NCBI GenBank assembly: GCA_903868545.1
Contig: CAIPVR010000330.1
Location: 1 to 50,638, forward strand
DNA length: 50,638 nt
Source of the DNA: an uncultured Actinomycetes bacterium
GTDB lineage: Bacteria; Actinomycetota; Acidimicrobiia; Acidimicrobiales; Microtrichaceae
Direction: 5' to 3'
Shown here: positions 1 to 50,638 of the stretch, in pieces
Numbering within the stretch: the stretch's first letter is position 1
How the letters are laid out: the number at the start of each line of letters is the position of its first letter
The notes under the pieces: model-generated
Databases searched by the model: none
Seen by the model: the letters and a program-made list of their open reading frames with translations, nothing else
Told to the model about the DNA's origin: nothing
Program-made: the position numbers and the translations under genes

Positions 1-903
1 CGCCCCGCTCGGCCACTGCTCCACCGGCAGTCCCGCCAGCACGGCCGCCACGCGACCGCGCTCCTCGACCAGCCGGGCGACCCGGGCCTGCATCTCACCG
101 AGGTGGTCGAGGGCCAGCACGCCCGCCAGTTGGGTCACCTCATCGAGGTGGTACGGCAGCACCACCTGCTCGAGCGCGTCCACCATCCAGGTGGGCCCCA
201 CCAGGTACCCGAGTCGCAGCGCGGCCGCCGACCACGTCTTCGAATAGGTGCGGGTGACCACGACGTTGCGATCCTCGGCCACGAGCCCGAGCGCCGACCA
301 CGGGGCGAACTGCCCATAGGCCTCGTCGACCACGAGCAGGCCGTCCACCGCCTCCACCGCGTCGAGCACCGCCCGCACGGTGGCCTCGTCCTCCACCCGG
401 CCGGTCGGATTGTTCGGCGAGCACAGGAAGGTCACCGCAGGGCGGTGGAGGGCGATCTCCGCGGTCGCCCGGTGCAGGTCGAGCGTGAAGTCCTCGCGAC
501 GGTCGAGCTCCACCACGGTCGCACCGGTGACCCGGGCGATGTGGGCGTGCAACGCGTACGTGGGCTCGAAGGTGACGACGCTGCGGCCGGCACCGGCGTA
601 GGTCAGCAGGACCGTCTGCAGCACCTCATTGGACCCGTTCGCCGCGAACACCTGTCGGGCGGTGAGGCCGCCGGGCACGGCGGCACCCTCCACCTCGGCG
701 ATCCGGGCCCGCAGGGCGGTGGCACCCCGCTCGGGGTAGCGGTGCCAGGCCACCCCACCGAGCGCCGTCGCGAGCGACGCCGTGAACGAGGCGGGCGGCG
801 GCTCCGGCGCCTCGTTCGTGTTGAGGCGGACCCGCACGTCCACCTGCGGCGAGTGGTACCCCTCCATCAGGGCCAGGTCGTCGCGCACCCGTGGGCGGCC
901 CAT
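1..903 (-). CDS. hisC: Histidinol-phosphate aminotransferase, C-terminus cut by window edge
   Basis: PLP-dependent aminotransferase that converts imidazole-acetol phosphate to L-histidinol phosphate in histidine biosynthesis. The visible 301 codons begin MGRPRVRDDL and contain the family motif RLNTNEAPEPP near the N-terminus, ANGSNE (phosphate and cofactor pocket), SPNNPTG in the middle, and TYSKTW, whose Lys222 is the expected Schiff-base lysine. The ATG at 903 overlaps the hisD stop (ATGA), so it is translationally coupled to hisD on the same strand. The remaining C-terminal part lies beyond base 1. Generic class-I/II aminotransferases look similar, but the hisD coupling makes HisC the firm choice. 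Confidence 0.95.
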   Translation of the reverse strand, partial: MGRPRVRDDLALMEGYHSPQVDVRVRLNTNEAPEPPPASFTASLATALGGVAWHRYPERGATALRARIAEVEGAAVPGGLTARQVFAANGSNEVLQTVLLTYAGAGRSVVTFEPTYALHAHIARVTGATVVELDRREDFTLDLHRATAEIALHRPAVTFLCSPNNPTGRVEDEATVRAVLDAVEAVDGLLVVDEAYGQFAPWSALGLVAEDRNVVVTRTYSKTWSAAALRLGYLVGPTWMVDALEQVVLPYHLDEVTQLAGVLALDHLGEMQARVARLVEERGRVAAVLAGLPVEQWPSGA

Positions 904-2201
904 CACGCACCGTCCCGACGGGCGGCGAGCCGCAGACGGACGGACTCGGCGTGCGCGTCGAGCCCCTCCGCGTCGGCGAGGGCGATCACCGCGGGACCGA
1001 TCCGCTCGAGCGCGGGACCGTCGACGGTGATCACGTGGTGGTGCTTGAGGAAGTCGTCCACCGTGAGCGCCGAGGCGAAGCGGGCGGTGCCGTCGGTCGG
1101 CAGCACGTGGCTCGGGCCGGCGAGGTAGTCGCCCACCGACGCCGGCGACCACGGGCCCACGAAGATCGCGCCCGCGTGGTGGACCAGCGGCACCAACGCC
1201 TCGGCACCGTCGCAGAGCAGCTCGAGGTGTTCCGGCGCCACGAGGTCGGCCACGGCCACGGCCGCCTCCGGCGAGTCCACCAGCACGGCGTGGCCGGCCG
1301 ATGCGAGCGTGGCGGTGATCTCCGCCGCCCGGGGCGCCTCGGCCACCAGGCGCCCGATCGCCGCATCCACGTCGTCGGCCACCTGTTCGTCCCAGGTGAT
1401 GAGCCACGCGAGGCCGTCGGGCCCGTGCTCGGCCTGGAGGATCACGTCGACCGCAGCGAACTCCGCCGGGACGCTCGCATCCGCGAGCACCACCACCTCG
1501 CTCGGACCGGCGAAGGCCGCGGCCACGCCGACCCGGCCGGAGACCTCCCGCTGGGCGAGCGCCACGTAGCGGTTGCCGGGACCACAGATCACGTCGACCG
1601 GGGGCACCGAGGCCGTGCCGTCGGCGAGGGCGCCGATCGCCTGGGCACCACCGAGCGCGTAGACCTCCTCCACCCCGGCCACCGCGGCCGCGGCGAGCGT
1701 GACCGTGCTCACCGACCCCGTGTCGCGGTTCGGCGGCACGCACACCGCCACCTCGGGCACGCCGGCCACGAGCGCGGGCCCCGCGGTCATCAGCAAGGTC
1801 GACGGGTACGAGGCCCGCCCACCCGGCACGTAGCAACCCACCCGGTCCACGGGCCGGAGGTAGGAACGGATCCGCACGCCGTCGGTGTCGTGGACCACCT
1901 CCGGCCGCAGCTGGGCCCGGTGGTGCTCGGCGATCCGCTCCCGTGCCAGTTCGAGCGCGGCCACCACGTCGGGTGGCGTGGCGGCGAGCGCGGCCCGGAT
2001 CTCCTCGGCCGGCACCCGCAGCGACACCGGCCGCACACCGTCGAACCGTTCGGTGAGGTCGAACAGCGCCTCGTCGCCCCGTTCGCGCACCTCGGCGAGG
2101 ATCTCCCGGACGGCCGCGAGCGGTTCGCCGCCCGCCACCTCCGGCCGGGGGAGCAACGGCGCCGGGTCGGCCACACCGCGCAGGTCGAGTCGGTTCAGCA
2201 C
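903..2201 (-). CDS. hisD: Histidinol dehydrogenase
   Basis: Zinc- and NAD-dependent enzyme that oxidises L-histidinol to L-histidine in two steps, the last reactions of the pathway. I choose the GTG at 2201 (VLNRLDLRG, the typical HisD N-terminus), giving 432 aa. A GTG three codons upstream is possible, but a TACCGT box at 2214-2209 would then run into the start. Seen: the YVPGGRASYPS region, GPSEVVVLAD, QAEHGPDG (Gln and His zinc ligands), APEHLE (catalytic Glu-His), VGDYLAGPSH (Asp ligand) and a C-terminal HAES (last His ligand). Length and all key residues fit the family. It is followed by hisC with a 1-nt start/stop overlap. Confidence 0.97.
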   Translation of the reverse strand: MLNRLDLRGVADPAPLLPRPEVAGGEPLAAVREILAEVRERGDEALFDLTERFDGVRPVSLRVPAEEIRAALAATPPDVVAALELARERIAEHHRAQLRPEVVHDTDGVRIRSYLRPVDRVGCYVPGGRASYPSTLLMTAGPALVAGVPEVAVCVPPNRDTGSVSTVTLAAAAVAGVEEVYALGGAQAIGALADGTASVPPVDVICGPGNRYVALAQREVSGRVGVAAAFAGPSEVVVLADASVPAEFAAVDVILQAEHGPDGLAWLITWDEQVADDVDAAIGRLVAEAPRAAEITATLASAGHAVLVDSPEAAVAVADLVAPEHLELLCDGAEALVPLVHHAGAIFVGPWSPASVGDYLAGPSHVLPTDGTARFASALTVDDFLKHHHVITVDGPALERIGPAVIALADAEGLDAHAESVRLRLAARRDGA

Positions 2202-2208
2202 GGCGTGC

Positions 2209-2214
2209 ACGGTA
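2209..2214 (-). promoter_or_regulatory. Putative -10 box of leaderless hisD
   Basis: TACCGT on the minus strand ends 7 nt before the GTG at 2201. The spacing fits a leaderless transcript that begins at or next to the start codon, and it supports the shorter hisD start. No convincing -35 was recognised. Confidence 0.45.
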
Positions 2215-2277
2215 GCCCGCGCCCCTGCCGACTCCCCGCCGGTTCCGGGCGGGGCCGGACCCGGGCGCGACGGGTGC

Positions 2278-2283
2278 TAGGAA
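2278..2283 (+). promoter_or_regulatory. Putative -10-like box for the small ORF at 2291
   Basis: TAGGAA lies 7 nt before the GTG at 2291. It is a weaker match to TAnnnT than most others here, but the spacing is the same. Confidence 0.25.
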
Positions 2284-2290
2284 CGTCACC

Positions 2291-2488
2291 GTGAGCCTGC
2301 ACGCCGACCTGGCCTCCCTGCAGTCGACGCTCGACCAGGCCGTCGAACGTCTCGACGCCGCCGCCGCGGAGGTGCGCGGCACCGAACGCGACGACCTGCT
2401 CGGCGACCTCTACGAGATCGAGCGTCACCTGCGGGCGGCCACGCGCCGGCTCACCCGGGCGCTGGGCTCGCTGCCGCCGACGGACTGA
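2291..2488 (+). CDS. Small helical protein of unknown function
   Basis: A 65-aa acidic, Ala/Leu-rich protein beginning MSLHADLASL from a GTG codon. The heptad-like spacing of leucines (SLQSTLDQAVERL, DLYEIERHLR, RRLTRALGSL) predicts two or three amphipathic helices, possibly a coiled coil. There is no cysteine, signal peptide or membrane segment. It diverges from hisD and has a weak -10-like TAGGAA 7 nt before the start and a strong hairpin 30 nt after the stop, which supports a short monocistronic gene. I do not recognise the family. It could be spurious in this GC-rich sequence, but the composition looks protein-like. Confidence 0.55.
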   Translation: MSLHADLASLQSTLDQAVERLDAAAAEVRGTERDDLLGDLYEIERHLRAATRRLTRALGSLPPTD

Positions 2489-2517
2489 CCTGCGCCGGCG
2501 TCCGGGCCGAAAACGCA

Positions 2518-2542
2518 TCCGGCGCCCCGGAGGGGCGCCGGA
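2518..2542 (+). terminator. Hairpin terminator after the small ORF
   Basis: A perfect 11-bp stem (TCCGGCGCCCC paired with GGGGCGCCGGA) with a 3-nt GGA loop. No T tract follows, as is common in actinomycetes. It may act in both directions between two convergent genes. Confidence 0.6.
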
Positions 2543-2638
2543 CGGACGTCCCGGGCGGCGGGAGCCCAGGGACGCCTGTTACCAGGTGGCGGGAACCTGG
2601 CGAGCGACAGTTGAGCACAACGTCCCCGAGGTGTCGAG

Positions 2639-2650
2639 TGTTCCGGAACA
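2639..2650. repeat. Perfect 12-bp palindrome
   Basis: TGTTCCGGAACA is self-complementary over all 12 bases. It sits in the convergent gap, not next to a start codon, so an operator role is doubtful. It may be a protein-binding site or chance. Confidence 0.3.
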
Positions 2651-2770
2651 GCGTCCCGGGGCACCCGCGGAACGGCGGTCCGGTGGGGCCTCGATGGCCG
2701 TCACGGGGCCGGTCGCGCGGTCGCCCGAAGGCCGCCCAGGCACCGGTTCGGATGCCCGTCAGCGCGTCGT

Positions 2771-3442
2771 TCAGGCCTGGACGGAGGGGCAGAACGACGC
2801 CAGGACGCACCGCTCGCAGGCCGGCCGACGCGCCGCGCAGACCCGCCGGCCGTGCAGGATCAGCCGCAACGAGAACTCGCCCCGCTCGGCGGCCGGCACC
2901 ATCGGCCCCAGCTCGTGCTCCACCCGTACCGGGTCGTCGTCCTCGGTCAGCCCGAGGCGCTTCGAGAGGCGGAGCACGTGGGTGTCCACCGGCAACCCCG
3001 GGAGGCCGAGCGCCACGCTGCGGACCACGTTGGCGGTCTTGCGCCCCACGCCCGGCAACGACGTGAGGTCGGCCATCGCGCCGGGCACCTCACCGCCGAA
3101 GCGGTCGACGAGGCCGTCGGCCATGCCGATCAGGCTCTTCGCCTTCGAACGGAAGAACCCGGTGGACCGGATGATCTCCTCGAGTTCCTCCGGGTCGGCC
3201 TCGGCCAGGTCCGCCGGCGTGGGGTACCGGGCGAACAGTGCGGGTGTGACCTGGTTGACCCGGGCGTCGGTGCACTGCGCCGACAGGATCGTGGCCGCCA
3301 ACAGCTCGTACGCGTCGCGGTGGTCGAGCTCGCAGTGTGCCTCCGGGTACTCGAGCGCCAGCAGTTCGTGGGTGCGACGGGCCCGGCCCGCCGGCGTCCT
3401 CGGTCGCCGGCGCGCCGGGGTGTGCTCGGACGGTGCGGCCAC
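2771..3442 (-). CDS. nth: Endonuclease III
   Basis: Bifunctional DNA glycosylase/AP lyase of base-excision repair that removes oxidised pyrimidines. The frame stays open far upstream, but the real start is the GTG at 3442 ([10 protein letters not shown]), giving 223 aa. TACCGT sits 6 nt before it. Seen: the helix-hairpin-helix [12 protein letters not shown] with the catalytic Lys, the catalytic Asp in [14 protein letters not shown], and a C-terminal 4Fe-4S cluster motif with exact spacing C-x6-C-x2-C-x5-C ([17 protein letters not shown]). It diverges from the mycothiol synthase-like gene, 25 bp apart. Confidence 0.97.
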
Positions 3443-3448
3443 CGGCGA

Positions 3449-3458
3449 ACGGTAGCCT
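3449..3458. promoter_or_regulatory. Overlapping divergent -10 boxes of nth and mshD
   Basis: The ten bases ACGGTAGCCT read TACCGT on the minus strand (6 nt before the nth GTG) and TAGCCT on the plus strand (9 nt before the mshD GTG). The two hexamers share the central TA, so RNA polymerase could hardly open both at once. Confidence 0.45.
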
Positions 3459-3467
3459 TCACCGCCG

Positions 3468-4136
3468 GTGCCCCCCACCGACGACGTGCCCCCAGCAACC
3501 CGACCCGAGCCGGACCGGCGCGCCGGGTCGCTCCGCTGGGTGTCGCCCCTCGACGACGACAGCGACACCGTGATGGCCGCGGCCGGGCTCCGGCGGGTGC
3601 GCACGCTCGACCAGCTCCGCGTCACGCTCCCCGTGCCCGGCCACGCCGAGCGCCTCGCCGGTGCCGGCCTCGCGGTGCGGGCCCTCCGCCGGGACGCGGA
3701 CGAGACCGGGGTGCTCAGGGTCAACAACCGTGCGTTCCGGTGGCACCCCGACCAGGCCGACTGGGACGGTGACCGCCTCGCCGCTGCGCTCGACGAGGAC
3801 TGGGTGGACCTCGACGGCGTGCTCGTGCACGAGGGACCCGACGGCAGGATCGACGGGTTCTGCTGGACCCGCGTCCACCCGGCCACCGCGACCGAGCCCG
3901 AGCAGGGCGAGATCTTCCTGATCGCGGCCGACCCCGACCTCCACGGCACCGGGCTCGGCCGCTCGCTCGTCCTGGCCGGCCTCGACCACCTCACCGCCCG
4001 GGGGGTGGGTGTGGCGCTGCTCTACGTGGAGGCCGACAACCAGGCCGCCCAGCGGCTCTACCGGCGGCTCGGCTTCACGCGCCACCACTCCGACGGCGGG
4101 TACGCGGCCGGCGCCGCGGCGGCCGGGACGACGTGA
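3468..4136 (+). CDS. mshD: Mycothiol synthase-like GNAT acetyltransferase, N-terminally short
   Basis: MshD transfers acetyl from acetyl-CoA to Cys-GlcN-Ins, the last step of mycothiol synthesis. The 222-aa protein has the MshD signatures [19 protein letters not shown], the acetyl-CoA loop [10 protein letters not shown], and [19 protein letters not shown]. Known MshD proteins are about 300 aa with two GNAT domains. Here only the last 40-50 residues of the first domain remain ([19 protein letters not shown]), and no coding space exists upstream because the nth promoter lies there. It is either a genuinely reduced MshD or a related single-domain acetyltransferase. The stop overlaps the rlmN start (GTGA). 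Confidence 0.8.
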
Positions 4137-5170
4137 ACACGCAGTACGACCCCGACCGGGCGGCCCTCGGCGACCTCCTCGCCGCGGAGCCGCGGTACCG
4201 GATCGACCAGCTCTGGGACGGCCTCTACCGCCAGGGAAAGGAGTTCGCGGAGCTCACGACCCTGCCCGCCGCGCTCCGCGCCCGCCTGGCCGAGGAACTC
4301 CCCCCGGCGCTCACCGAGGTCACCCGGTCGGTCACCGACGAGGGCGACACCACCAAGTGGCTTTGGGAACTCGCGGGCGGCGCCCGGGTGGAGACCGTCC
4401 TGATGCACTACGAGGACCGCTCCACGGTGTGCGTGTCCACCCAGGCCGGCTGCGCGATGGCCTGCGGATTCTGCGCCACCGGCCAGGCGGGCTTCGAGCG
4501 CCAGCTGTCGGTCGGCGAGATCGTGGAACAGGTGATGGCCGCGCGCCGGGCGGCGGGGGGCCGACGGGTGTCGAACGTCGTGTTCATGGGGATGGGCGAG
4601 CCGCTCGCCAACTTCGACGCGGTGTGGGCGGCGGTGCACCGCCTCCACGACGACGTGGGCATCGGCGCCCGCCACCTGACGCTGTCGACCGTCGGCATCG
4701 TGCCCGGCATCCGGCGCCTCGCCGGCGAGGACCTGCCGGTGAACCTCGCGGTGTCGCTGCACGCGGCCGACGACGCGCTCCGCGACGAGCTCGTGCCGAT
4801 CAACCGCCGCTACCCGCTCGCCGAACTCACCGACGCGTGCGAGGCCTACGTGGAGGCCACCCACCGGCGGCTGAGCTTCGAGTGGGCGATGATCGAGGGG
4901 GTCAACGACCGGTTCGCCGACGCCGACCGGCTCGCCGGGCTGGCCCGCCGGCTCCGGGCCCACGTGAACCTCATCCCCCTCAACAGCACGCCCGGCTACC
5001 CCGTCCGCGGCTCCTCCCGGAACCGGGTGCACGCCTTCCACGACCGGTTGAGCGCCGCCGGGGTGAACGTCACCGTGCGCGACACGCGTGGTTCGGACAT
5101 CGACGCGGCCTGCGGGCAGCTGCGCGCGGGCCACGAGGCCCGACCGGTACCCGCCCCCCGCCGCCGCTGA
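4133..5170 (+). CDS. rlmN: Dual-specificity 23S rRNA/tRNA adenine-C2 methyltransferase
   Basis: Radical-SAM enzyme that methylates C2 of A2503 in 23S rRNA and, in studied homologues, A37 in tRNA. The 345-aa length is normal. Seen: the 4Fe-4S motif CAMACGFC (C-x3-C-x2-C) at about residues 112-119, the preceding essential Cys in TVCVSTQAGC, the SAM-binding region VFMGMGEPLAN, and the C-terminal methyl-carrying Cys in RDTRGSDIDAACGQL. Start is the GTG at 4133, coupled to mshD by a 4-bp overlap. It converges on the next gene with a 21-bp gap. Confidence 0.97.
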   Translation: MNTQYDPDRAALGDLLAAEPRYRIDQLWDGLYRQGKEFAELTTLPAALRARLAEELPPALTEVTRSVTDEGDTTKWLWELAGGARVETVLMHYEDRSTVCVSTQAGCAMACGFCATGQAGFERQLSVGEIVEQVMAARRAAGGRRVSNVVFMGMGEPLANFDAVWAAVHRLHDDVGIGARHLTLSTVGIVPGIRRLAGEDLPVNLAVSLHAADDALRDELVPINRRYPLAELTDACEAYVEATHRRLSFEWAMIEGVNDRFADADRLAGLARRLRAHVNLIPLNSTPGYPVRGSSRNRVHAFHDRLSAAGVNVTVRDTRGSDIDAACGQLRAGHEARPVPAPRRR

Positions 5171-5191
5171 CCCCCTGCTCGTGCGGCCGGG

Positions 5192-5965
5192 TCAGCGGAC
5201 GAGCACCGTGACGCGGCCGGCCCGGATCGCGTCGGACAGGTGCTCGTGCCGACCCACGCGCGACCCCGGCCACACCACCGAGCGCTCCACCCGACCCTCC
5301 ACCACCGCGCCCTCGCCCACCACCGAGTCGCCGCCGGAGAGCAGCAGGTTGGCGGCGAGGTAGTCGGCGGGAGTGCCGCAGTCGAGCACCCGGCCCTCGA
5401 CGTGCGCCGTCGCCAGCCGGCCGGCGGCCACCTCGTCACGCCAGAGCACCTCCCAGAGACCTGCGGGCCGCTCGTCGAGACGCTGCACCGCGGCGGACGG
5501 CACGATCGAGGCCACCACCGAGCTCCGCGGACCGAACGGTCCCGGGGTCGCGGTGAGGACCCGCACGCGCTCACCGTCCCACCCTGCGAGGAACTCGTGG
5601 AGGTCGGCGTCGTGGAGCGTGTCGGCGTTGACCACGAGCGCGGCCCGACCGTCGAACCAGCCCCTCAGACGGCCGAGCGCCCCGGCGGTGCCGAGCGCCC
5701 GGTCCTCCTCCACCGACACGTGGACGGCCGACCCGGCGAGGTGCGCCTCCATGGCGTCACGGCCGTGGTGCACGTTCACCGCCACGTCCGCGCAGGCGAA
5801 GCGGACCGCAGCGATGGCATGGTCCACGAGCGGCCGGTTGGCCACGGGACACAGCGGCTTGGGCCGCAACCGGGTGAGCGGACGGAGTCGGCGGCCCTCT
5901 CCGGCGGCGAGGACCACCCCGGCGACCCCGTGACGGGTGGGGGGCTGGGCCACACTGTCATCCAT
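5192..5965 (-). CDS. Sugar-1-phosphate nucleotidyltransferase
   Basis: Nucleotidyltransferase-fold enzyme that probably makes an NDP-sugar (mannose-1-P guanylyltransferase or glucose-1-P thymidylyltransferase type). Seen: the nucleotide loop GVVLAAGEGRRLRPLT followed by RPKPLCPVANRPLVDHAI, then ALGTAGALG and VVNADTLHD (metal-binding Asp). A short run near the C-terminus (VVGEGAVVEGRVERSVVWPG) resembles a few turns of left-handed beta-helix. About 257 aa from the ATG at 5965. A GTG at 5953 is equally plausible, because the ATG overlaps the start of the divergent membrane gene. Substrate cannot be assigned from sequence alone. Confidence 0.85.
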   Translation of the reverse strand: MDDSVAQPPTRHGVAGVVLAAGEGRRLRPLTRLRPKPLCPVANRPLVDHAIAAVRFACADVAVNVHHGRDAMEAHLAGSAVHVSVEEDRALGTAGALGRLRGWFDGRAALVVNADTLHDADLHEFLAGWDGERVRVLTATPGPFGPRSSVVASIVPSAAVQRLDERPAGLWEVLWRDEVAAGRLATAHVEGRVLDCGTPADYLAANLLLSGGDSVVGEGAVVEGRVERSVVWPGSRVGRHEHLSDAIRAGRVTVLVR

Positions 5966-6386
5966 GAACGACCGTCGCTGGTTCAACAGTCGGCTGCCGC
6001 AGACCCTGGTGATCGCGCAGTTCCTGCTGTACTTCAACGCCTTCTGGCTGGCCCTCGCCGCCCTCGGCAGCCTCCGCGGGCTGGGGTCCGGCGGGATGCT
6101 GGCGCTGCTCTACCGCGTGCTCCTTTTCGGCAGCCTCGCGGCCAACGTCTACGGCGCGCACGGCATCGCGAACGAGCGGAAGCGGGGCTACGAGGTGGCC
6201 GTCGTGGCGGCCTTCCTGCCGATCGCCGTGCCGGCGGTCATCCTGCTCCTGGACGGCAACCTGTTCGGCAACCTCGGCGCCGTGCTGATCCCGGGCGGGA
6301 TCATCAACGCCCTGTTCGTCTACGCGCTGATCGCGCTGCTCCTGCACACCCAGAGCCGCGAACACCAGAAGGTCTGGTTCAGCTGA
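5964..6386 (+). CDS. Small four-helix membrane protein of unknown function
   Basis: A 140-aa protein starting MNDRRWFNSR at the ATG at 5964. It has four predicted membrane segments: LVIAQFLLYFNAFWLALAAL, a second around LALLYRVLLFGSLAANVYG, then VVAAFLPIAVPAVILLL, then INALFVYALIALLL. A short basic loop NERKRGYE separates helices 2 and 3, and the C-terminus is polar and cytosolic-looking. No catalytic motif is seen. The start codon overlaps the ATG of the divergent nucleotidyltransferase by two bases. A CACACT box 7 nt upstream would give a leaderless transcript. Family not recognised. Confidence 0.8.
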   Translation: MNDRRWFNSRLPQTLVIAQFLLYFNAFWLALAALGSLRGLGSGGMLALLYRVLLFGSLAANVYGAHGIANERKRGYEVAVVAAFLPIAVPAVILLLDGNLFGNLGAVLIPGGIINALFVYALIALLLHTQSREHQKVWFS

Positions 6387-6432
6387 GGTGCGGGTTGGCC
6401 GCTCGGCGTCCACCGGGGCCATGATCGCGCCC

Positions 6433-6894
6433 ATGGCAACCGAGGTGAACGGCATCGCAGGACTGACCGAGCTGGTGGGCAGCCACCTGGGGTACTCGGA
6501 CTGGCTGGAGATCACCCAGGAGCGGGTGAACACGTTCGCGGACGCCACCGGCGACCACCAGTGGATCCACGTCGACGTGGAGCGGGCGAAGAAGGAGTCA
6601 CCGTTCGGCGGCCCGATCGCCCACGGCTACCTGACGCTCTCGCTCGGCCCGGTGCTCATGCCGCAGATCCTCACGGTCAGCGGCATCAAGATGGGCGTGA
6701 ACTACGGCCTCGGCAAGGTGCGCTTCGTGTCGCCGGTCCCGGTGGGTTCCAACCTCCGTCTCGGCGCCCAGCTCGACGAGGTGAAGGACCTCGGCGGCGG
6801 CTGGGCCCAGATCCACATGACCTTCACCTTCGAGGTCGAGGGCACCGACAAGCCGGCGTGCGTGGCCGAGATCATCTTCCGCTACGCGGAGTAG
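6433..6894 (+). CDS. MaoC-like (R)-specific enoyl-CoA hydratase
   Basis: Hot-dog fold dehydratase that hydrates trans-2-enoyl-CoA to (R)-3-hydroxyacyl-CoA. The 153-aa protein starts MATEVNGIAG. It has the hydratase motif FADATGDHQWIHVD with the catalytic Asp and His, followed by PFGGPIAHGYLTLSL. The whole resembles the single-hot-dog Rv0130/HtdZ group of mycobacteria. In-frame ATG and upstream codons extend to 6388, but homologues of this group start near 6433. It lies 46 bp after the membrane-protein gene on the same strand and may be co-transcribed. A two-part hairpin follows the stop. Confidence 0.92.
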   Translation: MATEVNGIAGLTELVGSHLGYSDWLEITQERVNTFADATGDHQWIHVDVERAKKESPFGGPIAHGYLTLSLGPVLMPQILTVSGIKMGVNYGLGKVRFVSPVPVGSNLRLGAQLDEVKDLGGGWAQIHMTFTFEVEGTDKPACVAEIIFRYAE

Positions 6895-6906
6895 CCCTCG
6901 TCGATG

Positions 6907-6950
6907 CGGGCCCGGCAGGGACCGGGCACCCGTCCCCGGTCCGGGGCCCG
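6907..6950 (+). terminator. Two-part GC hairpin terminator after MaoC gene
   Basis: Outer stem CGGGCCC (6907-6913) pairs with GGGCCCG (6944-6950). Inner stem GGACCGGG (6919-6926) pairs with CCCGGTCC (6935-6942) around an 8-nt loop. There is no T tract. It begins 12 nt after the MaoC stop. Confidence 0.6.
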
Positions 6951-6972
6951 ACCGGGTGTCACACGGCGCGGG

Positions 6973-6978
6973 TAGAAC
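6973..6978 (+). promoter_or_regulatory. Putative -10 box of leaderless HNH gene
   Basis: TAGAAC lies 6 nt before the ATG at 6985. It deviates from TAnnnT only at the last base, and the spacing matches the other leaderless genes here. Confidence 0.35.
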
Positions 6979-6984
6979 GCACAC

Positions 6985-8283
6985 ATGTTCGATACCGCTG
7001 GCGCCGCCGACGGCGCCGACGGAGCTGCCGGCCCTGCCGATGCCGCCGGTGCCGATGCTGCTGACGTCCGCCGCCTGAGCGACGAGGAGCTCATGGCACG
7101 GGTGCAGCGGATGGAGGCGGCCCGCCGCGCGCTCGACGCGGCCGAGGCCCACGTGGTGGCGGAGCTCGACGCGCGCGGCGCCACCGACCGCGCGACCGGG
7201 CTGCGCACCACCGGCTGGCTCGGGTTCGCCCATCGTCTCGCCTCGCCCACCGCCGGGGCGCTCGTCGCCTGCGGCTCGTTCCTCCGCACCCATCCGGTCA
7301 TCGACGCCGCCCTCGTGGCCGGCCACCTCACGCTCGATCACGTGCGACTCCTGGCCCGGCTCACCACACCCCGCGTGGCGGACTTCGTGGCCGAGGCCCA
7401 GGAACGGTTCGTGGAGCTGGCGGTCGGCGTGCGGTTCGAGCGGTGGGCGCGGGACGTACGGGCCCTCGTGGAGCTCGCCGACGGGGACGGCGCGGAACCG
7501 CCGATCGAGCGCAACCGGCTCACCATGGACGACCTCCCCGACGGCACCCTGCTGCTCGGCGGTGCCCTCGTGGGAGATGCCGCCCTCGGCTTCCGCGAGG
7601 CCGTCATCGCCGAGGCGCAACGGCTGCTGCACCAGTACCGACGTGACGCCGAAGCGACCGACGGGGAGACCACGATCCCGCCACCGGCAGCGCTCTACGC
7701 CCTCGCGCTGGCGAACCTCGTCGCCGGTGGGCGCGTCGCGGCCGCGGGAGGTGCGGCGCCGGTGGCCGACGTCGCCCTCGTGATCACCACCCCCGAGGAC
7801 GAGGCCCCCTGCCCCGTCGACGGTGAGTCGCGGGGTCACTGGCTCGACGGACTCCTGGTCCGCACGCTGGATCGCATGCCGGTCCGACCCTCCGTTGCCC
7901 GGCTGCTCTGCTGCGACGCCACGTTCCGCCCGCTGGTGGAGGACGCCCACGGGGAGGTGCTGCACCTGGGTCGACGTCAGCGGCTCGCGAGCGCCGCCCA
8001 GCGCCGAGCGGTGGCCCACCGATTCGGCGGCTGCTGCTTCCCCGGCTGCGATGCGCCGATGGCGTGGGTCGACCTGCACCACGTGGAGCACTGGGAGGAC
8101 GGCGGCCACACCGACCTCGACCTCCTCGCCCCGCTCTGCCGGCACCACCACCGGGTGGTCCACCGTCGGGGATGGTCGGTCCGTCCTGCGGAACACGGCT
8201 TCGAGATCGTCACGCCCCGCGGGAACGTGATGCCCGCCCACCGATTCGGGCGACCGCCCGACGAACTGGCCCCACCGGCCTGA
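6985..8283 (+). CDS. DUF222 / 13E12-repeat family HNH endonuclease-like protein
   Basis: A 432-aa protein with an Ala/Asp-rich N-terminus, the DUF222 helical region (EELMARVQRMEAARRALDAA, TGWLGFAHRL, about residues 30-270) and a C-terminal HNH nuclease domain. The nuclease motifs are RFGGCCFPGCDAP (zinc Cys pair), VDLHHVEHWEDGG (catalytic His) and LLAPLCRHHHRVVH (second zinc site and last His). This family is multi-copy in many actinomycetes and is linked to the mycobacterial 13E12 repeats. Its biological role is unsettled. All nuclease residues look intact, so it is probably active. It has its own predicted leaderless promoter. Confidence 0.92.
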   Translation: MFDTAGAADGADGAAGPADAAGADAADVRRLSDEELMARVQRMEAARRALDAAEAHVVAELDARGATDRATGLRTTGWLGFAHRLASPTAGALVACGSFLRTHPVIDAALVAGHLTLDHVRLLARLTTPRVADFVAEAQERFVELAVGVRFERWARDVRALVELADGDGAEPPIERNRLTMDDLPDGTLLLGGALVGDAALGFREAVIAEAQRLLHQYRRDAEATDGETTIPPPAALYALALANLVAGGRVAAAGGAAPVADVALVITTPEDEAPCPVDGESRGHWLDGLLVRTLDRMPVRPSVARLLCCDATFRPLVEDAHGEVLHLGRRQRLASAAQRRAVAHRFGGCCFPGCDAPMAWVDLHHVEHWEDGGHTDLDLLAPLCRHHHRVVHRRGWSVRPAEHGFEIVTPRGNVMPAHRFGRPPDELAPPA

Positions 8284-8292
8284 CCCGTCGGC

Positions 8293-9246
8293 CTAGCGGA
8301 ACTCCGGCATCACCTTCTCGGCGAGGAGCCGCAGCGTCTCGTGCTCGGGGTAGTCCGCGCACCAGGGCACCACACCGCCACAGCCGAGGTCGCGGTACTG
8401 GGCCAGCTTCTCGCACACCTGCTCGGGGGTGCCGACGAGGTTGCCCTCGCGCCACGACTCGAACGGCTCACCCCAGAAGCTGCGGGTGCCGCCGTCGATG
8501 ATCTCCTGCTCGCTCTCGCGGATGAACACCTCGGGTGACCACGTCTTGGTTATCTCGTCGTAGTCGCGCCCGACGGCCCGGCAGTGCTCCTCGAGCACCT
8601 CGCACTTGTGGGTCCACTCGTGGGGCTTCCCCCCGAAGTTCGACCGGTCGGCGTGGCGGGCCACCACCCGCAGGGTGAGCTGCTCGCCACCGCCGCCGAT
8701 CCACACCGGCGGGCGGGGCGACTGCACGGGCTTCGGGTCGCACTGCGCGCCGTTGACCGAGAAGTGACGGCCCTCGAACGTCGCCTCCCCCTCGGACCAC
8801 ATGCGGGTGACGATCTCCACCGTCTCGCGCAGCATGCGGATGCGGTCGGCCGCGGAGGGGAACTCGTAGCCGTACGCCAGGTACTCCTGCTCGTACCAGC
8901 CGGCGCCGATCCCCCAGTCGAGGCGGCCGTTCGAGATCACGTCGATGGTGGCGGTCATCTTCGCCACCAGGGCCGGGTTCCGGTAGCCCGCGCAACTGAC
9001 CATCTGGCCGAGCCGGATCGTGCTGGTCGCCTGCGCCAGCGCGGCCACGGTGGTCCAGCACTCGAACATCGACTCCTGCGACGGCACCGGCACGTTGTGC
9101 ACGTGGTCGTAGACCCAGATCGAGTCGAAGCCCAGTTCCTCCGCGGCCAGCGCCGTGCCCACCGTGGTCTCCCACTTGGCCCGGTCGCCGGCCACACCGG
9201 CCAGCTCGAGCGTCCATCCCTGCGGGGCGAAGACACCGAAGATCAT
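8293..9246 (-). CDS. LLM-class (F420-type) flavin oxidoreductase
   Basis: Luciferase-like TIM-barrel oxidoreductase of 317 aa. Seen: ELGFDSIWVYDHVHN (the N-terminal strand-helix with conserved Asp-His), IRLGQMVSCAGYRNPALVAK, the family signature ISNGRLDWGIGAGWYEQEY, and RPPVWIGGGGEQLTLRVVARHAD. These match actinobacterial F420-dependent LLM proteins, but FMN use cannot be excluded from sequence. The substrate is unknown. The ATG at 9246 is preceded by TAGGGT with a 6-nt spacing, predicting a leaderless transcript. It diverges from the secreted hydrolase gene, and the two -10 boxes lie 5 bp apart. Confidence 0.93.
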   Translation of the reverse strand: MIFGVFAPQGWTLELAGVAGDRAKWETTVGTALAAEELGFDSIWVYDHVHNVPVPSQESMFECWTTVAALAQATSTIRLGQMVSCAGYRNPALVAKMTATIDVISNGRLDWGIGAGWYEQEYLAYGYEFPSAADRIRMLRETVEIVTRMWSEGEATFEGRHFSVNGAQCDPKPVQSPRPPVWIGGGGEQLTLRVVARHADRSNFGGKPHEWTHKCEVLEEHCRAVGRDYDEITKTWSPEVFIRESEQEIIDGGTRSFWGEPFESWREGNLVGTPEQVCEKLAQYRDLGCGGVVPWCADYPEHETLRLLAEKVMPEFR

Positions 9247-9252
9247 GCCGGG

Positions 9253-9269
9253 ACCCTAGGCCGTACGCT
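9253..9269. promoter_or_regulatory. Divergent -10 boxes of LLM oxidoreductase and TAP hydrolase
   Basis: The minus-strand TAGGGT (9258-9253) lies 6 nt before the ATG at 9246. The plus-strand TACGCT (9264-9269) lies 8 nt before the GTG at 9278. The boxes are separated by 5 bp, so the promoters overlap face to face. Confidence 0.45.
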
Positions 9270-9277
9270 GACCCGCC

Positions 9278-10882
9278 GTGCCACGGATCCGAGCGCCCCG
9301 ACGAGGCCGACACCGCTGCCGGGCCCTCGCCACCGGGCTGCTCGTGACCGCCACGGCCGCGACGGCCACCGGCGGCTGCACCGACGGCGGAGCGGACGCC
9401 GGGCACACGTCGCGGGAACGCCCGGCGAGCACGACGACGGCCGCGCCCACCAGCACCCCGACCACCGCCCCGACCACCGCCCCGACCACCGCCCCGACCA
9501 CCACCCCGGTCACGCCCTCGGCCAGTGGCTTCCCGGCGGGCTGGCGACCCGCGCCGCTGACGTGGCGCGACTGCGCCCTCGACGGGAACCCGGACCTCCA
9601 GTGCGCCACGCTCACGGTGCCCCTCGACTGGTCGCGACCCGACGGATCCACCGTCGAGCTCGCCCTCGGTCGCATCCCCGCCTCGGGGGACCCGGAGGGT
9701 TCCGTGGTCACCAACCCCGGCGGGCCGGGCGCGTCGGGCCTCGACTTCCTCGCCGACGAACCGCTGGGCCCGGGCATCACCGAGCGGTTCGACACGGTGA
9801 GCTGGGACCCGCGCGGCGTGGGCAGTTCCACCGCGGTGACCTGCAGCGACGGGGTCGCCCGCTTCCTGGAACTCGACGCGGACCCCGACACCCCGGACGA
9901 GCAGGCCGGGCTCGACGCTGCGGCACGGCGGGTGTCGAGCGCCTGCGAGGCCGCCGACGGGCCCCTCCTCCCCCACCTCGGCACGGCCGAGGTGGCCCGC
10001 GACCTCGAGGCCATCCGGCGCGCCCTCGACCAGGGTCCCCTCAACTTCGTGGGCTTCAGCTACGGCACGCAGATCGGCCAGCAGTACGCCGCCTTCTTCC
10101 CCGCCGAGATCCGCACGATGGTCCTCGACGGCGTGGTCGACCCCGCCCTCGGCTACACCGAGTTCCTCCTGGGCCAGGCCCGGGCCTTCGAGGCCGCGTT
10201 CGACGCCAACGCCGTCCGCTGCCGTGAGGCCGGCCGGCGCCGCTGTGGCGTCGACGACCTCGGCGCCGCCTACGACCGGGTGAAGGCGACGGCCGAGGGC
10301 GCGCCGATCCCGGCCGGGCGGGCCCGGCTCAGCCCCTCCGAGGTGGCGGTCGCCGCCACCTACGTCGCCTACCTCGACGACGGCTGGGAGGAGCTCGGCC
10401 CCGCCCTCGCCGCCGCGGAACGGGGTGACGGACGCAGGATGGTCGAACTCGCGAACAGCTACTACGACTTCGGCGGCTTCGGTTCCTACGCCGCCGTCGT
10501 GTGCACCGACACGCCGCCGCCCCGGGGCGAGGAGGCCTACCGGGCCTTCGCCGACGAGGCCCGCCGCGTGGCCCCCCGCTTCGGGGGGTCGGTGGCCAAC
10601 GAGCTACTGGTCTGCGCGACCTGGCCCGCGGCGCCCGTCGGCACACCCGCACCGGTGGTGGCACAGGGCGCGCCCCCGATCCTGGTGGTGGGCAACACCG
10701 GCGACCCCGCCACGCCGTACCCGAACGCGGTGGCCGTGGCCGACCGGCTCGCCTCCGGGGTGCTCGTCACCGCCGAGCGGGGCGGTCACACCGCCTACGG
10801 CGCCGACCGCTGCGTGACCCGGATCGTCGACCGGTACGTGACCGAGCTGCGGGTGCCCCCCGACGGCACGGTCTGCCGCTGA
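9278..10882 (+). CDS. Secreted alpha/beta hydrolase, TAP-type peptidase family
   Basis: Exported alpha/beta hydrolase of 534 aa, related to tripeptidyl aminopeptidases (SlpD/E type, TAP-like C-terminal domain). The basic N-terminus (RAPRRGRHRCR) and hydrophobic stretch ATGLLVTATAATATGGC look like a signal peptide, possibly a lipoprotein at Cys34, although the lipobox is weak. A Pro/Thr linker with PTTA repeats follows (residues 50-80). Catalytic parts: NPGGPG oxyanion loop, GFSYGTQ with Ser261, Asp in GNTGDPATPY and His in RGGHTAYG. It is likely tethered outside the membrane and cleaves peptides or small esters. It diverges from the LLM oxidoreductase. Confidence 0.93.
   Translation: MPRIRAPRRGRHRCRALATGLLVTATAATATGGCTDGGADAGHTSRERPASTTTAAPTSTPTTAPTTAPTTAPTTTPVTPSASGFPAGWRPAPLTWRDCALDGNPDLQCATLTVPLDWSRPDGSTVELALGRIPASGDPEGSVVTNPGGPGASGLDFLADEPLGPGITERFDTVSWDPRGVGSSTAVTCSDGVARFLELDADPDTPDEQAGLDAAARRVSSACEAADGPLLPHLGTAEVARDLEAIRRALDQGPLNFVGFSYGTQIGQQYAAFFPAEIRTMVLDGVVDPALGYTEFLLGQARAFEAAFDANAVRCREAGRRRCGVDDLGAAYDRVKATAEGAPIPAGRARLSPSEVAVAATYVAYLDDGWEELGPALAAAERGDGRRMVELANSYYDFGGFGSYAAVVCTDTPPPRGEEAYRAFADEARRVAPRFGGSVANELLVCATWPAAPVGTPAPVVAQGAPPILVVGNTGDPATPYPNAVAVADRLASGVLVTAERGGHTAYGADRCVTRIVDRYVTELRVPPDGTVCR
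9458..9508 (+). repeat. 12-bp coding tandem repeat (Pro-Thr-Thr-Ala linker)
   Basis: About four copies of a 12-bp unit, CCGACCACCGCC and close variants, encode PTTA-PTTA-PTTA-PTTT. This is a flexible wall-spanning or O-glycosylation-type linker after the signal sequence. Copy number may vary between strains. Confidence 0.85.
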
Positions 10883-10948
10883 CCGCACGGCGCCCCCGCC
10901 CGCGCCGCCGCACCCGTGACCCGTCTGTCGTCCGGCGATCCCCGGTCC

Positions 10949-10976
10949 TAGATTCCCCGGCACGGCTCCGAGGGGG
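10949..10976 (+). promoter_or_regulatory. Candidate -10 and Shine-Dalgarno of the acyl-CoA synthetase gene
   Basis: TAGATT (10949-10954) is a fair -10 box. AGGGGG (10971-10976) is a strong ribosome-binding site 5 nt before the GTG at 10982. This gene therefore looks leadered, unlike many neighbours. Confidence 0.45.
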
Positions 10977-10981
10977 ACCAC

Positions 10982-12628
10982 GTGGAGTACAACCTGGCAG
11001 GCGTCCACGAGCTGATCGAGGCCACGGTGCCCGACCGTGAGTGCATCGTCGGCCCGGAGCGCCGCCTCGACTACCGGGAGGTCGGGGACCGCACCCGGCG
11101 CCTGGCCAACGCCCTCCGCGCACGGGGGCTCGGGGAGGTCCGCCCGCGTGCCGGGCTCGCCGGCCACGAGTCGGGTCAGGACCACCTGGCCATCTACCTC
11201 CACAACGGGCCGGAGTACCTCGAGGCGATGCTCGGGAGCTACAAGGCACGCGTCGCCCCCTTCAACGTGAACTACCGCTACGTGGCCGAGGAGCTCGAGT
11301 ACCTGCTGGACGACAGCCGGGCCCGCGCCGTGGTGTACCACTCGGCGTTCGCACCGACCCTGGCCGAGGTGCGCGACCGCCTTCCCGGCCTGGAGATCCT
11401 CCTCCAGGTGCACGACACGAGCGGCAACGACCTCCTCCCCGGCGCCGAGTGGTACGAGGACGCCCTCGGCGCAGCGCCGGCGGACCTCCCCGCCGACCTC
11501 GTGGCGTCGTGGTCCCCCGACGACCTCTACATCCTCTACACCGGCGGCACCACCGGCATGCCGAAGGGGGTGCTGTGGCGCCAGGCCGACATCTTCGTGG
11601 CCGCACTCGGGGGCCGCCGCCTCGACAACCAGCAGGAGTGGGGCTCGCCCGACGAGCTCGTCGGGAACGCGGCGAACGGCGGGACGCGACTCCTCCCCGG
11701 ACCGCCGTTCATGCACGGTGCCGCGCACTGGATGGCCTTCAACGCCTTCACCAACGCCAACACCCTCGTGATCCCCCCGGTGGTGCAGCACCTCGACGTG
11801 GAGGACCTCCTGTCGACCGTCGAGCGGGAGGGGGTGAACGTCCTCCTCATCGTCGGCGACGCCTTCGGCCGGCCGCTCGTGGAGGGCATCGAGGCCGGCG
11901 GGCACGACCTCTCCTCGCTCCTCGCCATCGTGTCCGGTGGCGCCGCGCTCTCCGCGGGCGTGAAGAACCGGATGCTCGCCGCGTTGCCGTCGATCATGCT
12001 CCTCGACGGCCTCGGCTCCTCCGAGACCGGCCAGCAGGGCAGCCAGCTCACCGCCGCCGGCCAGGAGGCCACCACCGGCGACTTCATCCCCGGACCCGGG
12101 ATGTGCATCCTCTCCGAGGACCTCGACCGGGTGCTCGAGGCGGGCCACCCCGAGATGGGATGGCTCGCCCAATCGGGGCGGGTGCCGCTCGGCTACCTCG
12201 GCGACGAGGCCAAGACCGCGCGCACCTTCCCGGTGGTCGACGGGGTGCGGTACTCGGTCCCCGGCGACCGGGCCCGGCTACGGGGCGACGGCACGCTGGA
12301 GCTGTTCGGCCGTGACTCGGTGACGATCAACTCCGGGGGCGAGAAGATCTTCGCCGAGGAGGTGGAGCAGGCCCTCCTGCGGCACCCCGCGGTGTTCGAC
12401 TGCGTGGTGGCCGGACGACCCTCGGAACGGTGGGGCAACGAGGTGGTGGCGGTCGTGCGGCTCGCCGACGGGGTGGAGGCCTCCGACGCCGACCTCCTCG
12501 AGGAGGCCGCCCGGCACGTGGCCCGCTACAAGCTCCCCAAGGCGATCGTGTACCGGCCGGCGATCCAACGGTCACCGTCGGGCAAGGCCGACTACCGCTG
12601 GGCGCGCGAGCAGGCGGTCGCCGGGTGA
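10982..12628 (+). CDS. Acyl-CoA synthetase (AMP-forming, FadD type)
   Basis: ANL-superfamily ligase of 548 aa that activates a carboxylic acid as acyl-AMP and then acyl-CoA. Seen: P-loop-like YTGGTTGMPKGV at about residue 183, LLDGLGSSETGQQG (adenylate binding), SVPGDRARLRGDGTLELFGRD (hinge region with Asp and Arg), INSGGEKIFAEEVEQAL, and the C-terminal catalytic lysine in SPSGKADYRWA. The sequence recalls mycobacterial steroid or fatty acid synthetases, but the substrate is not inferable. Start is a GTG with AGGGGG 5 nt upstream. The stop overlaps the start of the HAD gene (GTGA). Confidence 0.93.
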   Translation: MEYNLAGVHELIEATVPDRECIVGPERRLDYREVGDRTRRLANALRARGLGEVRPRAGLAGHESGQDHLAIYLHNGPEYLEAMLGSYKARVAPFNVNYRYVAEELEYLLDDSRARAVVYHSAFAPTLAEVRDRLPGLEILLQVHDTSGNDLLPGAEWYEDALGAAPADLPADLVASWSPDDLYILYTGGTTGMPKGVLWRQADIFVAALGGRRLDNQQEWGSPDELVGNAANGGTRLLPGPPFMHGAAHWMAFNAFTNANTLVIPPVVQHLDVEDLLSTVEREGVNVLLIVGDAFGRPLVEGIEAGGHDLSSLLAIVSGGAALSAGVKNRMLAALPSIMLLDGLGSSETGQQGSQLTAAGQEATTGDFIPGPGMCILSEDLDRVLEAGHPEMGWLAQSGRVPLGYLGDEAKTARTFPVVDGVRYSVPGDRARLRGDGTLELFGRDSVTINSGGEKIFAEEVEQALLRHPAVFDCVVAGRPSERWGNEVVAVVRLADGVEASDADLLEEAARHVARYKLPKAIVYRPAIQRSPSGKADYRWAREQAVAG

Positions 12629-13245
12629 GCCCGGCCGACGACCGGGTGGTGGTGTTCGACCTCGGCAACGTGGTCATCCCCTGGGACCGGCGCAAGGCAC
12701 TGGCCCGGTTCGTGGACGACCCCGACGAGGTGGAGCGCCTCGCCGAGGAGGTCTTCGACCTCGAGGCGAACGTCCACCTCGACCGGGGCGCCGACCTCGA
12801 CGAGGTGCGCCACGCGATGGAACAACGGCACCCCGGCCACGGCTGGGTCGTGGACGGCTACGTCGAGCACTTCCGCGCCAGCCTCGGTGAGCCCATCGAG
12901 GGCACCGTCTCGCTCATCGACGACCTGCTCGCCGCCGGCCGGCGCTGCCTCGGCCTCTCCAACTGGTCGTCCATCTGCTTCGAGGGCGTCGTGGACGCCT
13001 TCCCGGTGCTCGGACGGCTCGAGGGGATCGTGATCTCGGGCGACGAGGGCGTGTGCAAGCCGGATCCGGAGATCTTCCGGCGCTGCGAGGCACGCTTCGG
13101 CTTCGCCCCGCACCAGGCCGTCTTCCTCGACGACAGCGACCCCAACGTGGACGGGGCCCGGGCCGCAGGGTGGGACGCGATCGCGTTCAGCACCCCGGCG
13201 GCCGCCCGGGCGGCGCTGGTCACCCGGGGGCTGCTGGCCCGCTGA
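12625..13245 (+). CDS. HAD-family phosphatase, YihX-like
   Basis: Haloacid-dehalogenase superfamily hydrolase of 206 aa, starting at the GTG that overlaps the upstream stop. HAD motif I is VVFDLGNVVIPW, where the usual second Asp is Gly, as in the YihX-like group of sugar phosphatases. Motif II is LSNWS, motif III the Lys of CKPDPEIF, and motif IV FLDDSDPNVDGARAAG. Substrate unknown. Coupling to the acyl-CoA synthetase suggests co-expression, not necessarily a common pathway. Confidence 0.9.
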   Translation: MSPADDRVVVFDLGNVVIPWDRRKALARFVDDPDEVERLAEEVFDLEANVHLDRGADLDEVRHAMEQRHPGHGWVVDGYVEHFRASLGEPIEGTVSLIDDLLAAGRRCLGLSNWSSICFEGVVDAFPVLGRLEGIVISGDEGVCKPDPEIFRRCEARFGFAPHQAVFLDDSDPNVDGARAAGWDAIAFSTPAAARAALVTRGLLAR

Positions 13246-13255
13246 CCCGGCGCCG

Positions 13256-13261
13256 TAGGCT
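13256..13261 (+). promoter_or_regulatory. Putative -10 box of leaderless menG-menF
   Basis: TAGGCT ends 6 nt before the menG GTG at 13268, placing the transcript start at the start codon. It lies 10 nt after the HAD stop. Confidence 0.45.
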
Positions 13262-13267
13262 GCGGGC

Positions 13268-13993
13268 GTGACCGATCCGAGGACGCTGATCCCCCGCCCC
13301 GACCAGCCCCTCCCCACCGGCGACGCCAAGACGGCCTCGGTGCAGGCGATGTTCGATGTGATCGCCCCGCGCTACGACATGGTGAACCGCGTCATGACGT
13401 TCCGCATGGACGTCGGGTGGCGACGGCGCACCGTGTCGGCCCTCGGCCTCGCACCCGGCTCGGTGGTGGTCGACCTGGCGTGCGGCACCGGCGACCTCGC
13501 CCGCGACCTCGCCGGACGCCACCTCGTGCCGCTGGGGGCCGACCTCAGTCACGGGATGCTCGCTGCTGCGCCGGTGCCGTTCCCGAGGGTCCAGTGCGAC
13601 GGCGCCGCGCTCCCGTTCCCCGACGCCGCGGTCGACGGGGCCACCTGCGGCTTCGCGCTGCGGAACTTCACCGACCTGCAGGCCACCCTCGACGAACTCG
13701 CCCGGGTGACACGGGACCGTGGCCGCCTCGCCGTCGTGGAGGTGGCCGAACCACCCCACCCCGTCCTGCGCCTCGGCCATTCGGTCTACTTCGGCAAGGT
13801 GGTGCCGGTGATCGGCGGGCTCCTCTCCGACGGGTCCGCCTACCGCTACCTGCCCCGGTCGGTGGCGTACCTGCCCGAGTGGCCCGAACTGCAGGCGATG
13901 GTCGAACGGGCCGGCTTCGACGACGTCCGACGGACGCTGCTCTCCGGCGGCATCGCCCAGCTCATCACCGCCACCCGGGTCGTCCGGCCGTGA
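13268..13993 (+). CDS. menG: Demethylmenaquinone methyltransferase
   Basis: SAM-dependent C-methyltransferase that completes menaquinone from demethylmenaquinone (UbiE/MenG family). The 241-aa protein has the N-terminal signature FDVIAPRYDMVNRVMTF, the SAM loop VVDLACGTGDLARDLA (Rossmann motif I), LPFPDAAVDGATCGFALRNF (family signature), and the C-terminal GGIAQLITATR. The nearby men genes favour menaquinone over ubiquinone. Start is GTG, leaderless by prediction. The stop overlaps the menF start (GTGA). Confidence 0.95.
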   Translation: MTDPRTLIPRPDQPLPTGDAKTASVQAMFDVIAPRYDMVNRVMTFRMDVGWRRRTVSALGLAPGSVVVDLACGTGDLARDLAGRHLVPLGADLSHGMLAAAPVPFPRVQCDGAALPFPDAAVDGATCGFALRNFTDLQATLDELARVTRDRGRLAVVEVAEPPHPVLRLGHSVYFGKVVPVIGGLLSDGSAYRYLPRSVAYLPEWPELQAMVERAGFDDVRRTLLSGGIAQLITATRVVRP

Positions 13994-15186
13994 GGGCCGT
14001 CACCCGTCCCACCGACCCGGGCGAACCGGTGGTCGAGCCCGGCCGCCCGCTGGTGGCGTTCGCCTCGCCGCGTCGCACCCTCTGGGGTGACGAGGGAGTG
14101 GCGCTGCGCATCGGACTGCCGGCGCCGTGGGTGGACCACGTCGGCCTCGTCGCCGAGGTGCTCGACGGCCTCCGGGGCGACGACGCACCGACCGGCCCCG
14201 GGCGCGGGCCGGTGGCGTTCGGGGCCCTCCCCTACGACCGGGGCGCGGCCGCCGAACTGGTGGTGCCCCGGGTGGTGCGCGGCCGCGACCACGAGGGAGC
14301 CCACTGGGTCACCACGGTCGACGACGGCAGTGCGGCGCCGGCGCCCGGGCCCGTTCCCCCGGCCCCGGGGGAGGTGACGATCCGCAGCGTGCGCGACCCG
14401 GCCGACTGGTGCGACGACGTGGCCGCCGCCACCAAGCGGATCGTCGACGGTGACCTCACCAAGGTGGTGCTGGCCCGGGAGCTGGAGCTCCGTGCGGACA
14501 CGTCCTTCGACCCGGCCCGCGTGTTCGCCCGCCTCCGCGCCGCCGCGCCCCACGCGATGTGCTTCTGCGTCGACGGGTTCGTGGGTGCCAGCCCGGAGCT
14601 GCTGGTGTCACGCGTCGGTGACGTGGTGCGGGCCCATCCGATGGCGGGCACCACGCCCCGCACCGGCGACCCGCAGGTGGACCAGCGCCGGGCAGCCGAA
14701 CTGCTCGGCTCGTCGAAGAACCGCGTCGAGCACCAGATCACCATCGACATGGTCCACGAGACACTGCTGCCGTGGTGCTCCTACCTCGACGCGGAGCCCG
14801 AGCCGTCGATCGTGGCCGCCGGACCCGTCCAGCACCTCGCCACGATGGTGGAGGGGCGACTGAGCCATCCGGCGCCGTCGGTGCTGGAGCTGGTCGCGGC
14901 GCTGCACCCCACCCCGGCGGTCGGCGGTTGGCCCCGGACCCCGGCGCTGGAGCTGCAGGCACGGCTCGAGGGCACCGACCGCGGCCGCTACGCGGGACCG
15001 GTCGGCTGGGTCGACGCCGGCGGCAACGGCTCGTGGGCGGTCGGCATCCGCTCCGTGGAGCTGTCGGGTCGCGCCGCCCGGCTGTTCGCCGGTGTCGGCG
15101 TGGTGGCCGACTCCGATCCGGTCGCGGAACTCGAGGAGACCCGAGCGAAGGCACAGGCCACGCTCGGAGCGTTGCTGCGACTCTGA
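13990..15186 (+). CDS. menF: Isochorismate synthase
   Basis: Chorismate-binding enzyme that isomerises chorismate to isochorismate, the first committed step of menaquinone synthesis. I start it at the GTG at 13990 (VRAVTRPTDP), giving 398 aa; the frame extends further upstream but only over menG. Seen: DLTKVVLARELEL (general-base Lys), AHPMAGTTPRTGD, LLGSSKNRVEHQ (with the Mg-binding Glu), LHPTPAVGGWP, and YAGPVGWVDAGGNGSWAVGIRS. A related salicylate or anthranilate-type enzyme is unlikely given coupling to menG. Confidence 0.95.
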   Translation: MRAVTRPTDPGEPVVEPGRPLVAFASPRRTLWGDEGVALRIGLPAPWVDHVGLVAEVLDGLRGDDAPTGPGRGPVAFGALPYDRGAAAELVVPRVVRGRDHEGAHWVTTVDDGSAAPAPGPVPPAPGEVTIRSVRDPADWCDDVAAATKRIVDGDLTKVVLARELELRADTSFDPARVFARLRAAAPHAMCFCVDGFVGASPELLVSRVGDVVRAHPMAGTTPRTGDPQVDQRRAAELLGSSKNRVEHQITIDMVHETLLPWCSYLDAEPEPSIVAAGPVQHLATMVEGRLSHPAPSVLELVAALHPTPAVGGWPRTPALELQARLEGTDRGRYAGPVGWVDAGGNGSWAVGIRSVELSGRAARLFAGVGVVADSDPVAELEETRAKAQATLGALLRL

Positions 15187-15209
15187 GCGGCGCCCCGGAG
15201 CGGGTGCGC

Positions 15210-16181
15210 TCAGGCGACCGTGTGGGTCTCCCGGGCCCAGACCTCCCGGAGGCGGTCGAGCACCGAGACCACGTCGGCGAAGCCGGCGAAGTGCCCCTCC
15301 CCGGGGCGCACGTGGAGCTCGCCCTGGGGCAGGCGGGCCGCGAGGTGATGCCCGTGGCTGGGCGGGACGATCGTGTCGGCCAGGCCCTGCCAGACGACCA
15401 CGGGCGTACGGACCTCACCGAGCAGGAAGCCCCAGTGGCGGCTGAACAGCGCCATGTCGTGGGCCACGGAGCGCAACTCGCCGGCGGTCAGCAGGTCGTG
15501 GAGGAACATCGCCTTGAACGCCGCGTCGTTGAGGACCGGTCGGTCGGCGAAACCCAGCACGCGCACGTAGGCGGAGAACACGGGATCGGCGTACGGCTCC
15601 ACGTGCGGGATCGCCCGGCCGAGCGCCGCGCCGACCGGGCTGCGCAGCACCTCGAACGCCGGCGCAGCGAACCGCATGACCCGCGTGTAGGAGAACACCG
15701 CGTCCGGCCCGCGGGTGGGCCCCAGCCCGCCGAGGAGCGTGGCCGCGACCACCCGGTCGGGAAGGTGGTGGGCCACCGCCAGCGTGTACGGCCCGCCGCC
15801 CGACAGCCCCACGACGGCCACACGCTCGAGGTCGAGCCCGTCGAGCAGCGCCGCGACGTCGGGGGCGAAGTCCACGATGCGGTGGTAGCGGTGGTCGGTG
15901 GAACGGCCGCTGCCGGGGCGCTCCACCGCGATCACGCGGAAGCCGCGCTCCAGCGCCACCCGGTCCACCGTCGGGGGGATCTGGTGGCGAGCGCCGGGCG
16001 TGCCGTGGAACCAGAGCACCGGGTCCCCGTCGGGATGCCCGTACTCCGCCCAGGCCAGCACCCGACCCTCGGCCACCCGGGTGGCACCCACGCGTCGGGG
16101 CACCGGTGGCGAGACCAGCTCGGCGTCCAGCGCGGCCAGGTGCCGCTCCGCGGTCGATCGCTCCGTGTCGTCGTGGCCCAT
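15210..16181 (-). CDS. Alpha/beta hydrolase of unknown substrate
   Basis: Cytosolic alpha/beta hydrolase of 323 aa, starting MGHDDTERST. Earlier in-frame starts would overlap menD. Seen: oxyanion motif LWFHGTPGARHQ, RPGSGRSTD, the nucleophile elbow VVGLSGGGPYTLA, Asp in WQGLADTIVPP and His in GEGHFAGF. It lies 19 bp downstream of menD on the same strand with a GGGGGG ribosome-binding site, so it is probably co-transcribed. A separate menH-like gene exists beyond menD, so this is more likely an esterase or peptidase-like hydrolase than the menaquinone enzyme. Confidence 0.9.
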   Translation of the reverse strand: MGHDDTERSTAERHLAALDAELVSPPVPRRVGATRVAEGRVLAWAEYGHPDGDPVLWFHGTPGARHQIPPTVDRVALERGFRVIAVERPGSGRSTDHRYHRIVDFAPDVAALLDGLDLERVAVVGLSGGGPYTLAVAHHLPDRVVAATLLGGLGPTRGPDAVFSYTRVMRFAAPAFEVLRSPVGAALGRAIPHVEPYADPVFSAYVRVLGFADRPVLNDAAFKAMFLHDLLTAGELRSVAHDMALFSRHWGFLLGEVRTPVVVWQGLADTIVPPSHGHHLAARLPQGELHVRPGEGHFAGFADVVSVLDRLREVWARETHTVA

Positions 16182-16200
16182 CGGCACCCCCCGGTCGGTG

Positions 16201-18009
16201 TCACCCGCCACGGTAGCGCCCGGCCGCAAGGGCGCCACCGGCCGCATCGTTCAGCTCCCGGTGCACCGCCACGTTGACGTCGCGGTCCGAGTCCACCACC
16301 ACCACTCGCACACCACCGCGCGTGAGCGCACCGGCGAGCGCGGCCTGCACGCCTGCCCGGCTCGAGACCCGTTCCGCGGGCAGACCGTGTGCGGCGGCCA
16401 CCGCCACCAGGTCGGTGCCGTGCGGTGTACCGAAGAGCTGCTCGAACCGCTCGGAGGGCAGCCGGTCCCGCTGCGGGAGGAACGAGAAGATCCCGCCGCC
16501 GTCGTTGTCGACCACCACCACCACCAGGTCGGCGCGACGCCGGGCCAGGCCCACCAGCGCTCCCACGTCGTGGAGGAACGCGAGGTCACCGACCAACAGA
16601 GCGGTCGGCACACCGGAGAGGGCCACCCCCACCGCCGTGGAGGTCACGCCGTCGATCCCGTTCGCACCACGGTTGGACAGGACCCGCACGCCGTCCCGGG
16701 GCCGGGCGAACCACTCCAGGTCGCGCACCGGCATCGACGACGACACCACCAGCGTGGCGTCCTTCGCCAGGCTGGCGAGGAGGTCGACGGCCACTGCGGG
16801 CTCGGTGGCCGCGGTGTGCGCGGCCAGGGTGGCCGACACCGCGGCGGCACTGACCCGCTCGGCCTCCGCCCATCCCTCGGCCCACCCGGCCGGGGCCGGG
16901 GCGGGCGCCACGGCGGCGAGTCGACGGCACAGCTCCACCGGGTCCGCGTGCAGGCTGCGGGCCAGCACCCGCTGCGGATCCGGGACCCGGTCGGCACGGT
17001 CCACCCCCACCTGCAACGCACCGGAGCCGGCCAGGAACCCGTCGAGCACCTTCGACGCCGGCGCACCGCCGAGCCGGAGGACGACCTCGGGGCGGAGGGA
17101 CTCGGCGGTCGGTCCGTGGCGCAGCAGGACGTCGAAGCCGGCCACCACCAGCGGATCGGGCACCCGGCAGCCCGAGGGCGCGTCCGCGAGCACCGGCCAG
17201 CCCAGCTGCCGGGCGAGGCCGATCACGGCGTCACGCTCGGCCGCGGCCCCGGCCGCGTGCGCGTCGTCGGACCGCACCGTGCGCACGCCGGCCACCACGA
17301 TGCCGCGCCGACCGGCGATCGCTCCGGCCAGGCGCGCCAACTCCTCGTCGGGAAGGGCCCAGCCCGCCCCTGGACGCGCCGGCGGCAGGGCGTCGCCGGC
17401 GGGCGGCAACTCGCCGACCTCCCCCACGAGCGGCTCACGGAACGCCAGGTCGAGATGCACCGGCCCCGGGACCGCGCCCAGCGTGCGGGTCCACGCGTCA
17501 CGCGCCAGGTCGCGCCACCACGGCGCACCCTCCACCGATGGCGGCCCCGGTTCGCAGTACCAGCGCACCGAACCGCCGTAGAGCTCGCGCTGGTCGATCG
17601 TCTGCGGCGCCCACACCCCCTGCAGCTCCGGCGGCCGGTCGGCGGTCACCACGAGCATCGGGACCGCGGCCTGGTGGGCCTCCACCACGGCCGCGTGGAA
17701 CTCCGCCGCCGCCGTCCCGCTGGTGCAGAGCAGCAGTGCGGGTCGGCCGGTCGCGAGCCCCAGCCCGAGGGCGGTGAACGCGGCCGAGCGCTCGTCGAGC
17801 ACCACGTGGGTGACCACGCGCTCGTCCGAGGCGAGCGCCACCGCCACCGGCGTGGAGCGGGAGCCGGGCGCGACCACGGCGTGCCGCAGTCCGCAGCGAA
17901 CCCACTCGTCCACGAGCGTGGCGCAGCACGTGGCGTTGACGTCGCCCACGGACGGGCCGGCCGGGGCCGGCTCGTCCGTGGGCGGGGGGACGGCGGGATG
18001 GTCGGTCAT
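16201..18009 (-). CDS. menD: SEPHCHC synthase
   Basis: Thiamine-diphosphate enzyme that joins isochorismate and 2-oxoglutarate to give SEPHCHC, the second step of menaquinone synthesis. The 602-aa protein starts MTDHPAVPPP at the ATG at 18009. Seen: VAPGSRSTPVAVAL and VLDERSAAFTALGLGLATGR (N-terminal domain with the ThDP Glu), CTSGTAAAEFHAAVVEA, and VTADRPPELQGV. The C-terminal ThDP/Mg motif runs from LLVGDLAFLHDVGAL to VVDNDGGGIFSFLPQ. Length is typical. It diverges from menH with 26 bp between the start codons. Confidence 0.96.
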   Translation of the reverse strand: MTDHPAVPPPTDEPAPAGPSVGDVNATCCATLVDEWVRCGLRHAVVAPGSRSTPVAVALASDERVVTHVVLDERSAAFTALGLGLATGRPALLLCTSGTAAAEFHAAVVEAHQAAVPMLVVTADRPPELQGVWAPQTIDQRELYGGSVRWYCEPGPPSVEGAPWWRDLARDAWTRTLGAVPGPVHLDLAFREPLVGEVGELPPAGDALPPARPGAGWALPDEELARLAGAIAGRRGIVVAGVRTVRSDDAHAAGAAAERDAVIGLARQLGWPVLADAPSGCRVPDPLVVAGFDVLLRHGPTAESLRPEVVLRLGGAPASKVLDGFLAGSGALQVGVDRADRVPDPQRVLARSLHADPVELCRRLAAVAPAPAPAGWAEGWAEAERVSAAAVSATLAAHTAATEPAVAVDLLASLAKDATLVVSSSMPVRDLEWFARPRDGVRVLSNRGANGIDGVTSTAVGVALSGVPTALLVGDLAFLHDVGALVGLARRRADLVVVVVDNDGGGIFSFLPQRDRLPSERFEQLFGTPHGTDLVAVAAAHGLPAERVSSRAGVQAALAGALTRGGVRVVVVDSDRDVNVAVHRELNDAAGGALAAGRYRGG

Positions 18010-18019
18010 GAGCCGGGCA

Positions 18020-18029
18020 AGCCTACGGT
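18020..18029. promoter_or_regulatory. Overlapping divergent -10 boxes of menD and menH
   Basis: AGCCTACGGT reads TAGGCT on the minus strand (10 nt before the menD ATG) and TACGGT on the plus strand (6 nt before the menH GTG). The hexamers share the central TA, so one short element could set the balance between two enzymes of the same pathway. Confidence 0.5.
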
Positions 18030-18035
18030 GGGACG

Positions 18036-18875
18036 GTGCCCCGACGGCCATCCGACCCCTCCGCCGCGCCGCCCGAACTCCTCGCCGCCCGTGTGACGGG
18101 CCCCACCGGCGTGACCCCGGCCACCTCCGCCGTGTCGGTCGCCGCACCGGTGGTCTTCCTCCACGGCTTCGCCCAGAACGGCGCGTGCGGCGGCCCGCTG
18201 GTGGACGCCCTCGCCGCCGACCGCCCGGTACTGCTCCCCGACCTGCCCGGCCACGGCGACCCTCCTCGGCACCCGACCGCGGACCTGCCGCGAGCGGCGG
18301 CGCTCGTGGACGACACCGCGCTCGACGCGTTCGGCCCACGGCCGGTCGACGTGGTGGGCTACTCGATGGGCGGCCGCGTCGCCCTCGTGTGGGCCACCTC
18401 CCGCCCCGGGCGGGTGCGACGCATGGTGCTGGTGGGCGCGACGGCCGGCCTCGCCACCGGGGCGGAGCGGACCGAGCGCCGGGCCGCCGACGAGCAGCTC
18501 GCCCGCCGCCTCGAGGAGGAGGGCGTGGCCGCGTTCCTCGACCACTGGCTGGCCCTGCCGCTGTTCGCCGGGCTCCCCGACGGCGCCCGCTTCGAGGTGG
18601 AGCGCCGTCGGAACACCGCGGCCGGCCTCGCTGCGTCGTTGCGCCACTGCGGCACCGGCACCATGGACCCGCTCTGGGAGCATCTGGGCGGACTGTGCCC
18701 CACGCTCTTCCTCGCCGGAGCCGACGACACCCGGTTCGTCCACCTCGCCCGCCGGATGGCCGACGCCGTCGGGCCCGGGGCGGCGGCGGCAACGGTGCCC
18801 GGCGCCGGCCATGCCGCCCACCTCGAACGCCCCGACGAGGTGGCCGCCCTGGTGCGGGCGCACCTCACAGCGTGA
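18036..18875 (+). CDS. menH: SHCHC synthase-like alpha/beta hydrolase
   Basis: MenH removes pyruvate from SEPHCHC, the step directly after MenD. The 279-aa protein has the alpha/beta hydrolase set FLHGFAQNG (oxyanion), LLPDLPGHGDPPRHP, the nucleophile motif VDVVGYSMGGRVALVWA, Asp in LAGADDTRF and His in GAGHAAHLE. These patterns and its position opposite menD make MenH the best call, although motif evidence alone does not exclude another hydrolase. Its 3' end overlaps menA by 11 bp on the opposite strand. Confidence 0.85.
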   Translation: MPRRPSDPSAAPPELLAARVTGPTGVTPATSAVSVAAPVVFLHGFAQNGACGGPLVDALAADRPVLLPDLPGHGDPPRHPTADLPRAAALVDDTALDAFGPRPVDVVGYSMGGRVALVWATSRPGRVRRMVLVGATAGLATGAERTERRAADEQLARRLEEEGVAAFLDHWLALPLFAGLPDGARFEVERRRNTAAGLAASLRHCGTGTMDPLWEHLGGLCPTLFLAGADDTRFVHLARRMADAVGPGAAAATVPGAGHAAHLERPDEVAALVRAHLTA

Positions 18876-19773
18876 CCAGCAGCCCCGCCGCCATCAGGAC
18901 GCCGTACACCAGCTGGACCCGGCCGGTCTCAGCCAGGACCACGATGAGGCCCCGGCCCCGTGCGCCACTCAACACCCTCACGACGGGGGCGCGGGCCAGC
19001 ACCAGCGCCACGAACGCCAGCGCGGCGAGCGGCCGGCCGCCGGCACCGGCCACGACCGGCAGCAGGACGAAGGGCACCACGAGCAGCACCACGTAGAGGA
19101 TCCGTGTGCGCCGGTCGCCGAGGCGTACCGCCAGCGTCCGTTTGCCCGCCTGTGTGTCGCCGGGGATGTCGCGCAGGTTGTTCACCACGAGCAACGCCGT
19201 GGCCAGGCACCCCATCGCCACGCCGGCCACCACCGGCAGCCAGGTGATCGTGAGGGCCTGCACGTAGAACGACCCGACCGTGGCCACGAGACCGAAGAAC
19301 ACGAACACGAACACCTCGCCCAGGCCTGCGTAGCCGTAGGGGTTCGGTCCTCCGGTGTAGAACCATCCCGCGGCGATGGCCGCGACGCCCACCAGCGCGA
19401 GCCACGGGTCCACCCAGATCACCAGCGGCAGGCCGCACAGCGCCGTGAGCCCGAACGCCAGCAGCATCGCCCGCTTCACCTCGCCCGGCGTGGCGAGCCC
19501 GTTGCCCACCAGCCTCGGCGGCCCCACGCGCGCACCCGGATCGTCGGTCCCGCGGCGACCGTCGGAGTAGTCGTTCGCGTAGTTCGTGGCGACCTGCACG
19601 AAGAGCGCGGTGCCCAGCGCGCACAGGAACACCCAGGCGGTGAGGCCCGTCGTGGCCGCGGCGGCGGTCCCGACCAGCACGGGGGCGACCGCGGCGGGCA
19701 GGGTGCGGGGACGGGCCCCCAGCACCCACCGGCGCCAGTCGGTCGGCAACGGGGCGGGCGACGCGGCGGTCAT
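18865..19773 (-). CDS. menA: 1,4-dihydroxy-2-naphthoate polyprenyltransferase
   Basis: Integral membrane UbiA-family prenyltransferase that attaches the polyprenyl tail to DHNA. The 302-aa protein has about eight to nine hydrophobic segments. Both Asp-rich sites are present: TNYANDYSDGRRGTDDP (first Mg/pyrophosphate site) and NNLRDIPGDTQAGKRTLAVRLG (second). The ATG at 19773 is preceded by TAGGCT at 9 nt. The next gene (PH-domain protein) lies upstream on the same strand with a 25-bp gap, so read-through from the channel/PH pair is possible. Confidence 0.96.
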   Translation of the reverse strand: MTAASPAPLPTDWRRWVLGARPRTLPAAVAPVLVGTAAAATTGLTAWVFLCALGTALFVQVATNYANDYSDGRRGTDDPGARVGPPRLVGNGLATPGEVKRAMLLAFGLTALCGLPLVIWVDPWLALVGVAAIAAGWFYTGGPNPYGYAGLGEVFVFVFFGLVATVGSFYVQALTITWLPVVAGVAMGCLATALLVVNNLRDIPGDTQAGKRTLAVRLGDRRTRILYVVLLVVPFVLLPVVAGAGGRPLAALAFVALVLARAPVVRVLSGARGRGLIVVLAETGRVQLVYGVLMAAGLLVTL

Positions 19774-19782
19774 CGGCGCCGC

Positions 19783-19788
19783 AGCCTA
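19783..19788 (-). promoter_or_regulatory. Putative -10 box of menA
   Basis: TAGGCT on the minus strand ends 9 nt before the menA ATG. It would allow menA to be expressed independently of the genes upstream. Confidence 0.4.
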
Positions 19789-19798
19789 CGGCGCCGGG

Positions 19799-20254
19799 TC
19801 ACGACTCCGGCTCCACGAGGAGGGACCGCGCCACCGGATGGGCCCGCAGCACGTCGAGCACCGCCTCGGCCTCCGGGCCGGCGAAGCGGGTGGCGGCACC
19901 CACCCGGTGCCGCCGCCGGAGGTTCCGCACGCGCAGCTCCACGATCACCACGCCGGGACGACGCACCACCACCAACTCCTCCACCCGGTCCCAGTCCACC
20001 TCGAAGCCCACCATGAGGTTCCGGCACGCGAGCCCTCGGTCGTCGAGGACCGCACGCTGGGTCAGGGCCCGCCACGACAGCACCAGGGCCAGAACCATGG
20101 TGACGACCGCGAGCACCGCCGGCGGGACCGGGTCCTCCGGTCCGCTGGCCAGCCCGCTGGTCCAGAGCCGGAACGACACCAGCGCGAGCGCCCCCACCGG
20201 CGCGGCCACGGCCGCGGCCCATGCCGGAGGTCCCGGCGCCAGCTCCACGCGCAT
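19799..20254 (-). CDS. Membrane-anchored PH-domain-like protein
   Basis: A 151-aa protein starting MRVELAPGPP. It has two predicted membrane segments (AAAVAAPVGALALVSFRLW and PAVLAVVTMVLALVLSW), then a compact domain with LTQRAVLDDRGLACRNLMVG and FEVDWDRVEELVVVRRPG. That resembles the bacterial PH (YdbT/DUF2581-type) fold of small actinobacterial membrane proteins. The start is 5 nt after the stop of the channel-like gene, so the two are almost certainly one operon. Function unknown; family call from pattern only. Confidence 0.75.
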   Translation of the reverse strand: MRVELAPGPPAWAAAVAAPVGALALVSFRLWTSGLASGPEDPVPPAVLAVVTMVLALVLSWRALTQRAVLDDRGLACRNLMVGFEVDWDRVEELVVVRRPGVVIVELRVRNLRRRHRVGAATRFAGPEAEAVLDVLRAHPVARSLLVEPES

Positions 20255-20259
20255 GCCGC

Positions 20260-21360
20260 TCACCGCGGCACCGAACGGTGGAGACGCCACAGCGTGCGCA
20301 GCACGCGTCGTCGCTGCGGCACCACCCGGTCCGAGGACCACGGCGCAGGGGGCGGCTCCACCACCGAGCACAGCCCCAGGAGTGGGCCGTCGTAGTTCAC
20401 GCGCCACCCCGACCAGTCCCGCCACGCGGCCTCGCGGTCGGCGACGAGCGGCACCCCTGCGGCCTCGAGCTCGGCGAGGCACGCGTCGAACTCGGCGCGC
20501 GTCACCGACACGGGGTCACCGGGGGACGGATCCGGGTCGTAGGGGATGAGGAACTGGTCGGCCACCTCCCGGAGGCACAGGAACCCCGCCCGGATCGCCA
20601 GGGCGGTGGACGGCAGCCTCGGCACGTCCACCGCACTCTGGAGCATGGCGGCACTGTCGAGGAGCGCCCCGGCCGACGTGAGCCATGACCGGCCCTCACC
20701 CGAGCGGAAGTACACCAGCGAGGGGTAGGACGTGTGGGTCTCCTCGACCTCGGAGAACCAGTCCTCCCACTCGGCCCACGTGTCGGACAGGTCCTCGAGA
20801 CCCCGGATCCGCTGCTGACGGATCAGGAACGTCGCCACCGCCGGCGGCTCGCCGGCCCGGCTGGCCATCTGCGCCACCAGCACCTCGCGACGTGAGAACG
20901 CCGAGTAGATGGTCGGCAGGAAGGAGATGAGCAGCCCGACGAGGCCCAGGCCGATGAGCGCCTCCAGCACCTCGGCCAGGCGGGCCGGCGAGGGCTCGGC
21001 CGACACGAACCCGAGGGTGGTGAGGCTGGAGCCGCTCACCTGCAGCGCCTCGAGCCACGAGAGGTCGCCGATCGACCAGTACACGGGGGTGAATCCGATG
21101 ATGACCAGGACGGCCCAGGCGCCGGCCAGGAGGACGAGTGCGACGGGGGCGTACTGGCCGAGCAGGCGCTCGCGGCGCGCCGCCGACGCGAACCGGAGCC
21201 GGAGGTCGAGCGAGCGGCGCACGGCGAGGAACACCGCTGCGGTGAGCAACGGCCGCTGGCCACGGGGCACCACCACCGTGCGCACGGCGGAGAGGAGCAC
21301 CGCCACCACGAGCCACAGCCCGACGAGGGGCAGGAGCACCTCGGCCAGTGCGCCGCTCAC
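20260..21360 (-). CDS. Two-pore-helix ion channel-like membrane protein
   Basis: A 366-aa protein starting VSGALAEVLL at the GTG at 21360. It has an N-terminal membrane helix (LLPLVGLWLVVAVLLSAVRT), a second around VALVLLAGAWAVLVIIGF, a pore-loop-like stretch LQVSGSSLTTLGFVSAEP resembling the TxxTxGF filter region of K+ channels, and a third helix (LEALIGLGLVGLLISFLPTI). The remaining ~220 aa are soluble. The filter lacks a canonical TVGYG, so ion selectivity is uncertain. The start overlaps the stop of a possible 9-codon leader ORF. Confidence 0.7.
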   Translation of the reverse strand: MSGALAEVLLPLVGLWLVVAVLLSAVRTVVVPRGQRPLLTAAVFLAVRRSLDLRLRFASAARRERLLGQYAPVALVLLAGAWAVLVIIGFTPVYWSIGDLSWLEALQVSGSSLTTLGFVSAEPSPARLAEVLEALIGLGLVGLLISFLPTIYSAFSRREVLVAQMASRAGEPPAVATFLIRQQRIRGLEDLSDTWAEWEDWFSEVEETHTSYPSLVYFRSGEGRSWLTSAGALLDSAAMLQSAVDVPRLPSTALAIRAGFLCLREVADQFLIPYDPDPSPGDPVSVTRAEFDACLAELEAAGVPLVADREAAWRDWSGWRVNYDGPLLGLCSVVEPPPAPWSSDRVVPQRRRVLRTLWRLHRSVPR

Positions 21361-21386
21361 CGTCCCGTCACCGCCGAGTGCCGCAT
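21357..21386 (-). promoter_or_regulatory. Possible 9-codon leader ORF before the channel gene
   Basis: ATG at 21386 reads MRHSAVTGR and stops in the TGA at 21359-21357, which overlaps the channel GTG (21360-21358). It follows the TAGCGT box by 8 nt, as a leaderless start would. The channel gene would then be translated by termination-reinitiation. It could be chance. Confidence 0.3.
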
Positions 21387-21394
21387 CCCGCCCG

Positions 21395-21404
21395 ACGCTA
21401 CCGT
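21395..21404. promoter_or_regulatory. Overlapping divergent -10 boxes of channel gene and menE
   Basis: ACGCTACCGT reads TAGCGT on the minus strand and TACCGT on the plus strand, sharing the central TA. This is the same design as at menD/menH and nth/mshD. Confidence 0.45.
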
Positions 21405-21411
21405 CGGTCGG

Positions 21412-21468
21412 GTGAGCGGACCGGCGAGGACCGACGGGGACCCCACGGGCACGGTGCCCGGTGCCTGA
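21412..21468 (+). promoter_or_regulatory. Possible 18-codon leader ORF overlapping the menE start
   Basis: GTG at 21412 lies 7 nt after TACCGT and opens an 18-codon frame (VSGPARTDGDPTGTVPGA) ending in TGA at 21466-21468. This stop is past the menE GTG at 21461, so the frames overlap by 8 bases, compatible with translational coupling. Low certainty. Confidence 0.3.
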
Positions 21469-22600
21469 CCTGATCGCGGTCGCACTCCCGGGCGGCCCGG
21501 AGTTCGTGGAGGTCCTCACCCGTACCTGGGACGCGGGTGACGCGGTGCTGCCGCTCGACCCGACCCTGCCATCGGCACACCTCGAACTGCTCCTCGACCG
21601 GATGTCCCCGGCCGCCCTCGTCACCGACGAGGGCGTCACACGGCTGCGGGGCGGGCAGCCCACCGAACCCGGCGACGCCCTGGTCGTGGCGACGTCCGGC
21701 ACCACCGGCGTTCCCAAGGCAGCGGTGCTCACGCACGCCGCCGTGGAGTACGCGGCGTACGCCACGGCCACGGCGCTCGGCGTGGCCGACGACGTGCGGT
21801 GGCTGGCCTGCCTGCCCCTGTCGCACGTGGGCGGGCTGTCGGTCGTCACCCGGGCCCTCCACACCGGTGCCGGCCTCGAGGTCGCACCGAGGGCGGACCC
21901 GGCCGTCATCGACCGGGCGGCGCGTGCCGGCGCGACCCACGTGTCGCTGGTGCCCACCGTGCTGCGGCGCATCGACCCGGCGCCGTGGCGGACGATCCTC
22001 CTCGGCGGCTCCGCCGTGCCCGACGACCGGCCGCCCAACACGGTCGCCACCTACGGCATGACCGAGTCGTTCGGCGGCGTGGTCTACGACGGCCTGGCGC
22101 TCAACGGCGTGTCGGTGCGAATCGCGGCACCGGTCGGCGCCCCGGCCGACGAGCCCGGCCCGATCGAGGTCCGCTCCCCCACCCTGTTGCGCTGCTACCG
22201 CGACGGGACCGATCCGGTGGCGGCGAACCGCGGGTGGTTCCGCACCGGCGACCTCGGCACGCTCGACCCGGGCACCGGGCGCCTCCGGGTGGTGGGCCGG
22301 GCCGACGACCTGATCGTCACGGGCGGGGAGAAGGTGTGGCCCTCGGCGGTGGAGGATGCCCTCGCCGACCATCCCCGCCTCGGCGCCGTTGCCGTGGCCG
22401 GGCGCCCCGACCCCGAGTGGGGGGCCCGGGTGGTGGCCTGGGTGGTGCCGACGGACCCGGCATCGCCACCGACGCTCGAGGACGTGCGGGCGTGGGTCAA
22501 GGAGCGGCTTCCGGTCGCAGCCGCGCCCCGCGAGTTGGTACTGGTGGATTCGCTCCCCCGCACCTCACTCGGCAAAATCGCCCGTGGGCGCCTCGAGTGA
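21461..22600 (+). CDS. menE: o-Succinylbenzoate--CoA ligase
   Basis: ANL-superfamily ligase that activates o-succinylbenzoate with CoA in menaquinone synthesis. The 379-aa length fits the short actinobacterial MenE form. It starts MPDLIAVALPGGPEF at GTG 21461. Seen: VATSGTTGVPKAAVLTH (P-loop-like), CLPLSHVGGLSVV, TYGMTESFGG, GWFRTGDLG, GRADDLIVTGGEKVWPSAVE, and the C-terminal catalytic lysine in RTSLGKIARG. A generic short acyl-CoA synthetase is the alternative, but the men context and length favour MenE. Confidence 0.93.
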   Translation: MPDLIAVALPGGPEFVEVLTRTWDAGDAVLPLDPTLPSAHLELLLDRMSPAALVTDEGVTRLRGGQPTEPGDALVVATSGTTGVPKAAVLTHAAVEYAAYATATALGVADDVRWLACLPLSHVGGLSVVTRALHTGAGLEVAPRADPAVIDRAARAGATHVSLVPTVLRRIDPAPWRTILLGGSAVPDDRPPNTVATYGMTESFGGVVYDGLALNGVSVRIAAPVGAPADEPGPIEVRSPTLLRCYRDGTDPVAANRGWFRTGDLGTLDPGTGRLRVVGRADDLIVTGGEKVWPSAVEDALADHPRLGAVAVAGRPDPEWGARVVAWVVPTDPASPPTLEDVRAWVKERLPVAAAPRELVLVDSLPRTSLGKIARGRLE

Positions 22601-22626
22601 CCATGTGCAGCAGGGACGGTCGGCGG

Positions 22627-22668
22627 AGTGACGGCGGACAGCAGTGACGGCGGTGGGAGTGACGGTGG
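22627..22668 (+). repeat. Three copies of AGTGACGGYGG around the VOC start
   Basis: AGTGACGGCGG at 22627 and 22643 and AGTGACGGTGG at 22658, spaced 16 and 15 bp. The last two include the in-frame GTG start candidates at 22644 and 22659 of the VOC gene, so the repeats make the true start ambiguous. They could be a regulator site or replication slippage. Confidence 0.45.
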
Positions 22669-23507
22669 CTGAGCACGACCGGGGAGGATCGACCACGTTC
22701 GGAGGGGTCACCTTCGACCACGTCGCCCTGGCGGTGCACCACCTCACGGACCCGTGGCCGCTCTTCGCCGACGCCCTCGGCGGCCGTTACCTGGACCGGG
22801 GCATCTCGGCCGGTTTCGGATGTACCCAGCTGCGCTTCGCCCAGGGGTTCGTGCTGGAGGGCCTGCACCCGGAGCGGACCGACGAGGACGACTTCCTGGT
22901 GCGGTTCCTGGAGCGCTCCGGGCCCGGACCGCACCACCTGACGTTCAAGGTGGGGGACCTCGACGCCGCCCTCGCCGGACTCGCCGCGGCGGGAATCGAG
23001 CCGGTCGGGGTGAACCGGACGGACCCGGCGTGGGAGGAGGCGTTCGTCCACCCCCGTGACGCCCACGGGATCGTGGTCCAGCTCGCGCGGACCGGCACCG
23101 AGCCACCGCCGCCGGCGGAGCCCGAGGGCTTCCCCGACCTGCCCTTCGACCACCCGGTGGCCTCGCTCGGCCGGGTGGTCCACGCCGTGGCCGACCTGCC
23201 GGGCGCCGTGGCGCTGTTCCGCGACGTCCTCGGTGGGCGGGTGGTGGCCAGCGGCGCCGCCGTCGACGGCAACCACTGGGTGGAGCTGGGCTGGCAGGGC
23301 CCCGGCCGCCTGCGGCTGCTCGAGGGTGCCCACGCGGCGATCGCCGAGTGGCTCGACGGGCGCGCCGGCCGTGTGCGCCATCTCTACTTCAACTTCGACG
23401 AACCGGCGCACGTGCCCGGCGCCGTCCGGGAGGCCCCGGGCCGCTGGGTGGTGGAGGACGACGACGTCCTCGGCGTACGCCTCGTGATCGCCTCCAACGC
23501 CCGCTGA
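22644..23507 (+). CDS. Two-domain VOC family protein
   Basis: Vicinal-oxygen-chelate fold protein of 287 aa with two VOC modules. The first module (about residues 15-150) has FDHVALAVHHL, LRFAQGFVLEGL and GPHHLTFKVGDL, resembling methylmalonyl-CoA epimerase, with metal-type His residues. The fourth ligand position reads GIVVQLA (Gln instead of the usual Glu). The second module (155-287) is VVHAVADLPGAVALFRDVLGG to LYFNFDEPAHVPG. It may be an epimerase-, glyoxalase- or dioxygenase-like enzyme, or a binding protein. It could also start at GTG 22659. It converges on an SDR gene with a 10-bp gap. Confidence 0.85.
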   Translation: MTAVGVTVAEHDRGGSTTFGGVTFDHVALAVHHLTDPWPLFADALGGRYLDRGISAGFGCTQLRFAQGFVLEGLHPERTDEDDFLVRFLERSGPGPHHLTFKVGDLDAALAGLAAAGIEPVGVNRTDPAWEEAFVHPRDAHGIVVQLARTGTEPPPPAEPEGFPDLPFDHPVASLGRVVHAVADLPGAVALFRDVLGGRVVASGAAVDGNHWVELGWQGPGRLRLLEGAHAAIAEWLDGRAGRVRHLYFNFDEPAHVPGAVREAPGRWVVEDDDVLGVRLVIASNAR

Positions 23508-23517
23508 GCGGCAACGC

Positions 23518-24267
23518 TCAGAGGAGCATGCCGCCGTCGACGACCAGCTGGGTGCCGGTGATCCACGACGACGCGTCGGAGGCCAGGAACAGCGCTGCCG
23601 CCGCGATGTCGGAGGGTTCCCCGAGCCGGGCCAGCGGCACCATCCGGGCCACCGCCTCCTCGTTCGGCTCCCAGAGGGCCCGGGCCATGTCGGTCTTCAC
23701 GAGGCCGGGACAGATCGCGTTCACCCGCACCCCCGGGGCGAGCTCCTTGGCCAACGACCGGGTGAGGTGCAGCAGCGCCGCCTTCGTCACGTTGTAGTGA
23801 CCGATCGAGGTCTCCACCGACAGGCCCCCGATCGAGGAGATGTTGACCACGTTCCCGCCGTGCTCGGCCATCCACTGCCGCCACGCCTCCTGGGCCCACA
23901 CGAAGGCACCTCGGAGGTTCACGTCGTAGGTCTTGTCGAGCCGCGGCAGGTCGATGTCGATCATCCGCCCCATGTACGGGTTCGTCGCCGCGTTGTTGAC
24001 GAGCACGTCGAGGCGGCCGAAACGACCGATCGTGGCCGCCACGCAGGCCGCGGCGGCCTCCGGGTCGCCGGCGTTCGCGGCGAACACGTCGAGCTCGGCG
24101 TCGCCCGTGGGCTCCATCCCGGCTCGGGCCTCGACGAGCGCGTCCTCCTTGCGCGAGGACAGCATCACCGAGGCCCCGGCTGCCGCGTAGGCGGCGGCGA
24201 TCGCCCGACCGATCCCGCGTGACGCCCCGGTCACCAGTGCCACCTTGCCGTCGAGTCGCAGTTCCAT
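23518..24267 (-). CDS. SDR family oxidoreductase
   Basis: Classical short-chain dehydrogenase/reductase of 249 aa, starting MELRLDGKVALVTGASRG. Seen: cofactor motif TGASRGIG, VLVNNAAT, NISSIGG with the catalytic Ser, the YNVTK (YxxxK) active site, and the C-terminal VPLARLGEPSDIAAAALFLASD and ITGTQLVVDGG. These are typical of FabG-like enzymes. SSRKEDAL after the second strand suggests NADP preference (Arg-Lys). Substrate unknown. TACGGT 7 nt before the ATG predicts a leaderless transcript. Confidence 0.95.
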   Translation of the reverse strand: MELRLDGKVALVTGASRGIGRAIAAAYAAAGASVMLSSRKEDALVEARAGMEPTGDAELDVFAANAGDPEAAAACVAATIGRFGRLDVLVNNAATNPYMGRMIDIDLPRLDKTYDVNLRGAFVWAQEAWRQWMAEHGGNVVNISSIGGLSVETSIGHYNVTKAALLHLTRSLAKELAPGVRVNAICPGLVKTDMARALWEPNEEAVARMVPLARLGEPSDIAAAALFLASDASSWITGTQLVVDGGMLL

Positions 24268-24274
24268 GGCCCGC

Positions 24275-24280
24275 ACCGTA
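24275..24280 (-). promoter_or_regulatory. Putative -10 box of leaderless SDR gene
   Basis: TACGGT on the minus strand ends 7 nt before the ATG at 24267. Confidence 0.45.
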
Positions 24281-24336
24281 ACGCCGGGGCGGGTCGCCGG
24301 GAGCGGCGTGGTCGGGCCCGGTGGGAGACTGAGGTG

Positions 24337-24990
24337 ATGCAGATCGCCATCGCCGTCTACCCCGACCTCACGGTGCTGGACGTGATCGGCCCCTACCAGG
24401 TGCTCACCGCCCTCCCCGGCGCCGAGGTGGTGCTGTGCGCGGAGCGGCCGGGCCGGGTGAGCGACGACCACGGTCGGCTCCACCTCGACGTGGAGACCTC
24501 GTTCGCGGACGTCCCGGAACCGGACGTGCTCCTCGTCGGCGGGGGCCTCGGCACCCGGCGGCTGATGCACCCGGGCAGCGCCGTCGTGGAGTGGATCCGG
24601 GCCGCCCACCCCCGCACCACGTGGACCACCTCGGTGTGCACCGGGTCGCTGCTGCTCGGCGCCGCCGGGGTGCTCGACGGCCTGGACGCCACCACCCACT
24701 GGAACGCCGTGCAGCTCCTCGAGTCGTTCGGTGCGGCCTACGTGCCCGAGCGGGTGGTCGAGCGCGGGAAGGTGATCACCGGGGCCGGCGTGTCCGCCGG
24801 GATCGACATGGCGCTCACCCTCGTCGACCGGCTCCAGGGGCCCATGGTGGCCCAGGCGATCCAGCTCGCCATCGAGTACGACCCGCGACCGCCGTTCCGG
24901 GCCGGGTCGCCGGCCACGGCCCCGGCCGAGGTGACCGAGCTGGTGCGCTCGGTGATGGACGCGGCCGAGAACGAGGTGCTCGGCGACTGA
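24337..24990 (+). CDS. DJ-1/PfpI family protein, isonitrile hydratase-like
   Basis: Class-I glutamine-amidotransferase-like protein of 217 aa from the ATG at 24337. Seen: IAIAVYPDLTVLDVIGPYQVLTALPGAEVVL at the N-terminus (the acidic Asp/Gly region), LLVGGGLGTRRLM, the nucleophile elbow TTSVCTGSLLLGAAGVLDG with Cys, and ATTHWNAVQLLESFGA. The layout matches isonitrile hydratases and the N-terminal domain of some AraC regulators, but no DNA-binding domain is present. The stop directly abuts the convergent universal stress protein. Confidence 0.88.
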   Translation: MQIAIAVYPDLTVLDVIGPYQVLTALPGAEVVLCAERPGRVSDDHGRLHLDVETSFADVPEPDVLLVGGGLGTRRLMHPGSAVVEWIRAAHPRTTWTTSVCTGSLLLGAAGVLDGLDATTHWNAVQLLESFGAAYVPERVVERGKVITGAGVSAGIDMALTLVDRLQGPMVAQAIQLAIEYDPRPPFRAGSPATAPAEVTELVRSVMDAAENEVLGD

Positions 24991-25449
24991 TCAGCCGTCG
25001 GTGCCGGACCGCACGATCACCACCGGGCACGGCGCATTGGCCGACACGTAGGTGCTGACCGAGCCGAGCAGGGCCCGACGGATCGCCCCCAGCCCGCGGG
25101 AGCCGAGGACCAGGACGTCGGCCCCCCGCTCCGCCGCCAGCCGGCACACGGCGGGTCCGGGATCGCCCGAGAGGATGACCGTGTCCACCGACAGGCCCTC
25201 CGGCAGCGCGGCCACCGTGCGGTGCAGGGCCGCCTCGGCGCCCTCCTTCGCGGCCGACCACGCCGCCTCGACCTCGGTGTCGGTGGCCATGCCGCCCGCG
25301 AAACCGGACTCGAGGCCGCGGGTGGCCTCGTCGGGGGTGTCGGCCACACAGGTCACGATCACCTCGTCGGGTGGCGCCAGCAGGGCCAGGCCGGCGGCGG
25401 CGGCCGCCACGGCGTCGTCGGATCCGTCGGTACCGATCAGGACTCGCAT
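24991..25449 (-). CDS. Universal stress protein (UspA family)
   Basis: Single Usp domain of 152 aa, starting MRVLIGTDGSDDAVAA. The C-terminal ATP-binding motif is GSRGLGAIRRALLGSVS (G-x2-G-x9-G-S), so it is probably the nucleotide-binding type. It ends ANAPCPVVIVRSG. A ribosome-binding site (GGAGAC) lies a few nt before the ATG, and TAGTTT about 30 nt further up is a candidate -10, so this gene looks leadered. It diverges from the DUF255 gene. Confidence 0.95.
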   Translation of the reverse strand: MRVLIGTDGSDDAVAAAAAGLALLAPPDEVIVTCVADTPDEATRGLESGFAGGMATDTEVEAAWSAAKEGAEAALHRTVAALPEGLSVDTVILSGDPGPAVCRLAAERGADVLVLGSRGLGAIRRALLGSVSTYVSANAPCPVVIVRSGTDG

Positions 25450-25503
25450 GTGGTCTCCGGTGTCGGGTCAGCGGGCCGGAAACTAGCCGGTGATCGGCGT
25501 GGG

Positions 25504-25509
25504 TAGCGT
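25504..25509 (+). promoter_or_regulatory. Putative -10 box of leaderless DUF255 gene
   Basis: TAGCGT ends 6 nt before the ATG at 25516. Confidence 0.45.
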
Positions 25510-25515
25510 GCCCGT

Positions 25516-27558
25516 ATGGCCAACCGCCTCGCCGACGAGACCAGCCCCTACCTCCGACAGCACGCCGACAACCCGGTGGACTGGTTCCCGTGGGGCGACG
25601 AGGCCTTCGCCTCGGCCCGGGAGACCGACCGGCCGGTGCTGTTGTCGGTGGGCTACTCGTCGTGCCACTGGTGCCACGTGATGGCCCACGAGTCCTTCGA
25701 GGACCCGGCCACCGCGGCGCTGATGAACGACTGGTTCGTGAACGTCAAGGTGGACCGGGAGGAGCGTCCGGACGTGGACGCCATCTACATGGAGGCCACC
25801 CAGGCCATGACCGGCCACGGCGGTTGGCCGATGACCGTCTTCATGACCCCCGACGGTGCCCCGTTCTACTGCGGCACCTACTTCCCGTCCGAACGACGCG
25901 GGGGCCAGCCGTCGTTCCGCGAGCTGCTCACCGCCGTCCACGAGGCCTGGACGGAACGGCGCGCCGAGTTGCTGGAGCAGGCCGGCCGGCTCACCGAGGC
26001 ACTGGAACAGCGGGCGGTCCCGTCGGCCGACGGTGAGCTCCCGGGTGTCGCCGTGCTCGAGGAGGCCACGATGTCGGCGCTGGCCGCCCTCGACGGCCAG
26101 TGGGGCGGCTTCGGCGGAGCGCCCAAGTTCCCCCAGGCGATGACCCTCGGGCACCTGCTGCGCCACCACGCCCGCACCGGTTCCGCCACTGCGCTCGACG
26201 CGGTCACCACCTCGCTCGACGCAATGGCCTCCGGCGGGATCTACGACCACGTCGGCGGTGGTTTCGCCCGCTACGCGGTGGACGAGCGGTGGCTGGTGCC
26301 GCACTTCGAGAAGATGCTCTACGACAACGCGCTCCTGGTGCGCCTCCACGCCCAGGCCCTGCAGGTGACCGGCGACGAGCGCTACCTGCAGGTGCTGGAG
26401 GAGACGGTGGAGTACGTGCTGCGCGACCTGTCGCACCCCGACGGGGGCCGGTACTCCGCCGAGGACGCCGACAGCCTGCCCCACGAGGGCGCGGACCACG
26501 CCGAGGAGGGCGCGTTCGCCACGTGGACACCCGACGAGGTGCGAGCCGCGCTGTCGGCCGCCGGCCTCGAGGACCGGGCCGATGAGGTGTGCGCGTGGTA
26601 CGGCATCACCCCGGCCGGCAACTTCGAGGGTCGCTCCATCCCGAACCGGCTCCACGACCGCGGCAACTGGGTGCGCCCGGCCGGGATCACCGAGGCACGC
26701 CGGGTGCTGTTCGAGGCGTCGCGTCGCCGGCCCCGCCCCGGGCTCGACGACAAGGTGCTCACCGAGTGGAACGGCCTGTTCCTCGCCGCGCTGGCCGACG
26801 CCGCCGCGGCCACGGGGCGCACCGACTGGGTGGTCGAGGCCGAGCGCACCGCCGGGTTCCTCTGCGAGCGACTGCGGCGTGGGGACGGCCGGTGGCTGCG
26901 GTCGTGGCAGGCCGACGCCGACGGCGGCCGCGGAGCAGCTCGTCACCTGGCCTACGCGAGCGACTACGGCGCCCTGCTCGACGGGTTCCTGGCCCTGTAC
27001 TCGGCGACCGGCCGGCTGCGCTGGTTGGAGGAAGCCGTCGCCGTGGCCGACGGGATCGTCGAGTTGTTCTGGGACCCCGAGGGCGGCGTGTTCACCACGG
27101 GCGACGACGCCGAGGCGCTGCTCACGCGCCCGCAGGAACTGATGGACAACGCCACGCCGTCCGCGGTGAGCCTGGCCGCCGTGGGATTCCTGCGTCTCGA
27201 GGCCCTCACCGGCGAGACCCGCCACGGCGAGCACGCCCGCACCCTCCTGCGCCGGTACGGCCCGCTCGCGGGCCGGCACGCCCTCGCCTTCGGCAACCTC
27301 CTGTGGGCGGTGGAGCTCGAGGCGCTCGGGGTGACGGAGGTCGTCGTCACCGGCGACCGGCCCGACCTGGTGACCACGGTCCAGCGCCGCTTCCTGCCCG
27401 GCGCGGTGCTGGCGTGGGGCGAGCGCGGGGACGGGCCGCTCTGGGAGGGCCGCGACGAGGAGGGGCCCGACGGCCGGGCCTACGTGTGCCGCGACCACGC
27501 CTGCCGCGCCCCGGCCACCGATGCCGCCACCCTCCTCTCCGAACTCACCGCGAAATAG
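25516..27558 (+). CDS. Thioredoxin-domain protein, DUF255/YyaL family
   Basis: A 680-aa cytosolic protein. The N-terminal thioredoxin-like domain (about residues 1-165) opens with the hallmark [20 protein letters not shown] and has the redox motif C50-H-W-C53, then [15 protein letters not shown] and YFPSERRGG. The rest is an alpha/alpha-toroid region like N-acylglucosamine epimerases: [47 protein letters not shown] and [15 protein letters not shown]. Homologues (YyaL, human SPATA20) are very widespread. The enzymatic function is not established. A hairpin follows the stop. Confidence 0.95.
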
Positions 27559-27567
27559 GGGTCCGCA

Positions 27568-27584
27568 ACGCCCGGAACGGGCGT
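27568..27584 (+). terminator. Hairpin terminator after DUF255 gene
   Basis: ACGCCCG/CGGGCGT, a perfect 7-bp stem with a GAA loop, 9 nt after the stop. A second small inverted repeat (GTCGG-TAG-CCGAC at 27620-27632) lies on the side of the convergent RND gene. Confidence 0.6.
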
Positions 27585-27639
27585 GCAGCCGCCGAAGATC
27601 CGGTGGCCGGGAGGTGGCGGTCGGTAGCCGACGGACCGC

Positions 27640-30177
27640 TCAGCCCGGGGGCTGGAGGTGCGGCGGCAACGGAGGGGGCTGGGCCGGTCCACCGCGGTCG
27701 GGCACCACCACGCCGTCCTTGTGGTCGGACACCTCGATGAACGGCACGTCCTTGTGGTCGAGCATCCCCTTCGACACCCAGTTCCGCTTGTCGGCCCAGA
27801 TGATCAGCGGGGGCAGCACCACCAGCGCGGCCAGCAGCGCGATCGCGATCTTGATCGCCACGAACAGGCCGAAGTTGCGCAGCAGCGGCAGCGACGAGAA
27901 GGAGATCACCGCCACACCGGCGATGGCGGTCATGGCCGACACGATGAACGCCCGGCCCGTGCGAGCGGCGGTGACGTCGATCGCGGCGCGTGGTTCCAGA
28001 CCTCGCCGCCGTTCCTCGATGTAGCGCAGGAGGATCAGCGACGTGAACTCCGTGCAGGTGGCCACCACCAAGGGGCCGCCCACCGCCGTCATCGGGCTGA
28101 GCTCGATGCCGAGGGCCCAGATCGCCAGCGTGGCCACACCGGAGGCCACCAGCACCGGCACCATCGACAGGAGCGCCCGGGTGAAGGACCGCAACCGGAC
28201 CAGGAGGAACAGGAAGACGAAGCCCACCGCGTACCAGGTCAGCTGGGTGAGGTTCGCCTCGAGGTTCTCGAGCAGGCCCACCCCCACCACGGCCAGGCCC
28301 GAGGGCGTGAGCTTGGTGCCCTCCGGTGGCTGGGCATCCCGGCGGAAACCGTCGACCACCACGGCGCGATCCTCGAGGGAGCCGGGCTTGGTCAGCATGA
28401 TGATGTTGAAGTTCTTCCCGTCGGGCGAGGCGGTGGACGTCTGCACGTCCTTCGGAGCGACCTCCCACGCGGCCTTGACGGTGTCGGCCTCGGGGTTCTG
28501 CGGCTTCGCCCCGGGCACGTCGGTCAGGTCCGCCACCGTGGCCACGATCGAGGACCCGACGAGCAGCACGTCGGGGAACCGTTCGAACTCACGCTGGGTG
28601 AACTCGTTCACGTAGTCCACGGTCGGCTGGTTGAAGAGGGTCCGGCCGTCGGTGGAGGTGACGAAGACGCCGAGCTCGGACGAGCCGCCGATCTCCTCCT
28701 CGACCGAACGGAGGTCCTTGATGACCTGACTGTCCTGGTTCACCCAGTTGATCGGGTCGGTCTCGAGCTTGATGTCGTGTTCCACCAGGCTGCCGCCGAC
28801 GAAGACCAGCACCGAGACGAGGGCGAGCGGAAGGGCGAAGGAGCCGGGCAGGCTGCCGAGCCAGACCACCAGGCGGCCGAGACGGCCCTCGGAGAAGTCC
28901 CGCGCCTTCGTGGGGCTCCGGTACTCGCGCATGCCGAGGATGGCGAGCGGGTTGATGATCGAACTGGCGCAGATGGCCACGATGCCCACGGTCAGCAACC
29001 AGCCGAACTCCCGCACCATCGGCACCCGGGAGAACTGGATGGCGAGGAACGCGAACACTGCGTCGAAGGTCACCACCAGCAGCGCCGGGCCGAGGCCGCG
29101 GGCCGCCTCCTGGATCGGATGCGGCGACTGGTCGATGATCACCTCCTCCTCGATCCGTGAGTGCATCTGGATCGCGTAGTCGATGCCGATGCCCAACATC
29201 ACCGGGAGGCCGGCGATCGTGACGAGGGTCAGTGGGATACCGATGAAGCCAGCGAGGCCGAAGGCCCAGATCACCCCGAGGATCACCACCGCGAGCGGCA
29301 GGAGCCGCCAGCGCACGTTGAAGAACAACATGAGGATGATCACCATCACGGCCACGGCGATGCCGCCGAGGGTGAGCATGCCGCCCTGCAGGTAGTCGTT
29401 GATGTCCTTGAGCAGGACGGGCGCGCCCGTGGTGATGGTCGAGGCGTTCGGGAACTGCAGGCCCTTCGCTGCGGCCACCACGGCGTCGGACGCGGCACCC
29501 TCGTCCTTGATCGACATGTTCCCGTCGAGACGGGTGATCATCAGGGCGTGGGTGTCGTCCGGGAAGAACGGACGCAGGGCCTTCCTGACCTGACCGGAGT
29601 TGTCGTACAGCAGGAACTGCACGTAGGCCGGGTCGTCGAGGGTCTGCTGGTCCGGCGGGATGGCACCGAGCCGCTCGGTGGTGGCGGCGATGTCGGCGCC
29701 CCGCGCCGCGGCACCCGCCGTGTCACCGGAGGCGGTCGCCTCCTCCTGTGCGTGCAGCAGGGCCTTCGCCGCGATGGCGTCGAACAGCGTGCCGCCCGCC
29801 GGGGGCTGGACGAGGGTGGAGGAGAACTGCAGGGCCGTGAGCGGTGAGATCACGCCCTGCACGCCGTCGATGGAGCGGATCTCGTCGGCGACCTTGGTGA
29901 AGGTGGCGTTGCCCTCCGGTGTGAAGAGCGAGTCGACCTTCTGACCCTCGTCCATCGTGATGACGGAGAGCATCGCCTGGCCGCCGAACAGCTCCTGGTA
30001 GCGGACGCTGTCCTTGTAGACGATGTCGTCGCGGTTGAGGTAGCTGTCCTGCCCGGTGGCGAACTCGAGGCGGGTGATGCCCGTGCCGATCACCACCGTG
30101 AAGATCAGGCCGATCACCGACACGAGGCCGGCGCGCTTGCCCAGGTTGACGGCCAGCCACGACCAGAACCGCTGCAT
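27640..30177 (-). CDS. RND-superfamily transporter (MMPL/HAE3-like)
   Basis: Inner-membrane exporter of 845 aa, starting MQRFWSWLAVNLGKRAGL with AGGGGG before the ATG. It shows the duplicated RND plan: helix 1 (VSVIGLIFTVVIGTGI), a large outside loop (residues about 35-270), five helices including VIILMLFFNVRWRLLPLAVV and LPVMLGIGIDYAIQMHSRIEEE, then helix 7 (LPLALVSVLVFVGG), a second outside loop, and the final helices with GGPLVVATCTEFTSLILLRYIEERR. The closest general type is the HAE3/MMPL group that moves lipids or hydrophobic compounds. No adaptor gene is nearby. Confidence 0.92.
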   Translation of the reverse strand: MQRFWSWLAVNLGKRAGLVSVIGLIFTVVIGTGITRLEFATGQDSYLNRDDIVYKDSVRYQELFGGQAMLSVITMDEGQKVDSLFTPEGNATFTKVADEIRSIDGVQGVISPLTALQFSSTLVQPPAGGTLFDAIAAKALLHAQEEATASGDTAGAAARGADIAATTERLGAIPPDQQTLDDPAYVQFLLYDNSGQVRKALRPFFPDDTHALMITRLDGNMSIKDEGAASDAVVAAAKGLQFPNASTITTGAPVLLKDINDYLQGGMLTLGGIAVAVMVIILMLFFNVRWRLLPLAVVILGVIWAFGLAGFIGIPLTLVTIAGLPVMLGIGIDYAIQMHSRIEEEVIIDQSPHPIQEAARGLGPALLVVTFDAVFAFLAIQFSRVPMVREFGWLLTVGIVAICASSIINPLAILGMREYRSPTKARDFSEGRLGRLVVWLGSLPGSFALPLALVSVLVFVGGSLVEHDIKLETDPINWVNQDSQVIKDLRSVEEEIGGSSELGVFVTSTDGRTLFNQPTVDYVNEFTQREFERFPDVLLVGSSIVATVADLTDVPGAKPQNPEADTVKAAWEVAPKDVQTSTASPDGKNFNIIMLTKPGSLEDRAVVVDGFRRDAQPPEGTKLTPSGLAVVGVGLLENLEANLTQLTWYAVGFVFLFLLVRLRSFTRALLSMVPVLVASGVATLAIWALGIELSPMTAVGGPLVVATCTEFTSLILLRYIEERRRGLEPRAAIDVTAARTGRAFIVSAMTAIAGVAVISFSSLPLLRNFGLFVAIKIAIALLAALVVLPPLIIWADKRNWVSKGMLDHKDVPFIEVSDHKDGVVVPDRGGPAQPPPLPPHLQPPG

Positions 30178-30239
30178 GGATCCCCCTGACGAAACGTGTG
30201 CGGGCGCAACCTACACGCCTCGTGGAGTTCAGCGAAGCG

Positions 30240-30854
30240 TCACCAACGGCCCCGGTGGACGTGCCCGGCCACCGGTGGTCGGCCGCCCTCCGCCGAGCGG
30301 GACGGGGCCCGACCGCCGGGTGCCGGTCGGCCCAGGGCGAGTGTGCCCAGCGCCCGCCGGCCGTCCGGTACGCCGAGGGCGGCACGTACGTCGGCCTCGT
30401 GGTCGAACTGGCCGAAGAAGAGGGCACCCAGGCCCTCGGCCTCGGCGGCGAGCAGCAGCGCCATCACGGCCGCACCGCCGTCGACGAACCAGTAGGGCAC
30501 GGGCCAGTCGTCGGCCGAACCGCCCAGGCCGGAGCCGGACTTGTCGGGCTCGGCGTAGCGCGCCACGTAGGCGCCCGGGTCCACGTACGGGACCACCAGC
30601 AGGGGTGCCCGCAGGAGGCCGGGCCACCGGAAGGCGTCCCGGCGGCCGGCCGGCAGGGTCACGTCCCAGTAGCGGGCGACCTCCACACCCTCGAGCACCA
30701 CGAGATCCAGGGCGTGGGTGTTGCCTGCCGACGGACCGCGGAACGCCGAGGCGAGCACACGGTCGGCAGCCTCGGCCGGCAGCGGATCGGGCAGGAAGTC
30801 ACGGCACATCCGCCGCGACGAGAGGACCTCGGAGAGGTGGGGACGGGTGGTCAC
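30240..30854 (-). CDS. Nitroreductase family protein
   Basis: FMN-dependent nitroreductase-fold protein of 204 aa. The N-terminal SSRRMCRDFLPDPLP is the phosphate-binding Arg region, with AFRGPSAGNTHALDLVV (FMN and dimer contact) next and DGGAAVMALLLAAEAEGLGALFFG later in the chain. The C-terminal GTLALGRP is typical. The start is a GTG at 30854 that overlaps the stop of the upstream 224-aa gene (GTGA), so translation is coupled. Substrate is unknown; F420-like use cannot be judged. The C-terminal 25 residues are Arg/Gly/Pro-rich and look disordered. Confidence 0.88.
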   Translation of the reverse strand: MTTRPHLSEVLSSRRMCRDFLPDPLPAEAADRVLASAFRGPSAGNTHALDLVVLEGVEVARYWDVTLPAGRRDAFRWPGLLRAPLLVVPYVDPGAYVARYAEPDKSGSGLGGSADDWPVPYWFVDGGAAVMALLLAAEAEGLGALFFGQFDHEADVRAALGVPDGRRALGTLALGRPAPGGRAPSRSAEGGRPPVAGHVHRGRW

Positions 30855-31525
30855 CCGTGCTTGAGGAGCTCCTCGGCCATCACCCAGCCGCAGACCACGA
30901 GGCAGTCACCCCGATCCACGTCGACCCCGACGAACAGCTCGGCGAGCGACGGGTCGAGCTTCTCGGGCTTGAGCGACTCGTGGTCGATCACCAGCGGGGA
31001 GGTCCCGTCGCCCGCGATCACGAAGGTGTGCTCGTCGTAGCGGTCGGCGGCCACGTCGTAGCGCTTCACGAGTCGACGGCCCCAGGCCCGCTCCTCGCCC
31101 GAGTGCTTGCCCTCGGTGCGCGGCACGATGTCGGTGAGGAGCCGGAACGCCTCGAACCCGGCGGGCGAGTTGATCCGTGCCCCCATGAGCACGTCCTCGT
31201 CGGGGAAGGCCATGAGGGCCCGACGGAAGTTGTCGCTCACGATCGCCTTGAGCACGGCGTCCCGCTTCGAGTGCCGCTTCACGGTGGCCGGCCCCATGAT
31301 GATCGCCGGCGTGCCACCGATCCGCTCCAGGGTGGAGATGGAGAAGCCCCGGAGGTGGTTGCCCTCCCGGACGAGCGTCACCAGGACCCAGCCGTCCTCC
31401 TCCGTGATCTTGGAGAGGGTCCCGACCTCGTGGCCGGCCCCGGTCTCGGCGCACAGGTCGGCCATCTCGGCCAACTCCGAGTCGCTGAGTGCGGTGCAGT
31501 CCTTGGTGGTGACGTCGAGCGCCAT
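30851..31525 (-). CDS. Conserved-looking protein of unknown function, coupled to nitroreductase
   Basis: A soluble 224-aa protein, starting MALDVTTKDCTALSDSELAEMADLCA with a strong GGAGGAG ribosome-binding site. It has an alternating strand/helix pattern with WVLVTLVREGNHLRGFSISTLERIGGTPAIIMG, which recalls a GNAT-like core. Charged stretches follow (KRHSKRDAVLKAIVSDNFRRAL), then PLVIDHESLKPEKLDPSLAEL. No catalytic motif or cofactor loop that I recognise. The 4-bp overlap with the nitroreductase start says the two act together or need a fixed ratio. The sequence looks like a real, constrained protein; its family is unassigned. Confidence 0.8.
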   Translation of the reverse strand: MALDVTTKDCTALSDSELAEMADLCAETGAGHEVGTLSKITEEDGWVLVTLVREGNHLRGFSISTLERIGGTPAIIMGPATVKRHSKRDAVLKAIVSDNFRRALMAFPDEDVLMGARINSPAGFEAFRLLTDIVPRTEGKHSGEERAWGRRLVKRYDVAADRYDEHTFVIAGDGTSPLVIDHESLKPEKLDPSLAELFVGVDVDRGDCLVVCGWVMAEELLKHG

Positions 31526-31608
31526 ACGGTCACTCCTCCATCCAGGGTCGAAAAAGGGCGCAAAAGTGCTCCCGATAGTTCAGTCGCTGGACGGCGCCGA
31601 CGCAAACC

Positions 31609-31623
31609 GCCCCCGGCGGGGGC
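31609..31623 (-). terminator. Hairpin directly after dnaE stop
   Basis: GCCCCC and GGGGGC form a perfect 6-bp stem around a 3-nt loop, starting at the base next to the dnaE stop. On the minus strand it is followed by GGTTTGCG. It probably separates dnaE from the 224-aa gene. Confidence 0.5.
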
Positions 31624-34600
31624 TCAGATCACCACGGCCTCGTGGCCGAGCAGGGCGCGCAACTCCCCCACCAGCCCGCTCCGCACGTCGACGAGCACGT
31701 CATCGGGCAGGCGGAGCACCTGGCGCTCGCCGAGGAGGATGTGGACCTCCGACTCGCCGGGGAAGTCGACGAACAGCTCCTTGAGCCGGTCGACGGTGGC
31801 CTCGGTCAGCTTGGTGGGTGGCAGGTGCAGCCGCAGCGGGGGGCGTTCGTCGCTCAGCGGTTCGAAGAGCTCGAGCTCCCGCGGGATGAACTTCGGCGTG
31901 TCGTCGCGCTTGTCGACCCGACCGGTGAGGAGCACGACGGCGTCGTCCGCGAGGAGGTGACCGATCTCGCCCATCGTCTTGGGGAACACCATCACCTCGA
32001 CCGAGGACTGCAGGTCCTCCAGCGTGAAGACGGCCATCAGGTCGCCCTTCTTGGTCCACTTCCGCTGGAGGTTGGTGATCACCCCGCCGATCCGTCGCTG
32101 GGCGCCGTCGTCCGCGTCGGCCAGCTCCATCACCGTGCAGTCGGTCTTGCGGCCGAGGGCCTGTTCGGCGCCGAGGAGCGGGTGGTCCGAGACGTACAGA
32201 CCGAGCATCTCCTTCTCGAAGGTGAGCCGCTGCTTCTTCTCGAACTCCACGTCGGGGATGCGGATGCGCTCGTCGAACGCCGGGCCGTCCTCGAGTTCGC
32301 CGAACAGCGACATGACTCCCATGTCGTGCTCCTTGCGGCGGGCGACCGTGGTGTCGACGATCTGCTCGAACACGGTGAGCAGGCCCTGGCGGGGGTGACC
32401 CATCGAGTCGAAGCCGCCGGCCTTGATCAGCGACTCGATCGTGCGCTTGTTGAGCACCTGGGTGTTGACCCGCTGGCAGAAGTCGTAGAAGTCCTCGAAC
32501 GGGCCGTTGGCGCTGCGCTCCTCCACGATGAGCTGCACCAGCCCCTCACCCACGTTGCGAACCGCGGAGAGACCGAAGAGGATCCGGTGCGTCTCGGTGC
32601 CGTCGTCGGCACGCTCGATCACGGGAGTGAAGTCACTCTCCGAACGGTTCACGTCGGGCACGATCACCTCGATACCCATGGCCCGGCACTCCGCCAGGTA
32701 GATCGCCGCCTTCTCCAGGTTGGTCTTCACGCTGGTGAGCAGCGCGGCGAGGTACTCGGGCGGGTAGTTCGCCTTCAGGTAGGCCGTCTGGTAGGCGACG
32801 AATCCGTAGCCGTAGCTGTGGGACTTGTTGAAGGCGTAGTCGGCGAACGGCTCGATGATGTCGAACCACGCGGTGCCGAGATCCGAGCCGTAGCCCTCGC
32901 GCTCGCAGCCCTCGACGAACTTGACCCGCTCCTTGGCGATGAGCTCCCTCACCTTCTTGCCGCAGGCCTTCCTGAGGTTGTCGGCCTCAGCGAGGGAGTA
33001 GCCCGCGAACTTCTGCGCGAGCCGCATGATCCCCTCCTGGTAGATGCAGTTGTGGGCGACGATCCCGTTGGCAACGAAGTTGTGGACCTCCTCGACGGTG
33101 ATGTCGTAGACGCGCGCCGAACCGGCCGCCTCCAGGGTCTCGACCCGTGACCAGTCCACACGGAGATTCCGGCGCACCGCCGGAATCTCCAGCACCTGGA
33201 GCACGGGCGAGATGGTGGTTGCGTGAATCCGGGGATGGCGTTCCACGGCGTAGGGCGAGAAGTGCCAGCGCGGCACACCGACCGACGCAGCGAACTGCCG
33301 CATCGAGCCCGTCACCTCCGCCCGCACCGCAGCGACGACGTCTCGGCGCGCCACCGTGGTGCCGCGGCTGGCGGCGGCGAACACGGCTCCACGCTTCTGC
33401 GCCGATGCGAGCGCCGGCGCAATCAGCGCTGCGAACCGGGCGCCGTCGTACACGGTGACCTGATGCGCTGTCCGCTCCACCCCGGAGCCGGTGACGTAGA
33501 CGGTGCGGTGAACGTCCGCCGCGAACCCGAGCCGCGTGAGGATCCGGCGAACGTCCTCCGCCAGGGTGGACGACACCGTCCGGTAGTGGGCAAGGTGCTC
33601 CCCCACGTGACCGTCGCAGTCCCACAGCGCGGCCAGGAGGAGCGCCAGATCGTGGTTCGAGCACTCGAACACCGACGCCGGGATTCGCTTCTCATGGGAG
33701 CGGAGCCCACCCGGCCGGTGGCCCGCAGGAGCTTTGAGGCCGAGGTCGCGGAGCCACTCCAGCAGCGGCGACGGCCCACCGCCGTTCCCCCGGCCGTTCC
33801 CGATCGTCACCTTCGTCACCCCATTGCGGCCGACATGTCGCGACGGTCGGGTCGTCGGGAACACCTTCGCCACCAGGCACTCGAACTCGTCCAATAGACG
33901 AGGATCCCGGTTGACGAATGCCACGACCGAACCCGAGCCGATCGACCCGTCACCGAGGAGGTACCCGAGAATGCGGAGTCGCTCCGGGCTGATCTCTCGG
34001 GGCAGCACCGGTTCGAGGAGCTCCGGCGCCACCGCCACGTGGTCCTCGGCCGTCAGGTCGCCGAGCCCGACCCATCCGCGTTCGGTGAGCACGGGGTGGT
34101 CGGGGGTGCCCGTGAGGCGCATCCCGTTCGCGAGCGTGAGCTGAACCGTGTCACGGATCCCGTTGTCCACCCAATGGGTGACCTGACGGACGACCGGGTT
34201 CAGTTCGTCGTCGACCGCCTGCACCCAGAACCCCTCGGCCGGGTCGATCTCATCGAGGCGGCACGGTCGCCCTGTGAGAGCATCCACCACGACCGTGTCC
34301 CCCGTGAGACAGAGCCCGTAGGTGTCGCCGAGGATCTCCTCGGCGTCGGGGTGCAGGTAGGTCACTTCCTGGCGGCCGTTCTTGCGGTCCGCGTAGTCGG
34401 TGTGCATGTTCGCCGCCATCGGACCGGGCCGGTACAGGGCCACGAGGGCGGCGACGTCCTCGAACTCGGTGGGCGCGAGCGACCGGATGAGCGCCCGCAT
34501 GGCGGGACCCTCCAGCTGGAACACCCCGATGGTGTCGGCCCGGCGGAGCAGTTCGTAGGTGGGCTCGTCGTCGAGCGGCACGTCGTCGATGTCCACCTCC

Positions 34601-36429
34601 ACCCCGCGGCTCTCCCTGATCAGCTCGAGGGTGTCGGTGATGACATCGAGGTTGCGCAGGCCGAGGAAGTCCATCTTGAGGAGACCGAGTTCCTCCACCC
34701 CGTGCATCTCGTACTGGGTGACGACCGGGGCCTCCTCCGGGTCCTGGCCGGACTCGGGCTTCCGCTGGATCGGCAGGTAGTCGGTGAGCGGCTCCTTGGT
34801 GATCACCACCGCGGCCGCGTGGATGCCGTCCTGACGACGCAGGCCCTCGAGGCCCTTGGCGACGTCGATGACCTCCTTGGCGTCGGGGTCGACGGCGTAC
34901 ATCTCGCGCAGCTCGGCGGCCATCTTGTAGCCGTCCTCGAACTTGGGGTGCGGCTCCATGCAGGCGTACAGCGGCGTGTCGCGACCCATCACGAGCGGGG
35001 GCATGGCCTTGGCCACCCGGTCGCCCACGATGTAGGGCTTGCCCAGCACCCGGGCCGCGTCGCGCACTGCGGCCCGGGCCTTGATCGTGGAGAACGTGAC
35101 GATCTGGGCCACCCTGTCGCGGCCGTAGCGCTCGGCCGCGTAGCGGATCATCTCGTCCCGGTAGCGGGAGTCGAAGTCCATGTCGATGTCGGGCATCGAG
35201 ATGCGGCTCGGGTTGAGGAACCGCTCGAAGAGCAGGTCGTACTTGATCGGGTCCAGATCGGTGATGCGCAGCGTGTAGGCCACCGCGCACCCGGCGGCCG
35301 ACCCACGGCCCGGGCCGACCCGGATGCCGGCGTCGCGGGCGTGGCGGATGAGGTCCCACACGATGAGGAAGTAGGAACTGAAGCCCATGTCGCCGATGAC
35401 CTTGAGCTCGTAGGCGAGCCGTTCCACCGCCTCGTCGGGCAGGTCCTGGCCCCACCGCTCCCGGGCGCCCGCGAAGGTGAGGTGCTCGAGGTACTCGGCG
35501 TCGTCGGAGAAGCCCTCGGGCAGCGGGAAGTTCGGGAGTTGCGGATTGCCGAACTCGATCTCGAGCTCGCAGCGCTCGGCGATCCAGAGGGAGTTGTCGC
35601 AGGCCGACGGCACCTCTGCGAACAGCGCCCGCATCTCCGCCGCGGTCTTCAGGTAGTGGTGGTCGCCGTGGAACTTGAAGCGGTCGGGGTCGCTCATGAG
35701 CGAGCCGGTCTGCACGCACAGCAGCGCGTCGTGGGCCACCGCGTCGTGCTGGTGCACGTAGTGGCTGTCGTTGGTGGCGAGCAGCGGGAGCTGGAGGCGG
35801 CGGGCCAGACGGAGCAGCTCCGGGTTGGTGCGGTGCTGCTCGGGGATGCCGTGGTCCTGGATCTCCACGAAGAGGTGATCGCGCCCGAAGATGTCGAGCA
35901 GGCGACCGGCCTTCTCGCACGCCGCGTCGAAGCCCTGGTTCATCATCGACTGCAGCACGTGGCCGCCGAGGCAGCCGGTGGTGACGATGAGGCCCTCGGA
36001 GTGCTGGGCCAGCAGGTCCCAGTCGACCTTCGGCTTGCGGTAGTAGCCCTCGAGGAAGGCCCGGGAGCTGAGCTGGATGAGGTTCCGGTACCCGGTGGCG
36101 TTCTCCACCAGCGTGGTGAGGTGGTAGTAGGGCTTCTTGCCGCCCTCGGCCTCACCGCCGGAGTCGTCGAGGCGGGAGCCCCGCAGTTGCAGGCGCTCGG
36201 CACGGTCCTCGTGGGCCATGTAGAGCTCGGAGCCGATGATCGGCTTCACGCCCTGCTGGCGGCACTCCTTGTAGAAGTCGAGGACGCCGTACATGTTGCC
36301 GTGGTCGGTGATACCCATGGCCGGCTGGCCGTCGCGCTTCGCGGAGGTGACGACATCGCCGATGCGGGCCGCGCCGTCGAGCATGGAGTACTCGGTGTGC
36401 TGGTGCAGGTGGACGAAGGAATCCGGCAC
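31624..36429 (-). CDS. dnaE: DNA polymerase III alpha subunit with in-frame intein
   Basis: Replicative DNA polymerase catalytic subunit (DnaE1 type). The precursor is 1601 aa; removing the intein at residues 707-1127 leaves 1180 aa, a normal DnaE1 length. Seen: the N-terminal PHP domain (HLHQHTEYSMLDGAARI, GITDHGNMYG), GPGRGSAAGCAVAY, the polymerase site PDIDMDFDSRYRDEM (Asp414/Asp416), HAAAVVITKEPL, YAFNKSHSYGYGFVAYQ, and a C-terminal OB fold (GGVITNLQRKWTKKGDL). Start is the GTG at 36429 with GGGGAGGAG about 9 nt upstream. No frame break is present, so a spliced, active enzyme is expected. Confidence 0.98.
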   Translation of the reverse strand: MPDSFVHLHQHTEYSMLDGAARIGDVVTSAKRDGQPAMGITDHGNMYGVLDFYKECRQQGVKPIIGSELYMAHEDRAERLQLRGSRLDDSGGEAEGGKKPYYHLTTLVENATGYRNLIQLSSRAFLEGYYRKPKVDWDLLAQHSEGLIVTTGCLGGHVLQSMMNQGFDAACEKAGRLLDIFGRDHLFVEIQDHGIPEQHRTNPELLRLARRLQLPLLATNDSHYVHQHDAVAHDALLCVQTGSLMSDPDRFKFHGDHHYLKTAAEMRALFAEVPSACDNSLWIAERCELEIEFGNPQLPNFPLPEGFSDDAEYLEHLTFAGARERWGQDLPDEAVERLAYELKVIGDMGFSSYFLIVWDLIRHARDAGIRVGPGRGSAAGCAVAYTLRITDLDPIKYDLLFERFLNPSRISMPDIDMDFDSRYRDEMIRYAAERYGRDRVAQIVTFSTIKARAAVRDAARVLGKPYIVGDRVAKAMPPLVMGRDTPLYACMEPHPKFEDGYKMAAELREMYAVDPDAKEVIDVAKGLEGLRRQDGIHAAAVVITKEPLTDYLPIQRKPESGQDPEEAPVVTQYEMHGVEELGLLKMDFLGLRNLDVITDTLELIRESRGVEVDIDDVPLDDEPTYELLRRADTIGVFQLEGPAMRALIRSLAPTEFEDVAALVALYRPGPMAANMHTDYADRKNGRQEVTYLHPDAEEILGDTYGLCLTGDTVVVDALTGRPCRLDEIDPAEGFWVQAVDDELNPVVRQVTHWVDNGIRDTVQLTLANGMRLTGTPDHPVLTERGWVGLGDLTAEDHVAVAPELLEPVLPREISPERLRILGYLLGDGSIGSGSVVAFVNRDPRLLDEFECLVAKVFPTTRPSRHVGRNGVTKVTIGNGRGNGGGPSPLLEWLRDLGLKAPAGHRPGGLRSHEKRIPASVFECSNHDLALLLAALWDCDGHVGEHLAHYRTVSSTLAEDVRRILTRLGFAADVHRTVYVTGSGVERTAHQVTVYDGARFAALIAPALASAQKRGAVFAAASRGTTVARRDVVAAVRAEVTGSMRQFAASVGVPRWHFSPYAVERHPRIHATTISPVLQVLEIPAVRRNLRVDWSRVETLEAAGSARVYDITVEEVHNFVANGIVAHNCIYQEGIMRLAQKFAGYSLAEADNLRKACGKKVRELIAKERVKFVEGCEREGYGSDLGTAWFDIIEPFADYAFNKSHSYGYGFVAYQTAYLKANYPPEYLAALLTSVKTNLEKAAIYLAECRAMGIEVIVPDVNRSESDFTPVIERADDGTETHRILFGLSAVRNVGEGLVQLIVEERSANGPFEDFYDFCQRVNTQVLNKRTIESLIKAGGFDSMGHPRQGLLTVFEQIVDTTVARRKEHDMGVMSLFGELEDGPAFDERIRIPDVEFEKKQRLTFEKEMLGLYVSDHPLLGAEQALGRKTDCTVMELADADDGAQRRIGGVITNLQRKWTKKGDLMAVFTLEDLQSSVEVMVFPKTMGEIGHLLADDAVVLLTGRVDKRDDTPKFIPRELELFEPLSDERPPLRLHLPPTKLTEATVDRLKELFVDFPGESEVHILLGERQVLRLPDDVLVDVRSGLVGELRALLGHEAVVI
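33049..34311 (-). mobile_element. DnaE intein with LAGLIDADG homing endonuclease (421 aa)
   Basis: Protein-splicing element inserted between YGL and C-IYQEGIM of DnaE. Class-1 splicing residues are complete: Cys1 (CLTGDTVVVD, block A), Thr69-Pro-Asp-His72 (GTPDHPVL, block B), VYDITVEEVHNFVANG (block F), penultimate His420, Asn421 and Cys+1. Endonuclease motifs: LGYLLGDGS at intein residues 115-123 (acid Asp121) and LAALWDCDG at 226-234 (acid Asp233). Residues about 335-380 (MRQFAASVGVPRWHFSPYAV) look like an added helix-turn-helix. Splicing and endonuclease activity are both predicted. Base composition looks slightly less GC-rich than the flanking extein. Confidence 0.97.
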
Positions 36430-36453
36430 CCTCTGCGCTCCTCCCCGGCTCCG

Positions 36454-36478
36454 CCGGACCGCCCCCGCGGGGGTCCGG
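36454..36478 (-). terminator. GC hairpin between the lipoprotein gene and dnaE
   Basis: CCGGACC and GGTCCGG (7 bp) enclose a GC-rich inner stretch that can fold further (CCCGCGGG). It lies 95 nt after the lipoprotein stop and 24 nt before the dnaE start. It may terminate the upstream gene or act in the dnaE leader. Confidence 0.4.
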
Positions 36479-36573
36479 GAACGACACGGCTGTGATTCGT
36501 CCGAGTATCGCGCGCGCCGGTGACGGTGCGCTCCGGGAGTGCGGACGCGCCGCGCTCCCCCTCCGTCCGGCGT

Positions 36574-37770
36574 TCAGCTGCAGCGCTCGGCCACGAGCTC
36601 CTGGCCGAGCACGCCCCGGCGGGAGGCCAGCACGGTGCGACCGTCGGTGGTCGTCACCGCCCACGACAGCGCCGGGGTGAGCACCGTGGCGGCCGACAGC
36701 ACCGTCACCGCGCCGCCCGGGTGGGCCTCGACCAACTCGGCCAGGTCCGGGGGCGAGGCCCACTTCGTGAGCACCAGCGACCCGGCGAGTGTGACGGCGT
36801 CGAGCCGGACCTGGGGCTGACCCACCTGGCCGGTGGTGGCCACCTGGTAGGCGATCCGGCCCGTCGCGATGCTCCGGTCCCACAGGATGTACGTGAACAC
36901 GCCGGGCACCGTGGTCGCGTCGTAGCGGCGCAGTGCGAGGTACCGGAGATCGTCGCTGATCCCGTCGAGGACCAGCTGCGGACCGGGGAAGGCGGCGCCG
37001 GCGGCAGCCACGGTGGGGTCGAGGTCGGTCGTGGCACCCGTGGCCGTGACCACCAGACGGTTGCCGTCGAGGAACGCGGCCCCGTCGCCGGTGGTCCAGC
37101 CGACCTCGGCGCCGTCGATCGACGCCGTCGACACCACGGCGTCGGTGGCCGCGTCGGTGACGATGAGGACCCGCTGCCAGACAGAGGGCTCCGGACCCTC
37201 ACGGAACGACTGGGTCCACAGCACCCTTCGGCCGTCGGCGGACACCCGGACCGGGTTCACCGGGTAGGGCACACCGGACGGGGGCGAGGCGACCACGGGC
37301 ACCGGCAGGTCGACCACGGTCCCACTGGCGGCCCGCCAGCGACGGAGGGTGGTCTGCGGGTCGGTGGGGAGGGAGGCCGTGCCCGCGAGGCCGAACACCA
37401 CCTGGGAGCCGTCGGCGGGGACCGACGCGAGCAGGGTGCCCGCCGCCACCGCGGCGTAGGCCAGCGAACCGACGGGGGTGCCTGCGGGGCCCGCCACGGT
37501 GGGTCGGAGCGCCAGTACCAGGTCGGCGCCCACCACACGGGACGCCACGGCCCATTCACCGTTCGGCGAAACGGCACGGGGGTACGAGAAGGCCGTGGGG
37601 TCGGGCGGTTCGAGTTGCACCTCCGTGCGGGCCGGGCACGCTGCCGGGCCCGGCGGCGGGACGGGCGCGCACGCTGCGGCGGCGAGGGTCAGCGAGCAGC
37701 CGAGGAGGGCGGCGACGACGACCCTGCGGTGGCGGCTGCGGGCCCCGTGATGGCGGTGGTCCTGGTGCAT
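36574..37770 (-). CDS. Lipoprotein with beta-propeller-like repeats
   Basis: Exported lipoprotein of 398 aa, starting MHQDHRHHGARSRHRR with a good ribosome-binding site (GGAGAG, 6 nt). The signal peptide is RRVVVAALLGCSLTLAAAAC, with a lipid-attachment Cys after AAA, then a Pro-rich spacer. The mature part has repeated blocks such as YPRAVSPNGEWAVASR, PVRVSADGRRVLWTQSF and LVLDGISDDLRYLALRRYD, the WD40-like/TolB-like beta-propeller pattern. Four Cys lie in or near the N-terminus and one at the end. Function unknown; perhaps a cell-surface binding or sensor protein. I infer extracellular location. Confidence 0.85.
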   Translation of the reverse strand: MHQDHRHHGARSRHRRVVVAALLGCSLTLAAAACAPVPPPGPAACPARTEVQLEPPDPTAFSYPRAVSPNGEWAVASRVVGADLVLALRPTVAGPAGTPVGSLAYAAVAAGTLLASVPADGSQVVFGLAGTASLPTDPQTTLRRWRAASGTVVDLPVPVVASPPSGVPYPVNPVRVSADGRRVLWTQSFREGPEPSVWQRVLIVTDAATDAVVSTASIDGAEVGWTTGDGAAFLDGNRLVVTATGATTDLDPTVAAAGAAFPGPQLVLDGISDDLRYLALRRYDATTVPGVFTYILWDRSIATGRIAYQVATTGQVGQPQVRLDAVTLAGSLVLTKWASPPDLAELVEAHPGGAVTVLSAATVLTPALSWAVTTTDGRTVLASRRGVLGQELVAERCS

Positions 37771-37905
37771 GGTGCTCTCCCAACCCGGCGGCCCGGCGGC
37801 GGGGACCGGACGCGCCGCCGATGCGTCGCGTGTGGTTCTCTCCGCAAGGATCATGCCACAGGCCGGTGACGCCGTCGCCGGCGACGACTCCCCCGGCCGG
37901 ACGGG

Positions 37906-39171
37906 TCAGTCCAGCTCGAGCAGGCGGCGGCGCAGCAGGCCGAGCAGCGTGATCACGCTGAACTCCCTCACCTGACGACGGCGGCCGGGGAGGTGCACCT
38001 CGAGGCTGTCGACCGTGCCTCCGTCGGCGGGATCGCCCACCACCACCGCCAGGCAGACCGTGCCGGCCGGCCGGCCCTCCTGCTCATCGGGACCGGCCAC
38101 ACCCGTCGCCGCGATGCCCACGTCGGCACCGATGACCCGGCGCACTCCGGTGGCCATCGCCCGGGCCGCGTCCTCCGTGACCACGGGCCCCTCGGGAACC
38201 CCCAGGACGTCGAACTTCACATCCGACGCGTACGACACCACCCCGCCGCGGAACACGTCGCTGGCGCCCGGCACGTCGCACAGCCGCGACCCGATCATCC
38301 CGCCCGTGAGCGACTCCGCGGCGGCGAGGGAGAGGCCGCGCTCACGGAGGAGGTCGAGCACCACCGACTCCATGGTGTCGTCGTCCACGCCGAACACCAG
38401 TGGTCCGAGCAGCACCCGCAGGCGGGCCTCCTCCTCCGCCAGGAGCTCATCGGCCGCCTCCGCGGTGTCGGCCTTGGCGGTGATGCGCACCTTCAGGCCC
38501 TCCATGCCGGAGGCCAGGAACGCGAGGGTGGGGTTGCCGTGGTCGTCGAGTTCCGTGATGCGGTCGGCCAGCAACTCGGCGAGACCGGACTCGCTCTCGC
38601 CCCAGGTTCGCAACGTCCGGCTGCGCAGTACCGAGGTGATCCCGGCGCGGCGCTGGAGGTCCGCGAGCACCGTGCCGCCCACCATCTCCTTCATCTCCCA
38701 CGGCACGCCGGGCACCGCGTAGAGCACCTTCGGCACGCCGGCGCGCTCCACCTCGCAGATCAGCCCGGGCGCGGTGCCGGGCTGCTCGGGGATGAAGGTG
38801 GCCCCCTCGGGGCGCATGGCCTGACGGAGGTTGTTGGACGGCATCCGGCGGCCCCGTCCGGCGAACATGCCGAAGATCCGCTCCTCCATCTCCTCGTCGG
38901 CCTCGAGCGGCACGCCCATCACCCGAGCGAGGGCCTCGCGGGTGAGGTCGTCCTGGGTGGGGCCGAGGCCACCGCAGCAGATCACCGCGTCGCTGCGACC
39001 CAGTGCCAGCTCGATGGTGTCGACGATGCGGTCGAGGTTGTCGCCCACCTTCGTCTGGAAGTACGAGTCGATCCCGACGAGCGCCAGCTGCTCGCCGATC
39101 CAGCTCGAGTTGGTGTCGGTGATCTGCCCGAGGAGCAGCTCGGTCCCGATGGCCACGACCTCACAGCGCAT
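37906..39171 (-). CDS. cinA: CinA family protein with NMN deamidase domain
   Basis: Two-domain CinA of 421 aa. The N-terminal molybdopterin-binding-like (MoCF/COG1058) domain shows VVAIGTELLLGQITDTNSSW, CCGGLGPTQDDLTREAL, and PGVPWEMKEM. In homologues it acts as an ADP-ribose pyrophosphatase. The C-terminal domain (from about residue 260) shows LSLAAAESLTGGMIGSRL, GGVVSYASDVKFDVLGV and GIAATGVAGPD, the nicotinamide mononucleotide deamidase type involved in pyridine nucleotide recycling. TAGGTT lies 9 nt before the start. It follows pgsA, as in many actinomycetes. Confidence 0.96.
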   Translation of the reverse strand: MRCEVVAIGTELLLGQITDTNSSWIGEQLALVGIDSYFQTKVGDNLDRIVDTIELALGRSDAVICCGGLGPTQDDLTREALARVMGVPLEADEEMEERIFGMFAGRGRRMPSNNLRQAMRPEGATFIPEQPGTAPGLICEVERAGVPKVLYAVPGVPWEMKEMVGGTVLADLQRRAGITSVLRSRTLRTWGESESGLAELLADRITELDDHGNPTLAFLASGMEGLKVRITAKADTAEAADELLAEEEARLRVLLGPLVFGVDDDTMESVVLDLLRERGLSLAAAESLTGGMIGSRLCDVPGASDVFRGGVVSYASDVKFDVLGVPEGPVVTEDAARAMATGVRRVIGADVGIAATGVAGPDEQEGRPAGTVCLAVVVGDPADGGTVDSLEVHLPGRRRQVREFSVITLLGLLRRRLLELD

Positions 39172-39180
39172 AGGGCTGGG

Positions 39181-39186
39181 AACCTA
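39181..39186 (-). promoter_or_regulatory. Putative -10 box of cinA
   Basis: TAGGTT on the minus strand ends 9 nt before the ATG at 39171 and overlaps the pgsA stop codon, so cinA may have its own promoter inside the pgsA-cinA junction. Confidence 0.4.
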
Positions 39187-39789
39187 CTGCGGCGGCGCCC
39201 GCTTCCCGGCGTGCTCACCCGTGGCGCTGGTGGCCCGGCTCCCGGCGGCCAGGTACTGCGCGGCGCTCACCCAGGCCACCACCACCGCGGCCCAGAGGAA
39301 CCCGTCGGCCACCCAGGTGACATCGGTGAACCACGGCCAGACCACGAAGCTCACGGCGCTGAACTGGAAGAAGGTCTTGGCCTTCGCCACCCGTGACGCG
39401 GGCACGGCGAGGCCGCGCCGGCCCCAGTAGCTGCGGAACCCGGAGATCAGCGCCTCGCGCAGGGTGATGAGCACCACCGGCAGCCACCAGAAGCGACCGG
39501 CGAGCACCATCGCCCACAGCCCGCCGAGGGCGAGGACCTTGTCGGCCAGCGGGTCGAGGAAGGCGCCGGAGCGGGTGGTGCCCTGCTTGCGGGCCAGGTA
39601 GCCGTCGAGGCTGTCCGACGCGGTGATACCGAACCACAGGGCGAACAGGAACCACCCGGACTGGTCGCGCAGGATGAGCAGGAACGCCACCGGGGCCAGC
39701 AGCAGCCGGACGATCGTGATGACGTTCGCCGGTGTCAACAGCGCCGAGGGACCGAACGTCGACGGCGGCGGAGCCGGCTCCGCGCTCAT
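39184..39789 (-). CDS. pgsA: CDP-diacylglycerol--glycerol-3-phosphate phosphatidyltransferase
   Basis: Membrane CDP-alcohol phosphatidyltransferase of 201 aa that makes phosphatidylglycerol phosphate for PG and cardiolipin. The signature DG-x2-AR-x8-G-x3-D-x3-D is complete across SLDGYLARKQG and SGAFLDPLADK. The N-terminus has TPANVITIVRLLLAPVAFLLIL, and three to four more helices follow (LGGLWAMVLAGRFWWLPVVLI, VAWVSAAQYLAAGS). It starts MSAEPAPPPS with GGGGAGG as ribosome-binding site. A long inverted repeat separates it from rimO upstream. PgsA is favoured over PI synthase by the cinA neighbourhood. Confidence 0.93.
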   Translation of the reverse strand: MSAEPAPPPSTFGPSALLTPANVITIVRLLLAPVAFLLILRDQSGWFLFALWFGITASDSLDGYLARKQGTTRSGAFLDPLADKVLALGGLWAMVLAGRFWWLPVVLITLREALISGFRSYWGRRGLAVPASRVAKAKTFFQFSAVSFVVWPWFTDVTWVADGFLWAAVVVAWVSAAQYLAAGSRATSATGEHAGKRAPPQ

Positions 39790-39794
39790 CGCGC

Positions 39795-39869
39795 CACCTC
39801 CCCGCTCCGGCTTCGTGTCGCGGAGAAGCACCCATCGATACACCTCCGCGACACAGAGCGGGGAAGGTG
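39795..39869. repeat. Long two-arm inverted repeat between rimO and pgsA
   Basis: Outer arms 39795-39807 (CACCTCCCCGCTC) and 39856-39869 pair over 13 bp with one extra base on the right side. Inner arms 39815-39825 (GTGTCGCGGAG) and 39844-39854 are perfect over 11 bp. The loop is 18 nt (39826-39843), with 7 nt against 1 nt between the two stems. It lies 5 nt upstream of the pgsA start and 8 nt after the rimO stop. Expected roles are terminator, attenuator or mRNA processing site. Confidence 0.75.
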
Positions 39870-39877
39870 GGTGCCCA

Positions 39878-41155
39878 TCACGGCACCACCGGCTCGGCCT
39901 GCAGGTCGGGCCCGGTGGCGCCCACCACCCGGACGGTGTGGAACCCACCGACGGGCAACTCCGTCGGCACCTCGACGACACCGTCGATCTCCGGGGCCTC
40001 GCGATGCGAACGGGCGCGGCCCGCCTCGTCCACCAGCACGGCGACCTCGGCGCCGATGAGATCGTCGCGTCGCTCGGCGGTGATGCGGTCCTGCAACTCC
40101 GAGAGCTCCCGGAGCCGCTCGGCCATCAGGCCAGGGGCGACCGCGCCGTCGAGTCCGGCGGCATGGGTGCCCTCCTCGGTGGAGTACGCGAAGAAGCCGC
40201 ACCAGTCGAGGCGGGCCTCGGCCACGAACTCGAGCAACCGGTCGTGGTCCTCCTCGGTCTCACCGGGGTAGCCGACGATGAAGTTCGACCGCAGCGCGGC
40301 GTCGGGGGCCAGGCCCCGGATCGTGCGGATCCGCTCCAGGTACCGCTCACCGCTCCCCCAGCGCCGCATGCGCCGCACCAGTGGGGCCGACACGTGCTGC
40401 AACGAGAGGTCGAAGTACGGCACCGGTCCGGACGCGATCAGCTCCAGGAGTTCGTCGGTCAGCTCGGAGGGGTACAGGTAGAGCAGGCGCACCCACGGGA
40501 CCCGCTCGGCCACGGCGCGCACGAGCGGCACGATGGCCCGCTCCCCGGGCTGGTCGTCCGAGAGGTCGCGGCCGTAGGCGGCGAGGTCCTGGGCGACGAG
40601 CACCACCTCCTGCACGCCGAGCGCGTCCACCTCGGCGAGCACCGACTCGATCGATCGGGACCGCTGGGGCCCGCGGAAGGACGGGATGGCGCAGAACCCG
40701 CAGGCCTTGTCGCAGCCCTCCGCCACCTTCACGTAGGCCCATGGACGGGCGGAGGACGGCCGGGGCAGGTTCAGCAGGTCGAACCCGGGCACGGCCTCCC
40801 CCGCCGGGGCCCGTCTCGCCGGCCGGGCCCCGAGCACCACCGGCACACCGAAGCCGGCCACGGCATCCACCTCGGGGAGCGCCTCGGCCAGCTCGGAGCC
40901 GTAGCGCTCGGCCATGCAGCCGGTGACCACGAGACGGGATCCGTCGGCCCGGCGCTCGTCCAGGGCGAGGATCGTGGCCACGCTCTCCTCGCGGGCCTCC
41001 TCGACGAAGGCGCAGGTGTTGACCACCACGAGGTCGGCGGCCGCGGGGTCCTCCGCCGGCACCATGCCGTCGGCCACGAGGGTGCCGACGAGCTTGTCGG
41101 AGTCCACCTCGTTCTTGGGACAGCCCAGGGTCTCCACCCAGTAGGAGCGCGGCAC
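39878..41155 (-). CDS. rimO: Ribosomal protein S12 methylthiotransferase
   Basis: Radical-SAM methylthiotransferase of 425 aa that beta-methylthiolates an Asp of ribosomal protein S12. Seen: the N-terminal UPF0004 domain with VETLGCPKNEVDSDK, VVNTCAFVEEA and LVVTGCMAERYG (three cluster Cys), the radical-SAM motif EGCDKACGFCAIP, RSRSIESVLAEV, SNFIVGYPGETEEDH, and a C-terminal TRAM domain. The phrase TLGCPKN separates RimO from MiaB. Start GTG at 41155, preceded by TAACCT at 8 nt. Confidence 0.96.
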   Translation of the reverse strand: MPRSYWVETLGCPKNEVDSDKLVGTLVADGMVPAEDPAAADLVVVNTCAFVEEAREESVATILALDERRADGSRLVVTGCMAERYGSELAEALPEVDAVAGFGVPVVLGARPARRAPAGEAVPGFDLLNLPRPSSARPWAYVKVAEGCDKACGFCAIPSFRGPQRSRSIESVLAEVDALGVQEVVLVAQDLAAYGRDLSDDQPGERAIVPLVRAVAERVPWVRLLYLYPSELTDELLELIASGPVPYFDLSLQHVSAPLVRRMRRWGSGERYLERIRTIRGLAPDAALRSNFIVGYPGETEEDHDRLLEFVAEARLDWCGFFAYSTEEGTHAAGLDGAVAPGLMAERLRELSELQDRITAERRDDLIGAEVAVLVDEAGRARSHREAPEIDGVVEVPTELPVGGFHTVRVVGATGPDLQAEPVVP

Positions 41156-41163
41156 GACCGCCG

Positions 41164-41169
41164 AGGTTA
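41164..41169 (-). promoter_or_regulatory. Putative -10 box of rimO
   Basis: TAACCT on the minus strand ends 8 nt before the rimO GTG. Confidence 0.4.
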
Positions 41170-41185
41170 CCGGCTCCCCCCTCCC

Positions 41186-41235
41186 GTTCTGTTCGCCCTC
41201 AGCCCCCTGTGGCGGTGGTGGACGACGAACAGAAC
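41186..41235. repeat. 10-bp inverted repeat around the SMP-30 gene stop
   Basis: GTTCTGTTCG (41186-41195) and CGAACAGAAC (41226-41235) are perfect complements with a 30-nt spacer that contains the stop codon of the SMP-30 gene. It may be a long-loop terminator or an operator for rimO. Confidence 0.35.
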
Positions 41236-42144
41236 GAGGAGAGGCCGGGTCGGGGCCACGTGGTGCTCAGCAGGCGGCCGGTCCCGGACGCGGTGACGAA
41301 CGCCGTGCGCAGGTCCGGGCCGCCGAACGCGATGTTGGTCGTGAGCAGGTCGTCGGTCGGTACGTGCTCCACCGACGACCCGTCGGGCGACACGACGGTG
41401 ATCCCCCCGTTGTTGAGCGTGGCCACACAGACATTGCCCTCGCCGTCGACGGCGAGGCTGTCGAACAACTGCAGGCCGGGAAGGCCGGCGAGGAGCTCAC
41501 CGTGGGGCTCGAGCAACCCGGACCCCACCGCCACGCCGGGCTCCGGCACGTCCCACGCCCACAGCCGCCCGGTGTGCGTCTCGGCCACGTACAGCCGGTC
41601 ACCCCCCGGCGACAAGCCGATCCCGTTGGGCGCGTCGAGCGGGAACAGCACCTCGGTGATCGCACTGCCGTCGACCATGGCGTAGTACACGCCCGTGCGG
41701 TCGCTCGAGCGCCCCCTGCCGCACCCCGTGGTCGGTGAACCAGATCCCGCCGTGACCGTCGAGCACCAGGTCGTTGGGTGCCCGCAGCGGGTTGCCGTCG
41801 CAGTGCGTGTAGACGGTCTCCACGCTCCCGGTGGCGGGATCGACCCGCTGGACGGACCCGCCCGACCACGTGGCGGGCACGCCCCCGGGCACCACGAGCC
41901 CACCGAGGTCGTGGAACTCGAAACAGCCGCCGTTGTTGGTGATCCACACCTCCCCGTCGGGCCCGAGGGCCGCGCCGTTCGGGCCGCCCCCGCAATCGGC
42001 CACCACCTCGACGGAACCGTCGGGGTCCACCCGGCTGAGCGTGCCCCGCGCGATCTCGGTGACGAGCACGGACCCGTCGGCGAGCGGGACCGGGCCCTCG
42101 GGGAACGCGAGGCCGGTGGCGACGGTGCGGAAGGTGAGCTCCAT
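41199..42144 (-). pseudogene. SMP-30/gluconolactonase-like gene with one-base frameshift
   Basis: Beta-propeller SMP-30/LRE-type protein. In homologues it is a metal-dependent lactonase. From the ATG at 42144, one frame reads MELTFRTVATGLAFPEGPVP, then LRAPNDLVLDGHGGIWFTDHGVRQG. It then goes out of frame at the run of five G (plus-strand C) at 41712-41716. Removing one G continues directly as RSSDRTGVYYAMVDGS, then PNGIGLSPGGDRLYVAETHTGR and NVCVATLNNGGITVV, to the TGA at 41199. The joined product is 314 aa, a full-length protein. The break may be a real mutation, a slippage-tolerant site or a sequencing error. TACGGT lies 6 nt before the start. Confidence 0.85.
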
Positions 42145-42150
42145 GGCCGG

Positions 42151-42156
42151 ACCGTA
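42151..42156 (-). promoter_or_regulatory. Putative -10 box of leaderless SMP-30 gene
   Basis: TACGGT on the minus strand ends 6 nt before the ATG at 42144, one of the best-spaced examples in the window. Confidence 0.45.
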
Positions 42157-42175
42157 GCGGCGGGTGGACCGCCGC
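42157..42175 (-). terminator. Hairpin terminator after ftsK
   Basis: GCGGCGG and CCGCCGC form a perfect 7-bp stem with a 5-nt loop, 4 nt after the ftsK stop. It directly abuts the -10 box of the SMP-30 gene. Confidence 0.5.
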
Positions 42176-42179
42176 CGGC

Positions 42180-44690
42180 TCAGAACTGGCCGGACTCGAT
42201 CAGTTCGTCGAGCTGCTCCGGCGTCATCAGCACGTCGCGGGCCTTGGATCCCTCCGACGGGCCCACCACACCACGCTCCTCGAGCAGGTCCATCAGCCGC
42301 CCGGCCCGGGCGAAGCCGACCTTGAGCTTCCGCTGCAGCATCGACGTGGAGCCGAACTGGCTGCGGACCACGAGTTCGGTGGCCTGCTTGAGGAGGTCGT
42401 CGTCCTCGCCGTCGCCCGAACCGGCGCCACCGCCCGAGGACCCCGGGCCGCTGCCGTCGTCGGAGCCCTGGACCTCCTGCACGTAGCGGGACTCCACGTC
42501 GGGTGCCTGTCGCCGCCAGGCGTCCGCGATCTTCGCGACCTCCTTCTCCTCCACCCACGCACCTTGGATGCGCTGGGGCGAGGAGGTGCCGGAACCGAGG
42601 AGGAGCATGTCGCCACGGCCGACGAGCCGTTCGGCGCCGGCCTGGTCGAGGATCACCTTCGAGTCGGTGGCGGAGGCCACCGCGAACGCGAGCCGGGCGG
42701 GGATGTTGGCCTTGATCACGCCGGTGATCACGTTCACCGACGGCCGTTGGGTGGCGATCACGAGGTGGATGCCGACCGCCCGGGCCATCTGGGCGATCCG
42801 GATGATGGCGTCCTCCACGTCGCGCGGGGCCACCATCATGAGGTCCGCGAGCTCGTCCACCACGATCAGGATGAACGGCAGCCGCTGGAACTCCCGCTCC
42901 ACCCCCGGCGGGGCCTGCAGCTCCCCCTTGTCGAAGGCCGCGTTGTAGCCGGTGATGTCGCGCACGCCCACCTCGGAGAGCAGGTCGTAACGACGCTCCA
43001 TCTCCTTGACCGCCCAGTTGAGGGCGTTGGCGGCCTTCTTGGGGTTGGCCACCACCTGGGTGAGCAGGTGCGGGATCCGGTTGTACTGGGTGAGCTCCAC
43101 CCGCTTCGGGTCGATCAGGATGAGCCGCACCTGTTCGGGCGTGGAGCGCATCATCACCGAGGTGATGATGCAGTTGATGCAACTCGACTTGCCGGCGCCC
43201 GTCTGACCGGCGATCAGCAGGTGGGGCATCGTGGCCAGGTTCATCAGCACCGACGTGCCGGTGATGTCGCGCCCCACGGCCACCTCGAGGGGGTGGCTGG
43301 CGGCCCGGGCCTCGGCCGAGCCGAGGATGTCGCCGAGGTTGACCACCTGGCGCTCGGCGTTGGGCACCTCCACCCCGATGGCCTGACGGCCCGGGATCGG
43401 GGCGATGATCCGGACGTCGGGTGACGCCATCGCGTAGGCGATGTCCTTGTGGAGGGTGGTCACGCGGGCCACCTTCACGCCGGTGCCGAGTTCCAGCTCG
43501 TAGCGGGTGACGGTCGGGCCCACCACCATGCCCACGAGGCGGGTCTCCACGCCGTGCTCGGCGAGGGCCTTCTCGAGCTGGTGGCCGCGCTGCTCCACCT
43601 CCTTGGTGTCGACGTCGCGGCGGCCCGAGACCGACAGGAGCTTGAGCGGCGGAAGGCGCCACGGGGAGCCCGCCGCGCCCGGCGGGAGCTCGATCTCGAG
43701 CTGCTCGGCCTCACCCTGCGGCTCCGCCGACGGCACGGTGACCTGCGGGCCCTTCGGTGCTGCCTTCTTGCGGGTGCGCCGCTTCGGCGCCGGGGCACCG
43801 TCGGCGTCCTGGTCGTAGAGGGAGGGAGTGTCGACGGCCCCGTCGGCACCGGGGGCGGTGGTCTCGGCATGGTCACCGAGGCGGAACAGGCCGGAGACCC
43901 ACTCGCCGAGACGGCGGGTCGCGGGGGCGAGCACCCGGCCCGTCGCGGACCACAGCTGGGGCAACGACCGCCCCGACAACAGGCTGAAGGCCAGCACCGA
44001 CACGGCCAGCAGCACCGCGACCGCACCCCACGTGCCGAGGATCCCGGCCAACCCGCCACCGACCCCGGCACCCGCGAGACCGCCCGCTCCGGCGTAGGCG
44101 TCGAGGCCGTCGGCGTCGATCGTGGCCCGGTCGGCGGCGAACAGGTGGAGCATGCCCACCACCACTCCGAACGCGAGCACACCGCCCACCACCCGGCCGG
44201 CCGTGGAGACGTGCCGTGCCGGCGGGCCGGACGCGGTGCGGGCCGCGGCCTCGGCGGCGGGGTCCTCGGCGAGGTCGACCACCGCGGCGCGGTGCGGGCC
44301 GACCAGCAGGAGCAGGCCGAGCGCGGCCAGCGCGAGCGGGACCACCACGGCCACCACGCCCACCAGGGCCCGCGTCAGCGCGTCGACGCCGGCGCCGACG
44401 GGGCCCGCCGAACCGGCCCACACCCCGAGCGCCACCAGGGCGGCGAGGAGGAGCAGGGCGACCCCGCCGATCTCGCGGCCGCGCCCCTCGAACACCCCGC
44501 CGAGGAACGGGGTGGGCTCCGGGGCACGGGCCCGGGACCGAGCGGCCGGCGCGGCGCGCCGCGACCCACCCTTGGTGGAGCCGCGCGCCGCCGTGGAGCG
44601 GGAACGGGAGCCGGTGGTGGCACGCGACGAGGTGGACCGGGACTTGGACCCGGATCGGGAGCGCGTGGAGGAGGTCGAACGTGTGGCCAC
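42180..44690 (-). CDS. ftsK: DNA translocase FtsK/SpoIIIE
   Basis: Septal membrane-anchored DNA pump of 836 aa that clears chromosomal DNA during division. The N-terminus is Ser/Thr/Arg-rich and basic (residues 1-55), followed by about four membrane helices (IGGVALLLLAALVALGVW, LVGVVAVVVPLALAALGLLLLVG, GGVLAFGVVVGMLHLF, VAVLLAVSVLAFSLL). A charged linker precedes the motor. The motor has Walker A IAGQTGAGKSSC, Walker B ILIVVDELADLMM and GIHLVIATQRPSVNV. A C-terminal winged-helix gamma domain (SMLQRKLKVGFARAGRLMDLLEERG) recognises polar DNA signals. Start GTG; TAGCGT 9 nt upstream. Confidence 0.97.
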   Translation of the reverse strand: MATRSTSSTRSRSGSKSRSTSSRATTGSRSRSTAARGSTKGGSRRAAPAARSRARAPEPTPFLGGVFEGRGREIGGVALLLLAALVALGVWAGSAGPVGAGVDALTRALVGVVAVVVPLALAALGLLLLVGPHRAAVVDLAEDPAAEAAARTASGPPARHVSTAGRVVGGVLAFGVVVGMLHLFAADRATIDADGLDAYAGAGGLAGAGVGGGLAGILGTWGAVAVLLAVSVLAFSLLSGRSLPQLWSATGRVLAPATRRLGEWVSGLFRLGDHAETTAPGADGAVDTPSLYDQDADGAPAPKRRTRKKAAPKGPQVTVPSAEPQGEAEQLEIELPPGAAGSPWRLPPLKLLSVSGRRDVDTKEVEQRGHQLEKALAEHGVETRLVGMVVGPTVTRYELELGTGVKVARVTTLHKDIAYAMASPDVRIIAPIPGRQAIGVEVPNAERQVVNLGDILGSAEARAASHPLEVAVGRDITGTSVLMNLATMPHLLIAGQTGAGKSSCINCIITSVMMRSTPEQVRLILIDPKRVELTQYNRIPHLLTQVVANPKKAANALNWAVKEMERRYDLLSEVGVRDITGYNAAFDKGELQAPPGVEREFQRLPFILIVVDELADLMMVAPRDVEDAIIRIAQMARAVGIHLVIATQRPSVNVITGVIKANIPARLAFAVASATDSKVILDQAGAERLVGRGDMLLLGSGTSSPQRIQGAWVEEKEVAKIADAWRRQAPDVESRYVQEVQGSDDGSGPGSSGGGAGSGDGEDDDLLKQATELVVRSQFGSTSMLQRKLKVGFARAGRLMDLLEERGVVGPSEGSKARDVLMTPEQLDELIESGQF

Positions 44691-44699
44691 GGTGGTTCC

Positions 44700-44749
44700 A
44701 CGCTACCCAGCAGGTGCGACGCCGCCGCGGCAATTGCGACGCCGCCGCG
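44700..44749 (-). promoter_or_regulatory. ftsK promoter region with 15-bp direct repeat
   Basis: TAGCGT (44705-44700) is a -10 box 9 nt before the GTG. Immediately upstream, TGCGACGCCGCCGCG occurs twice on the plus strand (44715-44729 and 44735-44749), exactly 20 bp apart, about two helical turns. This could be a paired binding site for a regulator. Confidence 0.4.
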
Positions 44750-44766
44750 CCGTCGCGGGTCGACGG

Positions 44767-47088
44767 TCAGACCGGTTCGAGCTCCCGCTCGAGTTCCTCG
44801 TCGACCTCCTCGGGGGAACCCTCCACGTTCACGTTGGGCAGGATCCGGTCGAGCCAACGGGGCAGCCACCAGTTGCGGTCACCCAGGAGTTCCATGCTGG
44901 CCGGCACGAGCAGCATCCGCACCACGGTGGCGTCGAGCAGCACCGCCAGCGCGAGGCCGAGGCCGAACAGCTTGATCGGCCGGGTGTCCTCGAGCAGGAA
45001 CGACCCGAACACGAAGACCATGATCGCGGCGGCAGCGGTGATCACGCGGGCCGTCGCGGCCAGGCCGTCGGCCACCGAGGTGCGGCTGTCGCCCGTGCGC
45101 ACCCACTCCTCCCGGATGCGCGAGAGCAGGAACACCTCGTAGTCCATCGACAGGCCGAACACGATGGCGAACAGCATCATCGGGATGAACGGCTCGATCG
45201 GCGCCGGTTCCACGCCCACGAGACCCTTCAGCCAGCCCCACTGGAAGATGGCGACCAGAACCCCGTAGGCAGCTCCGATGGACAGCAGGTTCATCACCAC
45301 GGCCTTCAGCGGCACGAGCAGCGACCGGAAGACCACCATCAACAGCAGGAAGCTCAGCGTGAGCACCGCCGCGAAGAACACGACCAGTCGGCCCGCGAGG
45401 TACTGACTGAAGTCCACCGTCACGGCCACGAAGCCGGTCACCAGGACGTCTGCGCCGGTGCCCGCCGTGGCCGCCGGGAGGACGTCGTTGCGCAGGCGGT
45501 CGACCAGGTCGGTGGTGGCCGCGTCCTGGGGAGCGGTGGTGGGGATCACCCGCCAGACCACCGCCGTGGGGTTCGCCGGGTCGTTGGGCTGTGCCGGCGA
45601 GGCGAACTGCACGCCCGGCGTGGCGGTGAGGGCGTCGGTGACACTCTGCAGGTCGGCCGGGGTGGTGCCGTCCGGCAGCGCGGCCACCAACGTCAACGGA
45701 CCGTTGAACCCCGGCCCGAAGCCCTTCGCGAGCAGGTCGTAGGCCTGGCGGGTGGTGCTGTCGGGCGGGTTGTTGCCCTCGTCGGAGAAGCCGAGCCGCA
45801 GGCTCAGCACCGGCACGGCGAGCAGGAGCAGCGCCAGGGTGGCGCCGATCGTCATGCTCCACGGGTGGTGCTGCACCACCCGGCTCCAGCGGTAGGCGAG
45901 CGTCTCGCGCAACGGCTTCGGCGCCGGCCGCGGCACCTCCCGCTTCAGCGGGGCGACGGCGAAGCCGGCGAGCAGGACCACCACCGCGAGCGGGAAGGCC
46001 ACCAGCAGGGGCGAGACCTTCAGTCCGGCACCCACCAGCCCCACGGCCACGAGGCCCGCCGCGATCAGGCCGCGCCAGCGGGTGCGGTCCACCCGGTCAC
46101 CGGCGAAACCGAGCAGGGCGGGGAGGAGGGTGAGCGACGCCACCATCGTCACCGCCACGAGCGTGCTCGCACCCAGCCCGAGGCCGGTCACGAAGCTCAC
46201 GCCCATCAGCAGCATGCCGAGGAGCGAGATCACCACGGTGAGCCCGGCGAAGGTGACGGCCCGGCCCGAGGTGTCGATGGCGATCGCCACCGACTCCTCC
46301 ACCGAGTGGCCCGCCCGGAGCTGCTCCCGGTACCGGGTGACGATGAACAGCGCGTAGTCGATGCCCACGCCGAGGCCGATCATCACGCCGAGGGTGGTGG
46401 CGAAGTCCGGCATGGTCACCACGTTGCTCAGCACGGCGAGGAGCATCGTGCCCACGCCGATGCCGCCCAGCGCCACGCCGATCGGAAGGCCCATCGCCAG
46501 CACCGAACCGAACGACAGGATGAGGATGACGATCGCGAAGGCCAGACCGAGCAGCTCCGATGACGGCGCCCGGAACTCGTCGAACATGCGGCCGCCGTAC
46601 TCGATCCGTACCCCGTCCACCTCCGGGGCGAACGACTGGATCTTCTCCGCGACCTCCCGGCCCGTCTCCTGGTCGAGGTTCCCGGGCACCTCGATCTGGG
46701 CGAACGCGATACGGCCGTCCTCCGAGACCTGGAAGGCAGCGGTGGGACCCTCGAAGGGACCCTGCACCTTGGCCTTCCGGACCGACGGGACCTCGTCGAG
46801 GAACTTCTGCAGCTGGGCCTTCGCTCCCTCGGAGAACCCGGAGGTGGACTGGAACACGATCGTGCCGGTGGTGCCGGCGCCGGCGCCGGCGAAGGACTCC
46901 TCGAGCAGTTCGAAGCCCTGGCGGCTCTCCACGTCGGGCAGGTTGAACTCGCTGCGGAAGTCGCTGCCGGTGGAGCCGGCCCACACGCCGCCGAGCACCA
47001 GCGCGAGCAGCCAGAGCGACACCACCACTCCACGACGGCGGCAGCACCAGCCGCCCAGACGTCCGAACACGAGCCCTCCGGGGGTCAC
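44767..47088 (-). CDS. MMPL family transporter
   Basis: RND-superfamily MmpL-type membrane transporter of 773 aa, the group that exports lipids or hydrophobic compounds in actinomycetes. Seen: the N-terminal helix (VVVSLWLLALVLGGVWAG), the first outside loop (SGFSEGAKAQLQKFLDEVPS), the MMPL domain with FGSVLAMGLPIGVALGGIGV and LGVMIGLGVGIDYALFIVTR, a middle cytosolic segment, and a second half with MLFAIVFGLSMDYEVFLLSR. The Asp-Tyr pairs in GIDYALF and SMDYEVF are the proton-relay residues. It sits between rnj and ftsK, which is not its usual place. GTG start behind a hairpin. Confidence 0.93.
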   Translation of the reverse strand: MTPGGLVFGRLGGWCCRRRGVVVSLWLLALVLGGVWAGSTGSDFRSEFNLPDVESRQGFELLEESFAGAGAGTTGTIVFQSTSGFSEGAKAQLQKFLDEVPSVRKAKVQGPFEGPTAAFQVSEDGRIAFAQIEVPGNLDQETGREVAEKIQSFAPEVDGVRIEYGGRMFDEFRAPSSELLGLAFAIVILILSFGSVLAMGLPIGVALGGIGVGTMLLAVLSNVVTMPDFATTLGVMIGLGVGIDYALFIVTRYREQLRAGHSVEESVAIAIDTSGRAVTFAGLTVVISLLGMLLMGVSFVTGLGLGASTLVAVTMVASLTLLPALLGFAGDRVDRTRWRGLIAAGLVAVGLVGAGLKVSPLLVAFPLAVVVLLAGFAVAPLKREVPRPAPKPLRETLAYRWSRVVQHHPWSMTIGATLALLLLAVPVLSLRLGFSDEGNNPPDSTTRQAYDLLAKGFGPGFNGPLTLVAALPDGTTPADLQSVTDALTATPGVQFASPAQPNDPANPTAVVWRVIPTTAPQDAATTDLVDRLRNDVLPAATAGTGADVLVTGFVAVTVDFSQYLAGRLVVFFAAVLTLSFLLLMVVFRSLLVPLKAVVMNLLSIGAAYGVLVAIFQWGWLKGLVGVEPAPIEPFIPMMLFAIVFGLSMDYEVFLLSRIREEWVRTGDSRTSVADGLAATARVITAAAAIMVFVFGSFLLEDTRPIKLFGLGLALAVLLDATVVRMLLVPASMELLGDRNWWLPRWLDRILPNVNVEGSPEEVDEELERELEPV

Positions 47089-47108
47089 CGGGAGGCGGGC
47101 ACCTCCCG
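47089..47108 (-). promoter_or_regulatory. Hairpin adjoining the MMPL start codon, containing an SD-like arm
   Basis: On the minus strand CGGGAGG and CCTCCCG pair perfectly over 7 bp with a 6-nt loop, and the right arm abuts the GTG. The left arm carries a ribosome-binding-like GGGAGG that is otherwise too far (13 nt) from the GTG. Folding would hide this sequence, so it could control translation. Confidence 0.4.
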
Positions 47109-47190
47109 AGGGGTGAACCTCAGTGTGGTGGGCTGCTCATCCCGCGGGCCATGCCGCAGGGCGTGACATCCGACTCAGGACCCGTCCTCC

Positions 47191-47210
47191 GGCCGGCGGC
47201 CGGCGGCCGG
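47191..47210. repeat. Short GGCCGGC tandem repeat between rnj and MMPL gene
   Basis: GGCCGGC occurs nearly three times in a row. It lies in the 186-bp gap 47089-47274, which otherwise holds only the MMPL start hairpin. The repeat is self-complementary and may fold into the terminator of rnj, which lies upstream in transcription order on the other side. Confidence 0.4.
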
Positions 47211-47274
47211 CACCGCAACCGCAGGTTCAGGTCGCTCCGCGCACCGAGTGCGGGGGGCTGGACCCGGCCCGGGC

Positions 47275-48927
47275 TCAGGCGTCGAGGACCACCGGGACGA
47301 TCATGGGACGGCGGCGGGTGCGCTCCGACACGAACTGACCCGCCGCCTTGCGCACCACCTTCTCGAGCTTGCCGTCGCCGTTGGCGAGTGCGTCCTCCAC
47401 GGCACGGCGCACCCGCTCGGCGAGGTCGGCGACCAGGTCGCGCGACTCCTCCACGTGGATCCAGCCGCGGGTGGCCACCTCGGGGCCCGCCACCAGACGG
47501 CGCCGCGCCCGGTCCACGCACACGATGACCGACACCACGCCCTCCTCGGAGAGGATCCGCCGGTCGGCGAGCACGTTGCCGCCGACACTGCCCACGGTGC
47601 CGTGCACGTACACGTAGTCGGCGGGCACCCGGCCCTCGATGCGCAGGCCGTCGTCGTCGAGCACCAGCCGGTCGCCGTCCTCGGCGATCACGATGTTGTC
47701 GTGGGCCAGCCCCATCCGCTCGGCGAGGCGGCCGTGGGCGACGAGGTGGTGGTACTCGCCGTGCACCGGGACGAAGTACTCCGGACGCACGATCGACTGG
47801 TAGAGCTTGAGTTCCTCGGCCTTCGCGTGACCGGTGGCGTGCACGTCGCTCACCCCGGAGTGCACCACCTCCGCGCCGAGACGGAAGAGGTTGTCGATCA
47901 CCTTGGTCACCGCGTGCTCGTTGCCCGGGATCGGGTGCGAGCTCAGGATGACCGTGTCCTCGGGGGTGAGCTTGAGCCAGCGGTTCTCCCCGCTCGACAG
48001 GAGCGTCAGCGCGCTCATCGCCTCACCCTGGGACCCGGTGGACAGCACCATCACCCGACCGGGGTCGTGGTCGCCCACGTCCTCGACGTCGATGATGTGG
48101 CGGTCGGGGATACGCAGGAGGCCCAGCTCGCGGGCCATCGTGATGTTGCGGCGCATCGACCGCCCCAACGGGGCCACCACCCGGCCGAAGGCGATCGCGG
48201 CGTCGGCCAGCTGCTGGATGCGGTGGATGTGGCTGGCGAAGCAGGCCACGATCACCCGCCGCCCCTCCTGCTGGTGCATCAGGTTGTAGAGCACCTCGCC
48301 CACGTTGGACTCGGAGCGGGAGTACCCGGCCTGGTCCGCGTTGGTGGAGTCGGCGAGCAGCAGCCGGATCCCCTCGTCGTGCGACAGCGACCCGATCCGG
48401 GCGAGGTCGGTGAGGCGCCCGTCCACCGGGGTGAGGTCGATCTTGAAGTCGCCCGAGTGCAGGATCGTGCCCTGCGGCGTGTGGAAGGCCGTGGCCAGGC
48501 TCTGGGGCACCGAGTGGGTGACGGGGATGAACTCCACGTCGAACGGGCCGATCTCCCACACCTCGCCGTCGGCCACCGGGGTGAACTCGGCGCGGTCGAT
48601 GAGCCCCGATTCCTCGATCCGGCCGCGGGCCAGGCCGAGGGTGAGTTCCGAGCCGAAGATCGGGAACCGGGCGTCGCGCAGCAGGTACGACAGACCGCCC
48701 ACGTGGTCCTCGTGGCCGTGGGTGGCGATGCAGCCGACGATGTCGTCGGCGCGCTCGCGCAACCACGTGAAGTCCGGCAGGACGACGTCCACACCGAGCA
48801 TGTCGTTGTCGGGGAACATGATCCCGCAGTCGATGAGCAGCAGGGACCCCTCGAGCTCGAGCACGGCACAGTTGCGGCCGATCTCGCCGAGGCCGCCGAG
48901 GAAGGTGAGGTGGACCGGGGGCGCCAT
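47275..48927 (-). CDS. rnj: Ribonuclease J
   Basis: Metallo-beta-lactamase/beta-CASP nuclease of 550 aa with 5'-exonuclease and endonuclease roles in RNA turnover and maturation. Seen: LTFLGGLGEIGRNCAV, the zinc motif THGHEDHVGGLSYL, PVTHSVPQSLATAFHTPQG, HSGDFKID, the beta-CASP part ADSTNADQAGYSRSE and STGSQGEAMSALTLLSSGE, and PVHGEYHHLVAHGRLAE (last zinc His). The C-terminal RNase J domain is present. The ATG at 48927 overlaps the dapA stop (ATGA). Confidence 0.97.
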   Translation of the reverse strand: MAPPVHLTFLGGLGEIGRNCAVLELEGSLLLIDCGIMFPDNDMLGVDVVLPDFTWLRERADDIVGCIATHGHEDHVGGLSYLLRDARFPIFGSELTLGLARGRIEESGLIDRAEFTPVADGEVWEIGPFDVEFIPVTHSVPQSLATAFHTPQGTILHSGDFKIDLTPVDGRLTDLARIGSLSHDEGIRLLLADSTNADQAGYSRSESNVGEVLYNLMHQQEGRRVIVACFASHIHRIQQLADAAIAFGRVVAPLGRSMRRNITMARELGLLRIPDRHIIDVEDVGDHDPGRVMVLSTGSQGEAMSALTLLSSGENRWLKLTPEDTVILSSHPIPGNEHAVTKVIDNLFRLGAEVVHSGVSDVHATGHAKAEELKLYQSIVRPEYFVPVHGEYHHLVAHGRLAERMGLAHDNIVIAEDGDRLVLDDDGLRIEGRVPADYVYVHGTVGSVGGNVLADRRILSEEGVVSVIVCVDRARRRLVAGPEVATRGWIHVEESRDLVADLAERVRRAVEDALANGDGKLEKVVRKAAGQFVSERTRRRPMIVPVVLDA

Positions 48928-49808
48928 CAGGCCAGCCCGTCCAGCACCGAGCGGGCGCGGTCCGCGAGGCCGTGGGGCGCCGGCCCCATCGGGGGGCGGC
49001 ACTCCCCCACCCGCAGGCCGAGCACCCGCAGGAGCGCCTTCGTGGGCACCGGATTCGGGGCGTCGTCGCCGGTCTCGAAGTCGTAGCTGGCGAGGAGCCG
49101 GGCGTTCACCTTGCGGGCCGTCTCGAGGTCGCCGTCGAGGGCGGCGCCGATCATCTCGCCCATCTGACGGGCCACCCAGTGCGAGGCCACCGAGATGACG
49201 CCCACCGCGCCCACGGCCACCAGTGGAAGGGTGAGTGCGTCGTCGCCGCTGTAGAGCTCGAACTCCGACGGGACCGACGCCATGAGACGTGCCGTCTCGG
49301 CCGGGTCGCCGGCGGCGTCCTTCACCCCGACCACGTTCGGCACCTCCCGGGCGAGCCGGGCCAGCACCTCGGTAGTCACCTTTCGGCCGGTGCGGACCGG
49401 GATGTCGTAGATGAGGACCGGGAGTTCGGTCGCCGCCGCGACCGCCCGGAAGTGCGCCTCGATGCCGGCCTGCGACGGCCGGTTGTAGTAGGGGGTGACG
49501 CTCAGGATCCCGTCGACGCCGGTCTCCGCGGCCCGCCGGGTGAGCTCCACGGCATGGGCGGTGGCGTTGGACCCGGTCCCGGCCAGCAACGGCACGTCCA
49601 CCGTCTCGCGAACCCGGCGGAACAGCGCGAGGGCCTCGGAGTCGGTCAGCGCGGGCGACTCACCGGTGGTGCCGGCGAGGACGAGGCCCTCGGACCCGGT
49701 CTCCACCAGCCACTGGGCCAGCTCCGCGGCCGCGTCGAGATCGAGGTCCCCGCGTTCGTCGAACGGTGTGACCATGGCCGTGACCACACGGCCGAATCGG
49801 GCACCCAT
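48927..49808 (-). CDS. dapA: 4-hydroxy-tetrahydrodipicolinate synthase
   Basis: Class-I aldolase of 293 aa that condenses pyruvate and aspartate semialdehyde, the first committed step of lysine and diaminopimelate synthesis. Seen: VTAMVTPFDERGDLD, the GTTGESPAL pyruvate loop, VTPYYNRPSQ with the catalytic Tyr, YDIPVRTGRKV, and the Schiff-base Lys in VVGVKDAAGD. Length fits. GGGGAGGAAC precedes the ATG as ribosome-binding site. It is coupled to rnj, a common actinobacterial arrangement. Confidence 0.97.
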   Translation of the reverse strand: MGARFGRVVTAMVTPFDERGDLDLDAAAELAQWLVETGSEGLVLAGTTGESPALTDSEALALFRRVRETVDVPLLAGTGSNATAHAVELTRRAAETGVDGILSVTPYYNRPSQAGIEAHFRAVAAATELPVLIYDIPVRTGRKVTTEVLARLAREVPNVVGVKDAAGDPAETARLMASVPSEFELYSGDDALTLPLVAVGAVGVISVASHWVARQMGEMIGAALDGDLETARKVNARLLASYDFETGDDAPNPVPTKALLRVLGLRVGECRPPMGPAPHGLADRARSVLDGLA

Positions 49809-49822
49809 CAGTTCCTCCCCGC

Positions 49823-49839
49823 CGGGCGCCGGGCGCCCG
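49823..49839 (-). terminator. Hairpin between the winged-helix gene and dapA
   Basis: CGGGCG and CGCCCG form a 6-bp stem around a 5-nt loop, part of a nearly perfect 17-nt palindrome. It lies 15 nt after the winged-helix gene stop and before the dapA ribosome-binding site. Confidence 0.45.
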
Positions 49840-49854
49840 CCGTCTCCGGGCGGC

Positions 49855-50478
49855 TCACTGCCGCTCCTGGCTGCGCTCCCAGCCCAAGGTGGCCAGGAGG
49901 TCCTCGTGCAATTCGAACCACACCGTGTGGTACGAGTCGATCATCGGGCGGGTGAGCCAGTCGGTCCCACCGGCCCGCACCCGGCGGTGCGCCTCGGACA
50001 ACCGGGCACCGTAGCCGCCCAGCCGGTCCAGCAGCCCCGCCAGTTCGTCCACCACCGGCAGCGCGGCGGCATGCAGGTCGTCGAGGCGGGCGAGCACCTT
50101 CTCGTCATGACGCTCGTCGGAGTGGTCGTTCACCACCTGCTCGCCGTCGCGCACGACCACCTGCCAGTCGGTGCAGATGGCCAGGAGCTCAGGGTTGAGC
50201 ACCAGGAAACGCCCGTAGGCGGCAGTGACGGCGGCGCCGGCCCCGCTGGCCGACAGCTCCTCCGCGAGCAGGCCGGCGGCGTGCACGCGACCCTCCGCGG
50301 TGAGGCTCCAGCCGCTCAGGCGCCCCTCGCGGTGCACGACCCACCCCGCTTCGCCGGCGACGTCGAGCACCTGCGTGACCCGCTCGACGGGAACGTCGAA
50401 GCGGGCCGCCACCACCTCGGGCGTGGCCAGACTGCGGAGCCGCAGCGCATGCAGGACCAGGAGGGCGTCGTCCGCCAC
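49855..50478 (-). CDS. Winged-helix-like regulatory protein of unknown role
   Basis: A soluble protein of 207 aa. The GTG at 50478 (VADDALLVLHALRL) is preferred over the GTG at 50487, which lies at the edge of a TAGGGT box. The N-terminal 70 residues read as a winged helix: LRSLATPEVVAARFDVPVERVTQVLDVAGEAGWVVHRE then a beta-wing GRLSGWSLTAEGRVHAAGLL. The C-terminal 130 residues are alpha-helical and charged, with HDEKVLARLDDLHAAALPVVDELAGLLDRLGGYGARL. It could be a transcription factor or an accessory domain of an unseen upstream enzyme. Target unknown. Confidence 0.8.
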   Translation of the reverse strand: MADDALLVLHALRLRSLATPEVVAARFDVPVERVTQVLDVAGEAGWVVHREGRLSGWSLTAEGRVHAAGLLAEELSASGAGAAVTAAYGRFLVLNPELLAICTDWQVVVRDGEQVVNDHSDERHDEKVLARLDDLHAAALPVVDELAGLLDRLGGYGARLSEAHRRVRAGGTDWLTRPMIDSYHTVWFELHEDLLATLGWERSQERQ

Positions 50479-50485
50479 GGAGGCC

Positions 50486-50491
50486 ACCCTA
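50486..50491 (-). promoter_or_regulatory. Putative -10 box of leaderless winged-helix gene
   Basis: TAGGGT on the minus strand ends 7 nt before the GTG at 50478 and decides that start over the upstream in-frame GTG. Confidence 0.45.
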
Positions 50492-50520
50492 CCGGAGGGC
50501 CTCCGCGGCGGATCCCAGGG

Positions 50521-50580
50521 GTCGGCGCCTCAGGCGGGACCGTCGCCGCCTCAGGCGGGACCGTCGCCGCCTCAGGCGGG
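50521..50580. repeat. 21-bp tandem repeat, three copies, spanning a stop codon
   Basis: Two identical 21-bp units (50539-50559, 50560-50580) and a diverged 18-bp copy (50521-50538, one mismatch). Each holds GCCTCAGGC, on the minus strand GCCTGAGGC, a small palindrome that includes the TGA stop of the edge gene. It looks like duplication of the gene end into its 3' region. Confidence 0.8.
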
Positions 50581-50638
50581 GCGCTGGTCGGCGGCGGTGA
50601 GGGCGAAGGTCTCGTACTCCTCGCCCGTGTCCACCCAG
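50572..50638 (-). CDS. C-terminal end of an unidentified gene, cut by window edge
   Basis: Only the last 21 codons are visible, ending WVDTGEEYETFALTAADQRPA and TGA at 50574-50572. The acidic, protein-like composition and the stop inside the tandem repeat suggest a real gene on the same strand as dapA. I cannot name it from this fragment. Typical dapA neighbours such as dapB or thyX are possible but unsupported. Confidence 0.5.
   Translation of the reverse strand, partial: WVDTGEEYETFALTAADQRPA

Follow-up and report, generated by a model that had tools for sequence, protein, structure and literature searches.

Introduction

Bidirectional promoters, in which one −10 region is used on two DNA strands, have been described in Escherichia coli and Salmonella by Warman, Grainger and colleagues; their shared −10 elements are symmetric and often lie between divergent genes (PMC12825309, PMC10268837). 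The two start sites are commonly separated by 18, 10, or 23 bp (PMC12825309), with 18 bp the usual distance (PMC10268837). Simultaneous use of both directions is sterically excluded, one binding event blocking the other. In a test of five E. coli bidirectional promoters, the basal activity of every one was too low for RNA polymerases to compete, and one direction was repressed only upon strong activation of the opposite one (PMC12825309). With start sites placed 7 bp past each hexamer, back-to-back boxes of the form TANNNTA (offset −1) yield a separation of 18 bp and those of the form ANNNTANNNT (offset +4) one of 23 bp. Leaderless promoters with a TANNNT hexamer are known in Actinobacteria, M. 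tuberculosis among them.

A first-pass annotation of a 50,638-nt stretch of DNA from an uncultured member of the Microtrichaceae (the whole stretch is hereafter called the window) had proposed that menD and menH diverge from two −10 boxes sharing one TA. By its geometry this element is very probably an instance of the bidirectional-promoter class already described in E. coli. Our search of open-licence papers returned no earlier description of the menD/menH element itself. It resembles the E. coli and Salmonella cases in having one −10 region for two strands between divergent genes, where one binding event would block the other. Unlike those cases, the menD and menH transcripts are predicted to be leaderless or nearly so, such that promoter sequence would fill the entire 26-bp gap, the hexamers read TAnnnT and have interiors of mostly G and C, and the start sites are predicted from sequence alone. 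Like the leaderless promoters of Actinobacteria, it places TANNNT a few bases before the GTG or ATG that would be the first mRNA codon; unlike them, two such promoters are fused here through a common TA.

Results

Two predicted −10 hexamers in the menD/menH gap

menD and menH are divergent with a gap of 26 bp, the middle of which is occupied by AGCCTACGGT. The G+C content of the window is 69–76%.

18020–18029, both strands: shared element AGCCTACGGT (pattern ANNNTANNNT), two back-to-back −10 hexamers with the central TA in common
18024–18029, + strand: menH −10 hexamer TACGGT, 6 nt from the GTG start, the distance at which the genome-wide distribution peaks
18025–18020, − strand: menD −10 hexamer TAGGCT, 10 nt from the ATG at 18009
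18036–18875, + strand: menH, start GTG at 18036, best NCBIfam match TIGR03695
16201–18009, − strand: menD (TIGR00173), start ATG at 18009

The score of menH against TIGR03695 (189.8 bits) is just below the cutoff of 208.55. All start codons are predicted and gene-caller starts are approximate; those of nth and menH were misplaced by the caller and were read by eye. The two −10 elements lie on opposite strands with bases in common, as in bidirectional promoters of the 23-bp class; such promoters further have start sites on opposite strands 7–25 bp apart and are transcribed both ways from the shared element. On the menH side TANNNT lies 6 nt ahead of the start codon, within the 6–9 nt expected of a leaderless actinobacterial promoter. 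On the menD side, the window and many family relatives have a spacing of 10 nt, and other relatives one of 6–9 nt. Since few divergent-side starts of this genome have a 10-nt spacing (2 for 344), it is possible that menD is not strictly leaderless. The menH mRNA is predicted to start at the G of the GTG at 18036, and the menD mRNA either near 18013, which would give it a leader of about 4 nt, or directly at its ATG. From the box positions, the predicted start sites of the two genes are 23 bp apart.

Placement and spacing across the genome

The genome of the window comprises 3.69 Mb on 335 contigs, of which about 1.31 Mb (35%), window included, was analysed; a codon-based script called 1166 genes and 172 divergent pairs in this portion. 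TANNNT hexamers that end 6, 7, 8, and 9 nt before a called start numbered 45, 17, 22, and 7 for 344 divergent-side genes (sum 91) and 38, 10, 10, and 6 for 409 tandem genes (sum 64), with control hexamers found 0–1 times per distance and forming no peak. This peak at 6–9 nt is the expected signature of leaderless promoters. The pattern ANNNTANNNT occurred 36 times in the 1.31 Mb, and 16 of these sites fell in divergent gaps, which hold 2.0% of the bases; the others were in tandem gaps (n = 9), at contig edges (n = 6), and in coding sequence (n = 5, in 88% of the bases). Rearranged control patterns fell in divergent gaps in 6/159, 9/94, 2/38, and 17/163 cases, and TANNNTA did so at 10 of its 14 sites.

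Back-to-back boxes in divergent gaps peaked only at offsets +4 (n = 16) and −1 (n = 10), with at most four at each remaining offset from −30 to 60. A stricter set, in which both starts were 6–10 nt away and both genes had open frames of 60 codons, comprised 20 pairs with offsets from −6 to 60; seven were at +4, no other offset held more than two, and control hexamers gave 0–1 at +4. Besides menD/menH and nth/mshD, the pairs at +4 were aminotransferase/amidohydrolase, E1-E2 ATPase/VIT-family, phosphofructokinase/FGGY-kinase, uracil-DNA-glycosylase-like/histidine-phosphatase, and a CbiX gene with a second gene. The fourth base upstream of a leaderless −10 hexamer was A in 11 of the 93 cases on the divergent side and in 4 of the 65 among tandem genes. 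With so mild an excess of A at divergent genes, sharing itself need not be under selection.

Two further groups of sites were seen in several genomes. The shared element ATCCTATGCT / AGCATAGGAT, which in the genome of the window lies between the uracil-DNA-glycosylase-like and histidine-phosphatase genes, is present in three genomes (L254:2680-2689, G004:C1:1466588, and G005:C255:8390). A start-flanked shared −10 site lies over an inverted repeat at G000:C105:7214-7244, G004:C1:4121547-4121577, and G002:C427:2916-2947; the repeat is CACTAC/GTAGTG in two of the three and may be a regulator box.

Abundance of the exact 10-mer was considered as evidence and rejected, as its four copies in the whole genome equal the number for the reversed control; only position counts. 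The 10-mer is rare, with 65 copies over 33 family genomes, no more than the reversed control. Comparison of its places with those of menH located it close upstream of menH in 14 of these genomes (G000, G004, G005, G012, G013, G015, G016, G024, G026, G027, G028, G029, G030, and G031), and it also precedes menH in G067, a genome from a different family. The start-flanked pattern was counted 517 times in the 33 family genomes against 941 for the reversed control (summed by hand) and exceeded the control in 10 of the 33, with 22 against 7 in the genome of the window. Many genomes in a phylum sample had no excess of this pattern over the control. The pattern counts in family and phylum are thus mixed and of limited use.

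Other shared sites in the window

With three sites against a shuffle mean of 6.0, ANNNTANNNT is not enriched in number in the window, and all three sites sit between divergent genes. The layout thus recurs at both further places named by the first-pass annotation.

3449–3458, both strands: second shared element ACGGTAGCCT in the nth/mshD gap; the GTG start of nth is 6 nt away, that of mshD 9 nt
2771–3442, − strand: nth (TIGR01083), GTG start 6 nt from TACCGT
3468–4136, + strand: mshD (TIGR03448), GTG start 9 nt from TAGCCT
21395–21404, both strands: third shared element ACGCTACCGT, between a gene at 20260–21360 (− strand, family unassigned by Pfam) and menE (21461, + strand)

The nth/mshD-type element keeps its form ahead of mshD in L113, L120, and L121 and adjoins mshD in G002, G004, and G006. 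At the third site, ACGCTACCGT is 34 nt from one called start and 56 nt from the other, so the two genes beside it would have leaders. The third pair had been named channel/menE; the site and menE were both recovered, while the name "channel" found no confirmation, as the gene at 20260–21360 has no Pfam match at E ≤ 1e-5. ANNNTANNNT is also present upstream of menE in L114, L115, and L116, three of the eight f1 loci having menE. A search of the examined loci of relatives at E ≤ 1e-20 did not recover the partner gene, and the site at 21395–21404 is therefore backed only on its menE side.

Elsewhere in the window, the two −10 boxes of a close divergent pair at 9246–9278 (8293–9246 on the − strand, 9278 or 9344 on the + strand) are separated by about 11 bp. 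These boxes have no common bases, and their interiors differ among relatives.

Conservation among relatives

Conservation in relatives had been set beforehand as the test by which the reading could fail. Thirty-three family genomes and 80 named loci gave 98 distinct rows, window included; the loci with the nearest menD proteins came mostly from metagenome assemblies labelled Actinomycetota, Acidimicrobiia, Acidimicrobiales, or Microthrixaceae. Five rows were without one of the genes and one had both on the same strand; in 30 the aligned cores were more than 400 bp apart, and the remaining 62 rows were directly divergent. The element A[GC]CCTA[CT]G[GT]T is kept in 32 of these 62 loci, with varying flanks: in 25 it is shared with both starts 5–11 nt away, in two (L091, L099) it is present with the menD start farther away, and in five (L146, L148, L161, L172, L178) it is retained alongside a separate TACGCT for menH, about 28 bp further on. 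The remaining loci have separate boxes (n = 4; L085, L136, L139, L173), were grouped as fully overlapped CACCATC (n = 4; L122, L124, L145, L187, of which L122 was placed by eye as the script gave no start pair), or have some other or unresolved arrangement (n = 22).

In an alignment of 26 rows, from which the near-copies L100–L103, L148, and L178 were left out, seven of the ten element columns are invariant and the other three are identical in 22–24 rows; the ten columns carry 1.4–2.0 bits, against 0.04–0.9 bits in the flanks. In a menD tree built with FastTree from 97 rows, those bearing the element fall into two deep parts that are separate from each other. The proposed pair of back-to-back boxes with one common TA is supported by the element at 18020–18029, its 6- and 10-nt spacings, and its retention in relatives.

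Extra sequence separates menD and menH in some rows. In L135 the intervening gene (9307–10050, − strand) appears to encode a DsbA-like protein, judged by eye from a CPWC motif, runs in the same direction as menH, and overlaps the menH start by four bases. In another row with an insert, the menD side has a ANNNTANNNT element, AACCTATCGT, at L144:2259-2268 with starts 7 nt away in both directions, and menD may there share a promoter with the inserted gene in place of menH.

Natural variants and interior bases

In L094 (AGCCTA-CGAC-TACGGT) and L085 (AGCCTA-CGAC-TACGTT), six extra bases give each gene its own TA, with both hexamers and both starts retained. The menH-side T is lost and the menD-side box retained in L092, L096, L109, L136, L139, and L173; all six have another TANNNT 6–8 nt before an in-frame menH start, the paired call being weak or absent in L096 and L109. 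Such splits and losses are what two functional −10 boxes, and not a single operator, would be expected to show. That the ten bases are a regulator operator whose likeness to two −10 boxes is incidental is scarcely credible: the conservation of interior N bases beyond the needs of TANNNT and the retention of the 10-mer in the five loci where menH has another −10 would suit an operator, but both starts lie at the 6–10 nt spacing, the unit does not stay intact in L094 and L085, the menH-side T alone is lost in six rows, and other gene pairs carry different 10-mers of the same frame.

In L112–L121 the interior bases are identical to those of the window at 28 of 30 menD and 26 of 30 menH positions (54/60), and at five unshared leaderless promoters (8293, 9344, 13268, 18865, 25516) in 12 f1 loci they match at 66 of 114; these counts were recounted from the listing and are descriptive, as the rows are related and non-independent. 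A test on interior bases gave 57/69 against 77/126 (p = 0.002) for sets that mix shared and unshared sites, with unshared men rows included and nth/mshD rows among the controls. Upstream of leaderless boxes, at −15 to −13, the genome prefers C, G, and G.

Discussion

The ten bases are very probably a minimal bidirectional promoter of the 23-bp class, read by the housekeeping sigma factor. RNA polymerase would bind in one orientation or the other; base pairs 18024–18025 would serve as the −12/−11 pairs of both promoters, so a single complex could form at a time. One orientation would produce a leaderless menH mRNA and the other a menD mRNA with a leader of 0–4 nt. The N bases would be used twice, −10 to −8 of one promoter being −15 to −13 of the other; such dual roles could account for the retention of all ten bases of the element, in contrast to the drift inside ordinary −10 hexamers. 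At basal activity two mostly independent weak promoters are expected, with competition only under strong activation of one direction.

How such sharing arose is probably a matter of chance followed by constraint, an account of origin that is compatible with the bidirectional promoter. Where a genome is rich in G+C, a single A placed four bases before an existing TANNNT would create a second promoter, and shared boxes would thus arise by chance between divergent genes about 26 bp apart; once present, they would be difficult to alter, since two genes are affected by every change. Sharing requires four fixed bases instead of six, the A at this position is near background, offsets +4 and −1, the two geometries with four fixed bases, are the most frequent, and relatives have escaped through splits or replacement, all of which suits this origin; on its own, however, it does not explain why the adjacency of menD and menH is so widely retained.

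The first-pass annotation had further argued that the two promoters cannot be melted at the same time and that the site might force alternation or a fixed MenD:MenH ratio. The first part is upheld by analogy: steric exclusion of simultaneous use is likely, as stated for bidirectional promoters in PMC12825309, and such exclusion does not need a shared TA. Mutual exclusion is therefore accepted here; alternation and a fixed ratio are not supported, because the same paper reports little competition among basal bidirectional promoters in E. coli and repression upon strong activation (PMC12825309). The expected exclusion, the two successive enzymes, and the deep conservation would agree with a site that exists for such forcing, yet we regard this purpose as very improbable. 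Relatives split or separate the promoters, with boxes 6 bp split (L094, L085), boxes about 28 bp apart, or genes set apart by an inserted stretch (30 of 97 rows), so the pathway does not require coupling, and the same layout occurs in pairs without an obvious functional link, for example aminotransferase/amidohydrolase and uracil-DNA-glycosylase-like/histidine phosphatase.

Few bacteria have so far been examined for bidirectional promoters. The probable bidirectional promoter of menD and menH shows how a 26-bp gap can hold two promoters when the mRNAs are without leaders, and its relatives form a natural series: a shared TA, a 6-bp split, boxes about 28 bp apart, an overlapped 18-bp-type CACCATC (L124, L145, L187), and an inserted gene. 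This series makes it directly testable whether −10 sharing matters for expression. More tentatively, Acidimicrobiia may carry a set of ancient double-leaderless promoters (menD/menH, nth/mshD, and others), in which the double use of bases would lock the gene pair and its relative promoter strengths for a very long time.
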